From Brumimicrobium oceani (lineage in GTDB: Bacteria > Bacteroidota > Bacteroidia > Flavobacteriales_D > Crocinitomicaceae), in the NCBI RefSeq assembly GCF_003143775.1, contig NZ_QFRJ01000002.1, positions 144,501-208,500 on the forward strand: a stretch of DNA of 64,000 bases, written 5' to 3'. The translations under genes and the position numbers were made by a program. The notes under the pieces were generated by a model, which saw only the letters and a list, made by a program, of their open reading frames with translations, was not told where the DNA came from and ran no database searches. Of the stretch, positions 1 through 64,000 are shown piece after piece; position 1 is the first letter of the stretch; each line of letters opens with the position of its first letter.

Positions 1-699
1 GATTCTTTACTTGTAGATTTACAGAAATCAAATAATTGGACAGAATATGAAAGCAATTATGATTCTTTGAGGGAAATTTATACTGCCGATATCAATTGGG
101 AATTACGGAATAAAATCAATGAATTATACGATTTAGATCAATTTTATAGAGACAAACATGAACTACATCCTTGGAACTTCTTATGGAGGCCATTTATCAG
201 CATCAAATGGAAAAAAGTGGTCAAAGAAATTGTAGAAAATGAATTGACTCCTCTTATTTTAGAATATGGATTCCCAAATGAAAAGCTAATCGGATTAGAT
301 GAAGCTTCTTTTCATCATAAACATCAATATGACAAACTTAAATCAAATTTCGCATTTATTATTTTAGTTCACTATTTCTCCGATCCAAGGCCAACAACAT
401 TGAATGAAATTTTACTTTCAAACATTGAAACAGGAAACATTTCTCCAAAACAATATGCTTCCTTAATAGATTTCCAAGCACAATGGGGACGAAATAAGTA
501 TTACAAAGGATTGCATTACAACGAATGGCATAGTACCAAAAATGAAGAAGATTTAGATCAAATCAACAAAAACAGAGAAGCCATTGGATTAGAAGATTTG
601 GAGAAAAGGGAAATTAAATTTCAAAGGGGCTTGGATGCTTGTAAAGAAAGAAAAAAGGGAAACTACAATCATGTTAGATTTTGGATATTTTGTGGGTAG
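1..699 (+). CDS. Hypothetical protein, 5'-truncated by the window edge
   Basis: The frame is open from base 1 with no stop, so the gene begins outside the window; the TTG at 67 is only an internal codon. The visible 232 residues are hydrophilic and rich in Lys, Asn and aromatic residues, with no signal peptide or membrane segment. There is a Trp/aromatic-rich stretch (HPWNFLWRPF) and a Lys/Arg-rich C-terminus ending HVRFWIFCG. I do not recognise the family and assign no function. A strong bidirectional hairpin follows the stop at once and separates it from the convergent pepT. Confidence 0.7.
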   Translation, partial: DSLLVDLQKSNNWTEYESNYDSLREIYTADINWELRNKINELYDLDQFYRDKHELHPWNFLWRPFISIKWKKVVKEIVENELTPLILEYGFPNEKLIGLDEASFHHKHQYDKLKSNFAFIILVHYFSDPRPTTLNEILLSNIETGNISPKQYASLIDFQAQWGRNKYYKGLHYNEWHSTKNEEDLDQINKNREAIGLEDLEKREIKFQRGLDACKERKKGNYNHVRFWIFCG

Positions 700-707
700 T
701 TATCAGC

Positions 708-780
708 AAAAAAGAGGCTTAGTCACGAGATGAATTCGGCAGGCTATCCACCGATCTCGATATAACTAAACCTCTTTTTT
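708..780. terminator. Bidirectional hairpin terminator between convergent genes
   Basis: Arm 708-723 (AAAAAAGAGGCTTAGT) pairs with 765-780 (ACTAAACCTCTTTTTT) with one C/A mismatch. A nested stem inside the loop pairs CGAGAT (726-731) with ATCTCG (754-759). A-runs before and T-runs after the stem allow termination from both sides: the truncated gene on the plus strand and pepT on the minus strand. Confidence 0.75.
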
Positions 781-863
781 TAATTTAAAAACTTTTATTG
801 CAATTGCTGGTTTCTGAAATAGAAAGCTCTTTGCAATGACAAAAGTAACTTTCTACACAGAAA

Positions 864-2114
864 CTATACGTGTTGTTCCCAAATTTGAACCAGTTCGCCC
901 ATCGTCTGAACGGCCTTTTGCATATCTTGAACACTCACATACTCATGCTTAGAATGTATTGCCATTTCGCCTGTAAACAAGTTCGGACAAGGTAAGCCCA
1001 TGAAAGATAAACGGGAACCATCTGTTCCTCCACGAATAATTACGGGACGTGGTGTAATATCAGACTTTTTCATTGCTTCAATCGCATAATCAGTCACGAA
1101 AGGAACAGTTTTTAGCACTTCCTTCATGTTTCTGTATTGCTCTGTTATTTCAAAGTCCATGCTTGCCGCAGGATATTCAGCGATTACTTTTTCTGCAATC
1201 TCTTTCAATCTTGCTTCATATTCTGCAAGTTTACTGGTTTCGTGATCACGAATAATAAATCCGATCGTAGCCTTTTCTTGAATTCCATCAAACGATGTCG
1301 GGTGAACAAACCCTTCTCTACCTTCAGTAGTTTCTGGCGACCAGCTATCGTTTGGAAGAGCTGCAAGAATTTTACCTCCAATTTTTAAAGCATTAACGAT
1401 TTTACCCTTTGCGTAACCTGGGTGCGCACTAACACCATGAATTGTAATTTTCACTGCATCGGCAGAAAAGCTTTCGTCTTCAATAGATCCTAAAACTCCA
1501 CCATCCAAAGTATAACCGTAATCTGCATTTAGTTTTTCCATGTCTAAATGGTCAACTCCTCTCCCAACTTCTTCGTCTGGCGTAAATAAAATACGAATAT
1601 CCCCATGCTTAATACCAGGATTCCCCATAAGGTATTCCACGAAATCCATAATGCACGCCACACCCGCTTTATCATCTGCTCCAAGCAATGTTAAACCGCT
1701 TGCAGTAATTAAATCATCACCAACTTTTTCCTTTAAGTATGGGTGTTTTTCAGTTGTGATTACCTGAGAGTTATCATCTGGAAGTGTAATTGGATTACCA
1801 TCATAGTTTTTATGTAAAATTGGCTTCACGTTTTTTCCTGTCACATCTGGTGCTGTATCCATGTGTGCACAAAAACACACCGTTGGAACGTCGTTTTCAG
1901 TATTACCTTTTACCGTTCCAAAAACATACCCCCACTCATCCATTTCAGCGTCTTCTACACCTAAATCAAGTAATTCTTGAAGTAAAAGTCGACCTAAATC
2001 TTTTTGAATTTCTGTAGAAGGAAATGAAGTTGAGTTTGGATCTGCTGTTGTATCGATTTGAACGTAGCGCATCAAACGCTCTGCTACCTTGTGATTGTAG
2101 TCTTTTATAGCCAT
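864..2114 (-). CDS. pepT: Peptidase T (tripeptide aminopeptidase)
   Basis: Cytoplasmic di-zinc M20B aminopeptidase that removes the N-terminal residue of tripeptides in peptide salvage. The 416-residue length is normal for PepT. Visible metal and catalytic motifs are CAHMDTAPD (about 82-90, His84 and Asp86), LLGADDKAGVA (bridging Asp about 147), FTPDEEVGRGVDHLD (catalytic/metal Glu about 181-182), and the C-terminal IRGGTDGSRLSFMGLPCPN and HSKHEYVS. The dimerisation lid lies about 210-320. It is monocistronic, with its own leader of about 30 bases and a shared hairpin downstream. The start ATG agrees with the family N-terminus. Confidence 0.96.
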   Translation of the reverse strand: MAIKDYNHKVAERLMRYVQIDTTADPNSTSFPSTEIQKDLGRLLLQELLDLGVEDAEMDEWGYVFGTVKGNTENDVPTVCFCAHMDTAPDVTGKNVKPILHKNYDGNPITLPDDNSQVITTEKHPYLKEKVGDDLITASGLTLLGADDKAGVACIMDFVEYLMGNPGIKHGDIRILFTPDEEVGRGVDHLDMEKLNADYGYTLDGGVLGSIEDESFSADAVKITIHGVSAHPGYAKGKIVNALKIGGKILAALPNDSWSPETTEGREGFVHPTSFDGIQEKATIGFIIRDHETSKLAEYEARLKEIAEKVIAEYPAASMDFEITEQYRNMKEVLKTVPFVTDYAIEAMKKSDITPRPVIIRGGTDGSRLSFMGLPCPNLFTGEMAIHSKHEYVSVQDMQKAVQTMGELVQIWEQHV

Positions 2115-2234
2115 AATATTTGATCTTTTATTGAATTGCTAAGTTAAGGAAAAAAGAATATTACGAATGAGTTTACTGATGGGAATCAAGGGAAATTGAA
2201 GAGTGATTTGCAATTTTTAAATTAAATCGATAAA

Positions 2235-2850
2235 GATTTGGGGTGGTTGGGGTTTGTTTGGTGTTGCGGGGGAAGGATTACGCAAAGCACTGCACTGAGC
2301 TTGCCGAATGTGTTTCACCAAGGGGCAAAGATTCGCAGAGGTTTGGATTGGGTTGGGTTAAGCAGGAGTTTAGCAGAAAAAAAGAAGAATTACACGGAGG
2401 TTCGCTGAGGTGCAGAGATTCGCAGAGGTTTGGGTTGGGTTGGGTTGCGCTGAGGAGTGTCTCAGGAAGGATTACGCAGAGTTCCGCAAAGTTTTCGCAA
2501 AGATTCGCAAAGTTTTTTATTGGGATGGGTTGGGGTACGCAAAGTTTCGCAGAGGGGTGTCTCAGGAAGGATTACGCAGAGTTTAACTGAGGGGCAAAGA
2601 TTCGCAGAGGTTTGGATTGGGTTGGGTTAAGCAGGAGTTTCGCAGAAAAAAAGCAGAATTACGCGGAGTTTAGCTGAGGGGCAGAGATTCGCAGAGGTTT
2701 TGTTTGGTTTAGGTTGGGTTACGGAGAGTTTTGTATGAGAATGGAGGATTACGCAAAGCACTGAGCTTGCCGAATGTGTTTCACCAAGGGGCAAAGATTC
2801 GCAAAGGTTTGGATTGGGTTGGGTTGGTTGGGGCGCTGAGAAGTTTTCAT
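2235..2850. repeat. G-rich degenerate short-repeat tract (TTCGCAGAG-type units)
   Basis: The whole gap between pepT and the toxin-antitoxin pair is built from degenerate units of the type (A/T)TACGCAGAG, TTCGCAAAG and TTTGG(A/G)TTGGG. In the cleanest stretch CGCARAG starts at 2475, 2485, 2496 and 2506, a period of 10-11 bases. Larger copies are nested: 2275-2359 matches 2746-2825 apart from a 5-base CACTG insertion; 2322-2399 matches 2591-2668; 2453-2483 matches 2553-2583, exactly 100 bases apart. Strand composition is very skewed (G-rich, C-poor) and unlike its neighbours. An open frame at 2243-2590 is judged a by-product of the repeats. Confidence 0.85.
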
Positions 2851-2860
2851 TTTAAAAAAA

Positions 2861-2902
2861 AGTAAAAATACTTTTAAAACAAAGTAAAAATACTTATTTT
2901 TG
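2861..2902 (+). promoter_or_regulatory. Promoter with paired operator-like dyads for the toxin-antitoxin operon
   Basis: The -7 box TATTTTTG (2895-2902) is a perfect TAnnTTTG match. Two copies of the dyad AGTA-AAAA-TACT lie at 2861-2872 and 2883-2894, exactly 22 bases (two helical turns) apart, inside a longer direct repeat AAAGTAAAAATACTT. The second copy abuts the -7 box. This layout suits autorepression by the antitoxin, which is usual for Xre/MbcA-RES pairs. The expected transcript start near 2906 rules out the upstream TTG at 2900 as the start codon. Confidence 0.6.
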
Positions 2903-2917
2903 AGGAAACGATTGATT

Positions 2918-3343
2918 ATGAAGAACAAAGAATATAAATACGACCCAGATAAAATACCTGATTCCGTTTCAGATGTAGAAATAGTGTATTACATAAACAC
3001 AGTTAATATTGCTAGTAAAGAGTTCAAATTCTTTAAAAAATTAGCACAAAAAACAGATAAAATAATTTCTGAGTGGTTCAATGTAAGTGAAAAAACCTTC
3101 CAAAACTACAAGAATTTAAAAACAGAGATTTCTCTGCCTTTCAAAGAAAAGTTTTTCCTTTTAATCGCGCTTTACAAGAAAGGTGAGTTGGTTTTCGGTT
3201 CGAAAGAAGCTTTTAACACTTGGCTAGAAACCCCAAATTTTCAATTCAATAACCTTCCTCCTGTTGATTTCTTTAAAAGCATTTCAGGAATTAGATACAT
3301 CGAAGACCGTTTAACAGGTATAGAATACGGTGATAACGCCTAA
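2918..3343 (+). CDS. Xre/MbcA/ParS-type antitoxin
   Basis: Antitoxin partner of the RES toxin that follows. The 141-residue product starts at ATG 2918; a TTG start at 2900 would overlap the promoter. The N-terminal two-thirds contains a helix-turn-helix-like region (about 50-85, KIISEWFNVSEKTFQNYKN), the Xre-like DNA-binding part typical of this family. The C-terminal third (about 95-141, LYKKGELVFGSKEAFNTWLE, then DRLTGIEYG) matches the toxin-binding MbcA/ParS (DUF2384) C-terminal domain, which normally ends in a G(I/V)xx(I/Y)-like motif. By family knowledge it neutralises the toxin and represses its own operon. The toxin follows after 12 bases. Confidence 0.88.
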   Translation: MKNKEYKYDPDKIPDSVSDVEIVYYINTVNIASKEFKFFKKLAQKTDKIISEWFNVSEKTFQNYKNLKTEISLPFKEKFFLLIALYKKGELVFGSKEAFNTWLETPNFQFNNLPPVDFFKSISGIRYIEDRLTGIEYGDNA

Positions 3344-3355
3344 GCGCTTGTAAAC

Positions 3356-3808
3356 ATGGCAGTATTCAGGATTTCTCATAAAAAGCATTCTAGAAAACTT
3401 ACGAGTTCTGGAGCTTCAAATCGATGGAATAAAAAAAATGAATTTGTCATTTACACAGGTTCTTCCAGATCATTATCTACGCTGGAGTTAGTGGTTCATC
3501 GCAATGCCATAAATCCCGACCCGAACTATGAAGTAATGATCATTTCAATTGCCGATGATGAAGAACTCTACGAACAAGTTTTAACAAAGGATTTACCTGA
3601 TGATTGGCGAAAATTTAGAAGATACCCAGAACTACAAGAAATAGGCTCTAACTGGTACAAAGAACAAAGGTCACTAGTGCTTAAAGTTCCTTCTGCTATA
3701 ATTACCAGAGAGTTCAACTACATCATTAATACCCAACACCCTTTATTTGACGAAAAAGTTAAACTGGTAAGAAATGAAGATTACTTTTTTGATGGCAGAT
3801 TATTTTGA
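3356..3808 (+). CDS. RES-domain toxin (NAD+ phosphorylase family)
   Basis: RES toxins deplete NAD+ by phosphorolysis or ADP-ribosyl transfer. The 150-residue length is typical. Signature residues are visible: Arg5 (VFRIS), the GASNRWN block (Arg23, usually GxxxxGGRWN), Tyr33, Glu44 in STLELVVH, and the late IGSNWYKEQRSLVLKVPSA block with the conserved Ser113. The three residues that name the family (Arg, Glu, Ser) all seem present, so the toxin is probably intact. It is co-transcribed with the antitoxin and followed by a perfect hairpin. Which cofactor chemistry it uses cannot be read from the sequence. Confidence 0.9.
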   Translation: MAVFRISHKKHSRKLTSSGASNRWNKKNEFVIYTGSSRSLSTLELVVHRNAINPDPNYEVMIISIADDEELYEQVLTKDLPDDWRKFRRYPELQEIGSNWYKEQRSLVLKVPSAIITREFNYIINTQHPLFDEKVKLVRNEDYFFDGRLF

Positions 3809-3825
3809 TTTTATTTTTGTGGAGG

Positions 3826-3875
3826 TTTTTATTCCTTTAGAGGCGCGATGCATTGCGCCTCTAAAGGAATAAAAA
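3826..3875. terminator. Perfect 21-base hairpin terminator between the RES toxin and pheT
   Basis: Arm 3826-3846 and arm 3855-3875 are exact reverse complements (core TTCCTTTAGAGGCGC) around an 8-base loop. Flanking T/A runs on both sides make it bidirectional. It starts directly at the pheT stop codon (3876-3878 on the minus strand). Confidence 0.85.
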
Positions 3876-6314
3876 TTATGACCTTAATTCTGCTTTCAAC
3901 TGTTCTTCTAATTGAATGCGGATATTCTCCATTACTTTATCAATCTGATCGTCTTTCAATGTTTTTTCATCGTCTTGGAAATAAAAACTCACAGCATAAG
4001 ACTTTTTGTCCTCGGCTAGCTTATCCCCTTCGTAAACATCAAAAAGGTTTACTTCTTTCAATAGTTTCCGCTCTGACTTCCTTGCAATGACTTCTATTTC
4101 TTGGAAGGTTACTGCCTTATCTAGCAACAAAGAAAAGTCGCGTCTCATGGCAAATGTTTTAGGCAAAGGCTTAAATAAAACCTTATTTCGATTACCTAAA
4201 CTCAGAATCATGTCCCAATCTAAATCAGCAATATAAACTTTTTGCTTTACTCCTAAACTTTTGTTCAGTTGAGTGCTTGTCCATCCAATTTCACCTATTT
4301 TGTCTTTTTGAACGTACAATTGCATTCCATCTTCGAGGATAGACTTTTTTAAGCCTTTCATTGAAGCCATTCCATCTAATCCCAGACGATCTAATATCGC
4401 AGTTACAATTCCTTTTAGGGTAAAAAACGAAACTTCCTCTTGATTAGAATTCCATTGTTCAGGCTCTTTTGATCCAGTTAGAAAAATAGAAAGGCGTTTA
4501 TTTTCTTTAAATTCACCATTGAATTTTTGATAAATCTTTCCAAATTCAAACAATCCTAAATCAGAATTTTGGCGATTTTTATTGTGTGCCACTGTTGTTA
4601 ATCCTTGGAAAATTAAAGATTGACGCATTACGTCTAAGTCTAAGCTCAGTGGATTTAACATTTTCACAGAATGGTCATTTGAAAAGGCTTCTCCTCCATG
4701 CTCATCGATTAAACTACTAGAAGTTAATGAGTTATTCATCATTTCAAAATACCCTTGAGACACCAACAAATCAGCAATGGTATTTAATCTCATTTCCTCA
4801 CTTCTTAAATTCTGATCAGAAAGGCTAATGTTCCATTTTTTAGGCAATTCTATATTATTAAATCCATAAATGCGTAAAACTTCCTCAATTACATCTGCTT
4901 CTCGCGTAACATCTACGCGATAAGTAGGAATTTTTAGTTTAACTTGATCGCCGTTATTTTGAAGAATCTGAATATCCAAAGCGTTCAATATTTCACCTAC
5001 TTTATCTACATCAATATCATTTCCTATTAATTGGTTACATCTAGAATAGCTAAACATAACTTCGTTTGGCTCAACACGCTTTGGATAAAACGGAATAGGT
5101 TCGTGCGATATATTCCCTTCAGCCAGCTTTGCTATTAAAGTTGCGGCTCTTTTCATCGCAAAAGGAATCATACAAATATCAACCCCCCTTTCATATCGGA
5201 AGGAAGCATCAGTGTTTAATCCGTGGCGTTTAGCTGTTTTACGAACACTCACAGGATTAAAATAAGCGGCTTCGATAAAAATAGATGTGGTATCTGTGTT
5301 TACTCCTGAATTCATTCCTCCAAAAACACCAGCAATTGCTAGGTTTTTAGTTCCATTTGTAATCATTAAATCTTTCTCTGTCAAAGTACGTTCAACATCA
5401 TCCAAAGTGGTGAATTTCTCCCCTTCTTCCGCATGTTTTACCACAATTTTCTCTCCCACCTTGCTCAAGTCAAAGGCATGTAATGGAGTTCCCAATTCAT
5501 GCATCACAAAATTGGTCACGTCAACAACATTATTAATTGGCGTTAGTCCGATGGTTAATAAGTAATTCTTTAACCAATCAGGCGAAGGTTTTACTTTCAA
5601 ATTTGAAACAACACAGCCCATATATCTAGGACAGTCTTCTGGGGATTGCACCTCAATTTTCACTTTCTCACCGCTCTCAAAAAGCTCATATGCACTGATA
5701 TCAGGCAATTGTAAAGAGCTTTTTTCCGTTTTGTGAATTTTGTTGAAAGCCACAATATCTCTTGCCACTCCAAGGTGACCTAAGGCATCACTTCTATTTG
5801 GTGTTAAACCAATCTCAATTCTATAATCGTCTGCCAAATTGAAATACTCAGCTGCTTTTTGCCCAATCTTTGCATCTTCTGGTAAGACCATAATTCCATC
5901 ATGAGAAACGCCCATACCTAGTTCGTCCTCAGCGCAAATCATACCGAAAGACTCAACACCCCTAATTTTTGCTTTTTTAATTTTAAAAGGTTCATCTGGA
6001 TTAGGATAAAGCGTAGTTCCAACAGTAGCCACAACTACTTTCTGTCCTTCGGCAACATTTGGTGCTCCACAAACGATTTGAACATCTTCCGCTTCGCCAA
6101 TGTTCACTGTTGTTACATTTAATCGATCTGCTCCTTCGTGAGGTTTACAACTTGTTACGTGTCCGATAACAACACCAGCTAATCCTCCTTTAATGATTTC
6201 AACTTTTTCAAGCCCCTCCACTTCAAGTCCAGTATCAGTAAGAATTTCACTCAAACGTTCTGGTGAATGCTCAGTTTTTACGTAATTTTTCAACCAATTA
6301 TATGAAACTTTCAT
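3876..6314 (-). CDS. pheT: Phenylalanine--tRNA ligase beta subunit
   Basis: Beta subunit of the alpha2-beta2 phenylalanyl-tRNA synthetase, which charges tRNA-Phe. At 812 residues it is full length. Order of domains: N-terminal segment starting MKVSYNWLKNYV; tRNA-binding OB fold about 40-150 (VIGHVTSCKPHEGADRLNVT); B3/B4 editing region; B5 domain about 405-475; catalytic-like core; and a C-terminal anticodon-binding FDX-ACB domain about 720-812 (RRDFSLLLDKAVTF). No pheS is adjacent, so the subunits are encoded apart, as in many Bacteroidota. The minus-strand -7 box TATTTTTG (6344-6351) gives a short leader. Confidence 0.97.
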   Translation of the reverse strand: MKVSYNWLKNYVKTEHSPERLSEILTDTGLEVEGLEKVEIIKGGLAGVVIGHVTSCKPHEGADRLNVTTVNIGEAEDVQIVCGAPNVAEGQKVVVATVGTTLYPNPDEPFKIKKAKIRGVESFGMICAEDELGMGVSHDGIMVLPEDAKIGQKAAEYFNLADDYRIEIGLTPNRSDALGHLGVARDIVAFNKIHKTEKSSLQLPDISAYELFESGEKVKIEVQSPEDCPRYMGCVVSNLKVKPSPDWLKNYLLTIGLTPINNVVDVTNFVMHELGTPLHAFDLSKVGEKIVVKHAEEGEKFTTLDDVERTLTEKDLMITNGTKNLAIAGVFGGMNSGVNTDTTSIFIEAAYFNPVSVRKTAKRHGLNTDASFRYERGVDICMIPFAMKRAATLIAKLAEGNISHEPIPFYPKRVEPNEVMFSYSRCNQLIGNDIDVDKVGEILNALDIQILQNNGDQVKLKIPTYRVDVTREADVIEEVLRIYGFNNIELPKKWNISLSDQNLRSEEMRLNTIADLLVSQGYFEMMNNSLTSSSLIDEHGGEAFSNDHSVKMLNPLSLDLDVMRQSLIFQGLTTVAHNKNRQNSDLGLFEFGKIYQKFNGEFKENKRLSIFLTGSKEPEQWNSNQEEVSFFTLKGIVTAILDRLGLDGMASMKGLKKSILEDGMQLYVQKDKIGEIGWTSTQLNKSLGVKQKVYIADLDWDMILSLGNRNKVLFKPLPKTFAMRRDFSLLLDKAVTFQEIEVIARKSERKLLKEVNLFDVYEGDKLAEDKKSYAVSFYFQDDEKTLKDDQIDKVMENIRIQLEEQLKAELRS

Positions 6315-6343
6315 GTTTTTTAATTTCGGTATTTTTCAATCTG

Positions 6344-6351
6344 CAAAAATA
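6344..6351 (-). promoter_or_regulatory. pheT promoter -7 box
   Basis: On the minus strand this reads TATTTTTG, a perfect TAnnTTTG, about 30 bases before the pheT ATG. No exact TTTG -33 element is visible; TTCG about 22 bases upstream is the nearest. Confidence 0.5.
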
Positions 6352-6496
6352 GTCAAATTATTGTCATACTTTTCGAAATAAGGATGAGTTTATAAGCATT
6401 TGGGTAGATAAAGGGCTTTATTCTTTTCTGAGCTTTCATTATGCCGTCCGAATACATATTTGAGTCCTGTTACTATCAATTATAAATCTGCATGCA

Positions 6497-6504
6497 TATA
6501 TTTG
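6497..6504 (+). promoter_or_regulatory. Promoter -7 box of the RluA-type gene
   Basis: TATATTTG fits TAnnTTTG. A transcript from about 6508 would exclude the upstream TTG at 6460 and supports ATG 6535 as the start, with a leader of about 27 bases. Confidence 0.45.
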
Positions 6505-6534
6505 TGGTCAATTTCAATTTATACATTCGTTTCA

Positions 6535-8214
6535 ATGAAAAACCCTTCTCGATTTATTTCTTTTAGCAAAGATTTTACTGCCTTATCCTTACCTCAAAAA
6601 TTCACTTATCCATTTTATTATACACCTCATCCCTTGGCAACTCTTGCTGCGGAGCAATTACAATGCTACATCGAGAAGCAAAACTGGAATCATAATTTTG
6701 GTATTGAACCCAACCAAGAAGGGCTAGAAATAGGGAAAATGTTTGGTGTTTTAGTTGTGGAAAATGAAGGGGGACAATTGGGGTATTTAGCCGCATTCTC
6801 GGGTAAACTTGCAAACTCAAATCACCATAAACACTTTGTACCTCCAGTTTTCGATATGCTAACAGATGGAAGTTTCTTTTTGGAAGGAGAATTAAAAATA
6901 AACGACATTAATGCGAGAATTTCGGAGATTGAGAAGGATGAACAATATTTAAATTTAAAAGAGGATTTCAGGTCCAGAAAAGAAAAACTTATAACAGAGG
7001 AAGAAAATCTACGTGAAGAAATGCGCAATGCTAAAGCGCAAAGAAAGAAAATTCGATTGGAGCAGAAAACTAAATTAAATCCTTCCGAATATGAAAATTT
7101 ATTAGAAGAGCTGGCCAAAGAAAGTATTGCCTATAAAACCAAATTGGCAGATTTTAAGCGTTATTATTCAGTTCAAATTGCTGAAATTGATAAAAAATTA
7201 AAACCTTTTTCCAATGAATTAAATGATCTTTTACAAAAACGAAAAACGGATTCGGCTCAACTTCAGCAGAGACTTTTCAAATCTTATAAATTCCTAAATT
7301 ACAATGGCAATGAAAAGGCGCTATTAGATATTTTTAAAGATACAGCTTTTCGAAAACCCCCAGCAGGAGCTGGGGAATGTGCTGCCCCCAAACTTTTACA
7401 CTACGCATTTAAAAACAATTTAAAACCTATTGCGATGGCAGAGTTTTGGTGGGGAGCACCTCCTGGAACTGAAATTAGACAACATAAACAATATTATCCT
7501 GCATGTTTAGGAAAATGTAAACCCATTCTTTCTCATATGCTCGAAGGAATTGAAGTTGAACCCAATCCCTTGCTGTCCAACCCAGGAATTGATAAAGTGA
7601 TTACCACTGTTTATGAAGACGATTATATATTGGTCATTAATAAGCCCTATGATTTACTCTCTGTTCCCGGCAAAGAAATTTACGATTCTGTTTATGCGCG
7701 CATCAAGAAGCAATACCCCAATGCGGAAGGTCCGCTTTTAATTCATAGGCTAGATATGTCTACCTCTGGCATATTAATTATTGCAAAAGATATAGAATCA
7801 CACCGTATTCTTCAGCAGCAATTTATTAAGAGAACAGTTGAAAAATCTTACACTGCTTTACTCGATGGTTACTTGAAAGAAACTCAAGGGACAATAGATT
7901 TACCACTTATTTTAGATGTTCTGGACAGACCAAGACAAAAAGTAGATTTTGAGAAAGGTAAATCTGCAAGAACCGAATGGCGTGTGCTAGAACGCAAAAA
8001 AGGAATGACCAGAATTGAGTTAATTCCTGTTACAGGTAGAACTCATCAATTAAGAGTGCATTGTGCACATATTAAGGGTTTAAACACCCCAATAAAAGGA
8101 GATGATCTGTATGGAAAAGTGAGTGACAGGCTCTATCTCCATGCAACAACACTTAAGATTAAACATCCTGCTACCAAAGAGGAAATGTTTTTTGAAGCTC
8201 AGCCGGAGTTTTAG
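6535..8214 (+). CDS. RluA-family RNA pseudouridine synthase with long N-terminal extension
   Basis: Isomerises uridine to pseudouridine in RNA, probably rRNA or tRNA. The 559-residue protein has an RluA catalytic domain in its last 210 residues: VINKPYDLLSVPG, then HRLDMSTSGILI with the catalytic Asp, and GRTHQLRVHCAH near the end. The first 350 residues are not part of the classical fold. They contain a charged predicted coiled coil (about 125-245) and a second block with four or five Cys residues (PAGAGECAAPKLL, PACLGKCKPIL). Similar long RluA proteins exist in several phyla, so this is probably a real subfamily. The substrate is not known from the sequence. I chose ATG 6535 because the promoter box lies after the alternative TTG at 6460. 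Confidence 0.9.
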   Translation: MKNPSRFISFSKDFTALSLPQKFTYPFYYTPHPLATLAAEQLQCYIEKQNWNHNFGIEPNQEGLEIGKMFGVLVVENEGGQLGYLAAFSGKLANSNHHKHFVPPVFDMLTDGSFFLEGELKINDINARISEIEKDEQYLNLKEDFRSRKEKLITEEENLREEMRNAKAQRKKIRLEQKTKLNPSEYENLLEELAKESIAYKTKLADFKRYYSVQIAEIDKKLKPFSNELNDLLQKRKTDSAQLQQRLFKSYKFLNYNGNEKALLDIFKDTAFRKPPAGAGECAAPKLLHYAFKNNLKPIAMAEFWWGAPPGTEIRQHKQYYPACLGKCKPILSHMLEGIEVEPNPLLSNPGIDKVITTVYEDDYILVINKPYDLLSVPGKEIYDSVYARIKKQYPNAEGPLLIHRLDMSTSGILIIAKDIESHRILQQQFIKRTVEKSYTALLDGYLKETQGTIDLPLILDVLDRPRQKVDFEKGKSARTEWRVLERKKGMTRIELIPVTGRTHQLRVHCAHIKGLNTPIKGDDLYGKVSDRLYLHATTLKIKHPATKEEMFFEAQPEF

Positions 8215-8616
8215 AATTATCGATGATTCAGAATTGAAAATTGTTTAACATACAATGATTACTTGTTTTAACTCAATCAATATTTAAGGATCGACAGCTA
8301 TAGGATTACCGCTTTATAGTTCCCATATCATTCTGATATTCAAAACATTGAATTCTAAAGATCACTTAGAATAAATCAAAAGAAACTCTTGGGAAATAAA
8401 AAACTGAGTTTTGTTTTGTTTCACTCAATGAAGGAGCTCTTCTCATCCAATTATTATCAAAGCTGTTTACAATAGAAGATCAAGAGGATTAAAGGCTAGT
8501 GCTTTTTGCGATTTACATGGATAAGGCTATACTTCTATTTCAGGATAATAGGACTAAAGAAAAAGAATTAATTTACGAACTTCAAAAGTACCAACTTTCA
8601 CCGATCAATTGAAAAT
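8215..8616. other. Intergenic, about 400 bases, no convincing feature
   Basis: AT-rich spacer between convergent genes. I found no clear hairpin terminator, tRNA or repeat. A 31-codon plus-strand frame (8517-8612, MDKAILLFQDNRTKEKELIY at its start) is the only suggestive reading and is too short to call. Confidence 0.5.
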
Positions 8617-9558
8617 CTACTTCGCCTTAATTGGCATTCCTACCATTCTTGCGTATACCGATGTGTATTTCGCTCCTAAGAAAATAATTTGCGAGATATA
8701 GAAAATCCATGTTAAAACGGCGAGCAAAATTCCAGCTACACCACTATTGGCAGCGAAAAAGAAATTGGCTAAATAATAATTCACTGCCAGTTGACCCAGA
8801 TACAACAATACCGAAGTAAAAAAAGCTCCTGCCATAGCCAGCTTCCATTTTACAATTCCATCATGCAAATATTTAAAGACAAGGGTAAATACTAAAAAGT
8901 TGATTGCAATTATTGAAAAGTGCTCCAATATGGAGAAAAGTATCTCTTGAAACAAGCTCCCATCTGATAGCACTCTCGATCCTACCCCGATCAAAATGGA
9001 TTGCGCGAAGTACATAATGATCACTATTGCCCCAAAAACAGCCATTAATCCAAAGGAAAGAAGTCTCTTTACTAATTCTTCGAGCACCACATTATAATGC
9101 TGAATAGGAACAATTCCAAAGAAAGTATTTAAGCTTTTACTTAAGGAATTGAACATTGCGGTTGAAATGAAAATCAGAAAAATGATACCCACAATTTGAA
9201 GAAAAGGTGTTCCACCCTTTCCAATTTCCCACTTATACATTAAATCCGTAAAGAAGGAAACGTCACTAATTCCCATGTTGCTTTCCATTAAATCCCCCAC
9301 TATGGCAATCACTTGATCCTGCCCCATGATTAAGCCGAAGGAAGTTACGGCCAAATAAATTATTGGAACCAGCGCGAAAATGGTGTAGTAAGCAAAAGCA
9401 GCACCATGCATAAAGCTATCGCCTTGAAAAAATTCTTTGAAGCTTATTTTAGTCAATTCCCAGATTTCAGGCCATTTTAACCTTCGCCCTCTGTTTTCAT
9501 CCTTCACCACTTGAATATCCTCCTGCTCTTCCTTTCTGTATGACTTGTCTTTAGACAT
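8617..9558 (-). CDS. YihY/BrkB-family inner-membrane protein
   Basis: Polytopic inner-membrane protein of the YihY/virulence factor BrkB family, formerly confused with RNase BN. Molecular function is unsettled. The 313-residue product has a charged cytoplasmic N-terminus (about 1-45), then about six hydrophobic segments. Family landmarks are FFQGDSFMHGAAFAYYTIFA, the GSRVLSDGS loop and NSGVAGILLAVLTWIFYISQ near the end. It is the last gene of a three-gene operon and overlaps the upstream ABC ATPase gene by 8 bases. Confidence 0.9.
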   Translation of the reverse strand: MSKDKSYRKEEQEDIQVVKDENRGRRLKWPEIWELTKISFKEFFQGDSFMHGAAFAYYTIFALVPIIYLAVTSFGLIMGQDQVIAIVGDLMESNMGISDVSFFTDLMYKWEIGKGGTPFLQIVGIIFLIFISTAMFNSLSKSLNTFFGIVPIQHYNVVLEELVKRLLSFGLMAVFGAIVIIMYFAQSILIGVGSRVLSDGSLFQEILFSILEHFSIIAINFLVFTLVFKYLHDGIVKWKLAMAGAFFTSVLLYLGQLAVNYYLANFFFAANSGVAGILLAVLTWIFYISQIIFLGAKYTSVYARMVGMPIKAK

Positions 9559-10480
9559 AAACTACGTTTGTCGGTATTAGTTCTTTATTGGCATATAGTA
9601 CAACTTCCTCCCCACCCTTCGATTCAAAATAATTCGCATAATACGGTCCCCTAAAACTAGAATACTTCCATTCTAATTGTATTTCAATCTTGTTATGATC
9701 GGGCGTTAATGAATATTCTGTTGGTCTAAATAAAAGTTGCTTTCCATCTAGATTAATCTTATTTAACTCTCCAAAAAAACTTCCCTCAAAGAAAGTCTTC
9801 GGTTCATGATAGGCTTGAAATGGTGTATACTCTGAAAAAACTTCTCCATTAGACATCACCAAAATTCTATCACTCCATGCTAAAGCTTCTGTTCCATCGT
9901 GTGTAACTAAAACAACTCCCATTTGTCTTAAATTCGCGAGCCTTCTAATATACTCCCCTATTTTTTTATTTAGATGCACATCTAAATGCGCAAAAGGCTC
10001 ATCTAACAGTAAACAACGGGGTTCTTTTGCCAATGCACATGCCATTGAAAGCCTTTGCTGCTCACCTCCAGAAATATCTTTGGATTTTTTATGGGCCAGA
10101 TCTTCCAATTCAAAAATATCCAATAATTCATCGGTAAATTCAAAACGCTCCGCCAAAGGTAAATGATGTAGTTGATTTGAAATGTTTTCTCTAACGGTGA
10201 AATAATCATCCAGTTCAAATAACTGATTGACTAGCGCTACTTCGGGATGACCTGGAATAAGCATGTTTTTAGCTTCGGGTACTTGACTTCCCTCTATAAG
10301 GACTTTTCCTTCATCCAATTGAATTAAACCCGCAATACATTTCAGTAATGTCGACTTTCCGGTCCCACTAGGTCCAACAATACTAATCACCTCACCGGGA
10401 GACAAATTAAAACTTACACTTTTAAAAACAAAGTTTTTGTTTGTGTAAGAATAAGCAATATTTTCAACTTCTAAAATCAA
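9551..10480 (-). CDS. ABC transporter ATP-binding protein
   Basis: ATPase subunit of an ABC importer-like system. Walker A is GPSGTGKST (about 36-44), the signature is ISGGEQQRLS (about 136-145), Walker B is CLLLDEPFAHLD (about 156-167) and the switch His is VTHDGTEAL. The last 80 residues (RPTEYSLTPDHNKIEIQLEW onward) look like the regulatory TOBE-type tail of iron, spermidine or molybdate ATPases. No permease or binding protein is adjacent, so the substrate is unknown. Its ATG overlaps the stop of the upstream gene by 4 bases and its stop overlaps the YihY-family start, so the three are translationally coupled. Confidence 0.88.
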   Translation of the reverse strand: MILEVENIAYSYTNKNFVFKSVSFNLSPGEVISIVGPSGTGKSTLLKCIAGLIQLDEGKVLIEGSQVPEAKNMLIPGHPEVALVNQLFELDDYFTVRENISNQLHHLPLAERFEFTDELLDIFELEDLAHKKSKDISGGEQQRLSMACALAKEPRCLLLDEPFAHLDVHLNKKIGEYIRRLANLRQMGVVLVTHDGTEALAWSDRILVMSNGEVFSEYTPFQAYHEPKTFFEGSFFGELNKINLDGKQLLFRPTEYSLTPDHNKIEIQLEWKYSSFRGPYYANYFESKGGEEVVLYANKELIPTNVVYV

Positions 10481-10908
10481 TCAATTAAGGATTTAGGAAA
10501 GTCTTGTATCGCGATATAAATTCCAGGTATAGGATTCGTTAAAGGCTCCATTTCTTCCAAATAAACTTTTAATTCAATGGCCTCTTCTTCCTTGTTGATT
10601 TCATATTTTAAAACCAAGGACTTCGAGCATGCCATTTGTGTTATTGCTCCATCCGCTCCTACAATATTAAACAATAGAACATTTTTGATTTCTTCAGCGA
10701 ATGTTTCTCCTCCTCGCTCTCCTTGAATTGTATAAGTCGCATTATCCATGACTTCGATGTCTTTCACATCCGTTGTAATGGACAATTCATCTTCCCAATC
10801 ATAAAAGCGATTATTTTCAGATTCATTTCCATCATGATGTGCTTCTGCAAACTCTGGCGAAAAATCGTAATTCATTTTATAAAAACGTGCTGTACACTTC
10901 ATAAACAT
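10477..10908 (-). CDS. Conserved hypothetical protein, first gene of ABC/YihY operon
   Basis: A 143-residue soluble, acidic protein that I do not recognise. It has no signal peptide or membrane helix and one Cys early in the chain (MKCTARF) plus another near residue 104. ATG 10908 and ATG 10902 (two codons later) are both possible starts. The ATGA overlap with the ABC ATPase gene argues for a real, co-regulated gene. Composition (many Glu, mixed beta propensity) gives no function. Confidence 0.7.
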   Translation of the reverse strand: MFMKCTARFYKMNYDFSPEFAEAHHDGNESENNRFYDWEDELSITTDVKDIEVMDNATYTIQGERGGETFAEEIKNVLLFNIVGADGAITQMACSKSLVLKYEINKEEEAIELKVYLEEMEPLTNPIPGIYIAIQDFPKSLID

Positions 10909-11035
10909 TCACTATTTAATATTTAAAGACTTAATTTTGACTTGGCAGATTAAGCCCTTTGAACTTTTCTCTTTTGTTATCAAAACCATGAAACAAAAAT
11001 ACGGACTTTATTAAATAATAATGCCTAAATCCCGA

Positions 11036-11989
11036 CTAATTAGCGAGGTTCTTATCCTTTAGTGATTTTAAAAAATAGATTAAATCCGCTTCCTCTTTTT
11101 TAGATAGAGTAAAAGCCTCTATAAGTGGACTTTTATTTCCATTCACCTCACCTCCTTTTGAATAATGTTTTATCACATCTTGTAGTGTTTCCAAAGATCC
11201 ATCGTGCATATAAGGGCTAGTAATGGAGATATTGCGCAATGTTGGCACCTTGAATTTACCTATATCCGCACTATCACCAGTAATATTGTATCGGCCCTGA
11301 TCTTCATAAACGGAATATAATCCATTATTTTGTAAAGAGTTATTTGTAAACCCAACTCCTCCATGACAATTGGCACAATTCAAAACGTCATCAAAAAGAT
11401 TAGCTCCTCTCACCAGCGCAGAATCCAAAATTAATCCATTCTTTTTCCAATCGTCATAGGGACTGTTTTCTTGAAAAATGTTTTTTTGAAATGCACTTAA
11501 AGCTCTAGTAAGTACAAATGGATCGAAACTTCTGTTGAATAAAATTTTGGCTAGGCTATCGTAGAGCAAAACATTACTCAGTTTTGGAAATAAATCCGTG
11601 ATTTCCCCACCCATTTCATTAGTGTCCTGCAGTGGGACTAAGGCTTGAATTTCAAGTGACTTAATTCCGCCATCCCACATAAATTTATCTTGATTTTTGA
11701 CATTCCAAAGTGTAGGTGAGTTTCTTTTCCCTCGGCGTCCATGAATACCTAAGCTAGATTTTTCACCATCAGTAAAGGCAAGTTTTGGATTATGACAAGA
11801 GGCACATGAAACCGAGTTATTGAGAGAAAGCCGAGGATCAAAGAACAACATTTCACCTAATTCAACGAGTAGAGAATTATAAACCAAGGTATCTAAAGGC
11901 ACAAATTGATATTTTTCAATCGTGCTATTATCGGTACACTGAATTAGAAATGGTAAACAAATAAGACCAATCCAATACCGCGTTTTCAT
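11036..11989 (-). CDS. Di-haem cytochrome c peroxidase/MauG-family lipoprotein
   Basis: Exported di-haem protein that reduces peroxides or performs MauG-like oxidations. The 317 residues begin with a lipoprotein signal (ICLPFLIQC, Cys18). Haem sites are CASCH (62-66) and CANCH (205-209). Typical family features are FFDPRLSLNNSVSCASCHNP, the NSPTLWNVKN block and SPYMHDGSLETLQDVIKHY. Its ATG shares one base with the stop of the upstream methyltransferase gene, so they form an operon. Whether it is a true H2O2 peroxidase or a protein-modifying MauG-type enzyme is open. Confidence 0.92.
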   Translation of the reverse strand: MKTRYWIGLICLPFLIQCTDNSTIEKYQFVPLDTLVYNSLLVELGEMLFFDPRLSLNNSVSCASCHNPKLAFTDGEKSSLGIHGRRGKRNSPTLWNVKNQDKFMWDGGIKSLEIQALVPLQDTNEMGGEITDLFPKLSNVLLYDSLAKILFNRSFDPFVLTRALSAFQKNIFQENSPYDDWKKNGLILDSALVRGANLFDDVLNCANCHGGVGFTNNSLQNNGLYSVYEDQGRYNITGDSADIGKFKVPTLRNISITSPYMHDGSLETLQDVIKHYSKGGEVNGNKSPLIEAFTLSKKEEADLIYFLKSLKDKNLAN

Positions 11990-12762
11990 TATACCTTTTT
12001 CCTTACTATATAGAGAATTTCTTTTGAAATTAAACGATAACGTTCGATATCGGCATCCGGAAATTCTTTTGAAGTCACAAACTCTTCTACCTCAAACCCT
12101 GCTCTTTTTAACCATTCTGGGTAATCTCTACCAAATAAACGAACGTGATCTTTCTGCCAGAAATGTTTTTCCCTTTCCTCTGGAGAAGTAATCGTTGGAT
12201 CTTCATAAGTTAATTCACGATTCAGGTCTTGAGGCACTTGAAAAATACCCCAACCTCCTGGCTTCATCACACGATTTAATTCGCGCATACATTGCATTGC
12301 GTCATCGACATGTTCTAAAACGTGGTTACAAAAAACGACATCAAAGCGATCATTCTCTAAAGGTATGTTGTGCAAATCGAAATGCATTTCTGCCAAAGGA
12401 GAGACCAAATCACCCGTAAGATAATTTAAGTTCTTTTGCTCTTTAAATTTTCCATGAAAACATTGTTCGGGCGCAATGTGTAGCACCTCTTGCTTATCTT
12501 TAAAGAAATTAGTTTCTTGCTGTAAATACAACCACATTAATCGGTGACGCTCTAATGTTAAATCATAAGGACATAAAACATTCTCACGGTGCGCGATATC
12601 GGATCCATAAGATAAAAACTTACTAAAAGAGCGTTCACAAACTGGGCAAGCTACTTTATTTCCTTTATAAAGTAAAGGCGCAATTCTTTTAAAAACGAAA
12701 CTTAATCGAATCAACAAAGGACGCGGCAAGGTATTGAGTAAAAACTTATATAATTTCTTCAT
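11989..12762 (-). CDS. Class I SAM-dependent methyltransferase with N-terminal zinc-binding motif
   Basis: Methyltransferase of unknown substrate. The 257-residue protein has an N-terminal basic/hydrophobic segment, then a putative zinc motif (ACPVCERSF, later LCPYDLTLERHRL) and a class I fold with VLHIAPE, a DLHNIPLENDRFDVVFCNHV core and MRELNRVMKPGGWGIFQVP. Two YR(L/I)xx-type C-terminal strands end the chain. It is first of a two-gene operon with the di-haem protein. A minus-strand -7 box TATTTTTG (12805-12812) with TTGT 20 bases upstream is a good promoter. A lipid, sugar or small-molecule acceptor cannot be chosen from the sequence. Confidence 0.88.
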   Translation of the reverse strand: MKKLYKFLLNTLPRPLLIRLSFVFKRIAPLLYKGNKVACPVCERSFSKFLSYGSDIAHRENVLCPYDLTLERHRLMWLYLQQETNFFKDKQEVLHIAPEQCFHGKFKEQKNLNYLTGDLVSPLAEMHFDLHNIPLENDRFDVVFCNHVLEHVDDAMQCMRELNRVMKPGGWGIFQVPQDLNRELTYEDPTITSPEEREKHFWQKDHVRLFGRDYPEWLKRAGFEVEEFVTSKEFPDADIERYRLISKEILYIVRKKV

Positions 12763-12804
12763 AATGTGGATGCGAATTTAATCAAATTACGTGTTTAAAG
12801 CACA

Positions 12805-12812
12805 CAAAAATA
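12805..12812 (-). promoter_or_regulatory. Promoter of methyltransferase/di-haem operon
   Basis: Minus-strand TATTTTTG with TTGT about 20 bases upstream; leader of about 40 bases. Confidence 0.5.
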
Positions 12813-12866
12813 TAAAGTTGAGGCACAATGTCACAATTTAATTTGAATAACGTATTTTTGTTGGTC

Positions 12867-13868
12867 ATGAAAGTTGTAATTGCTTTAGTTTTGAGTACAT
12901 TTTATTTCGGCTTTTTATTTGGCCAGAATGAACGACTTCCCTATGTAATGTTCTCAGAGAAAGCAGTGGTTCACACCTCTCTTTCCCTGAACAGCGCACC
13001 TTTTAAACTAAGTGATGATTTTAACGGTTTTAGCAAGTTAAGCTTTCAACATAATCTCAATCTTATTCAAGGTATTGGCTTGGCTTATCAGTCCTTTGCA
13101 CTAGAAATTAGCTACAAATTACCTGGCCATATTCGAAATACAGAAAAATATGGTAAAACTAAATATTTTGATTTAGGACTGCAGTTCAGTTACCAAAATT
13201 GGGACTTCACATTGGGGTTCCAAGAATATAAAGGATTTGGTATAAGAAATGCGCATATGATTTCCAACAACTTACCACTTTCTTCAGTAGGGTATTATTT
13301 GAATGGAAATATTAAATCTAGGGCTTTTGGTGTCAATGCCTACCGGTTTTTCAACCCTGAGCTTAGAATGAAGCCCGCTGTAGGAATTGTAGGAAGGTAC
13401 ACTTCCCCTGTACACGGTGCTTACTTACGACTTACTTCTAATATACATGGTATCTCTTCTCGAAATGGAATTATTCCGCAAGGCTATCTAAACACAACAT
13501 CGTCTATTCATAAGGCGAATACTATTTCTGCATTCGATTTTGGTGCTGTACCTGGCTATGCCTACATCAATAATCTCGAAGGGTGGCAATTTGGTGCTTT
13601 TATAGGCTTAGGTGCAGTAATTCAAACGAAATTTTACAATTTCAGTAATACCAATAGAGGCTTTTTAGGTTTAGCTCCTCGCCTAGACCTTAAGCTTCAA
13701 GCAGGCTATAACGTTGATAATTGGTTTTTGATGCTTACTTCTCAGTTTGATCAGAAAAGTATACGTTTTAAAGATTTTAAGTACAACCAGACACACTATT
13801 ACTTGAGATTAACCTATGGTTACCGATTTGACTATCAATTAAAATTATTTAAACGGAAAAAGCCCTAA
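12867..13868 (+). CDS. Outer-membrane beta-barrel protein, DUF4421-like
   Basis: Predicted outer-membrane barrel of 333 residues. ATG 12867 gives a standard signal peptide (MKVVIALVLSTFYFGFLFGQ); an earlier in-frame ATG at 12828 would add 13 residues before it. The mature part alternates polar and aromatic residues with many Gly and Tyr. A KYFDLGLQFSYQNWDFTLGF and FQEYKGF region resembles DUF4421 proteins. C-terminal strand YYLRLTYGYRFDY is barrel-like, followed by a short basic tail. A -7 box TATTTTTG (12853-12860) would place the transcript start almost at ATG 12867. No function is assigned. Confidence 0.72.
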   Translation: MKVVIALVLSTFYFGFLFGQNERLPYVMFSEKAVVHTSLSLNSAPFKLSDDFNGFSKLSFQHNLNLIQGIGLAYQSFALEISYKLPGHIRNTEKYGKTKYFDLGLQFSYQNWDFTLGFQEYKGFGIRNAHMISNNLPLSSVGYYLNGNIKSRAFGVNAYRFFNPELRMKPAVGIVGRYTSPVHGAYLRLTSNIHGISSRNGIIPQGYLNTTSSIHKANTISAFDFGAVPGYAYINNLEGWQFGAFIGLGAVIQTKFYNFSNTNRGFLGLAPRLDLKLQAGYNVDNWFLMLTSQFDQKSIRFKDFKYNQTHYYLRLTYGYRFDYQLKLFKRKKP

Positions 13869-13892
13869 GAACAATTTAATCTTAGGACTTTA
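13857..13892 (+). terminator. Possible terminator overlapping the stop of the barrel gene
   Basis: CCTAAGA (about 13864-13870) pairs with TCTTAGG (13880-13886), extended by AAG/CTT after one mismatch. The T-tract is weak, so the call is modest. Confidence 0.35.
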
Positions 13893-14159
13893 ATCTATAA
13901 TTTAAATGCCTATCCGGTACTTTGCTAGTAAATATATCTAATCAGGTATAAGATTAAGCGGTGAACAGACAAGATCCTTCACAAATTTCTATTTTCAACA
14001 AATTGAAAAAGAAATTTACTTCAGGATGCCATTAGGCTAGGAGCAGTTTAATAAATTACAATAGAAAATGGTTTTTTCTCAAATTTGACAAAATCCTTCC
14101 ATTGTTGAAAATCATAATTTTCACCAATGATCAGGATGACAGTTGTGGGAGTTAGGGGA

Positions 14160-14216
14160 CAAACGAGGGAAAAAAACAAAAGCGCCAGAGCTCTTTTGTT
14201 TTTTTTCCCTCGTTTG
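14160..14216. terminator. Long A/T-tract hairpin, bidirectional terminator candidate
   Basis: Arm 14160-14182 (CAAACGAGGGAAAAAAAC, then AAAAG) pairs with 14193-14216 over about 23 base pairs with one bulged T. The 10-base loop holds GCCAGAG. It lies between the convergent barrel and vWF-D genes. The rest of this 13869-14274 gap shows no gene; a 64-codon minus-strand frame here (14048-14242) crosses the hairpin and is rejected. Confidence 0.6.
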
Positions 14217-14274
14217 AAATATGCTGGTAAAGTTCCCGACAAGCATTATAATGTACTTAGAACCTTTTAAATTA

Positions 14275-15753
14275 TTATCTGCGTCCTCCCCTTGGAGGTG
14301 TTGGTCTTGGTGTAGTTCCAGTTCTTCGGGTGTTAGGCCTTGGGTTTGTATGTGGATTTGGACGGTGTGTTCTTGGTGGTGTCACGCGAACTCCTGTTCC
14401 AATAAAAATCGCTGGGCTAATTCTTATTTGAGAATTAGGTTTTTCTTCACCTTTTAGTTTATTCCCTGATTTATCCAGTTCTGGCTCTTGTGATCTTTTG
14501 ATTTCTTTTGGTGCCACATAATCATCTCTAAATGCAATTGGCTCTAAACCTAAATATCCATAATCATAAACCGCCTCGAATAAATCTTCCTCTGCTACAC
14601 CCGCCTCTCTTGCCTTGCGTAATCCTGTTTCAATCTGCTCATCATCGAGTTGCGCTAAAGTCAACAATTCTTTTGGATACCTTATACTGTCTGGTAAATC
14701 CGTCATTTGATTTCTTAACAAAGATGTTGAGTCGCTTAATTGAAATTGATTTCCATAATTTCTCGTAATGAAAAACAGCTCGGAAGAAACACGCGCTAAT
14801 ACTTCTGGATTTCTTCTGTTTGCTCCAAATATTTCTTCGCTTGTTTGAGCAGCAGTTTCGCGGGAAATCTCATTTTTCGCCTCTTCATCGTAAGCAACTA
14901 AGTCGTTTTTTCTATTCCCATCGTTATTTCCTAAAAGACCATAGTAGTCTTCATTGCAAGAAGGAACATAAATATTTAAATCGAATAACTTAGCATCTTT
15001 AAATGAACGCTCGCCAATACTTAACTGCTCGCCAGTTGGCCATTTCACAAAATACTTGCTGTTTTTGTAGTTTACTATTCCACCTTGCGGAAGCACTAAA
15101 TCCGTTTTTTCGGTTTGAATTTCTTGACCGTTTACGTGAATCATTTTTTCACCACTATCCTTTAAAACAGAAGTAAAGGTTAACAAATCGCCATTAACAT
15201 TCATTGCTACAGCACTATTTAAAGCAACGCTTTCACTTATTCTTTTTTGTTGTGTTTGAATCATGAAAGAATTATCATCAGAAGCTGTCAATAAATAATC
15301 ACCTGCGTTTTGAAAATCATAGGCTTCTCCGTCAAATGTTCTCATGTGAGGATCACCACTTGACTTTCCGTTTCTATTCATATCGCACTGTGTTGAGTTC
15401 AGGTAGTTTCTCCAATCTTCCCAATAAAAACGATCTCCTCTGTGCGTGTTTCTTTCGTTTTGCAATTCGCTTGCTGCTATTCTTTGCAACCTTTCCACAC
15501 GATGACTATCCATCGTTTGCAGCATTTCATAAGGTGTTTGATTTACATTACTTGGTCTTTCTGGTTGTTTTTCATGCATTACCAAAGCCGCCATACTTTC
15601 GTAAAGGTATTCTCCTTTAGTAGCGTTCCAAGTTTTAAGAATTTCTTTAATGTGGTCGGAATCTTGTCGTTGAAAAGGAACTGGTGCTGACTGAATATTG
15701 GCCCAAAGAGAAAAGGCGAATATCTGTGCGAGTAACAATGTATAGTATTTCAT
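14275..15753 (-). CDS. Secreted von Willebrand factor type D domain protein
   Basis: Predicted exported protein, 492 residues from ATG 15753 (MKYYTLLLAQIFAFSLWA signal peptide); a start 21 bases upstream would overlap the promoter. A vWF type D domain covers about 130-285: SGDPHMRTFDGEAYDFQNAG, with YYGLLGNNDGNRKNDL as its C-terminal landmark. A following 90-residue segment (LAQLDDEQIETGLRKAREAG) is helical. The last 35 residues are a Pro/Arg/Thr-rich basic tail (TPPRTHRPNPHTNPRPNTRR). Such D domains are found in adhesive or matrix proteins, so surface adhesion is a plausible inference, not a demonstration. No T9SS sorting domain is visible. Confidence 0.85.
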   Translation of the reverse strand: MKYYTLLLAQIFAFSLWANIQSAPVPFQRQDSDHIKEILKTWNATKGEYLYESMAALVMHEKQPERPSNVNQTPYEMLQTMDSHRVERLQRIAASELQNERNTHRGDRFYWEDWRNYLNSTQCDMNRNGKSSGDPHMRTFDGEAYDFQNAGDYLLTASDDNSFMIQTQQKRISESVALNSAVAMNVNGDLLTFTSVLKDSGEKMIHVNGQEIQTEKTDLVLPQGGIVNYKNSKYFVKWPTGEQLSIGERSFKDAKLFDLNIYVPSCNEDYYGLLGNNDGNRKNDLVAYDEEAKNEISRETAAQTSEEIFGANRRNPEVLARVSSELFFITRNYGNQFQLSDSTSLLRNQMTDLPDSIRYPKELLTLAQLDDEQIETGLRKAREAGVAEEDLFEAVYDYGYLGLEPIAFRDDYVAPKEIKRSQEPELDKSGNKLKGEEKPNSQIRISPAIFIGTGVRVTPPRTHRPNPHTNPRPNTRRTGTTPRPTPPRGGRR

Positions 15754-15771
15754 AGTTCTAAATTTATAATT

Positions 15772-15779
15772 CAAAGATA
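15772..15779 (-). promoter_or_regulatory. Promoter -7 box of the vWF-D gene
   Basis: Minus-strand TATCTTTG, a perfect TAnnTTTG, with a TTTTGG -33-like element about 20 bases upstream. It fixes the start at ATG 15753 with a leader of about 15 bases. Confidence 0.6.
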
Positions 15780-15798
15780 ATCAATCCAATATTTATAC

Positions 15799-15830
15799 CA
15801 AAAAAGCCCCGACGTAAACGCCGAGGCTTT
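15799..15830 (-). terminator. pckA intrinsic terminator
   Basis: Read on the minus strand, AAAGCCTCGGCG pairs with CGTCGGGGCTTT around TTTA (about 12 pairs, two wobbles) and is followed by a T-run. It sits between pckA and the vWF-D promoter. Confidence 0.8.
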
Positions 15831-15850
15831 CAGTATAATTTATGCGTAAT

Positions 15851-17467
15851 TTATTTCACCATTACCTTAGGTGCTGCACTCATAATTTCTTCTGAGGCAT
15901 CACTTTCAAAAGTTTCAAAGTTCTTCACAAATGCGTGTGCTAACTCATTCGCTTTTTTGTCGAATGCTGCTTTATCCTCCCAAGTGTTTTTTGGATTTAA
16001 AATTTCAGTAGGAACGTCTGGACATGTAGTAGGCATACTTAATCCAAATACATCATCCGTAATGAAATCTACTTTTTCCAACTCACCTGTAAGGGCTGCT
16101 GTGATTAAAGAACGTGTATATTTTAATTTCATTCTTGATCCTGTTCCGTAAGCACCACCAGACCATCCAGTGTTGATTAACCAAACATTCACATCATTTT
16201 TTTCAATTTTACTACCTAACATTTCCGCATACTTCGTAGGGTGTAAAGGTAAGAACGGTGCTCCAAAACAAGCTGAAAATACAGTTTGTGGCTCAGTAAT
16301 TCCGGCTTCTGTACCTGCTACCTTCGCAGTATAACCAGAGATAAAGTGATACATCGCTTGACCAGGCGTTAACTTTGAGATTGGAGGTAAAACACCAAAA
16401 GCATCACATGTTAAGAAGAAAATATTTTTTGGTTCGCTTCCTCTAGATGGAACCATAATATTGTCGATGTGATTAATAGGGTAAGAAACACGTGTATTTT
16501 GAGTTATTTTATCACAATCGTAATCTGGAGTTGAAGATTCACCGTGGAAACCGATATTTTCTAAAATAGCTCCAAATTTAATAGCTCCAAAAATTTGAGG
16601 CTCGTTTTCTGCTGAAAGATTGATTGTTTTAGCATAACAACCACCTTCAAAGTTAAATACACTTCCATTATCAGCCCATCCGTGCTCATCATCTCCAATT
16701 AAGCGGCGATCTGGATCTGAAGATAAGGTCGTTTTTCCTGTTCCTGATAAACCAAAGAATACTGCTGTATCTCCATCTTTCCCAACGTTAGCTGAGCAGT
16801 GCATAGATAAAACATTTTTTTCGTGAGGTAGAACAAAGTTCAATACAGAGAAAATCCCTTTCTTGATTTCTCCCGTATATCCTGTACCTCCGATGATAAT
16901 CATCTTCTTTGTGAAATCAATCACTGCAAAATTTGATTGTCTTGTTCCGTCTATTTCTGGATCAGCGAAAAAGTTTGGAGCACATACGATATGCCACTCA
17001 GGAACAAAATTTTGAATTTCTTCGTCGGTAGGACGTAAGAACATATTGTGCGCAAACATGTTTGACCATGGTAACTCAGTTACTACACGAATATTCATTC
17101 TGTAATCGTCATCAGCACAAGCATAAGAATCTCTAACATACATATCCTTACCAGTAAGGTATGCTTTCATTCTGTTGTAAAGTGCGTCAAATTTTTCAAC
17201 GTCAAATTTCTTGTTAATCTTTCCCCACCAAACAGCATCCTCTGTTTTGTCATCACAAACGATGAAACGATCTTCTGGTGATCTACCTGTAAATTTTCCA
17301 GTATTCACAGCGATTGCTCCTGAATCTGTCATTACACCTTCTCCTAGAAGAATTGTATCTTCTACTAACTCTGCTGGACTCATGTTCCAAAAAACATTTC
17401 CTAGGTTGTCTAATCCTATGTCCGACTTTAAATTGGTATTCGAACCTCTTTTACCAAATTCATTCAT
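15851..17467 (-). CDS. pckA: Phosphoenolpyruvate carboxykinase (ATP)
   Basis: Converts oxaloacetate plus ATP to phosphoenolpyruvate, the entry step of gluconeogenesis. The 538 residues are normal for the ATP-dependent enzyme. Key motifs are the signature NTGKFTGRSPEDRFIV near 55-70, metal-binding and kinase-1a GLSGTGKTTLSSDPDR (about 243-258), kinase-2 LIGDDEHGWAD, and ACFGAPFLPLHPTKYAEML. It is a single-gene unit: own promoter (minus-strand TAAATTTG at 17501-17508 with TTGA about 21 bases upstream) and own terminator. This suggests growth on amino acids or organic acids. Confidence 0.98.
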   Translation of the reverse strand: MNEFGKRGSNTNLKSDIGLDNLGNVFWNMSPAELVEDTILLGEGVMTDSGAIAVNTGKFTGRSPEDRFIVCDDKTEDAVWWGKINKKFDVEKFDALYNRMKAYLTGKDMYVRDSYACADDDYRMNIRVVTELPWSNMFAHNMFLRPTDEEIQNFVPEWHIVCAPNFFADPEIDGTRQSNFAVIDFTKKMIIIGGTGYTGEIKKGIFSVLNFVLPHEKNVLSMHCSANVGKDGDTAVFFGLSGTGKTTLSSDPDRRLIGDDEHGWADNGSVFNFEGGCYAKTINLSAENEPQIFGAIKFGAILENIGFHGESSTPDYDCDKITQNTRVSYPINHIDNIMVPSRGSEPKNIFFLTCDAFGVLPPISKLTPGQAMYHFISGYTAKVAGTEAGITEPQTVFSACFGAPFLPLHPTKYAEMLGSKIEKNDVNVWLINTGWSGGAYGTGSRMKLKYTRSLITAALTGELEKVDFITDDVFGLSMPTTCPDVPTEILNPKNTWEDKAAFDKKANELAHAFVKNFETFESDASEEIMSAAPKVMVK

Positions 17468-17500
17468 GATTTTAATTTTTACGTTGGGCTTTATATTCTA

Positions 17501-17508
17501 CAAATTTA
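17501..17508 (-). promoter_or_regulatory. pckA promoter -7 box
   Basis: Minus-strand TAAATTTG with TTGA about 21 bases upstream; the leader is about 30 bases. Confidence 0.5.
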
Positions 17509-17578
17509 AACGATATTAATCGCATATACTCAATATATTATGTATTTTATTCACAATGCTGTATTAAAAGGCGACAAA

Positions 17579-17977
17579 CTATGATTTATAAGTTCTTAAA
17601 TACTTAATAAACAAGGTTAACCACCCAAATATCAGAATCAACCCTCCAATTGGAGTGATTGGACCGATAAATTTATTTATTTCTACACCTGCGGCAGGGA
17701 GCAATACCAAGGCAAATATAGATCCCGAAAACAAGATTGTTCCTATTAAAATGGCGTTAAACTGATAGCCAATTTCAAAATCAAACTTATGTACTATTCC
17801 TGCTAACCCTAAAGCGCCTAGTCCATTATAGATTAAATAACTCGTTCCTGTGGCAAAGCTCTCAATTCTGCCCTCCTCTATTCCAATAGTTTCTAAATAA
17901 TGGGCTCCCATGGCACCGAGTATAATTCCCAGAACTATAAATAATAATCCAACTAATATAAATTTCTTATCATTCAT
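17579..17977 (-). CDS. DUF423 family inner-membrane protein
   Basis: Small membrane protein of 132 residues with about four hydrophobic segments. DUF423 features are LGAMGAHYLE in the first loop, FATGTSYLIYNGLGAL (usually a YxxxH-like stretch) and GPITPIGGLILIFGWL at the end. No biochemical role is established for the family. It overlaps the recN stop by 8 bases and closes the bamD operon. Confidence 0.9.
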   Translation of the reverse strand: MNDKKFILVGLLFIVLGIILGAMGAHYLETIGIEEGRIESFATGTSYLIYNGLGALGLAGIVHKFDFEIGYQFNAILIGTILFSGSIFALVLLPAAGVEINKFIGPITPIGGLILIFGWLTLFIKYLRTYKS

Positions 17978-19613
17978 TCATCAAATTCTTTGCATTCATT
18001 AAAGCGGCTTCATTCACTTTGCTTCCACTCATCAATTTTGCTATCTCTTCAACTCGTTGTTCGTTATCTAAACGGCTCAAGTAAGTTTTAGTAATTCCTT
18101 TTTCATCCCTTTTCTGAACCAAGATATGATCGTTTCCTTTACTCGCGACTTGAGGCAGGTGGGTTATTGCTAATAATTGCATAGTCTCTCCCATCTTCTT
18201 TAAATGTTCTCCGATTTTTTGAGCGACCTCTCCGGAAACACCAGTATCTATCTCATCAAAAATAACGGTGGGCAGTTGCTGTTTTTGAGATAAAAGATAT
18301 TGAATGACCAACATCAATCGAGACAATTCTCCACCGGAAGCAGATTTTTCAATAACCTGGGGCGACATCCCTTTGTTTGGAGCAAAATACAAGGAAATGT
18401 TATCTGTTCCGGACTCACCTAATTCGACCGTTTCAAAATGAAAACGTATTGTTGCTCCAACCAATTTCAGTTGATTGAGCAAAACAGCCACTTCCTTTTC
18501 TAGCTTTTTAGCCACCTTTTTTCTTGCGGAAGATAATGTCTCAGCATATTTTAAAGCTTTGACGTTAACCACTTTAAGTTCTGCAGTCATGTCTTCAATT
18601 CGTTCATCAATCTGACCAGAATCTTCAACCTCTCTAGACAATGAATTATAAAGTGTCAACAATTCTTCCTGTGAGTTCAGGTTATGCTTTCGCATAGCCG
18701 AATTGTAAGCATCTAATTTATTAATATATGTATTTAGTGTTTCAGGTTCTAAAGTCATATCAGACAAGTCATCCTCTGCATTCGCAGCAATGTCATTCAA
18801 TTCCAACTTAACAGATTGTAATCTCGTCATTAACTCCTGAACTTTCGGATCATTGACATTGGCATTTTTAGTCAATTTATTTAAGGTAGTTAACACTCCC
18901 TCTTCATCGTCATTTATGAGATGTGAAATCATTTGGTAAGCAGATTTGATTTCCTCAAACTGCTCTCCACGTTCCACTTCTTTTTCTATACTTTCATAGT
19001 CTAGTTCTTTTAAATTGAGTTTAGACAATTCCTCCAATTGAAACGAATTAAACTCATACTCTAACTCTAGTTTAGATTTGCTTTCCTCTAGACTTTTTAT
19101 TTTTCGTTTTAATGATTTAGAAGTGCTATAAAGCGCTTTAAGCGATATTAAAGTGCTTGTATTTTCAGCAATAACATCGAGAATTGATCTTTGAAAGGCC
19201 GCATCTTTAAGTGACAAAGTATGGTGCTGTGAGTGGATATGTATTAATCCTTGGGTCAACTCCTTTAAAACATTTAATTGAACTGGAGTATCATTTATAA
19301 AAGCACGAGACTTCCCCTTAGCATGAATCTCTCTTCGAATAATTGTTTCAGACTCTAGATCTAAATCATTGGTTTTAAAAAAATCAGAATAAGTTGATTC
19401 GTCTATGTTAAAAACGGCCTCTACAATCGTTTTCTTCTCCTCATTCCTGATTACGGAATAATCTGCACGTTCGCCCAAAATTAATTTAAGCGCGCCCAGT
19501 AAAATAGATTTTCCAGAACCCGTTTCCCCAGTAATAACAGCAAAGCCGCTTTTAAAATCAAGTTGTGCATTTTCTATTAATGCAAAATTCTTTACGGATA
19601 ATCGCTTAAGCAT
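17970..19613 (-). CDS. recN: DNA repair protein RecN
   Basis: SMC-like ATPase that tethers broken DNA during double-strand-break repair. The 547 residues are full length. Walker A GETGSGKS lies near 29-36; the middle is a long coiled coil with a low-complexity Glu/Lys/Leu pattern; the signature SASGGELSRLMLVIQYLLS and Walker B LPTVIFDEIDTGVSG are near 430-465; the H-loop is LLAITHLPQVAS. Its ATG shares one base with the stop of the upstream DUF4835 gene, a sign of coupling. Confidence 0.97.
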   Translation of the reverse strand: MLKRLSVKNFALIENAQLDFKSGFAVITGETGSGKSILLGALKLILGERADYSVIRNEEKKTIVEAVFNIDESTYSDFFKTNDLDLESETIIRREIHAKGKSRAFINDTPVQLNVLKELTQGLIHIHSQHHTLSLKDAAFQRSILDVIAENTSTLISLKALYSTSKSLKRKIKSLEESKSKLELEYEFNSFQLEELSKLNLKELDYESIEKEVERGEQFEEIKSAYQMISHLINDDEEGVLTTLNKLTKNANVNDPKVQELMTRLQSVKLELNDIAANAEDDLSDMTLEPETLNTYINKLDAYNSAMRKHNLNSQEELLTLYNSLSREVEDSGQIDERIEDMTAELKVVNVKALKYAETLSSARKKVAKKLEKEVAVLLNQLKLVGATIRFHFETVELGESGTDNISLYFAPNKGMSPQVIEKSASGGELSRLMLVIQYLLSQKQQLPTVIFDEIDTGVSGEVAQKIGEHLKKMGETMQLLAITHLPQVASKGNDHILVQKRDEKGITKTYLSRLDNEQRVEEIAKLMSGSKVNEAALMNAKNLMNE

Positions 19614-20515
19614 TATTCAAGTATTTCTTGGTATTTAGAAGAATTAGCAGGGTCAAGTCTTTTTAATGTATTGACCACCGTAACCTTATCTTTTCTATCT
19701 GCCTCCGAGTAAATGCCCTTCAACTCTTCTCGTTTGGCTTGGGTAAAGTTCAAAACATTCACAGAGCCTGGGCGAGCGCTATTTACTGATAACAATTTGT
19801 TAAGCGCCGAAGTGATATTCGTTCTTGCCAAGTTTTGATCGCTGTATAAATTATCTAAACCATCCCTATGGTATTCGTAATAGCACTCTCGTAAAGGAGA
19901 AAATAGTTCTTGCATTGTGTTATCAATAAGCCAATACCTGTTTCTTCTGCCTTTTTCGCTTGCTCTCCAACCTAATCCTCCAGCACTTTGAGCCAGTGTA
20001 ACAACATTTTGCGCCTTTGCGAAATGAGGATCTCCCGCATTTAGAGCAAAAGAATCGGCATCTAAGCCTAAAATATAATAGGCATAAAAAGACAACACAG
20101 AAGCTAAATTACTACTGAATTGATTTTCTGTAAATAAAATTTGTGCATTTCTTTGGAATGTAAATCCAAAATCTTGGTCAAGAAAATTAAATAAAGTCGT
20201 GTTGTAGGTAGAATTATAAACAGGCCTTGTAGCTTGAATTTGTAAAGACACTTCATAAGAACCTGTTGACTTTATTTTTGTTATTGAGATTTGAAAAACA
20301 CAATTGATGCGCTCTTCTACTTCATATTGGTCTTTGGTCCAAGAGGTATTGTTCATTAACTCAAAAATGGCTTGCTCTAATCCTTCAAAAATTTCTTGTT
20401 CTGTAGTGGTAACATCAAGCGCGGGATCTGATACGACATTCACTTGACAGTTTAATTCTTGTGCGGATGTTAGGGAAGCAAAGAATAAGGTTAATATGCT
20501 GAAAATGTATTTCAT
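19613..20515 (-). CDS. DUF4835 family protein (PorD-like, T9SS-associated)
   Basis: Exported protein of 300 residues with signal peptide (MKYIFSILTLFFASLTSAQ). Family landmarks are QELNCQVNV at the mature end, VEERINCVFQI, FYAYYILGLDADSF and LARTNITSALNKLLSVNSARPG. Some databases call this family PorD and link it to type IX secretion or gliding; I treat that as family annotation only. It is coupled to coaBC upstream (4-base ATGA overlap) and to recN downstream (1-base overlap). The same order recurs in many Bacteroidota, as far as I recall. Confidence 0.85.
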   Translation of the reverse strand: MKYIFSILTLFFASLTSAQELNCQVNVVSDPALDVTTTEQEIFEGLEQAIFELMNNTSWTKDQYEVEERINCVFQISITKIKSTGSYEVSLQIQATRPVYNSTYNTTLFNFLDQDFGFTFQRNAQILFTENQFSSNLASVLSFYAYYILGLDADSFALNAGDPHFAKAQNVVTLAQSAGGLGWRASEKGRRNRYWLIDNTMQELFSPLRECYYEYHRDGLDNLYSDQNLARTNITSALNKLLSVNSARPGSVNVLNFTQAKREELKGIYSEADRKDKVTVVNTLKRLDPANSSKYQEILE

Positions 20516-21711
20516 TTCTTTAATTTCATTAGATAATCCAATATACTATTGGCTACAACTTTCTTTGAAGATAACTCAAATTTAGTAGTTTTATTGTGAA
20601 AGTCCAACAAGGTAATCTTATTTGTATCGTGTCCGAAACCAGCGCCCTCATCTTCAAGGGAATTTATAACAATTAAATCCAGATTTTTCTTTTTTAGCTT
20701 CTCTGCTCCATATTCGATGGCATTGTTGGTTTCCAAAGCAAATCCGACCAAGAACTGATTCTCTTTTTTTAATGTCCCAATACTTTTTAAAACATCTGGG
20801 TTTTTCACCATTTCGATATTCATTACATCAGAAGATTTTTTGATCTTTTGTTGCGCTACAGATTTTGGTCTATAATCTGAAACTGCAGCTGCAAAAATAC
20901 CTCCTGTGCAACTTGGGAAATGTTTGGTTGCTGCAGAAAGCATCTCTTTAGCAGTCTTCACATCAATTCGAGTAAGATTTTTGTGTTGAAGTTTGAGCTT
21001 TGTCGGTCCTGAAATTAAAATAACCTCTGCTCCTCTTTCCAACAACGCTTCTACCAAAGCATATCCCATTTTTCCTGTAGAGTGATTTCCAATAAAACGA
21101 ACAGGATCTATGGCCTCGTAGGTTGGGCCTGCCGTAACCAATACCTTTTCCCCCACCATAGATGTTGAGTTTTGAAAAAAGGACTCCACTACATTAACAA
21201 TTGTTTCTGGTTCAGCCATTCTTCCCTTCCCGATCAAGCCGCTCGCTAAAAACCCATCCTCTGCAGGAATAATTTTAACACCGTGACCTTCAATTTTACC
21301 CATATTCTCCTCTGTTGTTTCATGGGAATACATGTCCAAATCCATTGCCGGGGCAACGATTACTGGACATTTTGCAGAAAGATAAGTAGCGGTTAGTAAA
21401 TTATCACAAAAACCATTGGCAATTTTCGCTAAGGTATTAGCAGTAAGCGGAGCTAAAACCATAAGATCTCCCCAAGCACCTAAATCTACATGATTGGTCC
21501 ACTCACCATTTTCTTTGTTCCAAAAATCAATGTGTGCGGGATTTTGAGATAGGGTAGCTACCGTTAAAGGTGTTATAAAATCAGAAGAGGCAGGAGTTAA
21601 AATACATTTAACTTCTGCCCCTTTTTGTTTTAATATTCTAATTAAAAACGCAATTTTATATGCAGCAATACCTCCAGAGATACCGAGAACAATGCGTTTT
21701 CCTTTTAACAT
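20512..21711 (-). CDS. coaBC: Bifunctional phosphopantothenoylcysteine decarboxylase/phosphopantothenate--cysteine ligase
   Basis: Two consecutive steps of coenzyme A synthesis. The 399 residues contain the FMN-binding CoaC half (about 1-180: GISGGIAAYKIAFLIR, APAMDLDMY with the catalytic-region motif) and the CoaB half (about 185-399: VTAGPTYEAIDPVRFIGNHS, TGKMGYALVEALL, FAAAVSDYRPK). Gene order places it after rpoZ with a 10-base gap. Full length and no missing motif seen. Confidence 0.96.
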   Translation of the reverse strand: MLKGKRIVLGISGGIAAYKIAFLIRILKQKGAEVKCILTPASSDFITPLTVATLSQNPAHIDFWNKENGEWTNHVDLGAWGDLMVLAPLTANTLAKIANGFCDNLLTATYLSAKCPVIVAPAMDLDMYSHETTEENMGKIEGHGVKIIPAEDGFLASGLIGKGRMAEPETIVNVVESFFQNSTSMVGEKVLVTAGPTYEAIDPVRFIGNHSTGKMGYALVEALLERGAEVILISGPTKLKLQHKNLTRIDVKTAKEMLSAATKHFPSCTGGIFAAAVSDYRPKSVAQQKIKKSSDVMNIEMVKNPDVLKSIGTLKKENQFLVGFALETNNAIEYGAEKLKKKNLDLIVINSLEDEGAGFGHDTNKITLLDFHNKTTKFELSSKKVVANSILDYLMKLKK

Positions 21712-21721
21712 TGCGAGTTAA

Positions 21722-22039
21722 TTACCCTTCGATTGCACGAATAGACAACTCACCGTTTTCGAATTCATCTATTGCCATAGCGGTTGGCTTTGGTAGACGT
21801 TCGTAAAAACGGGAAATTTCAATTTGTTCTCTGTTTTCAAAAATTTCTTCTAGATTATCTGTAGTAGATGCAAACTCTTGAAGTTTTTGAGTTAATTCTT
21901 CTTTTAAATCAACATTAATCTGATTTGCACGCTTAGAAAGCATTACAATAGACTCATAGATATTGTCAGTTCCTCTTTCTAAATCAACTGTATCTCTAGT
22001 AATTGTTGAACGTTCTGCTCTACTATTTTTAAAGCTCAT
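21722..22039 (-). CDS. rpoZ: RNA polymerase omega/Rpb6-like subunit
   Basis: Small subunit that helps assemble RNA polymerase. The 105-residue protein shows the Bacteroidota type: TRDTVDLERGTDNIYESIVM, SKRANQINVDLKEEL and PTAMAIDEFENGEL. It is in the bamD-coaBC operon, 17 bases after bamD, a recurring order in the phylum. The start ATG has no competing upstream codon. Confidence 0.93.
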   Translation of the reverse strand: MSFKNSRAERSTITRDTVDLERGTDNIYESIVMLSKRANQINVDLKEELTQKLQEFASTTDNLEEIFENREQIEISRFYERLPKPTAMAIDEFENGELSIRAIEG

Positions 22040-22056
22040 ATTTATAAAATATTATA

Positions 22057-23049
22057 TTAACTATTGACTAATTCCTTTTCTGCTCGTTTTTGAAAAACTC
22101 TTGCTTTTTCAAGTAATTCTGAGTCAGGGTATTTTTTGGCAAAGTTATCAAATCTTTTCAATGTTTCCTCAAGATAATATACTTTTTTCTGTTCAGATGT
22201 AGAACTAGACAATTCGTATGCTTCGGCAATATCCCTGTAGGCATATTGCTCCGCTACGTAAATTAATTCTTGCGCTAAATCTTCATTATACTTTGCAGTC
22301 CTTTTTTCGTAAGACTCTCCTTCAAACAAAAAACTGTATTTAGCATAGGTTTCCATTGCATTTTCTACCCTTTCTTTTTTCTTCTGCAAAACACTTCGCA
22401 TAGCTAAATCGTAGGAATTTTTGAATTGCATAAATGCAGCCTCTTTAATATATACAGACCTTGGATAATCTTCTAAAAAAGATCGTGATGCTGCAACAGC
22501 TGCTCTACTCTTCTCCATTCTATCATACAATCGCACCGATTCGAACTTTTTTGTTTCTAATTTGAATCTTAAACGATCCATTGTTCTATTACAAGAATCA
22601 ATCAACTTACTATCTGGGTAACGTTGAACAAAAAGCTGTAAGTCATTTAGTGCCAACTCAGTTTCCTCTTGATCTAAAGAAGCCGAAGGACTATTCTGAA
22701 CGGAGCAAATCGCCGTCATAAATAAGGCTTCCTCTGCATTCTCACTAAAAGGATAACGCTGCGTGAATTGATTAAAATAATATCCTGCCATGTAGTAATC
22801 GCCTACTTCGTAGTAAGATTTTGCAATTCGATAATAAGCTACCTCCCCTTTATCTGTTTTTGGAAAACGTTGATAAATTTGCTCATATAAAGTTAAGGCT
22901 TTATTATAAACACCTTTATCATACATTCGGTTGGCATGAAGAAACTTCTCCTCGTAATCGTCTCCTTTAAGAATTTTTTGATAATCACTACAAGAAAACA
23001 AAACACTTGTTAGTAGTGCTACAGCTAGTATTTTAAAAATTATTTTCAT
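22057..23049 (-). CDS. bamD: Outer membrane assembly factor BamD
   Basis: Lipoprotein of the BAM complex that folds outer-membrane barrels. It has 330 residues. The lipobox is SVLFSC (Cys20), and the rest is TPR-like: repeated RFPKTDKGEVAYYRIAKSYY, RYPFSENAEEALFMTA and RYPDSKLIDSC motifs. It is the first gene of an operon through recN and DUF423. A minus-strand -7 box TACTTTTG (23055-23062) ends only five bases before the ATG, so the transcript may be almost leaderless. Confidence 0.95.
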   Translation of the reverse strand: MKIIFKILAVALLTSVLFSCSDYQKILKGDDYEEKFLHANRMYDKGVYNKALTLYEQIYQRFPKTDKGEVAYYRIAKSYYEVGDYYMAGYYFNQFTQRYPFSENAEEALFMTAICSVQNSPSASLDQEETELALNDLQLFVQRYPDSKLIDSCNRTMDRLRFKLETKKFESVRLYDRMEKSRAAVAASRSFLEDYPRSVYIKEAAFMQFKNSYDLAMRSVLQKKKERVENAMETYAKYSFLFEGESYEKRTAKYNEDLAQELIYVAEQYAYRDIAEAYELSSSTSEQKKVYYLEETLKRFDNFAKKYPDSELLEKARVFQKRAEKELVNS

Positions 23050-23054
23050 CAGTG

Positions 23055-23062
23055 CAAAAGTA
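23055..23062 (-). promoter_or_regulatory. bamD operon promoter -7 box
   Basis: Minus-strand TACTTTTG with ATTG about 21 bases upstream. Its end is five bases before the bamD ATG. Confidence 0.45.
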
Positions 23063-23145
23063 TAATATTTATGTCTTGCAAAGCAATTTTTTAGAGAGTT
23101 TAACTAAAAGTGTTCTATTTGAAACCACTAATTGCCGTGAATTAA

Positions 23146-23289
23146 AACAGTTACTTAGCTACAGAAGCACTACACTTGCGCCCCGACGAAAATGGAAATC
23201 TTGTTGAAAGCGAGTGCCCAACGACCAAACAAAATAAGCCACAAAAGGAAGCTCTACTTTTGATTGCTAGTCGTGCAGCAACCCGCTAA
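23146..23289 (+). pseudogene. Possible C-terminal remnant of a lost gene
   Basis: The 23050-23699 gap has no intact gene. One frame from 23146 to a TAA at 23287-23289 reads like protein (…LRPDENGNLVESECPTT, then QKEALLLIASRAATR) for 47 codons. It has no start codon, and the preceding in-frame stop is immediately upstream. After it, all frames are full of stops. I take it as a possible decayed tail and cannot name a family. Confidence 0.25.
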
Positions 23290-23699
23290 AACAAATTGGA
23301 ATTGTAGGCGGTAACATTAATTTGAATTTGAAAACTGGACAAGCTCAAGCCGCTAAGCTCTTAAATTAAAGCGTGATGCTTGCTGGCGCCCAAAATTTAA
23401 AATTGATAGATACCCCGTAATTCATATAAACATCATAAGACTACCCTTTCAAACTGCAATAAGCACTATCGTATTTTCTTGTAGAAAACTTTGCTAATAA
23501 TTAGAATACCAGAGACTCAACCCTTAGATCATCCGAAGACAATATTTTGATCATCCATTTAAAATTTTGTAGGGAAGAAAATTGGCTTTTACAATCTGTG
23601 AGATAAAATGATAGCCCTAAAATGTTAAATATCTTACTCTACAACTAATTGCATGCTTAAAAATTTCTTTTCTTTTCCAAAAACAAATAGCTTCGCGTC

Positions 23700-24659
23700 A
23701 TGAAAAAAATATATCGAACACATTTTTTATTAGCTATAGTGACTTTTTTTAGTCTTCATACCTTAACAGCTCAAATTCCTCCTGGATATTACACACCCGC
23801 AGACGGACTCAATGGAACAGCATTACAATCGGCTTTGAATAATATTATAAAAGGACATATTGAATTTCCTTACTCTAGCAGCAGCACAGATGTTTGGGAC
23901 ATCTTAAAAGAAACAGATAGAGATCCCTCAAATCCTAATAATGTAATCTTAATTTACACCGGAAGATCGATAAATGGCCCAGCAGAATATGCAAACAACA
24001 ATGGCTGGAATCGTGAACACGTTTGGGCTAAATCTCATGGAGATTTTGGGACATCTAAAGGCCCAGGAACAGATGTTCACCATTTAAGACCGAGTGATAT
24101 TGGTGTAAATGGAGACAGAGGAAACATGTGGTTTGGAAACGCAAGTACACCTCATTACGATGGCGGCGCTGCAACTGGCAACTTTTACGACACTGGTCAA
24201 CATTTATGGCAACCTAGAGCAGAGGTAAAAGGAGATGTTGCTCGAATGATTTTCTATATGGCCACGCGTTATGAAGGTCAAAATGGCGAACCAGATTTAG
24301 AAGTTATTGATTACCTGCCTTCAAACAACAGTACATCCGAACCTGTTCACGCTTTGCTTTCTGACTTACTGGAATGGCACAACGAAGATCCTGTTGATGA
24401 TTGGGAACGCAATAGAAATGATATTATTTATTATGATTATCAACAGAATAGAAATCCATTCATTGACCACCCAGAATACGCCGAATTGATTTGGGGAGAT
24501 CCTGCAACTACATCAATTAGTCAAGAAAACATGAAGTCCTCTAAAGAGTTGCTTAAGATTATTGACATCACTGGTCGCGAAGTCCAATTCAAAACAAACA
24601 CCTTATTGATTTACATCTACTCTGATGGCTCTCGCGAGAAAAAATTAACACTTGAATAG
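23700..24659 (+). CDS. Secreted endonuclease I family nuclease
   Basis: Non-specific secreted nuclease related to Vibrio/E. coli EndA (endonuclease I). The 319 residues start with a signal peptide (FLLAIVTFFSLHTLTA). The catalytic block NREHVWAKSHGDFG (about 104-117, His107) and DVHHLRPSD, RGNMWFGN (Asn for metal binding) are intact. The last 45 residues (ELLKIIDITGREVQF, ending SREKKLTLE) look like a reduced T9SS type A sorting domain. Likely role: use of extracellular DNA as a nutrient, or biofilm remodelling. It is monocistronic. Confidence 0.92.
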   Translation: MKKIYRTHFLLAIVTFFSLHTLTAQIPPGYYTPADGLNGTALQSALNNIIKGHIEFPYSSSSTDVWDILKETDRDPSNPNNVILIYTGRSINGPAEYANNNGWNREHVWAKSHGDFGTSKGPGTDVHHLRPSDIGVNGDRGNMWFGNASTPHYDGGAATGNFYDTGQHLWQPRAEVKGDVARMIFYMATRYEGQNGEPDLEVIDYLPSNNSTSEPVHALLSDLLEWHNEDPVDDWERNRNDIIYYDYQQNRNPFIDHPEYAELIWGDPATTSISQENMKSSKELLKIIDITGREVQFKTNTLLIYIYSDGSREKKLTLE

Positions 24660-24825
24660 GCTTTTTACTAAAAAAACCTAAAATAGTAAACGATTAATTT
24701 TCAATCGAATAAATTACTTTAATTTAAGATCACATTATTAAACATTGCGTGGTTTTGTTATTAAATGATATTGAAAATCAATAAACATACGGCGTAATAA
24801 TTACTCACTATTAAAAACTAATATT

Positions 24826-24990
24826 ATGCTTAGATTATCGATTGGATTAATTGTAGTTGCAGTAATAGCAGCCATTTTTGGATTTGGAGGAATTGCAGCC
24901 GGTGCAGCTTATGCTGCCAAAATTGTATTTTTTATTGCAGTGGCATTAATTGTTCTTAGTTTAATTTTTGGGGGCTTTCGAAAAAGCTAA
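24826..24990 (+). CDS. DUF1328 small membrane protein
   Basis: A 54-residue, very hydrophobic protein with two membrane helices. It begins MLRLSIGLIVVAVIAAIFGF, continues with FGGIAAGAAYAAKI and ends LIFGGFRKS. This matches the DUF1328/YtjA family, whose members have FGF(G)GIA...AK(I)LFF and a short basic tail. No function is known; the family is often stress-linked. It has its own downstream terminator at 25057-25089. Found by reading the sequence because it is below the usual ORF cut-off. Confidence 0.88.
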   Translation: MLRLSIGLIVVAVIAAIFGFGGIAAGAAYAAKIVFFIAVALIVLSLIFGGFRKS

Positions 24991-25056
24991 ACTCCTTGAT
25001 CAACAAAAAAAGATACTTTTCTCTCTGAAAAGAAAAAAGTTTAACAAAATATGAAG

Positions 25057-25089
25057 AAAAGAGACACAACTGCTTGTGTCTCTTTTTTT
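25057..25089 (+). terminator. Intrinsic terminator after the DUF1328 gene
   Basis: AAAAGAGACACAA (25057-25069) pairs perfectly with TTGTGTCTCTTTT around CTGC and is followed by further T residues. It is the only notable element in the first half of the 24991-25299 gap. Confidence 0.9.
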
Positions 25090-25231
25090 GATTCTAAAAA
25101 TCGATTACTACAAGATTATGTGCAAAATAAATTTTATTCAATCAATAAAAACGCCTTTTCGTTATTCAAAAACCCTCATACCTTATTACCACCTGCTTAA
25201 CCCTAATTACTTTGTGCAATTGAACTTTAAT

Positions 25232-25245
25232 ATGATTCAAATCAT
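25232..25245 (+). promoter_or_regulatory. FNR/CRP-type operator upstream of the 579-residue protein
   Basis: ATGATTCAAATCAT is a perfect inverted repeat with core TGAT-N4-ATCA, the FNR-type half-site arrangement. Its centre is 25238.5. The candidate -7 box TAACTTTC (25268-25275) would start transcription near 25280-25282, placing the dyad about 41-43 bases upstream, a class II activator position. A matching dyad occurs before ccoS (28146-28157). Binding is an inference. Confidence 0.55.
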
Positions 25246-25264
25246 AAAATGAAAAAATAAGTTG

Positions 25265-25296
25265 ACTTAACTTTCCGGCTTATTTAAAAGTTAAGT
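25265..25296 (+). promoter_or_regulatory. Inverted repeat in the leader, next to the start codon
   Basis: ACTTAACTTT (25265-25274) and AAAGTTAAGT (25287-25296) are exact reverse complements with a 12-base loop. The repeat spans the candidate -7 box and ends three bases before ATG 25300. It could be a second regulator site or an RNA hairpin; the left arm may not be fully transcribed. Confidence 0.4.
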
Positions 25297-25299
25297 TAA

Positions 25300-27039
25300 A
25301 TGACAAAAGCACATAGCTTCCATATTCCTGTTATGGGAATTGGATTCACAATAGATTCCCCGATGAAGGTTGCACAATATGGTATTGACTCCGTTGTCTC
25401 GCTTGTAGATGATGAGTTGATGGAGAAACTAAGAAAAGTGTACAGCAAAAAGTTCAAGATCAATTATATTGAAATTCCAAAAAAAATTAATGATTACAGA
25501 GCAAAAAGAATAACATCGTATTTAAACTTGATTAAAGAGGTAAGCGAACAGAGGTTTGAAGAACTCAAAAAATCGGCAAACGGATTAAAAGATTATTTTA
25601 GCTTGTGTAACGAAGAAATCCCTGCGAAAGAACTTTGCAAAAATAATATGACATTAGGAAGTATTGATGTTAATATTATGACCAAAGTAGATAAAGAAAA
25701 CTATAAAGACAAGGAACTTTTACCCTTTGAATACAATGACGCACACGCAGCTTTGCGTGGTTATGCTCAAAGCGCACTAAACACATCTTTAGTCCTTTCT
25801 GCAGGAATGAATCCAAGACTCTACAGTTACATTGAACAATTTGAAGACTTTTACGCCAACGAAACAGGTAAAATAAAGAAAAAAATAATACTCAAGGTCA
25901 GTGATTATAGGTCGGCGATTATTCAAGGAAAATTTTTAGCTAAAAAAGGGATTTGGGTGTCAGAATACAGGATTGAATCGGGATTGAACTGCGGAGGCCA
26001 CGCCTTTGCAACAAACGGATTTTTGATGGGTCCCATTTTAGCAGAATTTAGAGACAATAAAGAAAGCACCAAGAACGAACTGTTTTCCATCCTTTGCAAA
26101 GCCTTAGCGTCCAAAGGTAGAGTTATACCCAAAAATGCACCCAAAATAAAATACTCCGCACAAGGTGGTATTGGAACAGCAGAGGAACATGATTTTTTAC
26201 TGAAACATTATGAATTTGACAGTATTGGTTGGGGCACACCTTTCTTACTCGTTCCGGAAGCTACAACTGTAGACAAAGCAACACTGGAAAAACTTAAAAA
26301 CGCCAAGGAAGATGACTTATACCTCAGTGACATCTCACCATTAGGAGTTCCGTTCAACAACCTTAGAGGAAACTCAAAAGACTTAGAAAAGGAATCAAAC
26401 ATTACAAAAAAACGTCCTGGAAGCTCTTGTCCAAAGAAATACCTCGCGCAAAACAAGGAGTTTACAGAACAAAACATCTGTACTGCGTCCCGTCAATATC
26501 AACATTTTAAAATTCAAGAACTACAAGAGGAAAAGCTACCAAAATTGGAATATGAAAAAAGATACAACAAAATCACTGAGAAGTCTTGTATTTGTGTTGG
26601 ATTAGGGACTTCCGCCCTACTGAATGAAGGGATAGACACCCGAAAAGAAGGTCCGGGTGTATCAGTTTGTCCAGGACCAAATTTAGCTTACTTCTCAAAC
26701 GAAATGACGCTAAAAGAAGCTGTTGACCATATCTACAAGCGAAAGAACATGATGACACGAACAGACCGTCCGCATATGTTTATTAAAGAACTGCGCTTAT
26801 ATTTGAGCGATTTTAAAAAGAAAATTGAAGAGCTTCCCGTTCATTGGAATAAAAAAGATATTAATTTGTTGAAGTCCTACAGTGAAAATTTACAGAAGGG
26901 CATCTCTTATTACAAAGAAATATTTTCATCACAGAATCAGTATTTTATAAACGAAAAAAGAAGGAATATTTCCGAATTAATCAATAGTAGTATACTTTTA
27001 AAAAGTTGGTCGGAGAAGCTTGAATTCGAAATAGCTTAG
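25300..27039 (+). CDS. Putative FMN TIM-barrel/Fe-S oxidoreductase, function unknown
   Basis: A 579-residue cytoplasmic protein I cannot name. The N-terminus (PVMGIGFTIDSPMKVAQYG, then SVVSLVDDELMEKLR) and the block KYSAQGGIGTAEEHDFLLKH (about 284-303), followed by WGTPFLLVPEATT (311-323), resemble the FMN-phosphate-binding half of nitronate monooxygenase or glutamate synthase barrels (GGI, then a GT-F motif). RIESGLNCGGHAFAT (about 224-238) also looks glutamate-synthase-like. Cysteines at about 377, 394, 430, 432 and 457 could hold an Fe-S cluster; others are at 103, 113, 231 and 266. The last 100 residues are helical and charged. The FNR-type dyad upstream and terminator at 27096-27135 make a single-gene, probably oxygen-controlled unit. 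Confidence 0.6.
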   Translation: MTKAHSFHIPVMGIGFTIDSPMKVAQYGIDSVVSLVDDELMEKLRKVYSKKFKINYIEIPKKINDYRAKRITSYLNLIKEVSEQRFEELKKSANGLKDYFSLCNEEIPAKELCKNNMTLGSIDVNIMTKVDKENYKDKELLPFEYNDAHAALRGYAQSALNTSLVLSAGMNPRLYSYIEQFEDFYANETGKIKKKIILKVSDYRSAIIQGKFLAKKGIWVSEYRIESGLNCGGHAFATNGFLMGPILAEFRDNKESTKNELFSILCKALASKGRVIPKNAPKIKYSAQGGIGTAEEHDFLLKHYEFDSIGWGTPFLLVPEATTVDKATLEKLKNAKEDDLYLSDISPLGVPFNNLRGNSKDLEKESNITKKRPGSSCPKKYLAQNKEFTEQNICTASRQYQHFKIQELQEEKLPKLEYEKRYNKITEKSCICVGLGTSALLNEGIDTRKEGPGVSVCPGPNLAYFSNEMTLKEAVDHIYKRKNMMTRTDRPHMFIKELRLYLSDFKKKIEELPVHWNKKDINLLKSYSENLQKGISYYKEIFSSQNQYFINEKRRNISELINSSILLKSWSEKLEFEIA

Positions 27040-27095
27040 ACTCACAAAGGCCTCAAATAATTGCTTGAACCAGTTGTTTTAAGCTTCTTAAAAAT

Positions 27096-27135
27096 AACGG
27101 AAACAATTCGCATAATTGTTTCCGTTCATTTTTTA
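27096..27135 (+). terminator. Terminator of the 579-residue gene
   Basis: AACGGAAACAATT (27096-27108) pairs perfectly with AATTGTTTCCGTT (27114-27126) around a five-base loop and leads into a T-run. Confidence 0.88.
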
Positions 27136-27242
27136 AATAGGTTACCCACAACCATACTCGTTCTTTACAACAATAACAACTATTTGTAAAATAAGTCTTT
27201 GAAGCTAAATTAATAGTAAGCGAAAATCAAAAAAAGATTCAG

Positions 27243-27283
27243 TCCGAAGCCTGAGAAATCCTCAGTCGTTTGACTCCTTCGGA
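27243..27283. other. Compact folded element in intergenic DNA
   Basis: TCCGAAG (27243-27249) and CTTCGGA (27277-27283) enclose CTGAG-AAATC-CTCAG (27251-27265) and AGTC-GTTT-GACT (about 27264-27275). The two inner hairpins share two bases, so they are alternatives, or one is shortened. The rest of the 27040-27597 gap has no gene that I can see apart from the FKBP promoter. Confidence 0.3.
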
Positions 27284-27512
27284 ATTGCAGTTGTTATATA
27301 AATGATGCAGGAAAGTTGCCTGTCGATTATAAATCCGAAAATACAGAGTATTGAGGAATGTCTTTTGTTGTTCAGAAAAACCTTTAATAAGTCATATTAA
27401 ACTAAACTCAAAGCTTTTAAATTAATACTAGTGTTCACTTTAGGAGGAATCAATTTTTTAACAGAATTTGCGATAAAATACTTCACTAAATTCAAAAAAA
27501 GCAGCTTATATC

Positions 27513-27543
27513 TTTGGACTTCGTAACATAAGCCATAACTTTG
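27513..27543 (+). promoter_or_regulatory. FKBP promoter, textbook Bacteroidota form
   Basis: TTTG at 27513-27516, then exactly 19 bases, then TAACTTTG at 27536-27543. This is the cleanest -33/-7 pair in the window. Leader of about 50 bases before ATG 27598. Confidence 0.7.
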
Positions 27544-27597
27544 CACAAGATTTGAGTAAATATGCTTTAATCATTATTAATATACAAACAAAGTTTT

Positions 27598-28029
27598 ATG
27601 AGTCAAGTTAAACAAAATGACAAGGTAAAAGTACACTACACAGGTAAATTAGCAAACGGTGAAGTTTTCGATAGTTCAGAAGGACGTGATCCAATGGAAT
27701 TTCAGGTTGGTACAGGTCAACTAATCCCAGGATTCGAGAATGGTGTAATTGACATGAAAGTTAATGAGAAAAAGACAATAGTAATTCCTTCAGCAGAAGC
27801 TTATGGCGAGCCACGCGAAGAATTAATTCAAGAAGTACCAAGAGATCGTTTACCTCAAGATATTCAACCAGAAGTGGGTATGGGTTTAGTGTCTAAAGCT
27901 CCAGATGGTAATGAAATTCAATTGCTAGTAAAAGAAGTTAAAGAAGATGCCATTATCGTTGATGGTAATCATCCTTTAGCAGGTAAAGAATTAACTTTTG
28001 ATATAGAGGTGGTGGGAATCAACTCATAA
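27598..28029 (+). CDS. FKBP-type peptidyl-prolyl cis-trans isomerase (SlyD-like)
   Basis: Cytoplasmic prolyl isomerase/chaperone of 143 residues. The FKBP core is split by an insert-in-flap domain: VHYTGKLANGEVFDSSEGRDP and GTGQLIPGFENGVIDM at the start, the insert about 70-125, then GNHPLAGKELTFDIEV at the end, which is the SlyD pattern. It lacks the His-rich metal-binding tail of E. coli SlyD. It is a single gene with a consensus promoter and terminator. Confidence 0.93.
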   Translation: MSQVKQNDKVKVHYTGKLANGEVFDSSEGRDPMEFQVGTGQLIPGFENGVIDMKVNEKKTIVIPSAEAYGEPREELIQEVPRDRLPQDIQPEVGMGLVSKAPDGNEIQLLVKEVKEDAIIVDGNHPLAGKELTFDIEVVGINS

Positions 28030-28050
28030 TTAATAGTTATAATATAATTT

Positions 28051-28078
28051 AAAAAGGCGACAGAGTTCTCGCCTTTTT
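28051..28078 (+). terminator. FKBP gene terminator
   Basis: AAAAAGGCGA (28051-28060) pairs with TCGCCTTTTT (28069-28078) around an 8-base loop; the T-run continues to 28081. Confidence 0.88.
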
Positions 28079-28145
28079 TTTATGTCCAGTTTTTAACAAA
28101 AACGCTGTAGCCCTTTGTTTATTAAGAATCAATCTAATTTAGAAC

Positions 28146-28157
28146 TGATATAAATCA
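28146..28157 (+). promoter_or_regulatory. FNR/CRP-type operator upstream of the cbb3 operon
   Basis: TGATATAAATCA has the core TGAT-N4-ATCA, the same as the dyad at 25233-25244. Its centre lies about 62-64 bases before the expected transcript start, near the class I activator position. FNR-type control of cbb3 oxidase is well known in Proteobacteria; for this organism it is an inference. A second dyad TCAC-N4-GTGA lies at 28189-28200. Confidence 0.55.
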
Positions 28158-28201
28158 TGTTTTTATCTGTATCTTAACTGTTAATTATTCACAATCGTGA
28201 G

Positions 28202-28209
28202 TATATTTG
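28202..28209 (+). promoter_or_regulatory. cbb3 operon promoter -7 box
   Basis: TATATTTG is a perfect TAnnTTTG and ends four bases before the ccoS ATG, so the transcript may be leaderless. No TTTG -33 element is at the right distance, which fits dependence on an activator. Confidence 0.5.
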
Positions 28210-28213
28210 TACC

Positions 28214-28405
28214 ATGGAAATTATATACGTAATGTTAGTTGTGAGTTTGCTTCTCGCACTATTGTTTTTAATCTCTTTTATATGGGCCAATAAAACTGGA
28301 CAGTATGATGATGATGTAACACCAGGCATGCGCATGTTATTCGAAGATGAAGAAGTAAAAGAAAAAGTTGAAATAGAAGTTAAAGAAAAACCAATTAAAG
28401 AATAA
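28214..28405 (+). CDS. ccoS: cbb3-type oxidase assembly protein CcoS
   Basis: Small assembly factor for the cbb3 oxidase, needed for cofactor insertion into CcoN. The 63 residues have a single membrane helix (about 3-25) and the family stretch WANKTGQYDDDVTPGMRMLF, followed by an acidic/lysine tail. Its stop shares one base with the ccoN start (TAATG), so the genes are translationally coupled. CcoI/FixI, its usual partner, is absent from this window. Confidence 0.92.
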   Translation: MEIIYVMLVVSLLLALLFLISFIWANKTGQYDDDVTPGMRMLFEDEEVKEKVEIEVKEKPIKE

Positions 28406-30585
28406 TGGAAAAAGTAGAAGTTAGGTATGACAACAAAATTGTAAAGTACTTTGCGTACGCCACAATTATTTGGGGAATAACAGGAATGACGGTCGGATTG
28501 ATTGCGGCTTTGCAGTTAGCTTTCCCTGATTTTTTCAATGATTACCTTGGGTATAAGTATATATCTTTTGGTAGAATTCGTCCATTGCACACCAATGCAG
28601 TGATTTTTGCTTTCGTAGGAAACGCAATTTTTACGGGTGTTTATTACTCACTTCAGCGTTTATTGAAAACAAGAATGTGGAGTGATAAATTAAGTTACTT
28701 GAACTTTTGGGGATGGCAACTAATTATTCTTTCAGCGGTAATTACTTTACCAATGGGATTCACTTCTACAAAAGAATATGCGGAATTAGAATGGCCTATT
28801 GATATTGCTATTGCCGTGATGTGGGTTGTTTTTGGTTGGAACATGTTCGCTACAATTCTTGTGAGACGTGTTAAACACCTTTATGTAGCAATATGGTTTT
28901 ACTTGGCTACATTCGTAACCGTTGCCGTTCTTCACATATTTAACTCTTTCGAGGTTCCTGTGCACTTCATGAAAAGTTACTCTTGGTACTCTGGAGTTCA
29001 GGATGCCTTAGTTCAGTGGTGGTATGGACACAATGCAGTAGCATTCTTCTTAACTACACCTTTCCTTGGATTGATGTATTACTTCGTACCAAAAGCAGCT
29101 AATCGTCCAATTTACTCTTATAAACTATCAATTATCCACTTCTGGGCATTGATCTTCTTATACATTTGGGCTGGACCACACCACTTATTATATTCAAGTT
29201 TGCCAGATTGGGCACAATCACTAGGAGTTGTATTCTCAATCATGTTAATTGCTCCATCTTGGGGTGGAATGCTAAATGGTCTTTTAACGCTGAGAGGTGT
29301 TTGGGATAAAGTAAGAGATAATGTTGTATTAAAATTCTTCGTAGTAGCCCTTACTGCTTATGGTATGGCAACATTTGAAGGACCAATGTTATCATTGAAA
29401 AACATTAACTCAATTACACACTTTACGGATTGGATTGTTGCTCACGTTCACGTAGGTGGATTAGGTTGGAATGGAATGTTAACCTTCGGAATGATGTATT
29501 ATTTATTCCCACGCTTATTCAAAGTTGAATTATACTCTAAATCTTTAGCCAACGCTCACTTCTGGATTGCAACTTTAGGGATCTTACTTTGGACTATTCC
29601 AATGTACTGGGCTGGATTTAGTCAAGGTTTAATGTGGCAAGAATTTAACCCAGACGGAACTTTAATGTACCCTGACTTCTTAAGTACTGTTACAGCACTT
29701 AAACCATTCTACATTATGCGTACTTTTGGTGGATTAATCTACATCATCGGTGTATTTATGATGGCATACAACATCAGAAAAACGGTTAAATTAGGTTCAT
29801 TCATTAAAGAAGAAGTAGTATTAGTTACTCCAACAATTGACAAGAAAGAAGACCACTCTGGCGAACACTGGCACAGAGTTATCGAGCGTAAACCAGTTCG
29901 AATGTTAGTATTTAGTTTCATCGTAATTGCGATTGGTGGTGCGGTAGAGATTATTCCTACAATGGCTGTTGAATCTAACATTCAAAAAATATCTCAAGTT
30001 AAGCCTTACACTCCTCTAGAGTTAGAAGGTCGTGATATTTACATTCGCGAAGGATGTGTTGGTTGTCACTCTCAAATGGTTCGTCCATTACGTTTCGAAA
30101 CAGAGCGTTATGGTGAATACTCTAAAGCTGGTGAATTTGTTTATGACCACCCGTTCTTGTGGGGATCTAAGCGTACAGGGCCAGACTTAGCGCGTGAAGG
30201 AGGATTAAGAAGTGATTCTTGGCACTACTCTCACATGATTATGCCTAAAGAAATTTCTCCAGGTTCAATCATGCCTGCTTACCCTTGGTTAGCTGAGGAA
30301 AACCTTGACACAAAGCACCTTGAAAAGAAAATTCGCGTGTTACAAAGCATGGGAGTTCCTTATCCAGAAGGTTTTGATCAAGAAGCCATGGCTGATTTAG
30401 AAGCACAAGCGAATAAAATTGCACAAAATGTGATTAAGGATTTGAGTAAAGAACAAAGTAATGTAGCCGTTTCTGACATAGCTAATAAAGAGATTATTGC
30501 TCTTATCGCTTACCTTCAAAGATTAGGTACAGACATTAAAGCTGTTCCTGCTGATGAGACTGAGGTAGAAACTTCAATGAAATAA
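28405..30585 (+). CDS. ccoNO: cbb3 oxidase fused subunits I and II
   Basis: High-affinity terminal oxidase core. The 726 residues are a fusion of CcoN and CcoO. CcoN (about 1-480, about 12 helices) keeps haem/CuB ligands His62 (PLHTN), His209 (YGHN), His259-260 (GPHHLL) and His347/His349 (AHVHVGG). CcoO (about 495-726) has one membrane anchor and the monohaem site CVGCH (551-555) with later Met ligands (IMPAYPW). Fusion is usual in Bacteroidota. A linker of 30 charged residues (KKEDHSGEHWHR) joins the parts. It uses O2 at low concentration and pumps protons. Confidence 0.97.
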   Translation: MEKVEVRYDNKIVKYFAYATIIWGITGMTVGLIAALQLAFPDFFNDYLGYKYISFGRIRPLHTNAVIFAFVGNAIFTGVYYSLQRLLKTRMWSDKLSYLNFWGWQLIILSAVITLPMGFTSTKEYAELEWPIDIAIAVMWVVFGWNMFATILVRRVKHLYVAIWFYLATFVTVAVLHIFNSFEVPVHFMKSYSWYSGVQDALVQWWYGHNAVAFFLTTPFLGLMYYFVPKAANRPIYSYKLSIIHFWALIFLYIWAGPHHLLYSSLPDWAQSLGVVFSIMLIAPSWGGMLNGLLTLRGVWDKVRDNVVLKFFVVALTAYGMATFEGPMLSLKNINSITHFTDWIVAHVHVGGLGWNGMLTFGMMYYLFPRLFKVELYSKSLANAHFWIATLGILLWTIPMYWAGFSQGLMWQEFNPDGTLMYPDFLSTVTALKPFYIMRTFGGLIYIIGVFMMAYNIRKTVKLGSFIKEEVVLVTPTIDKKEDHSGEHWHRVIERKPVRMLVFSFIVIAIGGAVEIIPTMAVESNIQKISQVKPYTPLELEGRDIYIREGCVGCHSQMVRPLRFETERYGEYSKAGEFVYDHPFLWGSKRTGPDLAREGGLRSDSWHYSHMIMPKEISPGSIMPAYPWLAEENLDTKHLEKKIRVLQSMGVPYPEGFDQEAMADLEAQANKIAQNVIKDLSKEQSNVAVSDIANKEIIALIAYLQRLGTDIKAVPADETEVETSMK

Positions 30586-30592
30586 TAGATTT

Positions 30593-30796
30593 ATGCTTAG
30601 ATACATTAAACATAACATGTCGGAAATAGTTGGGATAGAAATATTCCCAATTATTTCCCTCGTCATCTTCGTACTCTTTTTTGTAGTAATGCTTTGGAGA
30701 ATGTACAAAATGACCAAAAAAGAAACAGATATTTATAGTCAAATTCCATTATTGGAAGATGATGAAATTTTAGATACTAACGACACTAAAAATTAA
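30593..30796 (+). CDS. ccoQ: cbb3 oxidase small subunit CcoQ/FixQ
   Basis: Small stabilising subunit of 67 residues with one membrane helix (about 16-40, IISLVIFVLFFVVMLWRMY) and a polar acidic tail. ATG 30593 and ATG 30617 are both possible; the shorter form begins MSEIVG. Placement between ccoNO and ccoP and the RMYKMTKKE turn support the call. Confidence 0.85.
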   Translation: MLRYIKHNMSEIVGIEIFPIISLVIFVLFFVVMLWRMYKMTKKETDIYSQIPLLEDDEILDTNDTKN

Positions 30797-30798
30797 TT

Positions 30799-32256
30799 AT
30801 GAAAAGAATGATGAACTTAAGGAAATCAATCCTTCTAAGCATTTTAACAGTCGGACTTTCACTTGTGGCCAATGGTCAAGATGGACAAAAGATATACGAA
30901 AGTAAATGTTCTGTCTGTCATATTCTTGGAAAGGACGCAACTGGTCCAAACTTAGTTGGTGTAAAAGCAAAATGGGAAGGCGAAGAAGAAAACCTATATA
31001 AATGGGTACTTAATCCTGCTAAACTAATAGAATCAGGAGAAAGCGAAAGAGCTTTGATTGCTGAGCAATTTAGCCCTGCTCCTATGCTCGCTCAAAACAT
31101 AACGATTGAAGAGGCCAAAGCAGTAATTGAATATGCGGATAGTTATGTTGCTGAGGCACCGGTTGCTGCAGCAGCAGACCAAGCGACAGCTGTAAGCACA
31201 GACATGGCGACAGGCGATGTTGTTTATGTAGATAATTACGAAGAAAATCTTACCATTTTTAAAGTGTTCATGTTTATCATATTAATTCTTTTGCTAGGAA
31301 TCTTTATGGTATCACGTAGCACTTCTGCCTTAATTAACTCGGATATGTATCGCGAAAAAATTGCAGAATTACATCACAAGTCGAAAAATGGTGGTAAAGC
31401 CTTAACGATGTTGTTGGTTCTTGGATTTATAGGTAGCAGTCAAATGGCAAGTGCATTAAGCTTTACGGGACCAACTCAAGCAGCAAAAGACTTGGAGTTA
31501 TGGGTTTATGTAACTGCAGCAGATATTAATGCATTGTTGATTATTACTTTATTACTTTTAGGATTCTTGTTAATGATGATCAATATGTTCTACAAAACTT
31601 TGAGAATCATTAAACCTAAGGAAGTTAGGGTAAAAGCAGATGGAACTCCAGAAAGAAGCAGTTTTATGCAAGCAATGCAAGGAGGTGTTTCAATTGAAGA
31701 CGAGCACAAAGTAGATCTTGGTCATGATTATGATGGAATTCGTGAGTTGGACAATCCTATGCCACCATGGTGGGTTGCTTTATTCTATGTAACGATTGCT
31801 TTCTCTGTTGTATATGTATTCCATTACCATATTTTAGGTACAGGAGATTTGCAACAAGCGGAGTACGACAAATCTGTTGAACAAGCGAAAATCGAAATTG
31901 CAGCATATAGGGAAGCAAATGCCATGAATATCGATGAAACGAATGCTATCCTTATGGAAGAAGCTTCTGATCTGATGGCAGGTCAAGCCATTTATGAAAA
32001 CAACTGTGCAGTATGTCACCAACCGGATGGACAAGGAGAAATTGGACCAAACCTAACGGATGACTATTGGATTTATGGAGGAGATATTAAAGACGTGTAT
32101 AAAGTACTTAAATACGGTGCACCGAAAGGAATGCCTGCACACGAATCTATATTAAATCCAATTCAGATACAACAAGTAGCTTCCTTTGTCCTTCACTTTG
32201 ATGAAGTAACTCCTGAGAATGGAGGGAAAGAACCGGAGGGAGATTTGGTTGAATAA
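30799..32256 (+). CDS. ccoP: cbb3 oxidase subunit III with an additional N-terminal cytochrome c domain
   Basis: Electron-entry subunit. The 485 residues have: an N-terminal signal segment, then a cytochrome c domain with CSVCH (37-41); a membrane helix about 152-172; helices about 200-218 and 241-265; a fourth about 323-342; and a C-terminal cytochrome c domain with CAVCH (403-407), MPPWWVALFY just before the last helix. The final part is canonical CcoP; the first 150 residues are an added monohaem domain. I infer an intramolecular electron relay that would replace or supplement a soluble donor. A terminator lies directly downstream. Confidence 0.92.
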   Translation: MKRMMNLRKSILLSILTVGLSLVANGQDGQKIYESKCSVCHILGKDATGPNLVGVKAKWEGEEENLYKWVLNPAKLIESGESERALIAEQFSPAPMLAQNITIEEAKAVIEYADSYVAEAPVAAAADQATAVSTDMATGDVVYVDNYEENLTIFKVFMFIILILLLGIFMVSRSTSALINSDMYREKIAELHHKSKNGGKALTMLLVLGFIGSSQMASALSFTGPTQAAKDLELWVYVTAADINALLIITLLLLGFLLMMINMFYKTLRIIKPKEVRVKADGTPERSSFMQAMQGGVSIEDEHKVDLGHDYDGIRELDNPMPPWWVALFYVTIAFSVVYVFHYHILGTGDLQQAEYDKSVEQAKIEIAAYREANAMNIDETNAILMEEASDLMAGQAIYENNCAVCHQPDGQGEIGPNLTDDYWIYGGDIKDVYKVLKYGAPKGMPAHESILNPIQIQQVASFVLHFDEVTPENGGKEPEGDLVE

Positions 32257-32281
32257 ACCAAAAAAATATATAACTTATGAG

Positions 32282-32333
32282 ACGATATAGATTTAGTTGT
32301 TAATTGAAGCAGCTGGAATCTATATCGTTTTTT
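32282..32333 (+). terminator. Terminator between ccoP and ccoG
   Basis: ACGATATAGATT (32282-32293) pairs exactly with AATCTATATCGT (32317-32328), 23-base loop, followed by TTTTT. ccoG then needs its own promoter or readthrough; CATATTTG (32347-32354 region) is a weak -7 candidate. Confidence 0.75.
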
Positions 32334-32382
32334 CATATATAATGGCATATTTGACTAGAAATTGTCACTAAAAAAACACAAG

Positions 32383-33795
32383 ATGTTAAAAGAAGAAGAC
32401 TTATACGAAGATGAATTTAGAGATTCCATCTCAACCATTGGAGAGGATGGTAAAAGAATTTGGGTTTATCCTAAAAAGCCCAAGGGAATGTTTCACAAAT
32501 GGAGACTTGTTCTTAGTATCTTTTTAATTGCGTTTTTGTTTGTGGCACCTCATATTAAGATTGGTGGACAGCCGCTAATTTTAATAGGTATACTAGAACG
32601 TAAATTCGTTCTATTTGGTCAGGTATTCTGGCCTCAAGACCTTTACATATTTGCATTTACGATGATTTTAATGATGGTTTTCATCATCCTATTTACCGTC
32701 GTTTTTGGTAGGGTTTTCTGTGGTTGGGTCTGTCCTCAAACCATATTTATGGAGTTTGTATTTCGTAAAATCGAATATTGGATTGAAGGAGACTGGACAC
32801 GTCAGAAGAAATTAAATAAACAACCTTGGAACAAAGAGAAAATTTTTAAGAAAACTGCAAAGCACTCTATTTTCCTTTTGGTTTCATTCCTTATAGGAAA
32901 TACATTTTTGGCTTACATTATTGGTGCTGATGCATTATGGGAAATTCAAACAGACCCTCTTTCTGCACACTTAGGTGGTTTCATAGCAATGGTCGTTTTT
33001 TCATTGGTATTTTACGGAGTATTTGCTTTCATGAGAGAACAAGTCTGTACAACAATTTGTCCTTACGGAAGACTTCAAGGTGTACTATTGGATAAAGATT
33101 CCATCATTGTTGCTTACGACCATAAACGTGGAGAAAGCAGAGGCCGATTCAAGAAAACTGAAAACAGAGAGGAAGTTGGTAAAGGAGATTGTATAGATTG
33201 TAAACAATGTGTACACGTTTGTCCTACCGGTATTGATATCAGAAATGGAACTCAGCTGGAATGTGTAAACTGTACTGCCTGTATAGATGCATGTGACGAT
33301 ATCATGGAGGCTGTAAACCTTCCAAAGGGATTAATTCGCTATGCTTCTGAAAACAATATTGAAGGTGGGAAAAAGTTTAAATTCACTAAAAGAATGCAAG
33401 CTTACACCGCTCTCTTAGGATTATTGCTAGTGATTTGGGGAGCTTTAGTTTTCACTAGAACAGACTTTGAAGCTGTAGTGTTGAAGAAAAGAGGTTCAAC
33501 TTATCAGGTATTAGAAAACGGAATAATTAGTAATATTTACGAAATTAGTCTGATTAATAAATCCAAAGAAAGCTTTGATGTTCAACTTCAACTAGAAGAT
33601 GGTTTAGAGGGCTCTATAAGCATGCCTAAATCTTCTATTTCTCTTGGACCAGAGGAACAAATTAAAGACAATTTTGTGATCCGATTGGATTCAAAAGAGC
33701 TTAAACGAGGACAAAAGAAACTCAAGATTAAAATCTTAGGAGACGGAGAAGAACTTTATGAGGTAAAAACAAGTTTTGTTGGACCTTTACTTTAA
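32383..33795 (+). CDS. ccoG: Cytochrome c oxidase accessory protein CcoG
   Basis: Membrane Fe-S protein that supplies reduced copper for cbb3 assembly. ATG 32383 gives 470 residues; an upstream TTG at 32362 would add seven and lacks support. Features are several helices in the first 200 residues, FCGWVCPQTIFMEF and CTTICPYGRLQGVLL Cys motifs, two ferredoxin-type clusters (CIDCKQCVHVCPTGIDIRN and CVNCTACIDACDDIME) near 270-315, one more helix near 340-365, and a periplasmic Ig-like C-terminal domain. Confidence 0.94.
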   Translation: MLKEEDLYEDEFRDSISTIGEDGKRIWVYPKKPKGMFHKWRLVLSIFLIAFLFVAPHIKIGGQPLILIGILERKFVLFGQVFWPQDLYIFAFTMILMMVFIILFTVVFGRVFCGWVCPQTIFMEFVFRKIEYWIEGDWTRQKKLNKQPWNKEKIFKKTAKHSIFLLVSFLIGNTFLAYIIGADALWEIQTDPLSAHLGGFIAMVVFSLVFYGVFAFMREQVCTTICPYGRLQGVLLDKDSIIVAYDHKRGESRGRFKKTENREEVGKGDCIDCKQCVHVCPTGIDIRNGTQLECVNCTACIDACDDIMEAVNLPKGLIRYASENNIEGGKKFKFTKRMQAYTALLGLLLVIWGALVFTRTDFEAVVLKKRGSTYQVLENGIISNIYEISLINKSKESFDVQLQLEDGLEGSISMPKSSISLGPEEQIKDNFVIRLDSKELKRGQKKLKIKILGDGEELYEVKTSFVGPLL

Positions 33796-33814
33796 CAAAT
33801 TAAATTAGAATAAA

Positions 33815-34237
33815 ATGAACTGGGGACACGGAATAACCATTGCATTAATAGCGTTCATCTCATACATAGTGTATATGGGAGTAGTATTAATGAGTAAGGA
33901 CACTCAACTGGTTACACCAGATTACTATAAAGATGAAGTGCAATTTGAAAGAGAAATTAATGCGCAACAAAACGCAATTAAAAATAAAAGTGATCTTGCT
34001 TTAGAGTTATCAGAGAACGGTGTATTTATTAGATTAAATACACCTGATGAGGTAGAACTATTAGATATCAATCTATACCGTCCGAATGCAAAGGATGGCG
34101 ATATCTCTATTGCCTCTAAAGGTAAAAGTATGTTTATAGATAAATCGGAATTAGAATCCGGTAAATATTACGTTACCGCAGAATGGAAAGCACAGAATGA
34201 AAGCTACCAAATGAGAGATACCCTATGGATTCCATAA
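33815..34237 (+). CDS. fixH: FixH family protein
   Basis: Membrane-anchored protein of 140 residues associated with cbb3 oxidase biogenesis. One N-terminal helix (about 5-27, GITIALIAFISYIVYMGVVL), then KDTQLVTPDYYKDEVQFE, the usual FixH hallmark, and a periplasmic beta domain ending DTLWIP. Family role: cbb3 assembly, probably with a copper P-type ATPase. Its last 13 bases overlap the SafE-type gene. Confidence 0.9.
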   Translation: MNWGHGITIALIAFISYIVYMGVVLMSKDTQLVTPDYYKDEVQFEREINAQQNAIKNKSDLALELSENGVFIRLNTPDEVELLDINLYRPNAKDGDISIASKGKSMFIDKSELESGKYYVTAEWKAQNESYQMRDTLWIP

Positions 34238-35010
34238 TTAATATAATTTTCATTTCTTTTTCTCTGGGATTGGTTACCAACCTGCACTGTATTGGAATGT
34301 GCGGACCTATAGCCATGGCCCTTCCTTTAAATAGAAAGTCCAACGCAACCATTACTGGAGGAATCACCTCCTACTCTATTGGTCGTAGTTTGGGTTACAC
34401 CCTAATGGGAGTGGTCGTAGGAATTATTGGATTAAGCGCTTCTGTGCTGGGAGTTCTACAATGGTTAAGTATTGTCTCTGGAATTTTAATCATCTTTTTT
34501 GCATGGGGTGCCTATTATAAAAGTGGTGTGAAATCTTCCTGGTTCAATAAGTTGGTCATGCGCACCATGTCAAAGTTCTTGAAAGGAAAGCCCGCAGGAA
34601 CACCAAAATTAATGGGTATTGGCTTTATCAATGCATTTTTACCTTGTGGAATGGTATATATAGCACTAATCAGTGCATTAAACGCTGGAAGTATTCAGAA
34701 CTCGATGATTTACATGTTTTTCTTTGGTTTAGGGACTTTACCTGGGTTTATCTTCTTGGGGGTTTTAAAAGATTTCTTTGCAAGAGCAAGCTTCTTTAAC
34801 AGAAAATTTGTGTTGGCTAGTTTAATCTCAGTAGTTGGACTTTTTATGATTTTAAGGGGCCTAAACCTAGGCATTCCATATGTTAGTCCAAAGATTGAAA
34901 TGATGATGGCCAAAGGTGAAAAGAAAGCCTCAAGCGATGCTAAAATAGAAGCTAAGATGAGTTGTTGTTCTAGTAAAGAGGAGGAAGAGTGTACTGATGG
35001 AGAAGAGTGA
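34225..35010 (+). CDS. Sulfite exporter TauE/SafE family membrane protein
   Basis: Six- or seven-helix membrane protein of 261 residues. Start LGLVTNLHCIGMCGPIAMAL carries the HCIGMCGP Cys motif that this family shares with DsbD-like copper/thiol proteins in cbb3 clusters; a second block is GFINAFLPCGMVYIAL. The C-terminus is a short Cys-rich acidic tail (KMSCCSSKEEEECTDGEE), suited to metal binding. Its position after fixH suggests a part in copper or thiol supply for the oxidase; direct evidence is lacking. Confidence 0.88.
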   Translation: MDSIINIIFISFSLGLVTNLHCIGMCGPIAMALPLNRKSNATITGGITSYSIGRSLGYTLMGVVVGIIGLSASVLGVLQWLSIVSGILIIFFAWGAYYKSGVKSSWFNKLVMRTMSKFLKGKPAGTPKLMGIGFINAFLPCGMVYIALISALNAGSIQNSMIYMFFFGLGTLPGFIFLGVLKDFFARASFFNRKFVLASLISVVGLFMILRGLNLGIPYVSPKIEMMMAKGEKKASSDAKIEAKMSCCSSKEEEECTDGEE

Positions 35011-35017
35011 TTCTGAG

Positions 35018-35037
35018 GGGCGATTTACATATCGCCC
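35018..35037 (+). terminator. Possible terminator after the SafE-type gene
   Basis: GGGCGAT (35018-35024) pairs with ATCGCCC (35031-35037), six-base loop, just after the stop; only a weak T-tail follows. The downstream 35038-35100 is C-rich with recurring CCTTACCAA. Confidence 0.4.
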
Positions 35038-35106
35038 TTACCAAATCACCCTTACCAAAACGTCCCCAACAAGTCCTAGCCACCCAATCCCACTTACCAA
35101 CTCGCA

Positions 35107-35136
35107 CAAAAAAAGGAGACCTCTCAGCCTCCTTTT
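35107..35136 (-). terminator. Terminator of the DUF1573 gene
   Basis: AAAAGGAG (35111-35118) pairs with CTCCTTTT (35129-35136), ten-base loop. The T-run on the minus strand (TTTTTTTG) fits termination of the DUF1573 gene. Confidence 0.7.
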
Positions 35137-35160
35137 CAATATCTATAAACAGTTAAGTTC

Positions 35161-35685
35161 TTATTTCTGAACTTGTCCTTTAATGGTAACCACTTTAGTT
35201 CCACTAGGAATGTTTGCAGTAACTGTTACTGACTTGTTCATTGGTGCACCAGCTTGACTTGGGTTCGAAGTAAATGATACTTCTAGTTCTCCTTCCTCAC
35301 CTGGCATGATTGGTTCTTCTGGTTTACGTGGAACAGTACAGCCACAAGATGCTTTTGCATCATTAATGATTAAAGGCTTGTCTCCCGTATTTTTGATTTT
35401 AAACACTGTCGAAACCGGCGTTTGCTTAGGAATGCTCCCAAAATCGTGAACATTAGGAGTGATCTCCATTGTTGTTTGATTGGCCAATCTTTCTTCTTCT
35501 GCCTTCTTTTGCTGTGCTTTGCGCTCTTCGGCTGCCAATTTCAACTCTTCAGAAGTTTGTGAACCTGCAGAAAGTCTAGATCTTTTTTCACCATCTTTCA
35601 CCTCAATATTTGCATCTGTTCCAGTTTCATTAGCGCATGAAAATGTCAAAAGTGCAAATGAGAATATCCAAATAACTTTTTTCAT
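35161..35685 (-). CDS. DUF1573 domain lipoprotein
   Basis: Exported lipoprotein of 174 residues: lipobox FALLTFSC (about Cys17), then a charged Glu/Lys-rich spacer (about 40-72) and a DUF1573 Ig-like domain (about 78-174: HDFGSIPKQTPVSTVFKIKN, SCGCTVPRKPEEPIMPGEEG). DUF1573 proteins are common, often secreted, with unknown roles. Promoter: minus-strand TATATTTG (35718-35725). Confidence 0.92.
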   Translation of the reverse strand: MKKVIWIFSFALLTFSCANETGTDANIEVKDGEKRSRLSAGSQTSEELKLAAEERKAQQKKAEEERLANQTTMEITPNVHDFGSIPKQTPVSTVFKIKNTGDKPLIINDAKASCGCTVPRKPEEPIMPGEEGELEVSFTSNPSQAGAPMNKSVTVTANIPSGTKVVTIKGQVQK

Positions 35686-35743
35686 AATTAAATAATTCTT
35701 GTGTTTTGTGTAGATTACAAATATAAAAAATGTAATCGGCTTA

Positions 35744-37330
35744 TTACTTTTCGTTTAAATTCATTTTGTCGTAAGAACCATTTTTCAAGGTTTTATAGGC
35801 TTCCATAAAAATTTCGTTCTTCACATTAAAAATTTGATAGAAGGCTTCAAAGTCCCAAATGTTTTGGGCTACCATAGATTTCAATCGAATTTTGAGCAGA
35901 TCTTCACTCAATGTGTAATCCTCTTCTACAAAAACTAAATTTGAATCTTCTTTTACGGCGTAATCGAAAAACTCATCCAAAAATGATTGATCTATTTCGA
36001 AGTCATTTTTAAACCCTTCTACCGATTTATATTTATTCTTAATCTTTTTCCTGTTGTCGTTCGCATATTCTAAAGAAAAAGTATTGATTACACCAGATCT
36101 ACTCAACTTCTTGTAATAGTCCGAATATTCTGAAGTATCTAAAGGAACAAAGACATCTGGCATAATACCACCACCTCCATACACATTACGCTCCTTAACA
36201 AGTGTTTTGTGAATCAAAGAATCAGGGAGATTAATACTGTCTCTGTGCATCATTTCACCATGTAAGTAACGCTCCATGTAGTCATTTCTATACGCTGAAA
36301 TATCTTCGTACGGTTTCTGAATAAATCTTCCACTTGGTGTATAGTATCTGGCGATTGTTAACCTTAGTTGAGCTCCATCAGACAATTCTACAGGTCGTTG
36401 AACTAATCCTTTTCCAAAAGAACGTCTCCCCACAATTAGTCCTCTGTCCCAATCTTGAACTGCACCAGAAAGAATCTCGCTAGCAGAGGCAGAACTTTCG
36501 TCGATTAAAACAACAAGCCTCCCTTTTTCAAAATCACCTTTTTTATCGGCTTTCAACACACTTCTTGGCTGTTTTCTACCCTCGGAGTACACGATTAATT
36601 TGTCGTCAGATAAAAACTCATCAGCAACATATTTGGCCGCGTATAATAAACCACCACCATTTCCTTGCAAATCAAAAATTAAATCTTGCATTCCTGCTTT
36701 TTTCAATTTCTTGATCGCCAAATCCACCTCTTCCTCCGTTGTTCTTGAGAAATTAGTTAGCTTAATATAGCCTACTTCTTCGTCGACCATAAAAGCACTC
36801 ACTACGGAATTCACTGGAATTTTATCTCTTGTTATAGTGTAGTCTTTTAAATCCTCTGCTCCTCTCTTGATAGTAACTACTACCTTACTACCTTTTTCAC
36901 CAAGTAAGAGTTCACGCACCTGAGAATTTTTTAACCCTGTACCAGCAATGTTTTCGCCATCCACCTTTACAATTTGGTCTCCGGCCCTAACGCCCAATTT
37001 CTCCGATGGCCCACCTGGAATAGGATTAACCACCAACAAAGTGTCCTTTAGAATATTGAATCTTATCCCTACTCCCACAAAACTGCCGTTAATTCGCTCG
37101 TTAGCTTGCTCTACTTCATCCGCTGGAATATAAGTTGAATGCGGATCTAGTTCTTCTAACATGGCAACGATGGCTGCTTCAGATATTTTTTTGTTAGGCA
37201 CATCATCAACATACATTCGGTCAATGTAGGTGTAAACCTCATATAACCTCAGCATATTGGCATCATCTCCCTGCGAAAACAGTGAACTTGATAACATTAA
37301 TGTGGCGAGTGCAATTATAATTCTATTCAT
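35744..37330 (-). CDS. S41 family C-terminal processing protease
   Basis: Exported serine protease of the CtpA/Prc type. The 528 residues have a signal peptide (MNRIIIALATLMLSSSLFSQ), a PDZ domain about 80-170 (GVGIRFNILKDTLLVVNPIP, then DQIVKVDGENIAG), and the S41 core with VVLIDESSASASEILSGAVQ (catalytic Ser) and RRSFGKGLVQRPVELSDG (catalytic Lys). A C-terminal helical extension (about 430-528) is common in Bacteroidota members. Own promoter: minus-strand TATTTTTG at 37375-37382. Confidence 0.95.
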   Translation of the reverse strand: MNRIIIALATLMLSSSLFSQGDDANMLRLYEVYTYIDRMYVDDVPNKKISEAAIVAMLEELDPHSTYIPADEVEQANERINGSFVGVGIRFNILKDTLLVVNPIPGGPSEKLGVRAGDQIVKVDGENIAGTGLKNSQVRELLLGEKGSKVVVTIKRGAEDLKDYTITRDKIPVNSVVSAFMVDEEVGYIKLTNFSRTTEEEVDLAIKKLKKAGMQDLIFDLQGNGGGLLYAAKYVADEFLSDDKLIVYSEGRKQPRSVLKADKKGDFEKGRLVVLIDESSASASEILSGAVQDWDRGLIVGRRSFGKGLVQRPVELSDGAQLRLTIARYYTPSGRFIQKPYEDISAYRNDYMERYLHGEMMHRDSINLPDSLIHKTLVKERNVYGGGGIMPDVFVPLDTSEYSDYYKKLSRSGVINTFSLEYANDNRKKIKNKYKSVEGFKNDFEIDQSFLDEFFDYAVKEDSNLVFVEEDYTLSEDLLKIRLKSMVAQNIWDFEAFYQIFNVKNEIFMEAYKTLKNGSYDKMNLNEK

Positions 37331-37374
37331 GATTTGTTTTTAATTGTTCTTTGAATTTTAATCAAATTTGACAC

Positions 37375-37382
37375 CAAAAATA
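37375..37382 (-). promoter_or_regulatory. S41 protease promoter -7 box
   Basis: Minus-strand TATTTTTG, a perfect TAnnTTTG, with a leader of about 40 bases. The divergent NlpC/P60 gene has TAGTTTTG at 37498-37505 on the plus strand. Confidence 0.5.
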
Positions 37383-37526
37383 ACTGTTTGATGACTTTAA
37401 AACACGGAATATAGGCATTTGTTTTATAATTCGCTTTTAAACAAGCAAATGTTAATCTAATAAACCAATCACGAATCTATCACATAGACTTTTAAATTAG
37501 TTTTGTAGGAACGAATTTTTTGAATC

Positions 37527-38429
37527 ATGTACAAAGTCTATTTAATTCTTTTAGCATTGCTTTTTAGCTTCACTCTCTCTGCCCAAGTATTGGAATTTGA
37601 CCAATTAGAAATGAGGTATGATCAAGGGCAATACCAGGCCGTTTATAGAAAAGCCAATCGATTATTAGACAATCCTGAATATGATTTCTCATTCGTGCCT
37701 CGTTATTATCTAGCACTTTCACAACTACAACTAGCACAAAGCAAACGTTGGTACAAACGACACAGTTATGCAATTCAGGACGCCTATGAAAGTTTTCTTG
37801 AACTAAAACAAACACATGAAGGTAGAGAAATATTAAGAGCTCACACCTACGAATTAAGTGTTTTAAAAAGCGACCTAAAACAATGGATGTACGAACTAAA
37901 GAGAGATGGTGACCAAAAGACTTTTGATTTGTTAGAGGATTTCTTGAATATGATTTTAGACGATGTTCCTGATGTGGATAACATGAAGGAAGACCTAATT
38001 ATTCCAGAGGAAGACATTATCACGGAAACGGTATCTATTTCACAGCAAAGACAAAATGTGCTGGCTCTTTCTGACGATTTATTGGGAGTTCCTTATAAAT
38101 GGGCAGGAAACACTCCGAAAGGATTTGACTGTAGTGGTTTTACCTGTTATTTGGCAGAGAAGGAAATGGGAAAAACACTCAACAGAAGAGCTGTGGATCA
38201 GTACAAGGCGTCCATCAAGGTGAAGCGCAAGCATGTCAAACCTGGTGATTTTGTGTTTTTTGATAATGGATCTGGAATTTCTCATGTTGGTGTCGTTTAT
38301 TCTACAAATAATAACAGCATCCAAATGATTCACGCCAGTACAAGTGTTGGAATTTCCATAGTCGACATTTATCAATCTTCCTATTGGAAACAGAGAATTG
38401 CTGGTTTCGGGACTTATTTGGAAGAATAA
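37527..38429 (+). CDS. C40 family (NlpC/P60) peptidoglycan endopeptidase
   Basis: Exported cell-wall hydrolase of 300 residues. It has a signal peptide (MYKVYLILLALLFSFTLSAQ), a TPR-like helical N-half (about 25-150), then the NlpC/P60 domain (about 175-300): GFDCSGFTCYLAEKEMG with the catalytic Cys202, KPGDFVFFDNGSG and ISHVGVVYS with His253. Cuts peptide stems in peptidoglycan. A single gene with its own promoter; the following 280 bases have no gene. Confidence 0.94.
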   Translation: MYKVYLILLALLFSFTLSAQVLEFDQLEMRYDQGQYQAVYRKANRLLDNPEYDFSFVPRYYLALSQLQLAQSKRWYKRHSYAIQDAYESFLELKQTHEGREILRAHTYELSVLKSDLKQWMYELKRDGDQKTFDLLEDFLNMILDDVPDVDNMKEDLIIPEEDIITETVSISQQRQNVLALSDDLLGVPYKWAGNTPKGFDCSGFTCYLAEKEMGKTLNRRAVDQYKASIKVKRKHVKPGDFVFFDNGSGISHVGVVYSTNNNSIQMIHASTSVGISIVDIYQSSYWKQRIAGFGTYLEE

Positions 38430-38706
38430 TTTCTCATAATTAATTGTGCTATTGTGAGTTTAACTTCAATCTCCTGCACGAGTTGTATTTTTAGGCAGTT
38501 ATCAGCGCTAACCTTTCTTTTTTGAAATTAATTAATTGGCTATCTGTTTTTCAATGGAGTTGTCCTTAAAGAACAAGGTGTTAAAAGCTAAGGACGTCAA
38601 CTCTTGATATAAAACAATTAGATATAATTCAAAAACCCTAGAAAATCACATAGAACCAAAATTAATCAGCCATAGTCCATAAGTTTAAAAACTGCTTGTG
38701 ATTTAC

Positions 38707-39246
38707 TTAGCGCTTTAAATATTGGGGTTTAAAGAAAAGCAGAAGGATTGTTAATAAAGAAACCACTGCTCCTGTTGGAATGTAAACAAAGCCATTCATA
38801 AAAAAACGAATATCAAAAATTGTAACAACCGCGAGGAACAAAAACAAAGCATAATTCAACCGCAAAAAATTCTTTCCCAAGGGGGTCAAATATTCCTTCT
38901 TAAAACCGCCAATTAAAGCATAAACTCCTGTTCCTATTTGAAAAATCATTCCACCCACAACAATGTTCGAATAATCTAGAAATGACATAGAGGAAAGAAA
39001 GCTGTAAAGTGCATAAAAAGAAGGTGAAATCAGGAAAGTAAAGATTAGGATAAATTGCAATTTACCTAAGTCTGTGTTCCTAATAAATAAACCCAAGGAA
39101 AGAAATGTAAAGAACAATGCAATTAATATGAGCAGATATTTCAGATGTAGAATAGGGTTCAATACATAAAACACCATCAATAATGAGTAAATAACTAAAG
39201 TTAAAAAACTCAATATTGACAGTATTGAAAATGTTCGCTTCATCAT
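38707..39246 (-). CDS. Polytopic membrane protein, unknown
   Basis: A 179-residue hydrophobic protein with about five or six predicted helices and few charged residues. I do not recognise a family. It lies 59 bases downstream of the YfhO-type gene and is probably co-transcribed. The short polar N-terminus (MMKRTFSILSILSFL) and LFFKPQYLKR tail are all that can be said. Confidence 0.75.
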   Translation of the reverse strand: MMKRTFSILSILSFLTLVIYSLLMVFYVLNPILHLKYLLILIALFFTFLSLGLFIRNTDLGKLQFILIFTFLISPSFYALYSFLSSMSFLDYSNIVVGGMIFQIGTGVYALIGGFKKEYLTPLGKNFLRLNYALFLFLAVVTIFDIRFFMNGFVYIPTGAVVSLLTILLLFFKPQYLKR

Positions 39247-39305
39247 TAATTATTAAGCATTCCTATTCGACGCTATTCGCAAGTAAAGCAATTACGCTAC
39301 TCCTT

Positions 39306-42266
39306 TTAAGCAGCTTCATCCTCCTTATTTTTCATTAAGAAATCTTGAAAAAAGAATATTCCCATCACAATGAATAATAAAATCGAACCAGCAAAAGAAA
39401 TATTGTTTGCTAAATCAAATTTAGGAACTTCAAATCGCATTTCTACATCATATTTTCCTGCAGGTAATTCAAGTCCTCTTAATAGATAGTTTACTCTTTG
39501 AATTTCAACTTTCTCCCCTTTTACGTAAGCATTCCAACCATCAGGGAAATACATTTCAGAAAAAACAGCAAATTGATTATCTGGAACATTTACACTGTAA
39601 ACCATTGCATTCGGCGCATAAGAAGTCATTTCGATACTTCCTTGTCCTGTAAAAGTTAAAGAAGACAATTGACTAGCATCTTCAACTCCAATGATTGCTT
39701 CGTTTTTAGGATCAAAATCGTGAATCATTTGAACCGTTAACAATTTAGAAAAGCTGTTTAAACTGTCTTTTTCCAATTCCACTGTGGGAATCCAATTCAC
39801 TTGTCCATTTACGTCTTGAACAAAGCTTGAGTTGACTCCTGAACGTAAAACGCCGCTCAAATCAACTCGCATTGAATCACCATTAAAGAACACAATATTC
39901 TCTCTTCCCGAAATTGTATCTAACTTTTTACTTACTCCATTCACCACAAGGGCATGTTCTGATTCATTTGAAATCATAAACATATTACTTAATGCCAGCA
40001 GTTCTTTATTCGCATTGGGTTGAACACTCAACTCCTTTACTAACCAAGCACTTCCTAAAGCTCCAGGATTTCTTCGTGCTTGCCCTTCTTGAATAAAGTA
40101 TTTTACATTCAGCATATTTAAAACATCCATATTATTGTAATTAATATGAAAATCTTTAACGTTCTGAATTCGGCGCAGCTTTGCACCATGATATCCATTT
40201 AAAGCTTTGTGGAAATATGACGCTCTAGAACTATTGAAGCCAATAGATGGCTCATAAACACGATAATTAGTAGCCATTCCAAGTGTTTGTAACTTTTTCA
40301 ACCACAATTCATTTTGGTTAACTCTTCCACGGTTTTTCCCGTTAGCCACGGAAACATTATCAATTAAACTTTTTAGTGATGGATCAGCGGCCACTTCTTG
40401 CTCCAGAATTTGTTTATCTGCTTGACTCGGCGCGACAGGGAAATCATTTTTTTCCTTTTCCGCCCAATGATCATAGTTTCTTCCATCTGACTTTTTGTTG
40501 TTCAAATAGTTCAAATCTACCATCACTAAATCAATTACTACAAACAATCCTAGTCCCAATAAAATATACTCCTTCTTTACTTTTGTTTTTAGGAAAATTG
40601 AAACTAGCGCAATTCCCATCACCAAAAAGAAAATAGAACGCAACATGCTTGATTGATAAACTCCTCTTCTAAACTCAATTAAAGCGTCAAATTGGTCATT
40701 CACACGCTTCATTTGTTGGTCTATCACTTGTTGAACCTGTGAAGCGTTATTGATGTCAATTCCATTTTCCCTCAGCACCGCAGGATCTTCTTGGGCCAAT
40801 TGGGCTTTAACTTGGTCTCCATAAGAATATAGGTAATCGTTTTCTTGCGTGGATAAATATCCATTTCCTAAGCCCGTAAAAGTTAAAACCACCATTACCA
40901 CCAATAAGGCAGCTGAAGCGATATAAAACGGTTTAATGTTATTTAATATCTCTTCTTTTTTCTTGAATAATTTATTTAGGAAAAGAACAGCTATTAAAGG
41001 AATGGTGAGTTCTACAATTGCCAGAATAATTGTTACTGCTCTGAATTTGTTGTAGAAAGGGACATTGTCTAAGAAAAAGTCTGTAAGTCCCATAAAATTT
41101 TTCCCCCAAGACAACATCAAAGTAAGCACAGTAATTCCAAATAATGCCCATTTCATTGGTCCATTGAGGTAAACCATTCCCAAAACCGCCAAAAAGAAAA
41201 CAATAATTCCCAAATAAACTGGTCCCGAAGTAAAGGGCTGATCTCCCCAATAAATATTGTTTTGCGCAACCAAGCTTGCCTTAGAGCGCATTTCTGGTGA
41301 GCGCAATTGCTCAGCAAATTGACTATTGGCAATAGCAGCGCTTGATCCTCCCAGAACATAAGGCGATATCAACGTCATTGATTCTTTTACTCCATAACTC
41401 CATTGTGTTACATAGTCTTTATCTAATCCTGAAGTTGAATTTGCAGCGTTCGTAGTTCCATTTACATTGATGGAAATATCATTGCCTCCCCTAATGGTAT
41501 ATTTTGAATAATCGTTAGTCAAAGAGAGATTTCCATAGTTTATCCCCAAGGCAAAAACATAAACCAAAAGAAGGGCTCCTGTGGCTTTAAGAAAATTACC
41601 TATGTTTTTATGCTTTATATGTCTAATGAATTCCGCAATTCCGACAAAAACAAGCAACATTCCCAGGTAGAAAGTAATCTGAACGTGATTCGCTGCCAAT
41701 TGCATACTCATGAATAGAGCGGACAGTACAACTCCCCATTTCAAATTGTGACGATAGGCCATATAAAAAGCACCAATTACAGGAGGTGCAAGTCCAATAG
41801 CGGCAGCTTTCGTGTTGTGACCAGCTTGTAAAATGATAATAAAGTAAGATGAAAAGGCAAAAGCAAAAGCTCCAAAAATGGCCACCTTAGCATTTACTTT
41901 CATGCACAACAACATAATGTAGAAACCTAGCAAATAAGCGAAAAACATTCCAGCCGGGGAAGTTAACCATAACTGAAAAGCAGTTGAAACCTTTTTGAGT
42001 AAATTCCCTTCATACTTAGTTGAAATCTGATAAGTTGGCATACCACCAAACATGGAGTTTGTCCAAAGTGGCTCTTCACCATTCACATCACGAAAATGAT
42101 TTATTTCATTAGACATTCCTTTGAACTGTTCAATATCGTGTTGTTTTAGACTATGACCAGTAAATTGTGGCTGAAAGTAAATAAATGTAGTAATGATAAA
42201 TAAGCCAATGGCTAAGAAATGTATCCAGTTATTTTTGAACAACTGTCGGAAATCAATTTTTCTCAT
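39306..42266 (-). CDS. YfhO family integral membrane protein
   Basis: Large membrane protein of 986 residues with about a dozen helices and long extracytoplasmic loops. N-terminal helices begin about residue 15; NHFRDVNGEEPLWTNSMFGG and GMPTYQIS, and AGHNTKAAAIGLAPPVIGAF resemble the YfhO/GT-C superfamily (polyprenyl-phosphate-sugar glycosyltransferases). In Bacillus YfhO affects lipoteichoic-acid glycosylation; here a role in envelope glycan modification is only an inference. A large loop (about 600-900) is soluble and beta-rich, ending with a final helix near 950. Confidence 0.9.
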   Translation of the reverse strand: MRKIDFRQLFKNNWIHFLAIGLFIITTFIYFQPQFTGHSLKQHDIEQFKGMSNEINHFRDVNGEEPLWTNSMFGGMPTYQISTKYEGNLLKKVSTAFQLWLTSPAGMFFAYLLGFYIMLLCMKVNAKVAIFGAFAFAFSSYFIIILQAGHNTKAAAIGLAPPVIGAFYMAYRHNLKWGVVLSALFMSMQLAANHVQITFYLGMLLVFVGIAEFIRHIKHKNIGNFLKATGALLLVYVFALGINYGNLSLTNDYSKYTIRGGNDISINVNGTTNAANSTSGLDKDYVTQWSYGVKESMTLISPYVLGGSSAAIANSQFAEQLRSPEMRSKASLVAQNNIYWGDQPFTSGPVYLGIIVFFLAVLGMVYLNGPMKWALFGITVLTLMLSWGKNFMGLTDFFLDNVPFYNKFRAVTIILAIVELTIPLIAVLFLNKLFKKKEEILNNIKPFYIASAALLVVMVVLTFTGLGNGYLSTQENDYLYSYGDQVKAQLAQEDPAVLRENGIDINNASQVQQVIDQQMKRVNDQFDALIEFRRGVYQSSMLRSIFFLVMGIALVSIFLKTKVKKEYILLGLGLFVVIDLVMVDLNYLNNKKSDGRNYDHWAEKEKNDFPVAPSQADKQILEQEVAADPSLKSLIDNVSVANGKNRGRVNQNELWLKKLQTLGMATNYRVYEPSIGFNSSRASYFHKALNGYHGAKLRRIQNVKDFHINYNNMDVLNMLNVKYFIQEGQARRNPGALGSAWLVKELSVQPNANKELLALSNMFMISNESEHALVVNGVSKKLDTISGRENIVFFNGDSMRVDLSGVLRSGVNSSFVQDVNGQVNWIPTVELEKDSLNSFSKLLTVQMIHDFDPKNEAIIGVEDASQLSSLTFTGQGSIEMTSYAPNAMVYSVNVPDNQFAVFSEMYFPDGWNAYVKGEKVEIQRVNYLLRGLELPAGKYDVEMRFEVPKFDLANNISFAGSILLFIVMGIFFFQDFLMKNKEDEAA

Positions 42267-42343
42267 GGTATAATGTTTTGCCTCAATTTTATAATTTGTA
42301 AATATAATTAAAGTCGTGAATTATGAAATAGCTTTCTCTGTGA

Positions 42344-42925
42344 TTAGCCGTGAATCGTTTCTTTTTTCCCGTATTTATTCATGAGCTGGCCCTCATATTC
42401 CAAAAATTCTTTCCAACGTTTATCCACGTCAATTGAAGTAGCATGTTTTTTAGCAAAATTCAAAAACATCATGTAGTGCCGTGCTTCACTCTCCATCAAT
42501 TCTCTATAGAAAACACGTAACTCAGGATCTGAAATATGCTCTGAAAGTAATCTAAAACGTTCACAACTTCGGGCTTCTATCATTGCACCGAAGAGCATTT
42601 TTTCTACAAACTGTTGCTCTTTACTTCCTCCTTTCTTTTGGAAAGCTAGTAAATCGTGTATGTATTCATCTTTTCTTTCATACCCGAGTTGAAAACCACG
42701 CTTAACTAATTCCCGATGCACCATTTGAAAATGCTCCATTTCTTCTTTCACTAATTCACCCATCGCCTCCACAACATCTGGGTACATTGGGAATTTTACG
42801 ATGACCGTTATAGCATTGGTAGCCGCTTTTTGCTCACAATAGGCATGATCAGTTAATATTTCTTCAATATTTTTTTCAACAATGTTAACCCAACGAGGAT
42901 CTGTTGGCAATTTTAAACCCAGCAT
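42344..42925 (-). CDS. miaE: tRNA-(ms2io6A) hydroxylase
   Basis: Di-iron monooxygenase that hydroxylates the isopentenyl group of ms2i6A37 in tRNA. The 193 residues show ferritin-like metal motifs HAYCEQKAATNAI, LVKEEMEHFQMVHRELVKRG, MLFGAMIEARSCERFRLLSE and RELMESEARHYMMFLNFA. Oxygen-dependent enzyme. A minus-strand -7 box TATTTTTG (42953-42960) gives a short leader. Confidence 0.94.
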   Translation of the reverse strand: MLGLKLPTDPRWVNIVEKNIEEILTDHAYCEQKAATNAITVIVKFPMYPDVVEAMGELVKEEMEHFQMVHRELVKRGFQLGYERKDEYIHDLLAFQKKGGSKEQQFVEKMLFGAMIEARSCERFRLLSEHISDPELRVFYRELMESEARHYMMFLNFAKKHATSIDVDKRWKEFLEYEGQLMNKYGKKETIHG

Positions 42926-42952
42926 ATCATAATGTTTTTAGAAATTCTAGGG

Positions 42953-42960
42953 CAAAAATA
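42953..42960 (-). promoter_or_regulatory. miaE promoter -7 box
   Basis: Minus-strand TATTTTTG, about 25 bases before the miaE ATG. Confidence 0.45.
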
Positions 42961-43086
42961 GATTTAGATTTTCAATTAGCAATATTTTGAGAAATTAACC
43001 GCGATTATATGTCGAAATCTACTACCGCAAAGACAACTTTTAAATTAAGATTTCGTTGTAGTACCGTATTGTAAAGAATTTTTATT

Positions 43087-43094
43087 TACATTTG
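43087..43094 (+). promoter_or_regulatory. Promoter -7 box for the PKD/PorP/ACP phosphodiesterase operon
   Basis: TACATTTG fits TAnnTTTG and gives a leader of about 31 bases before ATG 43132. Confidence 0.5.
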
Positions 43095-43131
43095 AATTTA
43101 TTATAAAAACTAATTAAAGCATATATAGGCG

Positions 43132-44826
43132 ATGAAACACGTACTACTTTATTCATTTTTAATAAGTTACCTCTTCACATTTGGACAAACTCAAATCTGG
43201 AGTGACGATTTTGAAGGAACAGCAGGGAACTGGGACTTAACAATCCAAACTGGATTGAACGATGCTAACGCAAATATTTGGGCCATTAGCGATGCGGAAG
43301 GTGGAGTTATTCCTCCGGGATGTGGAGCTAAACTTAACGGTGACCAAACATTACACGTAAGCTGTCAAGGTCCTGCTTGTGGGGTTCTCGGCGATGGAGC
43401 CGTTTATTACCCTGGAGATAATGGAATGGGTGCTGGTGCGGGTAACACGAACTTACGTGCTGCATTAACAACAGGAATCTCGACTTTAACCCAAACTCAA
43501 TTACAGTTAGATTTTGATTGGATGGGAATTGGTCAAGCAGGTGTGGATTTCGCTGTCCTAGAATATAGTATTGACGCTGGAGCTACCTGGAATGTAATAT
43601 GGACACAAACACCTGGAACAGCATGTGGAACAAACAGCAGTGAATGGAGTGGAGAAACTATAAATCTACCAGTAGCTGTAGAGAATCAGCCAGATTTAAG
43701 ATTTGCTTTTAATTGGACGAACGACAATGACGGAGCAACAATTAACGCACCTTCTTTCGCGGTAAACAATCTAGTACTTTCAACCAATGCAACACCACCA
43801 AATAATCCAATTGCGGATTTCGGAGCAACATCTTTTACAATATGCGAAAATGAGTGCGTAAACTTTATGGACATGTCTGTAGGAACAAACGTTAATTCTT
43901 GGACTTGGTCATTCAATGGTGCGAATACTTTAACATCAAATGTCCAAAATCCGACAAACATTTGTTATTCAACTGCTGGAACATATAATGTTAAGCTAAC
44001 GGTAACAGATGATAACGGAACAGACGACATCACCTACCAAATTATGGTACAGAACTGTGACTTAGCGCCTCCAACGGCGAACTTCTCTACTGACACGCTC
44101 GTGGTTTGTGCTGGTTCTTGTATTGACTTTACGGATGAGTCTGAAGGAAACCCATCCACATGGAATTGGGACTTTGGAGGCGCCTCTCCTGCTTTCTCAA
44201 TTAATCAAAATCCTAGTAATGTTTGTTTTGATCAACCAGGATCGTATGCTATTTCTCTAATCGCAACAAACTCTTTAGGGACAGACACAATAGTACAAAC
44301 ACTTACAGTGTTAGACCTACCAACAATTACTGCATTTGAGGACACGATAATCGCATTAGGAGGTGCTGCTGCACTGGGAGCTATTCCAGACCAACAAGGC
44401 TTTATATATTGGGAGCCTTCAGAAAGCGTAGATTGTGATACTTGTGTCGCAGTATTTGCAACACCTGTTATCACGACTCCTTACACTGTTTCGCTCACAG
44501 ACTTAAACGGATGTGTAGGATATGATACAGTAACAGTGTATATTCCTTTCGAGGAAATAGTTGAAGTGCCAAGTGCTTTTTCACCGAACAATGATGGAAA
44601 AAACGACAGATTAAATGTATTAGGAATCGGAATTACCGAAATAGACTTTAAAATCTATAATCGCTATGGGCAATTGGTTTTCTCAACAACTGACTTAAGA
44701 GAAGGTTGGGACGGAAAACATAATGGCGAACCATTAAACCAAGGTGTTTTCGTTTACACCTTAAGTTATACACTCATTGATGGTACAACGAGTGAAGTAT
44801 CAGGAAATGTTACACTTGTAAAATAA
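43132..44826 (+). CDS. PKD-repeat surface protein with gliding-motility-type C-terminal domain
   Basis: T9SS cargo of 564 residues. Signal peptide (MKHVLLYSFLISYLFTFGQ), an N-terminal carbohydrate- or adhesin-like region (about 20-215) that recalls jelly-roll domains (SDDFEGTAGNWDL), two PKD domains (about 229-307, 312-395; PxADFGATSF, WTWSFNGANT, WNWDFGGASPAF), and a C-terminal type B sorting domain (about 480-564: VPSAFSPNNDGKNDRLNVLG, YNRYGQLVFSTTDLREGWDG). The PorP-type gene follows after 7 bases, which fits a secretion or anchoring partner. Confidence 0.94.
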   Translation: MKHVLLYSFLISYLFTFGQTQIWSDDFEGTAGNWDLTIQTGLNDANANIWAISDAEGGVIPPGCGAKLNGDQTLHVSCQGPACGVLGDGAVYYPGDNGMGAGAGNTNLRAALTTGISTLTQTQLQLDFDWMGIGQAGVDFAVLEYSIDAGATWNVIWTQTPGTACGTNSSEWSGETINLPVAVENQPDLRFAFNWTNDNDGATINAPSFAVNNLVLSTNATPPNNPIADFGATSFTICENECVNFMDMSVGTNVNSWTWSFNGANTLTSNVQNPTNICYSTAGTYNVKLTVTDDNGTDDITYQIMVQNCDLAPPTANFSTDTLVVCAGSCIDFTDESEGNPSTWNWDFGGASPAFSINQNPSNVCFDQPGSYAISLIATNSLGTDTIVQTLTVLDLPTITAFEDTIIALGGAAALGAIPDQQGFIYWEPSESVDCDTCVAVFATPVITTPYTVSLTDLNGCVGYDTVTVYIPFEEIVEVPSAFSPNNDGKNDRLNVLGIGITEIDFKIYNRYGQLVFSTTDLREGWDGKHNGEPLNQGVFVYTLSYTLIDGTTSEVSGNVTLVK

Positions 44827-44833
44827 TATCAAG

Positions 44834-45835
44834 ATGAAATTTACATTATTATCAGTTGCATTAACCACTGTTTTATTTGCCTCAGCTCAGCAAGGTAACA
44901 ATTTCAGCATGTGGTTCAAGAATAACCTACAACACAATGCAGCTTCTGTAGGAACAAATGATAACGACATAAGGTTATTTACGAATTTTAGATCCCAGTA
45001 TTTTAGCGTAACGGACAAACCCTTCCAAACGATTTCCGCTTCTGTAGAAGGTAAAATCTTAAGGTCGCAAACCCGCAAAAACTACTTTGGTTTAGGAGCT
45101 TCTTTTATAAATGACATGAGTGGTGACGGACGTTATATGGTAAATCATTTTACTCTGCCTATTTCTTATCACATATTTTTTAATGACGAAAATTCTATTT
45201 CAATTGGAGTTTCACCTGGTTTATACCAGCGTTCATTAGGAAATAGCTCTTTAACTTGGGAAAGCCAATGGAACGGCTATGCATTTAACCCAAATACATC
45301 ACCTGAAGGTTTGAATAACTCTAGCGCATCAAACTTTGATTTAGGAGCTGGAATATTCTATAAATTTGAAACCAGAGAGAAGAACAAGGTATATTTAGGA
45401 TTTTCTGCAAATCATATCTTGGAACCAAAGTTAGACTTTAATGTTCAGGACAACATGTACATTAGATACATGGGACAGTTTGGAATGAGTCATAGATTCT
45501 ACAATAGTGATTTTGGAATTTCTCCTCAAGCAATGGCCATGTTCCAAGGACCAAATAGAAATATCATTTTCGGAACCAACTTTGATTACTATCTACAAGA
45601 CGCTTCGAAAAGAACAACATTTTATACGCCAACCGTATTCTCTTTCGGGATTTACCACAGAGTTCAGGATGCTATCGTATTGAATTTCCAATATTCATTT
45701 AAAGGAATGACAATCGCCGCTTCTTATGATTCGAATGTCAACACTATGTTACCGGCATCAAGAAGTATTGGAGGATTTGAAATCGCATTTGTTTACGATA
45801 TCATGATCAACAGAAAAGGAAGATTTATATACTAG
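44834..45835 (+). CDS. PorP/SprF family type IX secretion outer-membrane protein
   Basis: Predicted outer-membrane barrel of 333 residues with signal peptide (MKFTLLSVALTTVLFASAQ). PorP/SprF features: an initial helix-like FSMWFKNNLQHNAASVGTND, SQYFSVTDKPFQTISASVEG, SISIGVSPGLYQRSLG and a final IGGFEIAFVYDI strand. PorP/SprF proteins anchor or assist export of T9SS cargo, and many are paired with the cargo gene, as here. A TTG-start gene follows after three bases. Confidence 0.95.
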   Translation: MKFTLLSVALTTVLFASAQQGNNFSMWFKNNLQHNAASVGTNDNDIRLFTNFRSQYFSVTDKPFQTISASVEGKILRSQTRKNYFGLGASFINDMSGDGRYMVNHFTLPISYHIFFNDENSISIGVSPGLYQRSLGNSSLTWESQWNGYAFNPNTSPEGLNNSSASNFDLGAGIFYKFETREKNKVYLGFSANHILEPKLDFNVQDNMYIRYMGQFGMSHRFYNSDFGISPQAMAMFQGPNRNIIFGTNFDYYLQDASKRTTFYTPTVFSFGIYHRVQDAIVLNFQYSFKGMTIAASYDSNVNTMLPASRSIGGFEIAFVYDIMINRKGRFIY

Positions 45836-45838
45836 TTT

Positions 45839-46435
45839 TTGAATTATCTAGGACATCTATATTTCTCTAAGGAAAAACACAATTTAATGGTCGCCAACTT
45901 GTTTGGCGACTTTGTTAAAGGTAAAGACTACACCTACCTTCCTAAAATCGTTCAAGAAGGAGTATTATTACACCGACAAATTGATGACTTCGTAGATCAT
46001 CATCCGGTAGTTACAGAGCTAAGACTTCATTTGTATAATTCACTACCTAAAATTGCAGGCATCGCCATCGATCTATATTTTGATCACTTATTGGCTAAAA
46101 ACTGGAAAAAATACCACCCGACTTCTTTAGACCTATTTGTTTCTGGATTTTTGGACTACACTAGTATTTCAAGCAATTTACTCGATCCAAAATCCAATTT
46201 TAATTATCCTTCAAACTTCGTTGATCTACTCCAAGCAATTAAAAAACATGATTTATTAAGAAGGTACGCCAACATTGAAGGGCTACAATTGGCTTCAGAA
46301 GGTTTATCACGGAGAATATCCTTTCCCAATAACCTAGATAAAGCGGTTGCAGTATTTAATGCTAACGAACAGTTAATCGAAAAGGTATTTCAAATCTATA
46401 TGAAAGACGCCATAAGAAGATTCAACAAGAAGTAA
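45839..46435 (+). CDS. ACP phosphodiesterase family protein (DUF479), TTG start
   Basis: AcpH-like hydrolase of 198 residues that removes phosphopantetheine from acyl carrier protein. The N-terminus MNYLGHLYFSKEKHNLMVAN and GDFVKG are typical, as are LLHRQIDDFVDHHPVV and KIAGIAIDLYFDHLLAKNW. The start is TTG at 45839, three bases after the PorP stop; no ATG aligns with the family N-terminus. Such close spacing suggests translational coupling with the T9SS pair. Confidence 0.92.
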   Translation: MNYLGHLYFSKEKHNLMVANLFGDFVKGKDYTYLPKIVQEGVLLHRQIDDFVDHHPVVTELRLHLYNSLPKIAGIAIDLYFDHLLAKNWKKYHPTSLDLFVSGFLDYTSISSNLLDPKSNFNYPSNFVDLLQAIKKHDLLRRYANIEGLQLASEGLSRRISFPNNLDKAVAVFNANEQLIEKVFQIYMKDAIRRFNKK

Positions 46436-46600
46436 TAGAAAGCACATGACATGCTCTATTAACAGTTGTTTTCTCGAAGTATTAAATGAGGACTACACCT
46501 AGATTGTCTACAATCAACTGCATTATTTACAATCCTATTTAGCACCAAAGTTATCAGCTATTGATATTTTTTATTATATTTAACAAACAAATCCCATATC

Positions 46601-48061
46601 TTGACAAGAAAACTAACAATATATTCTTCTACTCTCCTCTGTATTTCGGTGTTGATGTTTAGCACATATAGCTGTCAAAACACCAAGAGTAAAGACAATA
46701 ATGTTGTTGGAAAAGCTGTTGAGAAAAAGCAAAATGATTTAGGAGAAATTTTAAAAGCCAAGAAACTTACCATTTTGGCGGAGAACAGTGCTACAAGCTA
46801 TTTTATATACAGAGGACATAAAATGGGATTAGAATACGAAATTCTAAATGAGTTTGCTAAGGAAATAGGGGTAAAACTAGAAATTAAAGTTGTTCAGGAT
46901 TTAGATAATATAATTAATCAATTAAATGACGGAGAAGGTGATGTAATCGCCTGTAACTACACGGTAACTAAAGACCGAAGGAATAAAATTGACTTTACGA
47001 AACCAATTATGAGAACCTCCCAGGTTTTAGTTCAACGAAAGCCCGATAACTGGCGTACAATCAGAAAAAGTATATGGGAAAAAGAGCTCATTCGTGATCC
47101 TGCACAATTATCTCGAAAAACCATTCATGTTTGGAAAAACTCTAGCTACTATGACAGATTGGTTAATTTACAAGACGAATTGGGTGATACCATTATTTTA
47201 AAACCATTGGATGGAAACATTATTCCAGAAGATGTTATTGAAATGGTTTCACAAGGTTTTATAGATTATACAGTGGTTGATGAAAATGTAGCATTGATTA
47301 ATCAACGTTATTACACAAATGTTGACACAGAACTGGAGTTAAGCGTAAAACAACGCATTGCCTTTGGGGTAAGAAAACAAAGTCCTTTACTAAGGAAAAG
47401 ACTGAATGCTTGGTTAGACGATTTTATGAAGACATCCACCTTCAATTATATAAAATACAAGTATTTGAACAACACCTCCAATGTTTCAAAGTCTAAAAGT
47501 GAATATTCTTCCATTAAAGGCACAAAAATCTCACCGTATGATGACATTATAAAAGATGTGTCCGCAAAATATGGATGGGATTGGAGACTAATAGCTGCAC
47601 TTATATATCAAGAATCGAAATTTAAGTTGGGACAAGAATCTTGGGCTGGCGCTTATGGGCTAATGCAGTTTATGCCTACAACAGGACCTTCATTTAATGT
47701 ATTTCCAGACTCCCCTCCTGCTGTACAAATTGACGGAGGAATTAGGAAAATCATAAAAGACTACAAAGAATGGGAAAGTATTCCAGACACTGTTCAACGT
47801 ATTAAGTTCGCTATGGCTACTTACAATGCAGGACTTGGTCATGTCTTAGATGCTCAGCGCCTCGCTTCGAAGTACGGCAAAGATCCTTTGGTATGGGATG
47901 ATAATGTTGAGGTTTACATTAAGCATTTATCCAATCCAAAATATTACCACGACCCTGTATGCTATTACGGATATATGAGAGGCTCTGAGACCTTCAATTA
48001 CGTCCGTTCTATCTTTATAAGATATACAGAATACAAAACCGCATTCCCTATAGAGAGCTAA
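46601..48061 (+). CDS. MltF-like lipoprotein: substrate-binding domain plus lytic transglycosylase
   Basis: Envelope lipoprotein of 486 residues starting at TTG 46601. The signal ends in LMFSTYSC (Cys25). A bacterial solute-binding type 3 domain (about 50-285: AENSATSYFIYRGHKMGLEY) is followed by a lytic transglycosylase SLT domain (about 315-470): ALIYQESKFKLGQESWAGAY with the catalytic Glu, YGLMQFMPTTG and MATYNAGLGHV. MltF cleaves peptidoglycan; the binding domain is thought to sense muropeptides. A -7-like TATATTTA lies at 46575-46582. Confidence 0.93.
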   Translation: MTRKLTIYSSTLLCISVLMFSTYSCQNTKSKDNNVVGKAVEKKQNDLGEILKAKKLTILAENSATSYFIYRGHKMGLEYEILNEFAKEIGVKLEIKVVQDLDNIINQLNDGEGDVIACNYTVTKDRRNKIDFTKPIMRTSQVLVQRKPDNWRTIRKSIWEKELIRDPAQLSRKTIHVWKNSSYYDRLVNLQDELGDTIILKPLDGNIIPEDVIEMVSQGFIDYTVVDENVALINQRYYTNVDTELELSVKQRIAFGVRKQSPLLRKRLNAWLDDFMKTSTFNYIKYKYLNNTSNVSKSKSEYSSIKGTKISPYDDIIKDVSAKYGWDWRLIAALIYQESKFKLGQESWAGAYGLMQFMPTTGPSFNVFPDSPPAVQIDGGIRKIIKDYKEWESIPDTVQRIKFAMATYNAGLGHVLDAQRLASKYGKDPLVWDDNVEVYIKHLSNPKYYHDPVCYYGYMRGSETFNYVRSIFIRYTEYKTAFPIES

Positions 48062-48581
48062 GGTAAAATGCTTACCGCAGTTCTGATTTCAACGAAGGTT
48101 TTCATTTAAATAATGTCTTATCCAAAACAGACAATGGGCACTTAGTCTAAATATCCTCCGATTATCACTACCTGGCAAAACTCTCAGGCTGTATGATTCA
48201 TCACAAGCATAGACAAAGAAGTGTTCTTTACTTTGAACACATAAAATGAAATAATCACCTCATTGGGAATGCTATCCGATTGCTTTATTGGATATAAAAA
48301 TCAGGCAATAAATTCATGGCTTTTAATCCAAGATCGAGTCTCACGCTAAAATTGAGATAATGTATAGAACAGAAAAAGGGAAGAAGATAAAATTGTTCGT
48401 GTACGAACTTCATTCATTTTATCTCCTTCCCTTTTGAACCCTCTGTAAAACATCAGTTACTGTCAAATTATGTTTTTCCCTTTCCCTAATCTAGAGGTAA
48501 GGACATTTTAACAAGTTTACTTCGTAAAATATACATCAAACCAAATAGGTACTCTATCGAGCCCCTTGGATTCTTATGCTA
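48062..48581. other. Intergenic, 520 bases, hairpins only
   Basis: No coding signal. It holds small dyads: GGTAA/TTACC right after the mltF stop, GTGTTC (48221-48226)/GAACAC (48235-48240), and the strong hairpin at 48374-48435. Confidence 0.55.
48374..48435. terminator. Long nested hairpin in the mltF/FeS operon gap
   Basis: AAAAGGGAAGAAGATAAAAT (48374-48393) pairs with 48416-48435 over 20 bases with one mismatch. The loop holds a second hairpin GTTCG-TGTA-CGAAC (48395-48408). It is between convergent genes and works as a terminator candidate on both strands. Confidence 0.6.
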
Positions 48582-49058
48582 CTAACCTAAGATATGCGCA
48601 AAGTTGCTGTCCTGAATTCGTCTAGGCCATGCATTTCTTAGTTCACCCAAAGATGAGACCAGCGGATCAAACACCAAAGCATCCGGATGAGCGTTTAAAT
48701 CTGAAAAATGAACTTGTTTTAACTCTTGTCCCTCCTGAATGGTAACCTTCATTCTATCGAAAAAATTAATACCCATTTCTAAGCCAAGGTCTTTCATTTT
48801 GTGCACTGATGCATCAACAGAGCAACCTGATGGCGGAACTAAAGAATCATTTACAGCAACCACTGCATAATAAGGATTCAACACCTTGGCTCCTGCCCAT
48901 AATTTACTTCCATGTGCTGCCCAACCCTCAACGAAGGAAGTTAGTTCACTTTCAAGCTGTTTTATTTCGTCCTGACTCAGTGCTCTATCGCTCTGGTATA
49001 ACCAAATTTTTGATTGATCTGGAAATTGAGTAAACAGATTTTTATTTGAAGCTTCCAT
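48582..49058 (-). CDS. Conserved Bacteroidota protein (often misnamed ABC transporter ATPase)
   Basis: A 158-residue soluble protein, downstream of the Fe-S gene by two bases. It has no Walker motifs despite frequent database labels of ABC ATPase. Features include QIWLYQSDRALSQDEIKQLE, VEGWAAHGSKLWAGAKVLNP, VPPSGCSVDASVHKMKDLG and LDAHPDALVFDPLV-like stretches. GCS and CxVD-type patches suggest a metal or redox role, unproven. Confidence 0.75.
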   Translation of the reverse strand: MEASNKNLFTQFPDQSKIWLYQSDRALSQDEIKQLESELTSFVEGWAAHGSKLWAGAKVLNPYYAVVAVNDSLVPPSGCSVDASVHKMKDLGLEMGINFFDRMKVTIQEGQELKQVHFSDLNAHPDALVFDPLVSSLGELRNAWPRRIQDSNFAHILG

Positions 49059-49060
49059 AA

Positions 49061-49855
49061 TTATAAATCTGCTGCAGAAGCAATTAATTCAGCAACATCT
49101 ATTACTTGAATATTTCCTTCTTGATCCTTATTTTTCACTCCATCCGTCATCATTGTGTTACAGAATGGACAACCAGTTGCAATGATATTTGGTTTAACCT
49201 CCATCGCTTCTTCCGTACGTAGAACGTTCACTTCTTTGTCCCCTTTTTCAGCTTCCTTGAACATTTGAGCACCTCCTGCACCACAGCATAATCCTTTGGC
49301 TTTGCAGTTCTTCATTTCTACCAATTCTGCGTCCAATTTACGAAGCATTTCTCTTGGTGCTTCGTAAACATTATTTCCTCGTCCAAGGTAGCATGGATCA
49401 TGAAAAGTAATTTTCTTTCCTTTGAAGGTATCTCCACCTTCCACTTTCAATTTTCCTTCTTCAATTAAAGATTGAATCAATTGTGTGTGGTGAATCACTT
49501 CATAGTTTCCGCCTAATTCTGGATACTCATTTTTCATAGTATTGAAACAATGAGGACATCCTGTAACGATTTTCTTAATCTCGTAGGCATCTAAAACTTC
49601 GATGTTTTGCATGGCTTGCATTTGGAAAACAAATTCGTTTCCCGCACGTTTTGCCGGGTCTCCTGTGCAAGACTCTTCTGCACCTAGAACAGCAAATTTT
49701 ACCTCACATTTATTAAGAATCTTAACTATTGCTTTGGTTATTTTTTTGGCTCTATCGTCAAAACTCCCTGAACAACCTACCCAGAACAGGATCTCAGGAA
49801 CTTCTCCGTTCGCTGTCATTTCTGCCATTGTAGGTACTTTCATCAAATTGCTCAT
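49061..49855 (-). CDS. (Fe-S)-binding CCG-domain protein, HdrB/GlpC-like
   Basis: Redox protein of 264 residues with two Cys-rich CCG domains: FWVGCSGSFDDRAKK, TGCPHCFNTMKNEYPELGG, HDPCYLGRGNN, CKAKGLCCGAGGAQMFKEAE and TGCPFCNTMMTDG. CCG domains bind Fe-S clusters or FAD and occur in heterodisulfide reductase and glycolate oxidase systems. With the membrane Fe-S protein upstream it may form a quinone-linked oxidoreductase; the substrate is unknown. Confidence 0.9.
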   Translation of the reverse strand: MSNLMKVPTMAEMTANGEVPEILFWVGCSGSFDDRAKKITKAIVKILNKCEVKFAVLGAEESCTGDPAKRAGNEFVFQMQAMQNIEVLDAYEIKKIVTGCPHCFNTMKNEYPELGGNYEVIHHTQLIQSLIEEGKLKVEGGDTFKGKKITFHDPCYLGRGNNVYEAPREMLRKLDAELVEMKNCKAKGLCCGAGGAQMFKEAEKGDKEVNVLRTEEAMEVKPNIIATGCPFCNTMMTDGVKNKDQEGNIQVIDVAELIASAADL

Positions 49856-49884
49856 AAATATTTATTTGTAATCAATTTATACTA

Positions 49885-51225
49885 TTATTCTTCGTCTCTC
49901 CAATTCAATCTGTCTTCTGGACTAAATTGCCATGGAGCACCGTTGTTCTCAATGTTAGATATCATTCCTGCCAATTCTGTTGGTACTTTTGACTCTTCCA
50001 TTACAAGGTAACGACGCATGTCTGTAATTATAGACAATGGGTCAATATTTACAGGACAAGCTTCAACACAGGCATTACATGAAGTACATGCCCACAATTC
50101 TTCTTCGGTAATGTAGTCATTCAGTAAACTCTTACCATCGTCATAATCTTTTCCATTTTTACGTAAACCAGCACCTTTTTCTTCCAATCGGTCTCTGGTG
50201 TCCATCATAATTTTTCTAGGAGAAAGAAGTTTCCCCGTTCTGTTTGCCGGACAATTTGAAGTACATCTTCCACATTCTGTACAAGTGTATGCATCCAATA
50301 AGTTCTTCCAAGACAAATCCTCAACATCTTTCGCTCCAAATCTTTGCACCTCAGCTTCTCCTTCACCCTCTTCCGGCATAGCGTATGGATCTGCATCTGG
50401 ATCCATCATCAATTTCACTTCTTTCATCACTGCCTCCATGTTGGTTGCTTTACCTTGAGGATTTAAATTAGAGAAATAGGTGTTTGGAAAAGCTAAAATA
50501 ATGTGGAAATGCTTAGAGAAAGGAAGGTAATTTAAAAAAGTAAACACCATTAAAATGTGTCCCCACCAACCAATTCTTTCCACCATAATTAATGATGATT
50601 CACTCATTCCACCAAAAAGGGCTGGCCCCACATACTGAGATATAGCAAACCCTAAGGATTGATCACCAAGATTTTCGGCATGGGAAAGACCTTGAGCGTA
50701 AAGCACTTCATCCGCACCATTCATCATAAAAATAAAGGTGATTAAAATCAACTCCATTACCAAAATAAGGTTACCATCTACTTTTGGCCATCCTTTCATT
50801 TCTTTCATGTTGAAACGCGGAATTTTCAATAGATTTCTTCTTGCTAAGAATAAGAAAGTAGCTACAAAAGCCAAAACAGAAAGCACTTCGATAAATGATA
50901 TCATAAAGGTATAAAAACCTCCTAATGAAGACCTAAACAATCTGTGTTCACCTGATAATCCATCTGCAATAATTTCTATCAATTCAATTTGTGTAATTAC
51001 AAAAGCTACATATAAACACAAGTGTAAGATTGCTGGGATAGGACGTTTAAACATCTTTTTTTGACCTAGAGCAATGAGCGTCATCACTTTTAACCTTTCC
51101 CCTTTGTTATCGGAGCGATCTACATCACGTCCCATTAAAATATTTGCTCGAATTTTATTCGCATTCATCGCGAAAAATCCAAATCCGACAAGTAATAAAA
51201 CTGCAAAAATTATAATTGATATCAT
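49885..51225 (-). CDS. Membrane (Fe-S)-binding protein with NarI-like N-half
   Basis: 446 residues. The N-terminal half has about five hydrophobic helices (about 1-235; GFYTFMISFIEVLSVLAFVA) that resemble NarI/HdrE-type cytochrome b subunits. The C-terminal half has two 4Fe-4S clusters: CTECGRCTSNCPANRTGKLL and ACTSCNACVEACPVNIDPLS, then DMRRYLVME. It is predicted to pass electrons between the menaquinone pool and the CCG protein next to it. The 30-base gap to the CCG gene suggests one operon. Confidence 0.9.
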   Translation of the reverse strand: MISIIIFAVLLLVGFGFFAMNANKIRANILMGRDVDRSDNKGERLKVMTLIALGQKKMFKRPIPAILHLCLYVAFVITQIELIEIIADGLSGEHRLFRSSLGGFYTFMISFIEVLSVLAFVATFLFLARRNLLKIPRFNMKEMKGWPKVDGNLILVMELILITFIFMMNGADEVLYAQGLSHAENLGDQSLGFAISQYVGPALFGGMSESSLIMVERIGWWGHILMVFTFLNYLPFSKHFHIILAFPNTYFSNLNPQGKATNMEAVMKEVKLMMDPDADPYAMPEEGEGEAEVQRFGAKDVEDLSWKNLLDAYTCTECGRCTSNCPANRTGKLLSPRKIMMDTRDRLEEKGAGLRKNGKDYDDGKSLLNDYITEEELWACTSCNACVEACPVNIDPLSIITDMRRYLVMEESKVPTELAGMISNIENNGAPWQFSPEDRLNWRDEE

Positions 51226-51242
51226 ATATTAGTGTTTATTGA

Positions 51243-52283
51243 TTATTGAATTGTGTCAAGTATTTTTTTCAATTTGCGTTCTTCATCTTTAGTGATCGGA
51301 ACTCCTTTTGTTTTAGATCCGAAAACAGAGAAATGAATGTACCTTTCTGGATGAACTTTAATGTCCTCAACTAAGTTTTGAAGTCTCTCGTTAGTTGTGT
51401 TCAACTCATCATACAATTGTTCATCCTTCAGCAACTTACCAAGGGTTCCATTTCCATCCGCGGCTTCTTCTAATAAGCCATTTAAATTTTGTAAGGTTAC
51501 CGTTGCCTCACCAATTGCAGATTTAAAATCAACCGTTAATAATGAATCCGTCAATTCTCCCATATTTCCTACAACCTTCTGAATTTCCATGTTGGTTTCC
51601 TTAAAGTTGTGCGTTATGTTCTCAACGTTATCAAAGATTCTTCCCAGTTTAGCTTTTTCATCTAGAATCATGTTATCGATGTTATAGGCCACCCTACCAA
51701 ATCTTGAAATCGCAATTTTAACCTCGTTTAATCCTTCATCAAGAGTTGTTGCTGCTGAAGTATCCCAAAAGACCGTGATTGAATTTACGATATTGTCAAT
51801 TGAGGTAATTAGATTCTCCATCTTCCTCTTAATCGGCAATAATTCTGATTCAATTTGTTCCGTAATTTCCTGGCTTACTGTTCCATCTAGGGTGTCTCCA
51901 ATCGCATAATATCCCTTTTCAGCAATAAAGTTTTGTTCGATGTGAACACCAGTACTTAAAACTCCAGGAACAATTTTAATACCTGAGCCTTTTGCCAAAC
52001 TTAGGCCTTCCGTATGAATATTAAACTTAATCAATACTCTTTTATTCGGGTCCGTGTAATTATTTGGGTTTACCAAGTCTACAGTCACCACTTTCCCCAC
52101 TTCTACTCCATTTAAGGTTACTGAAGAAGAAGGAGTTAAGGCCCCTGACGTTGGGAAGTACGCATAATACACATCATCACCACCAAAGAAACTGTTTCCT
52201 TTGAGGTAATTTACCCCAAAAATGAGTAATGCGGTAGATAAAATTACGGCTAAACCTATTTTGAATTCTTTTGATACTTTCAA
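51243..52283 (-). CDS. MlaD/MCE family lipid-transport protein
   Basis: Periplasmic substrate-binding subunit of an Mla-type lipid ABC system. The 346 residues have one N-terminal helix (KIGLAVILSTALLIFGVNYL), the MCE domain (about 40-120: GALTPSSSVTLNGVEVGKVV, VPGVLSTGVHIEQNF) and a long coiled coil (about 155-310). The ABC and permease partners are not in this window. It lies in an operon between the amidase and the Fe-S genes. Confidence 0.93.
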   Translation of the reverse strand: MKVSKEFKIGLAVILSTALLIFGVNYLKGNSFFGGDDVYYAYFPTSGALTPSSSVTLNGVEVGKVVTVDLVNPNNYTDPNKRVLIKFNIHTEGLSLAKGSGIKIVPGVLSTGVHIEQNFIAEKGYYAIGDTLDGTVSQEITEQIESELLPIKRKMENLITSIDNIVNSITVFWDTSAATTLDEGLNEVKIAISRFGRVAYNIDNMILDEKAKLGRIFDNVENITHNFKETNMEIQKVVGNMGELTDSLLTVDFKSAIGEATVTLQNLNGLLEEAADGNGTLGKLLKDEQLYDELNTTNERLQNLVEDIKVHPERYIHFSVFGSKTKGVPITKDEERKLKKILDTIQ

Positions 52284-52348
52284 TACTCTTGATTTTGTGC
52301 TAAAATAACGGATAAATTCATAAATACTTTACTAAAGTAGCAGAAATT

Positions 52349-53497
52349 CTATTTCTTGGCTAATTTAATTGCCTCTGCAATTGGAATTCTTTTACCATTC
52401 ACAAAGCCTACCACAAAGGCATACTCAAAACCAATACTTTGCATTTCAACTTTATATTCATTGGCCGCCTGAAAATCATTTTCAAACAAACCAGCTGTGT
52501 ACTTATATAAACCATCTTGTTTGTATTCTTTCACTGCCACATTATTAAACCTTTTATGGTTTACTGATAATGGCACACGTGATGTTTCTACCTGAACTTT
52601 AAAGTAAACTTTGTCTTTCTCTTCTTTGAATACAATCTTTTCATTTTCATCACTTTGTTTAATTTCTTCAATAGAAGCTTCAAAACCAGCACCGTTTTCA
52701 ACCAAAGTATTTACTCCTTCTATCTCGGCCACATATTCTTGAAAAGCCTTGAAAATTACATTTGCCATTTTAATTTGATTCACTGGGTCATGCAAGAACT
52801 TTTCCTCAGAGCTATTGGTCAGAAATCCAGTTTCAATTAAAACACTAGGCATTGTAGTTTTGTACAAGACAATAAACCCAGCTTGCTTAACCCCTCTATC
52901 ACGGCGACCTATGCCTTTAAATTGTGCTTGAATTTTTGAAGCTAAGTTGATACTTTGATTTAAGAAAACGCTTAACTGCAATTGTCTGGCAATAATAGCA
53001 TCCGGAGTTAACTCGAAGTCTTTGTATTTCTCGTCACTATTCTCCTCAAATAAGATTGTGCTGTTCTCCCGCTCTGCTACTTGTTCTTGACTTTCAGTTC
53101 TGTGAAGTCCTAAAACGTAAGTTTCTGTACCATAGGCTGCAGAACCCGCGGCATTGGCATGAATAGAAATAAAGACATCGGCATGGTTGTCATTAGCCAA
53201 TTTAGCGCGCTGATCTAACTCTACAAATTTATCTGAATCTCTGGTGTAAATCACTTTTATATGTGGATACTTACTTTTAATGTACTCTCCCAATTTTAAA
53301 CCTATAGCTAAAACCACAGTTTTCTCATTGGTAATTCCACCATGACATCCTGGATCTTTCCCTCCATGTCCCGGGTCAATTACTACAGTTCTAATCCCAT
53401 TAGACAAAACGTCATTTAGATTTTCTTGTGCGAACATTGGAAGAACAGACCACAGAAGTGTAAATAATACTATTGTTTTAATTTTTTTTGACCACAC
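52349..53497 (-). CDS. N-acetylmuramoyl-L-alanine amidase, GTG start
   Basis: Exported zinc amidase of 382 residues. The GTG start (53497) is followed by a signal peptide (IKTIVLFTLLWSVLPMFAQ). The Amidase_3 domain is about 30-250: VVIDPGHGGKDPGCHG (His), ISIHANAAGSAAYGTETYVL, and VLIETGFLTNSSEEKFL (catalytic Glu). The C-terminal part (about 285-382) resembles a SPOR-like peptidoglycan-binding domain. Start of an operon of five minus-strand genes, divergent from lptD. Confidence 0.94.
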   Translation of the reverse strand: MWSKKIKTIVLFTLLWSVLPMFAQENLNDVLSNGIRTVVIDPGHGGKDPGCHGGITNEKTVVLAIGLKLGEYIKSKYPHIKVIYTRDSDKFVELDQRAKLANDNHADVFISIHANAAGSAAYGTETYVLGLHRTESQEQVAERENSTILFEENSDEKYKDFELTPDAIIARQLQLSVFLNQSINLASKIQAQFKGIGRRDRGVKQAGFIVLYKTTMPSVLIETGFLTNSSEEKFLHDPVNQIKMANVIFKAFQEYVAEIEGVNTLVENGAGFEASIEEIKQSDENEKIVFKEEKDKVYFKVQVETSRVPLSVNHKRFNNVAVKEYKQDGLYKYTAGLFENDFQAANEYKVEMQSIGFEYAFVVGFVNGKRIPIAEAIKLAKK

Positions 53498-53564
53498 AAC
53501 AATGTAATTTTTTAGATTTGCATCCGTTTAGTTTATCTATTATATACAAATTTACGAGTTCCTA

Positions 53565-56114
53565 TTGAGCAAAAAATATTCCATAACGCATTTTTTCGTC
53601 GTTGGATTGTTAATAATTCTATTAACACCTTCATTTTACGCTCAAGACTCTCTTCAAGTGCAAGAGAAAAAGCGTATTTACAGAACCAAAGATGCTCTAG
53701 AATCTCGTGTTACCTACTCTTGTACAGATTCAATAGTTGCTAATCTAAAGACAAACAAAATATCCATTTACGGTGATGCTATTGTTGAATATGATGGCAT
53801 CAAAATGACTGCAGACCTCATTGAACTAGACACCGATAAAAGTGAAATCTATGCCATTTACACCATAGATGAGGAAGGAAACAGGGTAGGGATTCCGAAA
53901 TTTGAAGAAGGAACACAGTCTTTTACTGCGGCAAGCATTCGCTATAATTTTGAGACAGAAAAAGGTTTTATCGAGGAATTAAAAACCAAGCAAGAAGAAA
54001 TGTACCTTCAAATGGGAGTTGCAAAGCGTCAAAAAAATGAGCAAGTACACTTTACTCAAGGTAAATTTACCACTTGCGAATTAGACGACCCTCACTTCCA
54101 CTTTCAACTTTCCAAAGCAGTGATGGTTCCTAGCGAAAGAATTGCCACTGGCCCTGTTAATCTGTGGGTTAAAGGAATTCCGACTCCTTTAGGACTTCCT
54201 TTTAGTGTTATCCCTACAAAAGATCAGGAAGAGGAGCAAAATGGATTTATATTCCCAATGTTCACTCCTGTTTCGCAATACGGATTTGGGTTTCAAGACT
54301 TAGGCTACTATTTCCCAATTAAACAATCGGAGCATATTCAAACAACCATGTATGCGACTTTATATTCTCGTGGGACATTTGAAATTAGAAATCAAACCGA
54401 CTATAAAAAACACTACAAATTTGCCGGAAACTTAAATCTACAATACAGTTCTTTTCGACAGTCTTTCCCTTTAGATTCAATTAGAAAAGAAAAAATTGTT
54501 GTTCAATGGCAGCATTCTCAAGAGCAGAAAGCTAATCCTTTTTGGAGATTTAACTCTAGTGTTAATTTTCAATCTGACAATAGCGGTAAGACAGACTTGG
54601 ACAATTTAAGTCAGCAATACTTTCAAAACAATTTTAATTCAGACATCAACCTAATTCGTAGTTTCCCCGGAAAACCTGTTACGATAGGGTTAAAAGCAGC
54701 CTTAAAACAAAACTCCGCTTCCAAGAATATAGATGCTGACTTACCGACTTTAAATGTGAATGTTAACCGTTTCTTTCCATTTAAAGCATTACGAAAAAAT
54801 AAAATTGGAGAAGAAAAATTCTATGAGAAAATTGGTGTCACCTATGCCCTTGAAGCAAAAAATAGAGCAATTTTTGGTGATAGTTTAATTTCACAAGGAA
54901 GGTATGATTTAATAGAGAATCAAATGCAAAATGGTATCCAACATCGCATTGGAACAAATTATCCTTTACAATTATTCAAGAAAACCTTGACATTAAATAC
55001 TACAGCCCAATACAACCTGAGAATGAATTTTCAGTCTATAGAAAAACGCTATGTAGATTCTTCGAACCTAATTGTCAATGACACTTTAGATGGCTTAGGT
55101 CTTTCGCAAGATGTTGCATTCCAAACAGAATTATCCACCAACCTCTATGCATACTACAATTTTGTCGGCAATAGTGGAATGAAAATGCGCCATGTAATCA
55201 CCCCACGAATTTCTATGAGATACCAGCCTAACCTGAGCTCATTTCGAACAGATTATTTAGGCCCAAATGGTGATACTGTAAAGTATTCTCCCTTCGAAAA
55301 CAGTTTATATCGTGAAGGTCTAGGCCGAGAAGTGGGATTAATCAGCTACAACTTAAATAACACCTTTGAATTAAAACACCGCAACAGAAACGACACGATT
55401 GACGAAGAGTTTACAAAAACCAGAATTATTGATGCCTTCTCCATAAGCGGAAACTATGACATCTTCAAGGATTCCATGCAGTTTTCCGATATTAACTTCA
55501 ATTTAAGAATAGCTCCAATCAAAGGGTTGAGTATTGTATCTGGAGCTTCGGTGTCGCCTTATGCTTGGGACGGTAATGACAATTTCTATGATGAATATGC
55601 TTTTAATAGCGGGCAGGGCTTTGGGCGAGTTACAAAGGCAAATATTTCTACCACTTACACCTTTACAGCGAAAGAATCCAGGGAGGAAATTAATAAAACA
55701 CAAGAGATAATGGGCGATCATTGGGGGGCTGACTTCCAATATTATGCTTTAAATCCACATGAAGTGATCAATTTTGAAATTCCGTGGAAAATTAACCTAA
55801 CACACACCTTTTTTGTAAACTTGAACCAATCTAATCCTGATGAAAGATACAGTAGAAACCAAAATATTGTTCTTTCTGGAGATGTAAGTTTTACAGAGAG
55901 ATGGAAGTTGGGATTAAACTCAAGCTACGACTTAAATATGAAGGAATTAACTCAAACGCGTCTTTCCCTAAGTCGCGATATGCACTGCTGGCAGCTTTCA
56001 TTCTACTGGACACCCGTTGGTGGACAGCAAAGTTTCCTCATCAGGTTTAATGCAACCTCTGCCCTATTCCAAAGTGCCAAATTGGAATTGAGAAAACCAC
56101 CGGAATTCCTTTGA
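53565..56114 (+). CDS. lptD: LPS-assembly protein LptD/OstA-like, TTG start
   Basis: Outer-membrane lipopolysaccharide translocon of 849 residues. The TTG start at 53565 gives a signal peptide (HFFVVGLLIILLTPSFYAQ). The N-terminal periplasmic OstA part is about 50-170 (LKTNKISIYGDAIVEYDGIK). A long barrel with Phe/Tyr-rich strands and loops follows (LGYYFPIKQSEHIQTTMYAT), ending with TRLSLSRDMHCWQLSFYWTP, in the LptD C-terminal pattern. Divergent gene order with the amidase is common in the phylum. Confidence 0.93.
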   Translation: MSKKYSITHFFVVGLLIILLTPSFYAQDSLQVQEKKRIYRTKDALESRVTYSCTDSIVANLKTNKISIYGDAIVEYDGIKMTADLIELDTDKSEIYAIYTIDEEGNRVGIPKFEEGTQSFTAASIRYNFETEKGFIEELKTKQEEMYLQMGVAKRQKNEQVHFTQGKFTTCELDDPHFHFQLSKAVMVPSERIATGPVNLWVKGIPTPLGLPFSVIPTKDQEEEQNGFIFPMFTPVSQYGFGFQDLGYYFPIKQSEHIQTTMYATLYSRGTFEIRNQTDYKKHYKFAGNLNLQYSSFRQSFPLDSIRKEKIVVQWQHSQEQKANPFWRFNSSVNFQSDNSGKTDLDNLSQQYFQNNFNSDINLIRSFPGKPVTIGLKAALKQNSASKNIDADLPTLNVNVNRFFPFKALRKNKIGEEKFYEKIGVTYALEAKNRAIFGDSLISQGRYDLIENQMQNGIQHRIGTNYPLQLFKKTLTLNTTAQYNLRMNFQSIEKRYVDSSNLIVNDTLDGLGLSQDVAFQTELSTNLYAYYNFVGNSGMKMRHVITPRISMRYQPNLSSFRTDYLGPNGDTVKYSPFENSLYREGLGREVGLISYNLNNTFELKHRNRNDTIDEEFTKTRIIDAFSISGNYDIFKDSMQFSDINFNLRIAPIKGLSIVSGASVSPYAWDGNDNFYDEYAFNSGQGFGRVTKANISTTYTFTAKESREEINKTQEIMGDHWGADFQYYALNPHEVINFEIPWKINLTHTFFVNLNQSNPDERYSRNQNIVLSGDVSFTERWKLGLNSSYDLNMKELTQTRLSLSRDMHCWQLSFYWTPVGGQQSFLIRFNATSALFQSAKLELRKPPEFL

Positions 56115-56433
56115 TAATGATGTTTAATGTTTAAGGTTTAATTATTAACGAGGTTTGCGCTGGACATTCTTTGATAGTATAATGACTGATTAAAGGTTTG
56201 TCACTTGGAATTTTGACTATCAAAAAACTACATCAGCTTTAAGATCTAAAACAATTAATTCGGAGCACCATTTCCGTCAGCTGCCGGAGAGGTACAGAGA
56301 AAGGTCAATTTTGGGAGTACATAATTATGATTCAATCCTTTCCATTAATCCTTCCTAAGAGAAAAATTAAAACTAGCACTTTTGATAAATAGAGGAAAAT
56401 ATTATTGGGGCGCACACAGTTATAAATGCTCCA
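56115..56433. other. Intergenic, 320 bases, one imperfect dyad
   Basis: No gene seen. TTTGATAGT (56170-56178) pairs with ACTATCAAA (56216-56224) with a nested TGAC/GTCA; a possible terminator for lptD, but there is no T-run. Confidence 0.4.
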
Positions 56434-56841
56434 TTAAACAAGCCGTTCATTCAAAACCTTACGAATTTTCTTAGCATCTCCTATTGAAAAACTTTTCAGT
56501 TTCACTATTTCATTTCCCATGGTGTAGACGACTATCATGGTGCTGATTAATCTTCTGTCTAACTCAAATGATGAGATTCGTTTAAATGGAATGGCTATTT
56601 CGTCCACTCCAATAAAATTACTGTTCCTTTTTCTATAAATTAATTCACTCGAAGTTATGGTCACACGATCTGGAGTGAGCAGGCTTCCTCCTAAAATAAA
56701 ATTTGAAGAAAAGCTAAATGTTTCAAAATTATTCGCACTATTTACCTCCTTTGAATTAATGGATGGTCCTAACTTAATTCCACAGTTGGAACAAAAGTTA
56801 GCTTCTTTAAATATTTCATTTCCACAATTCGAACAATACAT
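56434..56841 (-). CDS. Zinc-ribbon protein with PH-like domain
   Basis: A 135-residue protein. The N-terminal zinc ribbon has CSNCG (Cys3, Cys6) and CSNCG (Cys17, Cys20). After an Asn/Ser linker, the C-terminal 80 residues (VTITSSELIYRKRNS, IPFKRISSFELDRRLI) look like a bacterial PH-type beta domain. No signal peptide. Monocistronic; function unknown. Confidence 0.85.
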   Translation of the reverse strand: MYCSNCGNEIFKEANFCSNCGIKLGPSINSKEVNSANNFETFSFSSNFILGGSLLTPDRVTITSSELIYRKRNSNFIGVDEIAIPFKRISSFELDRRLISTMIVVYTMGNEIVKLKSFSIGDAKKIRKVLNERLV

Positions 56842-57027
56842 ATAAAAAGTTGTTTTAACAGAAAATAATTTTGCGATATATTAGTTATAAGTTAGATTAA
56901 AACACCAAGATAGCAATTCAAAACTGTTCATCTAAATAATTTATTAATTTAGTAAAATTAGCCCATTTGAATTAATAAGATTTTATATATATTGAAACAA
57001 TAATTGTAAGTTCAACACAGAGAAGCT

Positions 57028-57609
57028 ATGGCCATTGATTTATCATTTGAAAACAAAAGAAAACCGCGTAAAGGGCGAGTACTAATTTCCGACCCTTTTT
57101 CTAAAGACGATTATTTTGGTCGCTCTGTCGTGTACATGTGTGACCACAACAGTGAAGGCACTTTTGGTTTTGTGTTGACCAATTATTTAGATATTGATTT
57201 ATCGGAAGTAGCCAAAAACTTCCCCGACGTCGGAGCCAACATAAGTGTTGGCGGTCCTGTTCAAACCGAAAATATTTTCTTCATTCATACACTAGGAGAT
57301 CAGCTTCCTGGAAGTGTAGAGGTAGATGACGGAATTTATATTGGTGGTGATTATGATTTATTGACGCAACAACTCAACGAAGGAACTGCAAATTCAACAC
57401 AGGTGAGGTTCTTTTTAGGCTATTCTGGTTGGGATCCTGGTCAGTTAGAAGAAGAAATCAACAGAAACAATTGGATTGTGGCGCCTGTTTTAAATTCGCA
57501 AGAAATTATGGACACTTCCGTTACAGACATTTGGCAACGATTTATGAAAAGAGAAGGGAAAAAGTATGATATTTTATCGCGCGCGCCCCTAGACTTCAAT
57601 GATAACTAG
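57028..57609 (+). CDS. YqgE/AlgH family protein
   Basis: A 193-residue cytoplasmic protein. Features are KGRVLISDPFSKDDYFGRSV, DHNSEGTFGFVLTNYLDID, VGGPVQTENIFFIHTLGDQL and FFLGYSGWDPGQLEEEINRN, all YqgE/AlgH hallmarks. The biochemical role is not settled. A TTTG-N18-TATATTGA promoter candidate is upstream. Confidence 0.95.
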   Translation: MAIDLSFENKRKPRKGRVLISDPFSKDDYFGRSVVYMCDHNSEGTFGFVLTNYLDIDLSEVAKNFPDVGANISVGGPVQTENIFFIHTLGDQLPGSVEVDDGIYIGGDYDLLTQQLNEGTANSTQVRFFLGYSGWDPGQLEEEINRNNWIVAPVLNSQEIMDTSVTDIWQRFMKREGKKYDILSRAPLDFNDN

Positions 57610-57719
57610 GAGTATTCATGCTTAACCCTAATTTTTATTTCGAAAAAAACAAAGAAACATTCAAGTTTAAAATTGATATATTCATTTTTGAGGCAATCAA
57701 CAAAACCAAGCCTAAAAAA

Positions 57720-58505
57720 CTAATACAAAGCAGTTAACAAAGCCAATGTTTCAGAGGCTTCAACCTGCTTTGAGGATGGTGTCTTGTATTCCACGTTGGC
57801 ATCTTTTCTTGAAATCATTGGTAAGTCATCCAGTTGTTGAAGTTCTGCGTCCATTTTACTTGTTGAAGGTACTTGAACAATTTCCTCCAAATAAATCTCT
57901 TCCGTGTCGTCACTTTTTAACGTAGTGCTTTCTTGTTCTTGTTCTTTTACCGCCTGTGGTACAACTCGTTTGGGCTGATCTACTGAAACTTCTTTTATTT
58001 CGGCACTGCTATTCTCAATCAATTCCTTTAACTCAACTTTATTATGAGTTTCATTTGTTTCACTCACTTTTTTGGGTTGGACTCTCTCCACCTCCAATTT
58101 TTCGTTTTCTTCATTCATCGCATATTGAGCTGGATTTTCTTGCCATAAAAATGGAATAACAAGCGCTACAATCAAAGCAATCATTGCCAATTGAAAAGCT
58201 GGTTTTTTAAAAACATGTGTATCTCGTGGAAAGAAAAATATTAAAAAGCGATTCAAGAATCCGTCAGTTTTAACTGCATGTTTAGCCGAAAACCTTTCAT
58301 TTAGGCGCTGCTTTACATTTGGTGTCAATTGTTTTTCATTTTCAATATTGAAATCTGAAACAGCAAGAAAAGTCATTTTTAAAGCATCGAACTCCTCTTC
58401 ATTCGACGCCCAATCTTGAACAATTTCCTTCTCTTTTGGAGTCAATTCAAAATAGCTTTTCTCTACAATTATATTTTTAACAAAATCTTCCATTTTATTC
58501 TTCAT
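57720..58505 (-). CDS. Anti-sigma-like single-pass membrane protein
   Basis: 261 residues with an N-terminal cytoplasmic domain (about 1-105), one helix (about 106-122: AMIALIVALVIPFLW) and a long acidic Glu/Gln/Lys/Thr-rich extracytoplasmic tail. The start overlaps the ECF sigma gene by 11 bases, the usual arrangement for an anti-sigma factor; no zinc or HxxxCxxC motif is visible, so the assignment is by context. Confidence 0.65.
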   Translation of the reverse strand: MKNKMEDFVKNIIVEKSYFELTPKEKEIVQDWASNEEEFDALKMTFLAVSDFNIENEKQLTPNVKQRLNERFSAKHAVKTDGFLNRFLIFFFPRDTHVFKKPAFQLAMIALIVALVIPFLWQENPAQYAMNEENEKLEVERVQPKKVSETNETHNKVELKELIENSSAEIKEVSVDQPKRVVPQAVKEQEQESTTLKSDDTEEIYLEEIVQVPSTSKMDAELQQLDDLPMISRKDANVEYKTPSSKQVEASETLALLTALY

Positions 58506-59085
58506 TTATAGGGTTATAGGCCTGCAAAACTCCAGCGATTTTCTTTGTCGCATAAAACAAGCGCGACTTCACAGTTCCTTCATTAATTCCCATTACCTCT
58601 GCGACTTCTTTCACTGAGAATCCATCCATATGTCGCATAACAAAAACTTCCCGGTGTTTCTCATCCAATTTTGATAATGACTTGGCTAAATCACTACTAA
58701 AATTCTTTTCATTTAATTGTTCTTCAATAGGCTGGTTGTTCGCTGAAACTTGTAATTCTGATGAAATACCATTATTTGTGTTTGACCGTACCGCCATCTT
58801 TTTATACTCGTTTATGCACATGTTGTTCGCTACAGAATAAATCCAAGTTTTAAAGCTTCTATTGGGATCGAACAATTCGGGTCTATCGATTAATTTGGCA
58901 AACAAATCATGCATAAAGTCCTCTCCTTTTTCTTTGTCGTGCTTTAATTTTCGAGTAAAATAATAAGCCAACTTTGAACCATAGCGTTGATAGACTTCAT
59001 CAAAAGCACGTTCATCGCCTTTGCTCATCAGTCGCACCAAATGCTCATCGCTTTGTTTTTTATAATTGACTCTAAATATCCCCAT
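58495..59085 (-). CDS. ECF-type RNA polymerase sigma factor, module 1
   Basis: 196 residues. Region 2 (about 10-90: DEHLVRLMSKGDERAFDEVY, FKTWIYSVANNMCINEYKK) and region 4 (about 130-185: LDEKHREVFVMRHMDGFSVK, EVAEVMGINEGTVKSRLF) are complete. It is second in an operon after a 369-residue secreted protein and before the anti-sigma-like gene. Target promoters are not visible. Confidence 0.93.
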   Translation of the reverse strand: MGIFRVNYKKQSDEHLVRLMSKGDERAFDEVYQRYGSKLAYYFTRKLKHDKEKGEDFMHDLFAKLIDRPELFDPNRSFKTWIYSVANNMCINEYKKMAVRSNTNNGISSELQVSANNQPIEEQLNEKNFSSDLAKSLSKLDEKHREVFVMRHMDGFSVKEVAEVMGINEGTVKSRLFYATKKIAGVLQAYNPINEE

Positions 59086-59086
59086 C

Positions 59087-60196
59087 CTATTTATTCAAAA
59101 GCGCTTCTACCTGAATTTGTTTATTAGATAATTTAGCAATCTGAAGCATTAAATCTTCAATTTCATGAATTGATTGAACATCCATCTTTTTTAAATACAC
59201 ATTTCTTACATTAAACAAGAAGGGTAAATAATTACTCAACACTTCACTTCTACCGCCTTGATTAACGTGCTGAGTAATTAATGATTTTAAGACCTCTTCA
59301 TATTGTTTTATATCAAATTTCACATCCGAAAACCCAGTCAAAGAGTAGCCCAGGCCAATGGTATTTATCGTTTTCCCTTTAGATAAATACTCCTTGGGCA
59401 TCGAAGGCGCCGCTATGATTTGTTGGTTTTTATTCATCTCAATAAATTCTATAAAAAAATCTGTTCCAATAATATTGTTATTCGGAATCTTAAATCCTCG
59501 CTTTTTTAATCGTTTTCTATATTCCACACTTTGTAGATGCTCCAAACTAATTATTTCCACATCATTTCTTATGTTTTTTATTTTCTGCTGAATAAGTAAG
59601 GGGTAGGTATCATTTTCTCCATGACTAATCAAAATAGTATTTGCGGGCAAAGACTTCAGCAAGTTTACCGCGAATAAGTCCAAATTCATTGGAAAAACCC
59701 TCATAGAATGTAGACTTTTTAGATATTGGTTGAGCTTTTCCTCCCTATCCGTAATATAGAAATAAGCACTAAACTCTTTCAGTACTTCAGCACTATTTGG
59801 CCGAATAAAAGCTGCTTTTTCTAAACTTTCAATTTTTGAAAAATCATAATTTCCTACTTGATAGTTGAGTAAATGATATTCAAAACTATTATTGTTTATT
59901 CTTGCTATTTCTTTCAATTGCAACTCCATGTTTTGCTGTTGTTCCGCTGTAGGAGTTTTCCTATATGGAGACAATGAAATGCTTTTCAATTCAGACTGCA
60001 AGTGATTTACATTTAATTCAAAAACCTCGGTCTGTGAAGGAAAAGGCTTTGCTCTTTTAGATTGAACATCCCTCTGAACTTTTTGATTTTCCTGTTTTTC
60101 CAAAGCCGGAGAGTTACTCTGGTTTGAATTTATTGGAACATTCTGAGCATTCACTAGCAGTGAAAAAAAGATAAATAATATGAGTATTTTATACAT
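59087..60196 (-). CDS. Exported protein with DUF2723-C-terminal-like domain
   Basis: 369 residues with a signal peptide (MYKILILFIFFSLLVNAQ) and a Gln/Asn/Ser-rich segment (about 20-60). The second half contains ANTILISHGENDTYPLLIQQ (about 195-215), which recalls the C-terminal region of the Bacteroidota DUF2723 membrane proteins (GDNDTYPLxYxQE). Two TPR-like helical pairs may lie about 95-185. It precedes the ECF sigma gene by one base, so it may be a regulated product or part of the signal chain. Confidence 0.6.
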   Translation of the reverse strand: MYKILILFIFFSLLVNAQNVPINSNQSNSPALEKQENQKVQRDVQSKRAKPFPSQTEVFELNVNHLQSELKSISLSPYRKTPTAEQQQNMELQLKEIARINNNSFEYHLLNYQVGNYDFSKIESLEKAAFIRPNSAEVLKEFSAYFYITDREEKLNQYLKSLHSMRVFPMNLDLFAVNLLKSLPANTILISHGENDTYPLLIQQKIKNIRNDVEIISLEHLQSVEYRKRLKKRGFKIPNNNIIGTDFFIEFIEMNKNQQIIAAPSMPKEYLSKGKTINTIGLGYSLTGFSDVKFDIKQYEEVLKSLITQHVNQGGRSEVLSNYLPFLFNVRNVYLKKMDVQSIHEIEDLMLQIAKLSNKQIQVEALLNK

Positions 60197-60312
60197 AATG
60201 ATGCTTATTTTTATGGCTGTACATCTTTAGATTGAAAAGGTTCAGTTTTGATTCATAATAGACCATTAGAAAAAGAGTATTAAAAACTTGAGTAGCTAAA
60301 TTACAATTAAAA

Positions 60313-60576
60313 ATGAAGAGTTCCATCAGCAAAAAAGAATTCACTAAAATGTCATTGCAAAAGCGCTATGAGGTCCTTAAAAATAAAGGAGAGTATGTAG
60401 GTGTAAGGCAACTTGGAGATCACAGGATTCATTTATATGCTGTATCTAATTTTTTCGTCGAAATGTGGATATTGTTTTGTATTAATGAAATAAGATGGAT
60501 TGAAATTCAGAACAATCAATCTATTTTAAATGAATATACCGACAACATTGACATAAAGAAAAATCTAGGACTATAG
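60313..60576 (+). CDS. Small conserved hypothetical protein (87 residues)
   Basis: Soluble protein with GEYVGVRQLGDHRIHLYAVS and FFVEMWI stretches, which resemble a short Bacteroidota family with GEYLGSRxY...YKVxLYxLxxFYVEVW. No function is known. It is a single gene; start at ATG 60313. Confidence 0.65.
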   Translation: MKSSISKKEFTKMSLQKRYEVLKNKGEYVGVRQLGDHRIHLYAVSNFFVEMWILFCINEIRWIEIQNNQSILNEYTDNIDIKKNLGL

Positions 60577-60687
60577 ATCATGAAGTCTCGCTATTAAGAT
60601 AAAGCCCAAAACAAACCAGTATTGAGGAATAAATTAAAATTTGGAGTAAGTAATTACTAAAATTACTTTTCGAAACTTAGTAAGTAG

Positions 60688-61497
60688 TTATTTAATCACT
60701 TTTCTCCGAACAACACCTGCGGATGTTTCTACAACAACAAAATAAACTCCAGATCCTAATTCTGAAACATCTAAAACAGCCTTAAATGCAGAAGACTCCA
60801 TTTTTTCACCCATCACTTTTTGTCCAAAAGAATTAAATATTTCAACATTTTCAATAAGCACATTTGATGTATTTAGGTCAATTTCATCTAGCACAGGATT
60901 TGGATAAATAGCAAGATTAATTTCCTCCGACATCGTGGACAAAGGGTCTTGTTCTCTAACGTAAATACTGTCTAAGTATAATTTATATCCGTCGTAAGTT
61001 GTATTTACAAAAGCAAAATACACTGTTTCACCCGCGTAATCTTCTAAATTCTCGGTGTGTTTATTCCAAACGGGGAGCTCATTACTCACAACAACTAAGG
61101 TATCCGTAAAATCAGCGATTGAATTACCTGTTTTGGAGATCATCACTTTATAGGAATCAGGAAAAGAAGCGTCATGCGAAAGTCCACTCCATGAAATGAA
61201 ATTCCCAGAAGCTCCGAGGGTCATTTGGGAAGTGATTAACCAACGGTCAGCCCTATCTACAGGACTAAAATAGGAAGTACTTGAAGCTGTTCCGTTCGTT
61301 GCATCCGTCGGATCTTCTTTAATAATCCAAGCACTTGTATACTCCTGCACATCATTAGCCACTGTGTTTCCGTCATTATCAATAATTGTAAAATTTGCGG
61401 GAAGGCTTGATGAATCAAAATTCTCTTCCAAAATTGAAATTTGTCCAATTAAACTTGAACTAATAATTACTGCTAAAACTGTAAAAACACTCTTCAT
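60688..61497 (-). CDS. T9SS type A cargo with choice-of-anchor J-like domain
   Basis: 269 residues. Signal peptide (MKSVFTVLAVIISSSLIGQ), a cleaved-adhesin/choice-of-anchor J jelly roll (about 20-180: LEENFDSSSLPANFTIIDND, DRADRWLITSQMTLGASGNF) and a type A sorting domain (about 190-269: LAIYPNPVLDEIDLN, ENVEIFNSFGQKVM, LDVSELGSGVYFVVVET). Probably a secreted surface protein. Confidence 0.92.
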   Translation of the reverse strand: MKSVFTVLAVIISSSLIGQISILEENFDSSSLPANFTIIDNDGNTVANDVQEYTSAWIIKEDPTDATNGTASSTSYFSPVDRADRWLITSQMTLGASGNFISWSGLSHDASFPDSYKVMISKTGNSIADFTDTLVVVSNELPVWNKHTENLEDYAGETVYFAFVNTTYDGYKLYLDSIYVREQDPLSTMSEEINLAIYPNPVLDEIDLNTSNVLIENVEIFNSFGQKVMGEKMESSAFKAVLDVSELGSGVYFVVVETSAGVVRRKVIK

Positions 61498-61627
61498 CTA
61501 TTCCATTCATTTAATTGAGGCAACACGCATCAATTTTTGCAATACAAATGTAATAAATTCGATAGACAAATTTTGCATTCAAGATAAGTTAACATTTGAG
61601 GTAAAAGTTTTCCGTATAGTAATAATT

Positions 61628-61813
61628 TTAAAATTGTGAGATTACAAAAAATAGGGCAACAGCGGACGTACCTACTGTGCCCCAAAATCCTATTGATTTC
61701 CAATATCCAGTTGAATCTTTTTTCAATCCTTTAAGAATTGAGTCAAAATCTTGCTGTTTTTGAATTTCCTCGGAGGGAACTTTCCACCGATTATAAACTA
61801 CTTTTCGTTTCAT
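61628..61813 (-). CDS. Small membrane protein coupled to an ECF sigma gene
   Basis: 61 residues with a Lys/Gln-rich N-terminus (MKRKVVYNRWKVPSEEIQKQ) and one C-terminal helix (SIGFWGTVGTSAVALFFVIS). The ATG overlaps the sigma-factor stop by 4 bases, the reason to accept such a short frame. Its membrane position and coupling suggest a small regulator or anti-sigma-like partner; unproven. Confidence 0.55.
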   Translation of the reverse strand: MKRKVVYNRWKVPSEEIQKQQDFDSILKGLKKDSTGYWKSIGFWGTVGTSAVALFFVISQF

Positions 61814-62391
61814 AAGCGTGAATTTTTATTAAATGATTTTTTAAGTTTTTCTAAAGCGCGAAATGTTTTCACTTTGGCATTATTCTCTTTGAAAGACAAC
61901 AAATCGCCTATTTCTCGGTAAGGTCTTTCTTCAAAATAGCGCAACTCAATTAATTGCAAATCCAATTCGTTGAGCTCACTCAATGCATTAAACAAACGCT
62001 TTTTATTTATGCTATTTGTTTCTTCCTCAAACACCTCCATGAAGGTAGCTACTTGCGTGTCATCAATATTTATTGTTCGTTTAGCCCTTTTATCACGGAA
62101 TGCTTGATTCATCTCACTTTTGGCTATTCTGTAAAGCCAAGAAGCCAAAGGTACTCCACGGTACTCAAACTTTTTAATGTTCTTCAGGGCTTTTAAAAAC
62201 ACTTGTGAAGTGACATCGTAAGCAGATTGCTTATCATCCATTCTCTGATATACATATCTAAATATTTGTTCATGATACTTCTCGTATAATGGCGCAAAAT
62301 ATTTAGGGTTTTCCTTAGCTGATACTATCCACTCTTGCTCTTGATTGAGCATCTGGTCAGAATGATGGTAAATGGGGTTTATCGTTCTCAT
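61810..62391 (-). CDS. ECF-type RNA polymerase sigma factor, module 2
   Basis: 193 residues. Region 2 (about 40-110: KYHEQIFRYVYQRMDDKQSA, GVPLASWLYRIAKSEMNQAF) and region 4 (about 135-185: SELNELDLQLIELRYFEERP, YREIGDLLSFKENNAKVKTF). The region 2 core is intact. A 61-codon membrane protein gene overlaps its end; no larger anti-sigma factor is adjacent. Confidence 0.92.
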   Translation of the reverse strand: MRTINPIYHHSDQMLNQEQEWIVSAKENPKYFAPLYEKYHEQIFRYVYQRMDDKQSAYDVTSQVFLKALKNIKKFEYRGVPLASWLYRIAKSEMNQAFRDKRAKRTINIDDTQVATFMEVFEEETNSINKKRLFNALSELNELDLQLIELRYFEERPYREIGDLLSFKENNAKVKTFRALEKLKKSFNKNSRL

Positions 62392-62758
62392 AGTTTTTAA
62401 AATTGGGTTTAAACAGGTATATTTTGCTGCTTGCAGACAGCGAAAAACTTTTTTTGGGGGTTAAATGCGTTAAACAATTAAAAAGCTTTTCACATTAATT
62501 AACGGGTTTATTGAAAAAATATTGTGCCTAAAAGTTTAGACGTAGAAAAGATTAGCCATAGCCAAGGATTGTGTTTGTACTTGTTATTTCAAAAAAAGCA
62601 GTAGCAATTGAGCTTTATTTTTCTACAATAGCTGATTTTTAGTGCTAGATTCCTTGAATTCATGGAAAAACTAATAAACAAAGGAAAATTGATTCAAAAA
62701 AAAATGGACGATTCGAAAATCATCCATTAATTAAATTTATGTTGTGTAAATAAATAAC
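62392..62758. other. Intergenic, 367 bases, terminator near its right end
   Basis: No gene. It holds the promoter area of the sigma gene (no TAnnTTTG at the expected spacing) and, at 62694-62728, the lipoprotein terminator. Confidence 0.5.
62694..62728 (-). terminator. Lipoprotein gene terminator
   Basis: On the minus strand AATGGATGA pairs with TCGTCCATT (one G-T wobble) around TTTTCGAA and runs into nine T residues. Confidence 0.85.
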
Positions 62759-63850
62759 TTAGTTACACGAGAAATTTGTATTGACATCACTTGCCAAGTG
62801 GCTACAAAACTTCAATGGTGCAGTAAATTGACCATTACACAGCTCTTTGGTTGAGTTTTCATTTAAAGCTCTAGAATTCACTCCAAAAAATGCATCCTTG
62901 TATTGTGTAACTGTAACTCGTGAAGAGAAAATACCTAGGGCGCCATCTACATTTGAATAGGTCGGTTTGTTTTGCGCCAAAGAAGATGAGGGTTCGTTAG
63001 TCAACATGTAAGTATACAAGTCTTTAGAACCACCAACCAATTGAATTTCTATACCTTCAATTTGTCTTTTCGTTACGGCAGGGTTTTCGTCAATATTATT
63101 CTGGAGATACTTATAAAATTGTTCCCCCTCAGCAAAAATGGTTGCACCGCTTGTTGATGTACCTGAATTTGTAATTTCCCCTACTGGCCACAATAAAGAT
63201 TTCTTTTCATAATTAGAACCAATAAATTCGTTGTAATCAAAACGTATCTTTAAGTTAAAAATCCCTGCTTCTGGTGATCTTGAAAAACTGATCGGTGTAC
63301 TTCTGTACCCATTTGAAGAAACATCTGATTCTGCAAAATTAAAGGATATCTGAGGTTTCGGGTAAGTAATGTTCACTCCTGAAACTAAGTTGGTTTGCCC
63401 ATTCACCATGTGATTTCCGTTATCGATATCAATTTTCAAACGGTAAAATGCATCTTCATCTAAATAGGTGGTGTCAGTCCCAGAAATCTCCACAAAATCC
63501 GGTCTAAAAAAGTATAATTTCTGTTCTGGCGCATAAAAAGCTCCCTCCTTTTTATTTTTAATCACTGTGTCTTTTAGCGTCCAAGTTCTTAAAGTAACAC
63601 CATCCTTAATTTCTTCGACAGTGGCATCCACATTATCAAAATAAGACAATTCTGGTTGTTTCGCAAACTCATTCGCATTTCCTTCTTTTAGAAAGGTTCT
63701 GTTCAATTTTAAATACTGTATTTCTTTACCCTGATCGAGTAAGAAGTGTACAATTGGTGTTTCAACATATTCGCCATTAACGCTGAATTTTGTTTCACAA
63801 CTTGATAAAAAAGCCAAGCCTAAACTAAATAAGAATATTTTTTTAAACAT
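62759..63850 (-). CDS. Secreted lipoprotein, DUF4249-like
   Basis: 363 residues from ATG 63850; an ATG 33 bases upstream would put 11 residues before the signal. The lipobox is LAFLSSC (Cys18). The mature part is beta-rich (about 25-340) with ETPIVHFLLDQGKEIQYLKL and a terminal NKPTYSNVDGALGIFSSRVT stretch that resembles DUF4249 proteins (Y-N-x-x-GLGIF). DUF4249 proteins often lie beside TonB-dependent receptors. It ends in a short Cys-rich tail (FCSHL, NFSCN). Medium certainty on the family. Confidence 0.7.
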   Translation of the reverse strand: MFKKIFLFSLGLAFLSSCETKFSVNGEYVETPIVHFLLDQGKEIQYLKLNRTFLKEGNANEFAKQPELSYFDNVDATVEEIKDGVTLRTWTLKDTVIKNKKEGAFYAPEQKLYFFRPDFVEISGTDTTYLDEDAFYRLKIDIDNGNHMVNGQTNLVSGVNITYPKPQISFNFAESDVSSNGYRSTPISFSRSPEAGIFNLKIRFDYNEFIGSNYEKKSLLWPVGEITNSGTSTSGATIFAEGEQFYKYLQNNIDENPAVTKRQIEGIEIQLVGGSKDLYTYMLTNEPSSSLAQNKPTYSNVDGALGIFSSRVTVTQYKDAFFGVNSRALNENSTKELCNGQFTAPLKFCSHLASDVNTNFSCN

Positions 63851-63941
63851 ATATAGAAGTTTATGAAGCATAAAAGTAAGCAAAAAATATTCCTCACCAT
63901 TACTGTTTACTCATTAATCCGTACTCTTCAAATGAAACAAA

Positions 63942-64000
63942 TTATTTTACTCGGTTCATTCCCATCGCTTTCAACATCCATTTCGGAAGTGACTTTTTAG
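63942..64000 (-). CDS. C-terminal end of a gene cut by the right edge
   Basis: The minus-strand frame ends with the stop at 63942-63944. The visible end reads KKSLPKWMLKAMGMNRVK, about 18 residues. The following gene starts 92 bases away. Too short to name; a plus-strand 22-codon frame here is judged spurious. Confidence 0.35.
   Translation of the reverse strand, partial: KKSLPKWMLKAMGMNRVK

Follow-up and report, generated by a model that had tools for sequence, protein, structure and literature searches.

Two FNR-type dyads that probably join a cbb3 oxidase operon and an unannotated protein family in one low-oxygen regulon of Brumimicrobium oceani

The locus

The 64-kb window, by which the whole analysed stretch of DNA is meant, carries a cbb3 oxidase operon that begins with ccoS and, upstream of it, the gene of a conserved protein of 579 residues, here called P579. 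The initial annotation had reported TGAT-N4-ATCA sites at 25233-25244 and 28146-28157, and both are present at these coordinates. Both also conform to the inverted repeat TGAY-N4-RTCA of the FNR/FixK anaerobox. To read the promoters, the published -7 box of flavobacteria was used, in which TAnnTTTG occupies -12 to -5 (described for F. psychrophilum in PMC9723704). The features are as follows.

25233..25244, + strand: FNR-type dyad TGATTCAAATCA, centre 25238.5, at -41.5 relative to the predicted P579 start (class II position)
25268..25275, + strand: -7 element TAACTTTC, matching TAnnTTTG in 5 of 6 consensus positions, at a gap of exactly 23 nt from the dyad
25280..25280, + strand: start of P579 transcription as predicted from where TAnnTTTG lies in F. 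psychrophilum (PMC9723704)
25300..27039, + strand: P579, 579-residue conserved protein, with a predicted NMO/PfaD-like beta/alpha part and a Cys-conserved C-terminal part
27598..28029, + strand: FKBP peptidyl-prolyl isomerase, between the two promoters
28146..28157, + strand: FNR-type dyad TGATATAAATCA, centre 28151.5, at -62.5 (class I position) before ccoS
28202..28209, + strand: -7 element TATATTTG, 4 nt upstream of the ccoS ATG
28214..28405, + strand: ccoS, with the predicted transcription start at the A of its ATG (leaderless)
28405..30585, + strand: ccoNO fusion (cbb3 oxidase subunits I/II)
30799..32256, + strand: ccoP
32362..33795, + strand: ccoG
33815..34237, + strand: ccoH (FixH)
34225..35010, + strand: DsbD_2 / cytochrome c biogenesis membrane protein, which recurs after ccoH in relatives

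From the centre of the first dyad it is 61.5 nt to the ATG of P579 and 41.5 nt to the predicted start, in agreement with the 42 bases or so that had been estimated earlier. The centre of the second lies 62.5 nt from the ccoS ATG, which coincides with the start predicted from TATATTTG, and here the earlier figure was about 63. A TTTG at -33, said to be missing from both promoters, is by eye indeed absent from each. The class II and class I centres of FNR and CRP in E. coli are -41.5 and about -61.5, and these positions are reached here through gaps of 23 and of 44-45 nt between the dyad and TAnnTTTG.

Five matches to TGATNNNNATCA occur in the window against 2.12 expected, a count that is marginal on its own because five or more are reached in 5 of 100 shuffles. 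The three remaining matches were rejected as operators: the site at 27960-27971 falls within the FKBP coding sequence and is judged a chance match, that at 50739 also lies inside a gene, and that at 2177, although between genes, shows by eye no suitably spaced -7 box. An inverted repeat at about 25263-25299, around the start of P579, is absent from the B. glaciale orthologue and was likewise taken as chance.

Spacing and conservation of the dyads

Across the 3.85-Mb genome the bare TGAT-N4-ATCA motif has 145 matches. Enrichment upstream of genes, which the initial annotation had proposed to look for, is absent for this 12-mer: 9 of the first 50 sites listed are intergenic, against 16.4% noncoding DNA when coding DNA is called by a simple ORF rule (p = 0.44). 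The bare motif is thus as frequent inside genes, an outcome that had been named beforehand as speaking against operators, and the argument for operators has to come from spacing and conservation. These two lines are decisive and confirm that both dyads are real.

A gap of exactly 23 nt is found in 7 of the 24 composites of dyad and -7 box in this genome (p = 8e-6 for a single specified gap among 31). Over 120 genomes of the family, composites with this gap number 560, compared with 43 for a control gap of 28; five of the 120, one of them within the genus (G088), have no gap-23 composite. No claim is made for a second peak at gap 34 (4 of the 24 composites; about 0.2 expected over 31 gaps).

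Conservation upstream of orthologues, which had also been made a touchstone, is found at both genes. Matches to ccoS occur in 89 of the 120 genomes, and the best 30 were taken, of which one (L052) was dropped for having just 22 bp upstream. Among the 29 loci left from these best matches, 26 have an exact TGAY-N4-RTCA at -62.5 to -64.5, where the background is 1 in 1508 positions; all 29 have their best -7 box (5-6 of 6 letters) exactly 4 nt ahead of the ATG, and seven carry a second exact dyad at -41.5. Ten further ccoS loci have a gene for a receiver-CRP fusion as neighbour, and nine of them carry an exact dyad at a gap of 45 from a 5-6/6 box, which puts its centre at -63.5; every other gap occurs at most once in the ten. 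The tenth (L280), read by hand, has its exact dyad at -63.5 from the ccoS start and a box of just 4/6. The apparent loss of the -63.5 site in these promoters was an artefact of counting from the called ATG: measured from the -7 box the dyad keeps its position, and most of these genes have a leader.

The P579 loci come from the better matches, the best 30 of the 142 genomes with P579 having given loci in one search, and two (L040 and L140) were left out as duplicates of L024 and L023. Among the 47 distinct loci so obtained, 19 have the exact dyad, and in 18 of these, or 18 of 47 overall, a 5-6/6 box follows at a gap of exactly 23. Dyad, box and spacing are identical in B. glaciale (L024/L040), and a variant is seen in a further genome (G282, L025). 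In the other 28 loci no exact dyad was found within 350 bp, so dyad control of the P579 gene is not universal.

Further class II (-41.5) sites of this genome precede nadA, two candidate small-RNA genes and the genes of a 123-aa protein, a DUF2061 protein and a fatty acid hydroxylase. A weaker class II site with a 5/6 box stands ahead of the COX15-CoADR-FNR operon, and a gap-45 site ahead of an ScdA/RIC-type Fe-S repair gene. Elsewhere in the proposed regulon there is a conserved candidate small RNA. The candidate RNA upstream of nadA would be roughly 110 nt long, and about 270 nt in this genome. Within the genus, ccoS of the cbb3 oxidase is present in 10 of 10 genomes examined and P579 in only 3 of 10, so the link between them is a shared regulator and not a fixed pair.

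Candidate regulators

An FNR/CRP-family gene had been named as something to look for, and one is found; the assumption of a single protein did not hold, as there are at least two candidates with similar recognition helices. The first is an FNR-like protein with conserved cysteines (C4:65368-66069; L018:1036-1740), in which both a cNMP-binding fold and a Crp-type HTH are present. Its recognition helix reads TTQESTIR, with TATET(L/V)IR in four aligned FNRs linked to cco, and thus has the E...R of FNR, two residues whose role in the FNR recognition helix is known. In the five aligned proteins a CxxC and a later Cys are invariant, and the third N-terminal Cys is out of register.

The second candidate (C9) joins a receiver domain and a CRP/FNR protein in one chain, and its gene follows that of a histidine kinase with a FixL/DosP-like PAS domain (L271:6366-7877). 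The PAS domain of this kinase matches FixL chains (E 4e-14) and DosP (E 4e-12) in the PDB, and another multi-sensor kinase chain ahead of FixL (E 8e-15). Among 14 aligned kinases, the FixL-type proximal His is kept in all 13 rows that hold the region. The kinase of this genome has Leu at the column that we take to be the position of the FixL distal Arg; Arg is present there in 4 of the 14 aligned kinases that hold the column.

Within 12 kb of ccoS, 14 of 47 genomes have relatives of the FNR-like protein and 10 of 47 have relatives of the FixL-like kinase/receiver-CRP pair, and none has both; these counts come from the matches of one query with E up to 1e-20, by which other CRP genes could be missed. 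At least 24 of the 47 have some CRP/FNR-family gene at that distance. In the genome studied here, a CRP/FNR gene adjoining cco is not present. The reading of the two promoters as class II and class I members of a shared regulon, already made in the initial annotation, gains support from the conserved positions, the recurring -41.5 spacing and these CRP/FNR neighbours of cbb3.

The P579 family

P579 belongs to an unannotated family present in 142 of 395 Bacteroidota genomes examined. It has no match above cut-off in Pfam, including the nitronate monooxygenase (NMO) model PF03060, or in NCBIfam, and none in PADLOC; nothing relevant was returned from the PDB by single-sequence or profile search, or from plasmids and viral contigs. 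Single members of the family give scattered hits below the cut-offs.

Its earlier label as a "flavin/Fe-S-like" protein is plausible without being established. The CGGH of P579 aligns with the AGGH motif of NMO, and a later QGG(I/V)GT...GxPF with AGG(I/V)G...GSxF. Comparison of profiles with FMN proteins of the NMO, PfaD and trans-acting enoyl reductase group gives E 0.019 and a probability of 2.5%. PfaD and DfnA/MlnA are among the best fold matches of two AlphaFold models, one of the full protein and one of its first 360 residues; the models are of low confidence (mean pLDDT 47 and 51), and with E of about 0.002-0.05, none at 0.001, the matches are not significant. P579 differs from these enzymes in an added C-terminal part with invariant cysteines at 377, 394, 430, 432 and 457. 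It probably has a fold of the NMO/PfaD class and works as an FMN enzyme, extended by a cysteine-rich domain that may carry an Fe-S cluster.

Co-occurrence was computed over those genomes that a pair of searches shared (78 of 120 and 43 of 60), with statistics that ignore phylogeny. NosZ occurs in 6 of 14 genomes with P579 and in 1 of 64 without (p = 7e-5). The FNR type of this genome, defined by a cut-off of E < 1e-50 that was chosen after the scores were seen, occurs in 7 of 9 with P579 and in 1 of 34 without (p = 8.5e-6). The neighbours of P579 include nos genes at two loci and, by eye, norCB at one.

A proposed low-oxygen regulon

We infer that both dyads are operators for dimeric activators of the CRP/FNR family, which probably bring the cbb3 operon and the P579 gene under common control at low oxygen; given the conserved, fixed distances between dyad and promoter, the two would probably be induced together when oxygen is low. 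At the P579 promoter, a dimer bound at -41.5 would adjoin the -7 element and make up for the lack of a -33 contact (class II). Before ccoS, the dimer would sit two helical turns further upstream, at -62.5 (class I), and the mRNA would start at the ATG. The FNR-like protein and the receiver-CRP fusion are the candidate readers of the dyads, and most likely the kinase/fusion pair would act when oxygen is moderately low, and the FNR-like protein when it is nearly absent. The two would thereby share their sites, in the way that FixK and FnrN converge in rhizobia. P579 itself would probably act during anaerobic or nitrogen-oxide respiration.

The alternative that survives best keeps the CRP/FNR-family operators and changes the signal, which would be nitric oxide, nitrogen oxides or redox, sensed as by DNR, NnrR or HcpR, with oxygen acting only indirectly. 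It would suit the co-occurrence of P579 with NosZ and with the FNR type of this genome, the nos and norCB neighbours, and the place of the FNR-like gene in a cluster downstream of the ScdA/RIC repair gene and the COX15-CoADR operon. It is nevertheless unlikely, as the same dyad precedes cbb3 genes in genomes where the search found no NosZ, the PAS domain of the kinase resembles oxygen-binding haem PAS domains, and a relative, F. psychrophilum, is reported in PMC9723704 to raise cbb3 and haem gene expression at oxygen limitation. A repressor that acts at these operators and is released when oxygen falls is less likely still: CRP-family proteins are able to repress, but dyads centred upstream of the -7 box, at -41.5 and -62.5/-63.5, fit activation, as does the missing TTTG at -33. 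Chance matches in an AT-rich genome, to which the 145 unenriched bare sites and the shuffled windows might point, are refuted for both sites by the fixed-distance conservation among the best ccoS matches and by the excess of gap 23.

Within the low-oxygen regulon, we tentatively suggest that a FixL-FixJ-FixK cascade may have been condensed in this Bacteroidota lineage to just two proteins, with a FixL-like haem-PAS kinase phosphorylating a receiver that is fused to a FixK-like CRP protein. The fusion may share its operators with a parallel Fe-S FNR, either of them travelling with cbb3, and the joint regulon may include a cysteine-rich flavoprotein family and an FNR-activated small RNA.

Comparison with known systems

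The centres are those of E. coli FNR/CRP promoters, -41.5 and about -61.5, with class I here at -62.5/-63.5; sigma factor and -7/-33 consensus are different, and the ccoS mRNA is predicted to be leaderless. The PAS domain of the kinase aligns with the haem-PAS sensors FixL and DosP along some 110-120 residues; it keeps the proximal His region, and kinase domains follow. The kinase differs from FixL in this genome by the change of the distal Arg to Leu and by its neighbour gene, a receiver-CRP fusion in place of a FixJ-type regulator.

The closest parallel is the FixK/FnrN anaerobox TTGAT-N4-ATCAA of rhizobial fixNOQP, which, as described in PMC7888657, has the same core palindrome and the same target, a cbb3 oxidase. 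According to the same paper, sensors of the FixL and FNR kinds likewise converge in rhizobia, with paired sites at some genes. Against that description, the outer T/A pair is missing at both window sites and relatives also use TGAC/GTCA, the promoters have the Bacteroidota -7 element TAnnTTTG, and the receiver and the FixK-like protein are one fused chain.

Significance

Bacteroidota form a major phylum of the sea and the gut whose promoter code is unusual, and a literature search found little on how they sense oxygen. The arrangement described here yields a testable promoter rule with which related genomes can be scanned (TGAY-N4-RTCA, 23 or 44-45 nt, TAnnTTTG), points to two specific proteins as candidate sensors for the cbb3 oxidase, and gives the unannotated P579 family a physiological context.

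Dyads and genes of the cbb3 region

The two FNR-type inverted repeats (dyads) TGAT-N4-ATCA that the initial annotation reported ahead of an uncharacterised gene and of the cbb3 oxidase operon are both present in the window:

25233-25244, dyad TGAT-N4-ATCA ahead of the P579 gene
25300-27039 (+), P579, the 579-residue ORF downstream of the first dyad
28146-28157, dyad TGAT-N4-ATCA ahead of ccoS, ccoNO, ccoP, ccoG and ccoH

The genome is Brumimicrobium-like, the closest named relative found being B. glaciale (75% identity over P579). The gene order P579-FKBP-ccoS-ccoNO is conserved in two further genomes of the genus (L182, L288); among ten genus genomes examined, P579 is absent from seven and ccoS is found in all ten.

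Taken alone, the 12-mer is weak evidence. The window holds five copies where 2.12 are expected, a number also reached in 5 of 100 shuffles, and the whole genome holds 145. Nine of the first 50 of these (contigs C1-C4) fall between genes, against a noncoding share of 16.4% in the fetched DNA as judged with a simple ORF criterion (p = 0.44), so that the bare motif occurs inside genes as often as upstream of them, the outcome named in the initial annotation as speaking against it.

Promoter spacing

The flavobacterial -7 box, TAnnTTTG, is located at -12 to -5 by Guerin et al. (2021, PMC9723704). On that basis, a spacing of 23 nt from dyad to box sets the dyad centre at -41.5 (class II), and gaps of 44 and 45 set it at -62.5 and -63.5. 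A composite search of the own genome (TGAY-N4-RTCA, gap 20-50, TAnnTTTG) returned 24 matches, seven of them at a gap of exactly 23 (p = 8e-6, for one named gap) and at most four at any other gap. Across 120 family genomes, gap 23 gave 560 composite matches, spread over 115 genomes, against 43 in 37 genomes for the control gap of 28; the five genomes in which it was not found include one of the genus (G088).

The P579 box, TAACTTTC, carries 5 of the 6 consensus letters at gap 23, which places the dyad centre at -41.5, in agreement with the class II position proposed earlier. The ccoS box, TATATTTG, lies at gap 44 and four bases 5' of the ATG, so the transcript is predicted to begin at the ATG; the dyad centre at -62.5 bears out the proposed class I position. 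Neither promoter has a TTTG at -33 by eye, as had been claimed.

Conservation upstream of orthologues is clear for ccoS and partial for P579. In 26 of the 29 ccoS loci with sufficient upstream sequence, the dyad is exact at -62.5 (3), -63.5 (21) or -64.5 (2), against a background of one exact match in 1508 other positions; the remaining three have 7 of 8 letters there, a dyad solely at -41.5, and a dyad at -73.5, respectively. The best -7 box lies exactly 4 nt ahead of the ATG in all 29. For P579, an exact dyad lies no more than 350 bp away in 19 of 47 distinct loci, 18 of these with a 5-6/6 box at gap 23, and the other 28 loci have no exact dyad in that interval.

An additional exact dyad occurs at -41.5 in 7 of the 29 ccoS loci (at least 7 of 8 letters in 15, those seven counted), mostly as a tandem pair with 22 bp spacing; dyads centred at -63.5 and -41.5 are seen at L045, L047, L048, L051, L053 and L054. 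In the own genome this proximal copy is missing or degenerate (4 of 8 letters). At P579, an imperfect 13-bp inverted repeat (25263-25299) covers the -7 box and the bases preceding the start codon; none was seen in the B. glaciale orthologue.

Candidate regulators

The suggested search for an FNR/CRP-family gene found HTH_Crp_2 at seven places in the genome, five above its cut-off. Two candidates stand out:

L018:1036-1740, FNR-like protein of 234 residues, whose CxxC lies close to the N terminus and is followed by a later Cys
L271:6366-8948 (C9), PAS histidine kinase, then receiver-CRP fusion, 504 and 351 residues

The later Cys of the FNR-like protein is presumably FNR's fourth ligand, and its PDB matches include FNR (5e44). 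The 351-residue regulator comprises a receiver, a cNMP-binding fold and a Crp HTH, and shares the recognition helix E(S/T)xxR with the FNR-like protein. The first PAS domain of the kinase matches the haem-PAS chains of FixL (E 4e-14) and DosP (E 4e-12), the top PDB match being another multi-sensor kinase chain (E 8e-15). A His aligns with what we take to be the haem-ligand column of FixL in 13/13 kinase rows holding the region; at the distal Arg column, the own genome's kinase has Leu, and 4 of 14 rows have Arg.

Among 47 ccoS-bearing genomes searched for this CRP/FNR family, 10 carry a receiver-CRP gene no more than 12 kb from ccoS and 14 a shorter CRP/FNR gene (four of these loci inspected: L282, L283, L287, L289); no genome has both there. 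The kinase gene is also present at all ten receiver-CRP loci. Upstream of cco, nine of them have an exact dyad with a 5-6/6 box at gap 45, other gaps occurring at most once each; the tenth (L280) has an exact dyad 63.5 nt ahead of the ccoS ATG, with a hand-read 4/6 box. Gap-23 sites precede the kinase gene in three of the ten and, in six, a gene for some 780 residues, presumably the copper ATPase. Two genus genomes, G136 and G151, retain the ccoS dyad (L045, L046), and a search for close relatives of the FNR-like protein found none in them, which favours the receiver-CRP protein as a reader of the dyad there. The arrangement recalls that of Rhizobium leguminosarum, in which both hFixL-FxkR-FixK and FnrN act through anaeroboxes (TTGAT-N4-ATCAA; PMC7888657).

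Other probable regulon members

The seven gap-23 sites of the composite search in the own genome stand ahead of a DUF2061 gene, nadA, the gene of a 123-aa protein, a fatty acid hydroxylase gene and two candidate small-RNA genes, and, at a distance of some 560 bp, a 5'-nucleotidase-like gene. A further gap-23 site (box 5/6) precedes the COX15-CoADR-FNR operon, which suggests autoregulation of the FNR-like gene. A ScdA/RIC-type Fe-S repair gene has a gap-45 site ahead of it, and upstream of a NapC/NrfH-like cytochrome gene a dyad and a box stand 29 nt apart.

L096:5195-5513 and L096:7068-7380 (C4), candidate small-RNA stretches upstream of the 123-aa gene and nadA

These near-identical stretches, headed by class II sites at L096:5195 and L096:7068, lack an ATG ORF of 60 residues, have no Rfam match, and are candidates for an FNR-activated small RNA. 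In three relatives (G171, G282, G115; L238, L239, L240) the same promoter stands ahead of a shorter candidate RNA, about 110 nt long, in which a 14-bp hairpin is conserved and its loop nearly identical. In the own genome the RNA is interrupted by about 165 bp of a dispersed repeat (L096:5272-5438; query positions about 31-197), found at four other places in the genome and in relatives, which apparently inserted before the small-RNA gene was duplicated.

The P579 protein

P579 occurs in 142 of 395 Bacteroidota genomes and 16 of 299 genomes of the order. Searches with the window protein gave nothing above cut-off in Pfam or NCBIfam, nothing in PADLOC, and no relevant hit among PDB sequences. Invariant residues in 17 sequences include C231-G-G-H234, C377, C394, C430, C432 and C457. 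In a weak comparison with 17 nitronate monooxygenases of relatives (E 0.019, probability only 2.5%), CGGH pairs with AGGH, and QGG(I/V)GT...GxPF with AGG(I/V)G...GSxF. In fold searches with two low-confidence models, PfaD and the enoyl reductases DfnA/MlnA are among the top matches (E ~0.002-0.05).

Among 23 P579 loci, nadA-nadB is a neighbour in five (L166, L167, L168, L180, L181), two of which also have nos genes, and nadA of the own genome has a class II site. The cco operon is a neighbour in three, all from this genus; norCB, anaerobic ribonucleotide reductase, a FixI-like ATPase and NiFe hydrogenase, named by eye, occur once each, and none of these genes is evident in about 13. Of 14 genomes with P579, 6 have NosZ, compared with 1 of the 64 without P579, a count that ignores phylogeny, and regulators of this FNR type co-occur with P579 in 7/9 against 1/34, likewise ignoring phylogeny and with an FNR cut-off set post hoc. 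Given these neighbours and co-occurrences, P579 most likely serves anaerobic metabolism.

Relation to known systems

In the titles and abstract openings of open-licence papers, a weak negative, nothing was found on FNR/anaerobox control of cbb3 in Bacteroidota or, in the same scope and equally weakly, on a FixL/receiver-CRP pair in this phylum. Signalling-protein censuses such as PMC1183210 may already count the receiver-CRP architecture, and FNR/DNR control of cbb3 is treated for Rhodocyclaceae in PMC8510549. The initial observation and its main inference, a shared regulon, are supported, on better grounds than those first offered; the type of system is already known, and what is new is the fused regulator, the promoter grammar of Bacteroidota and the members of the regulon.
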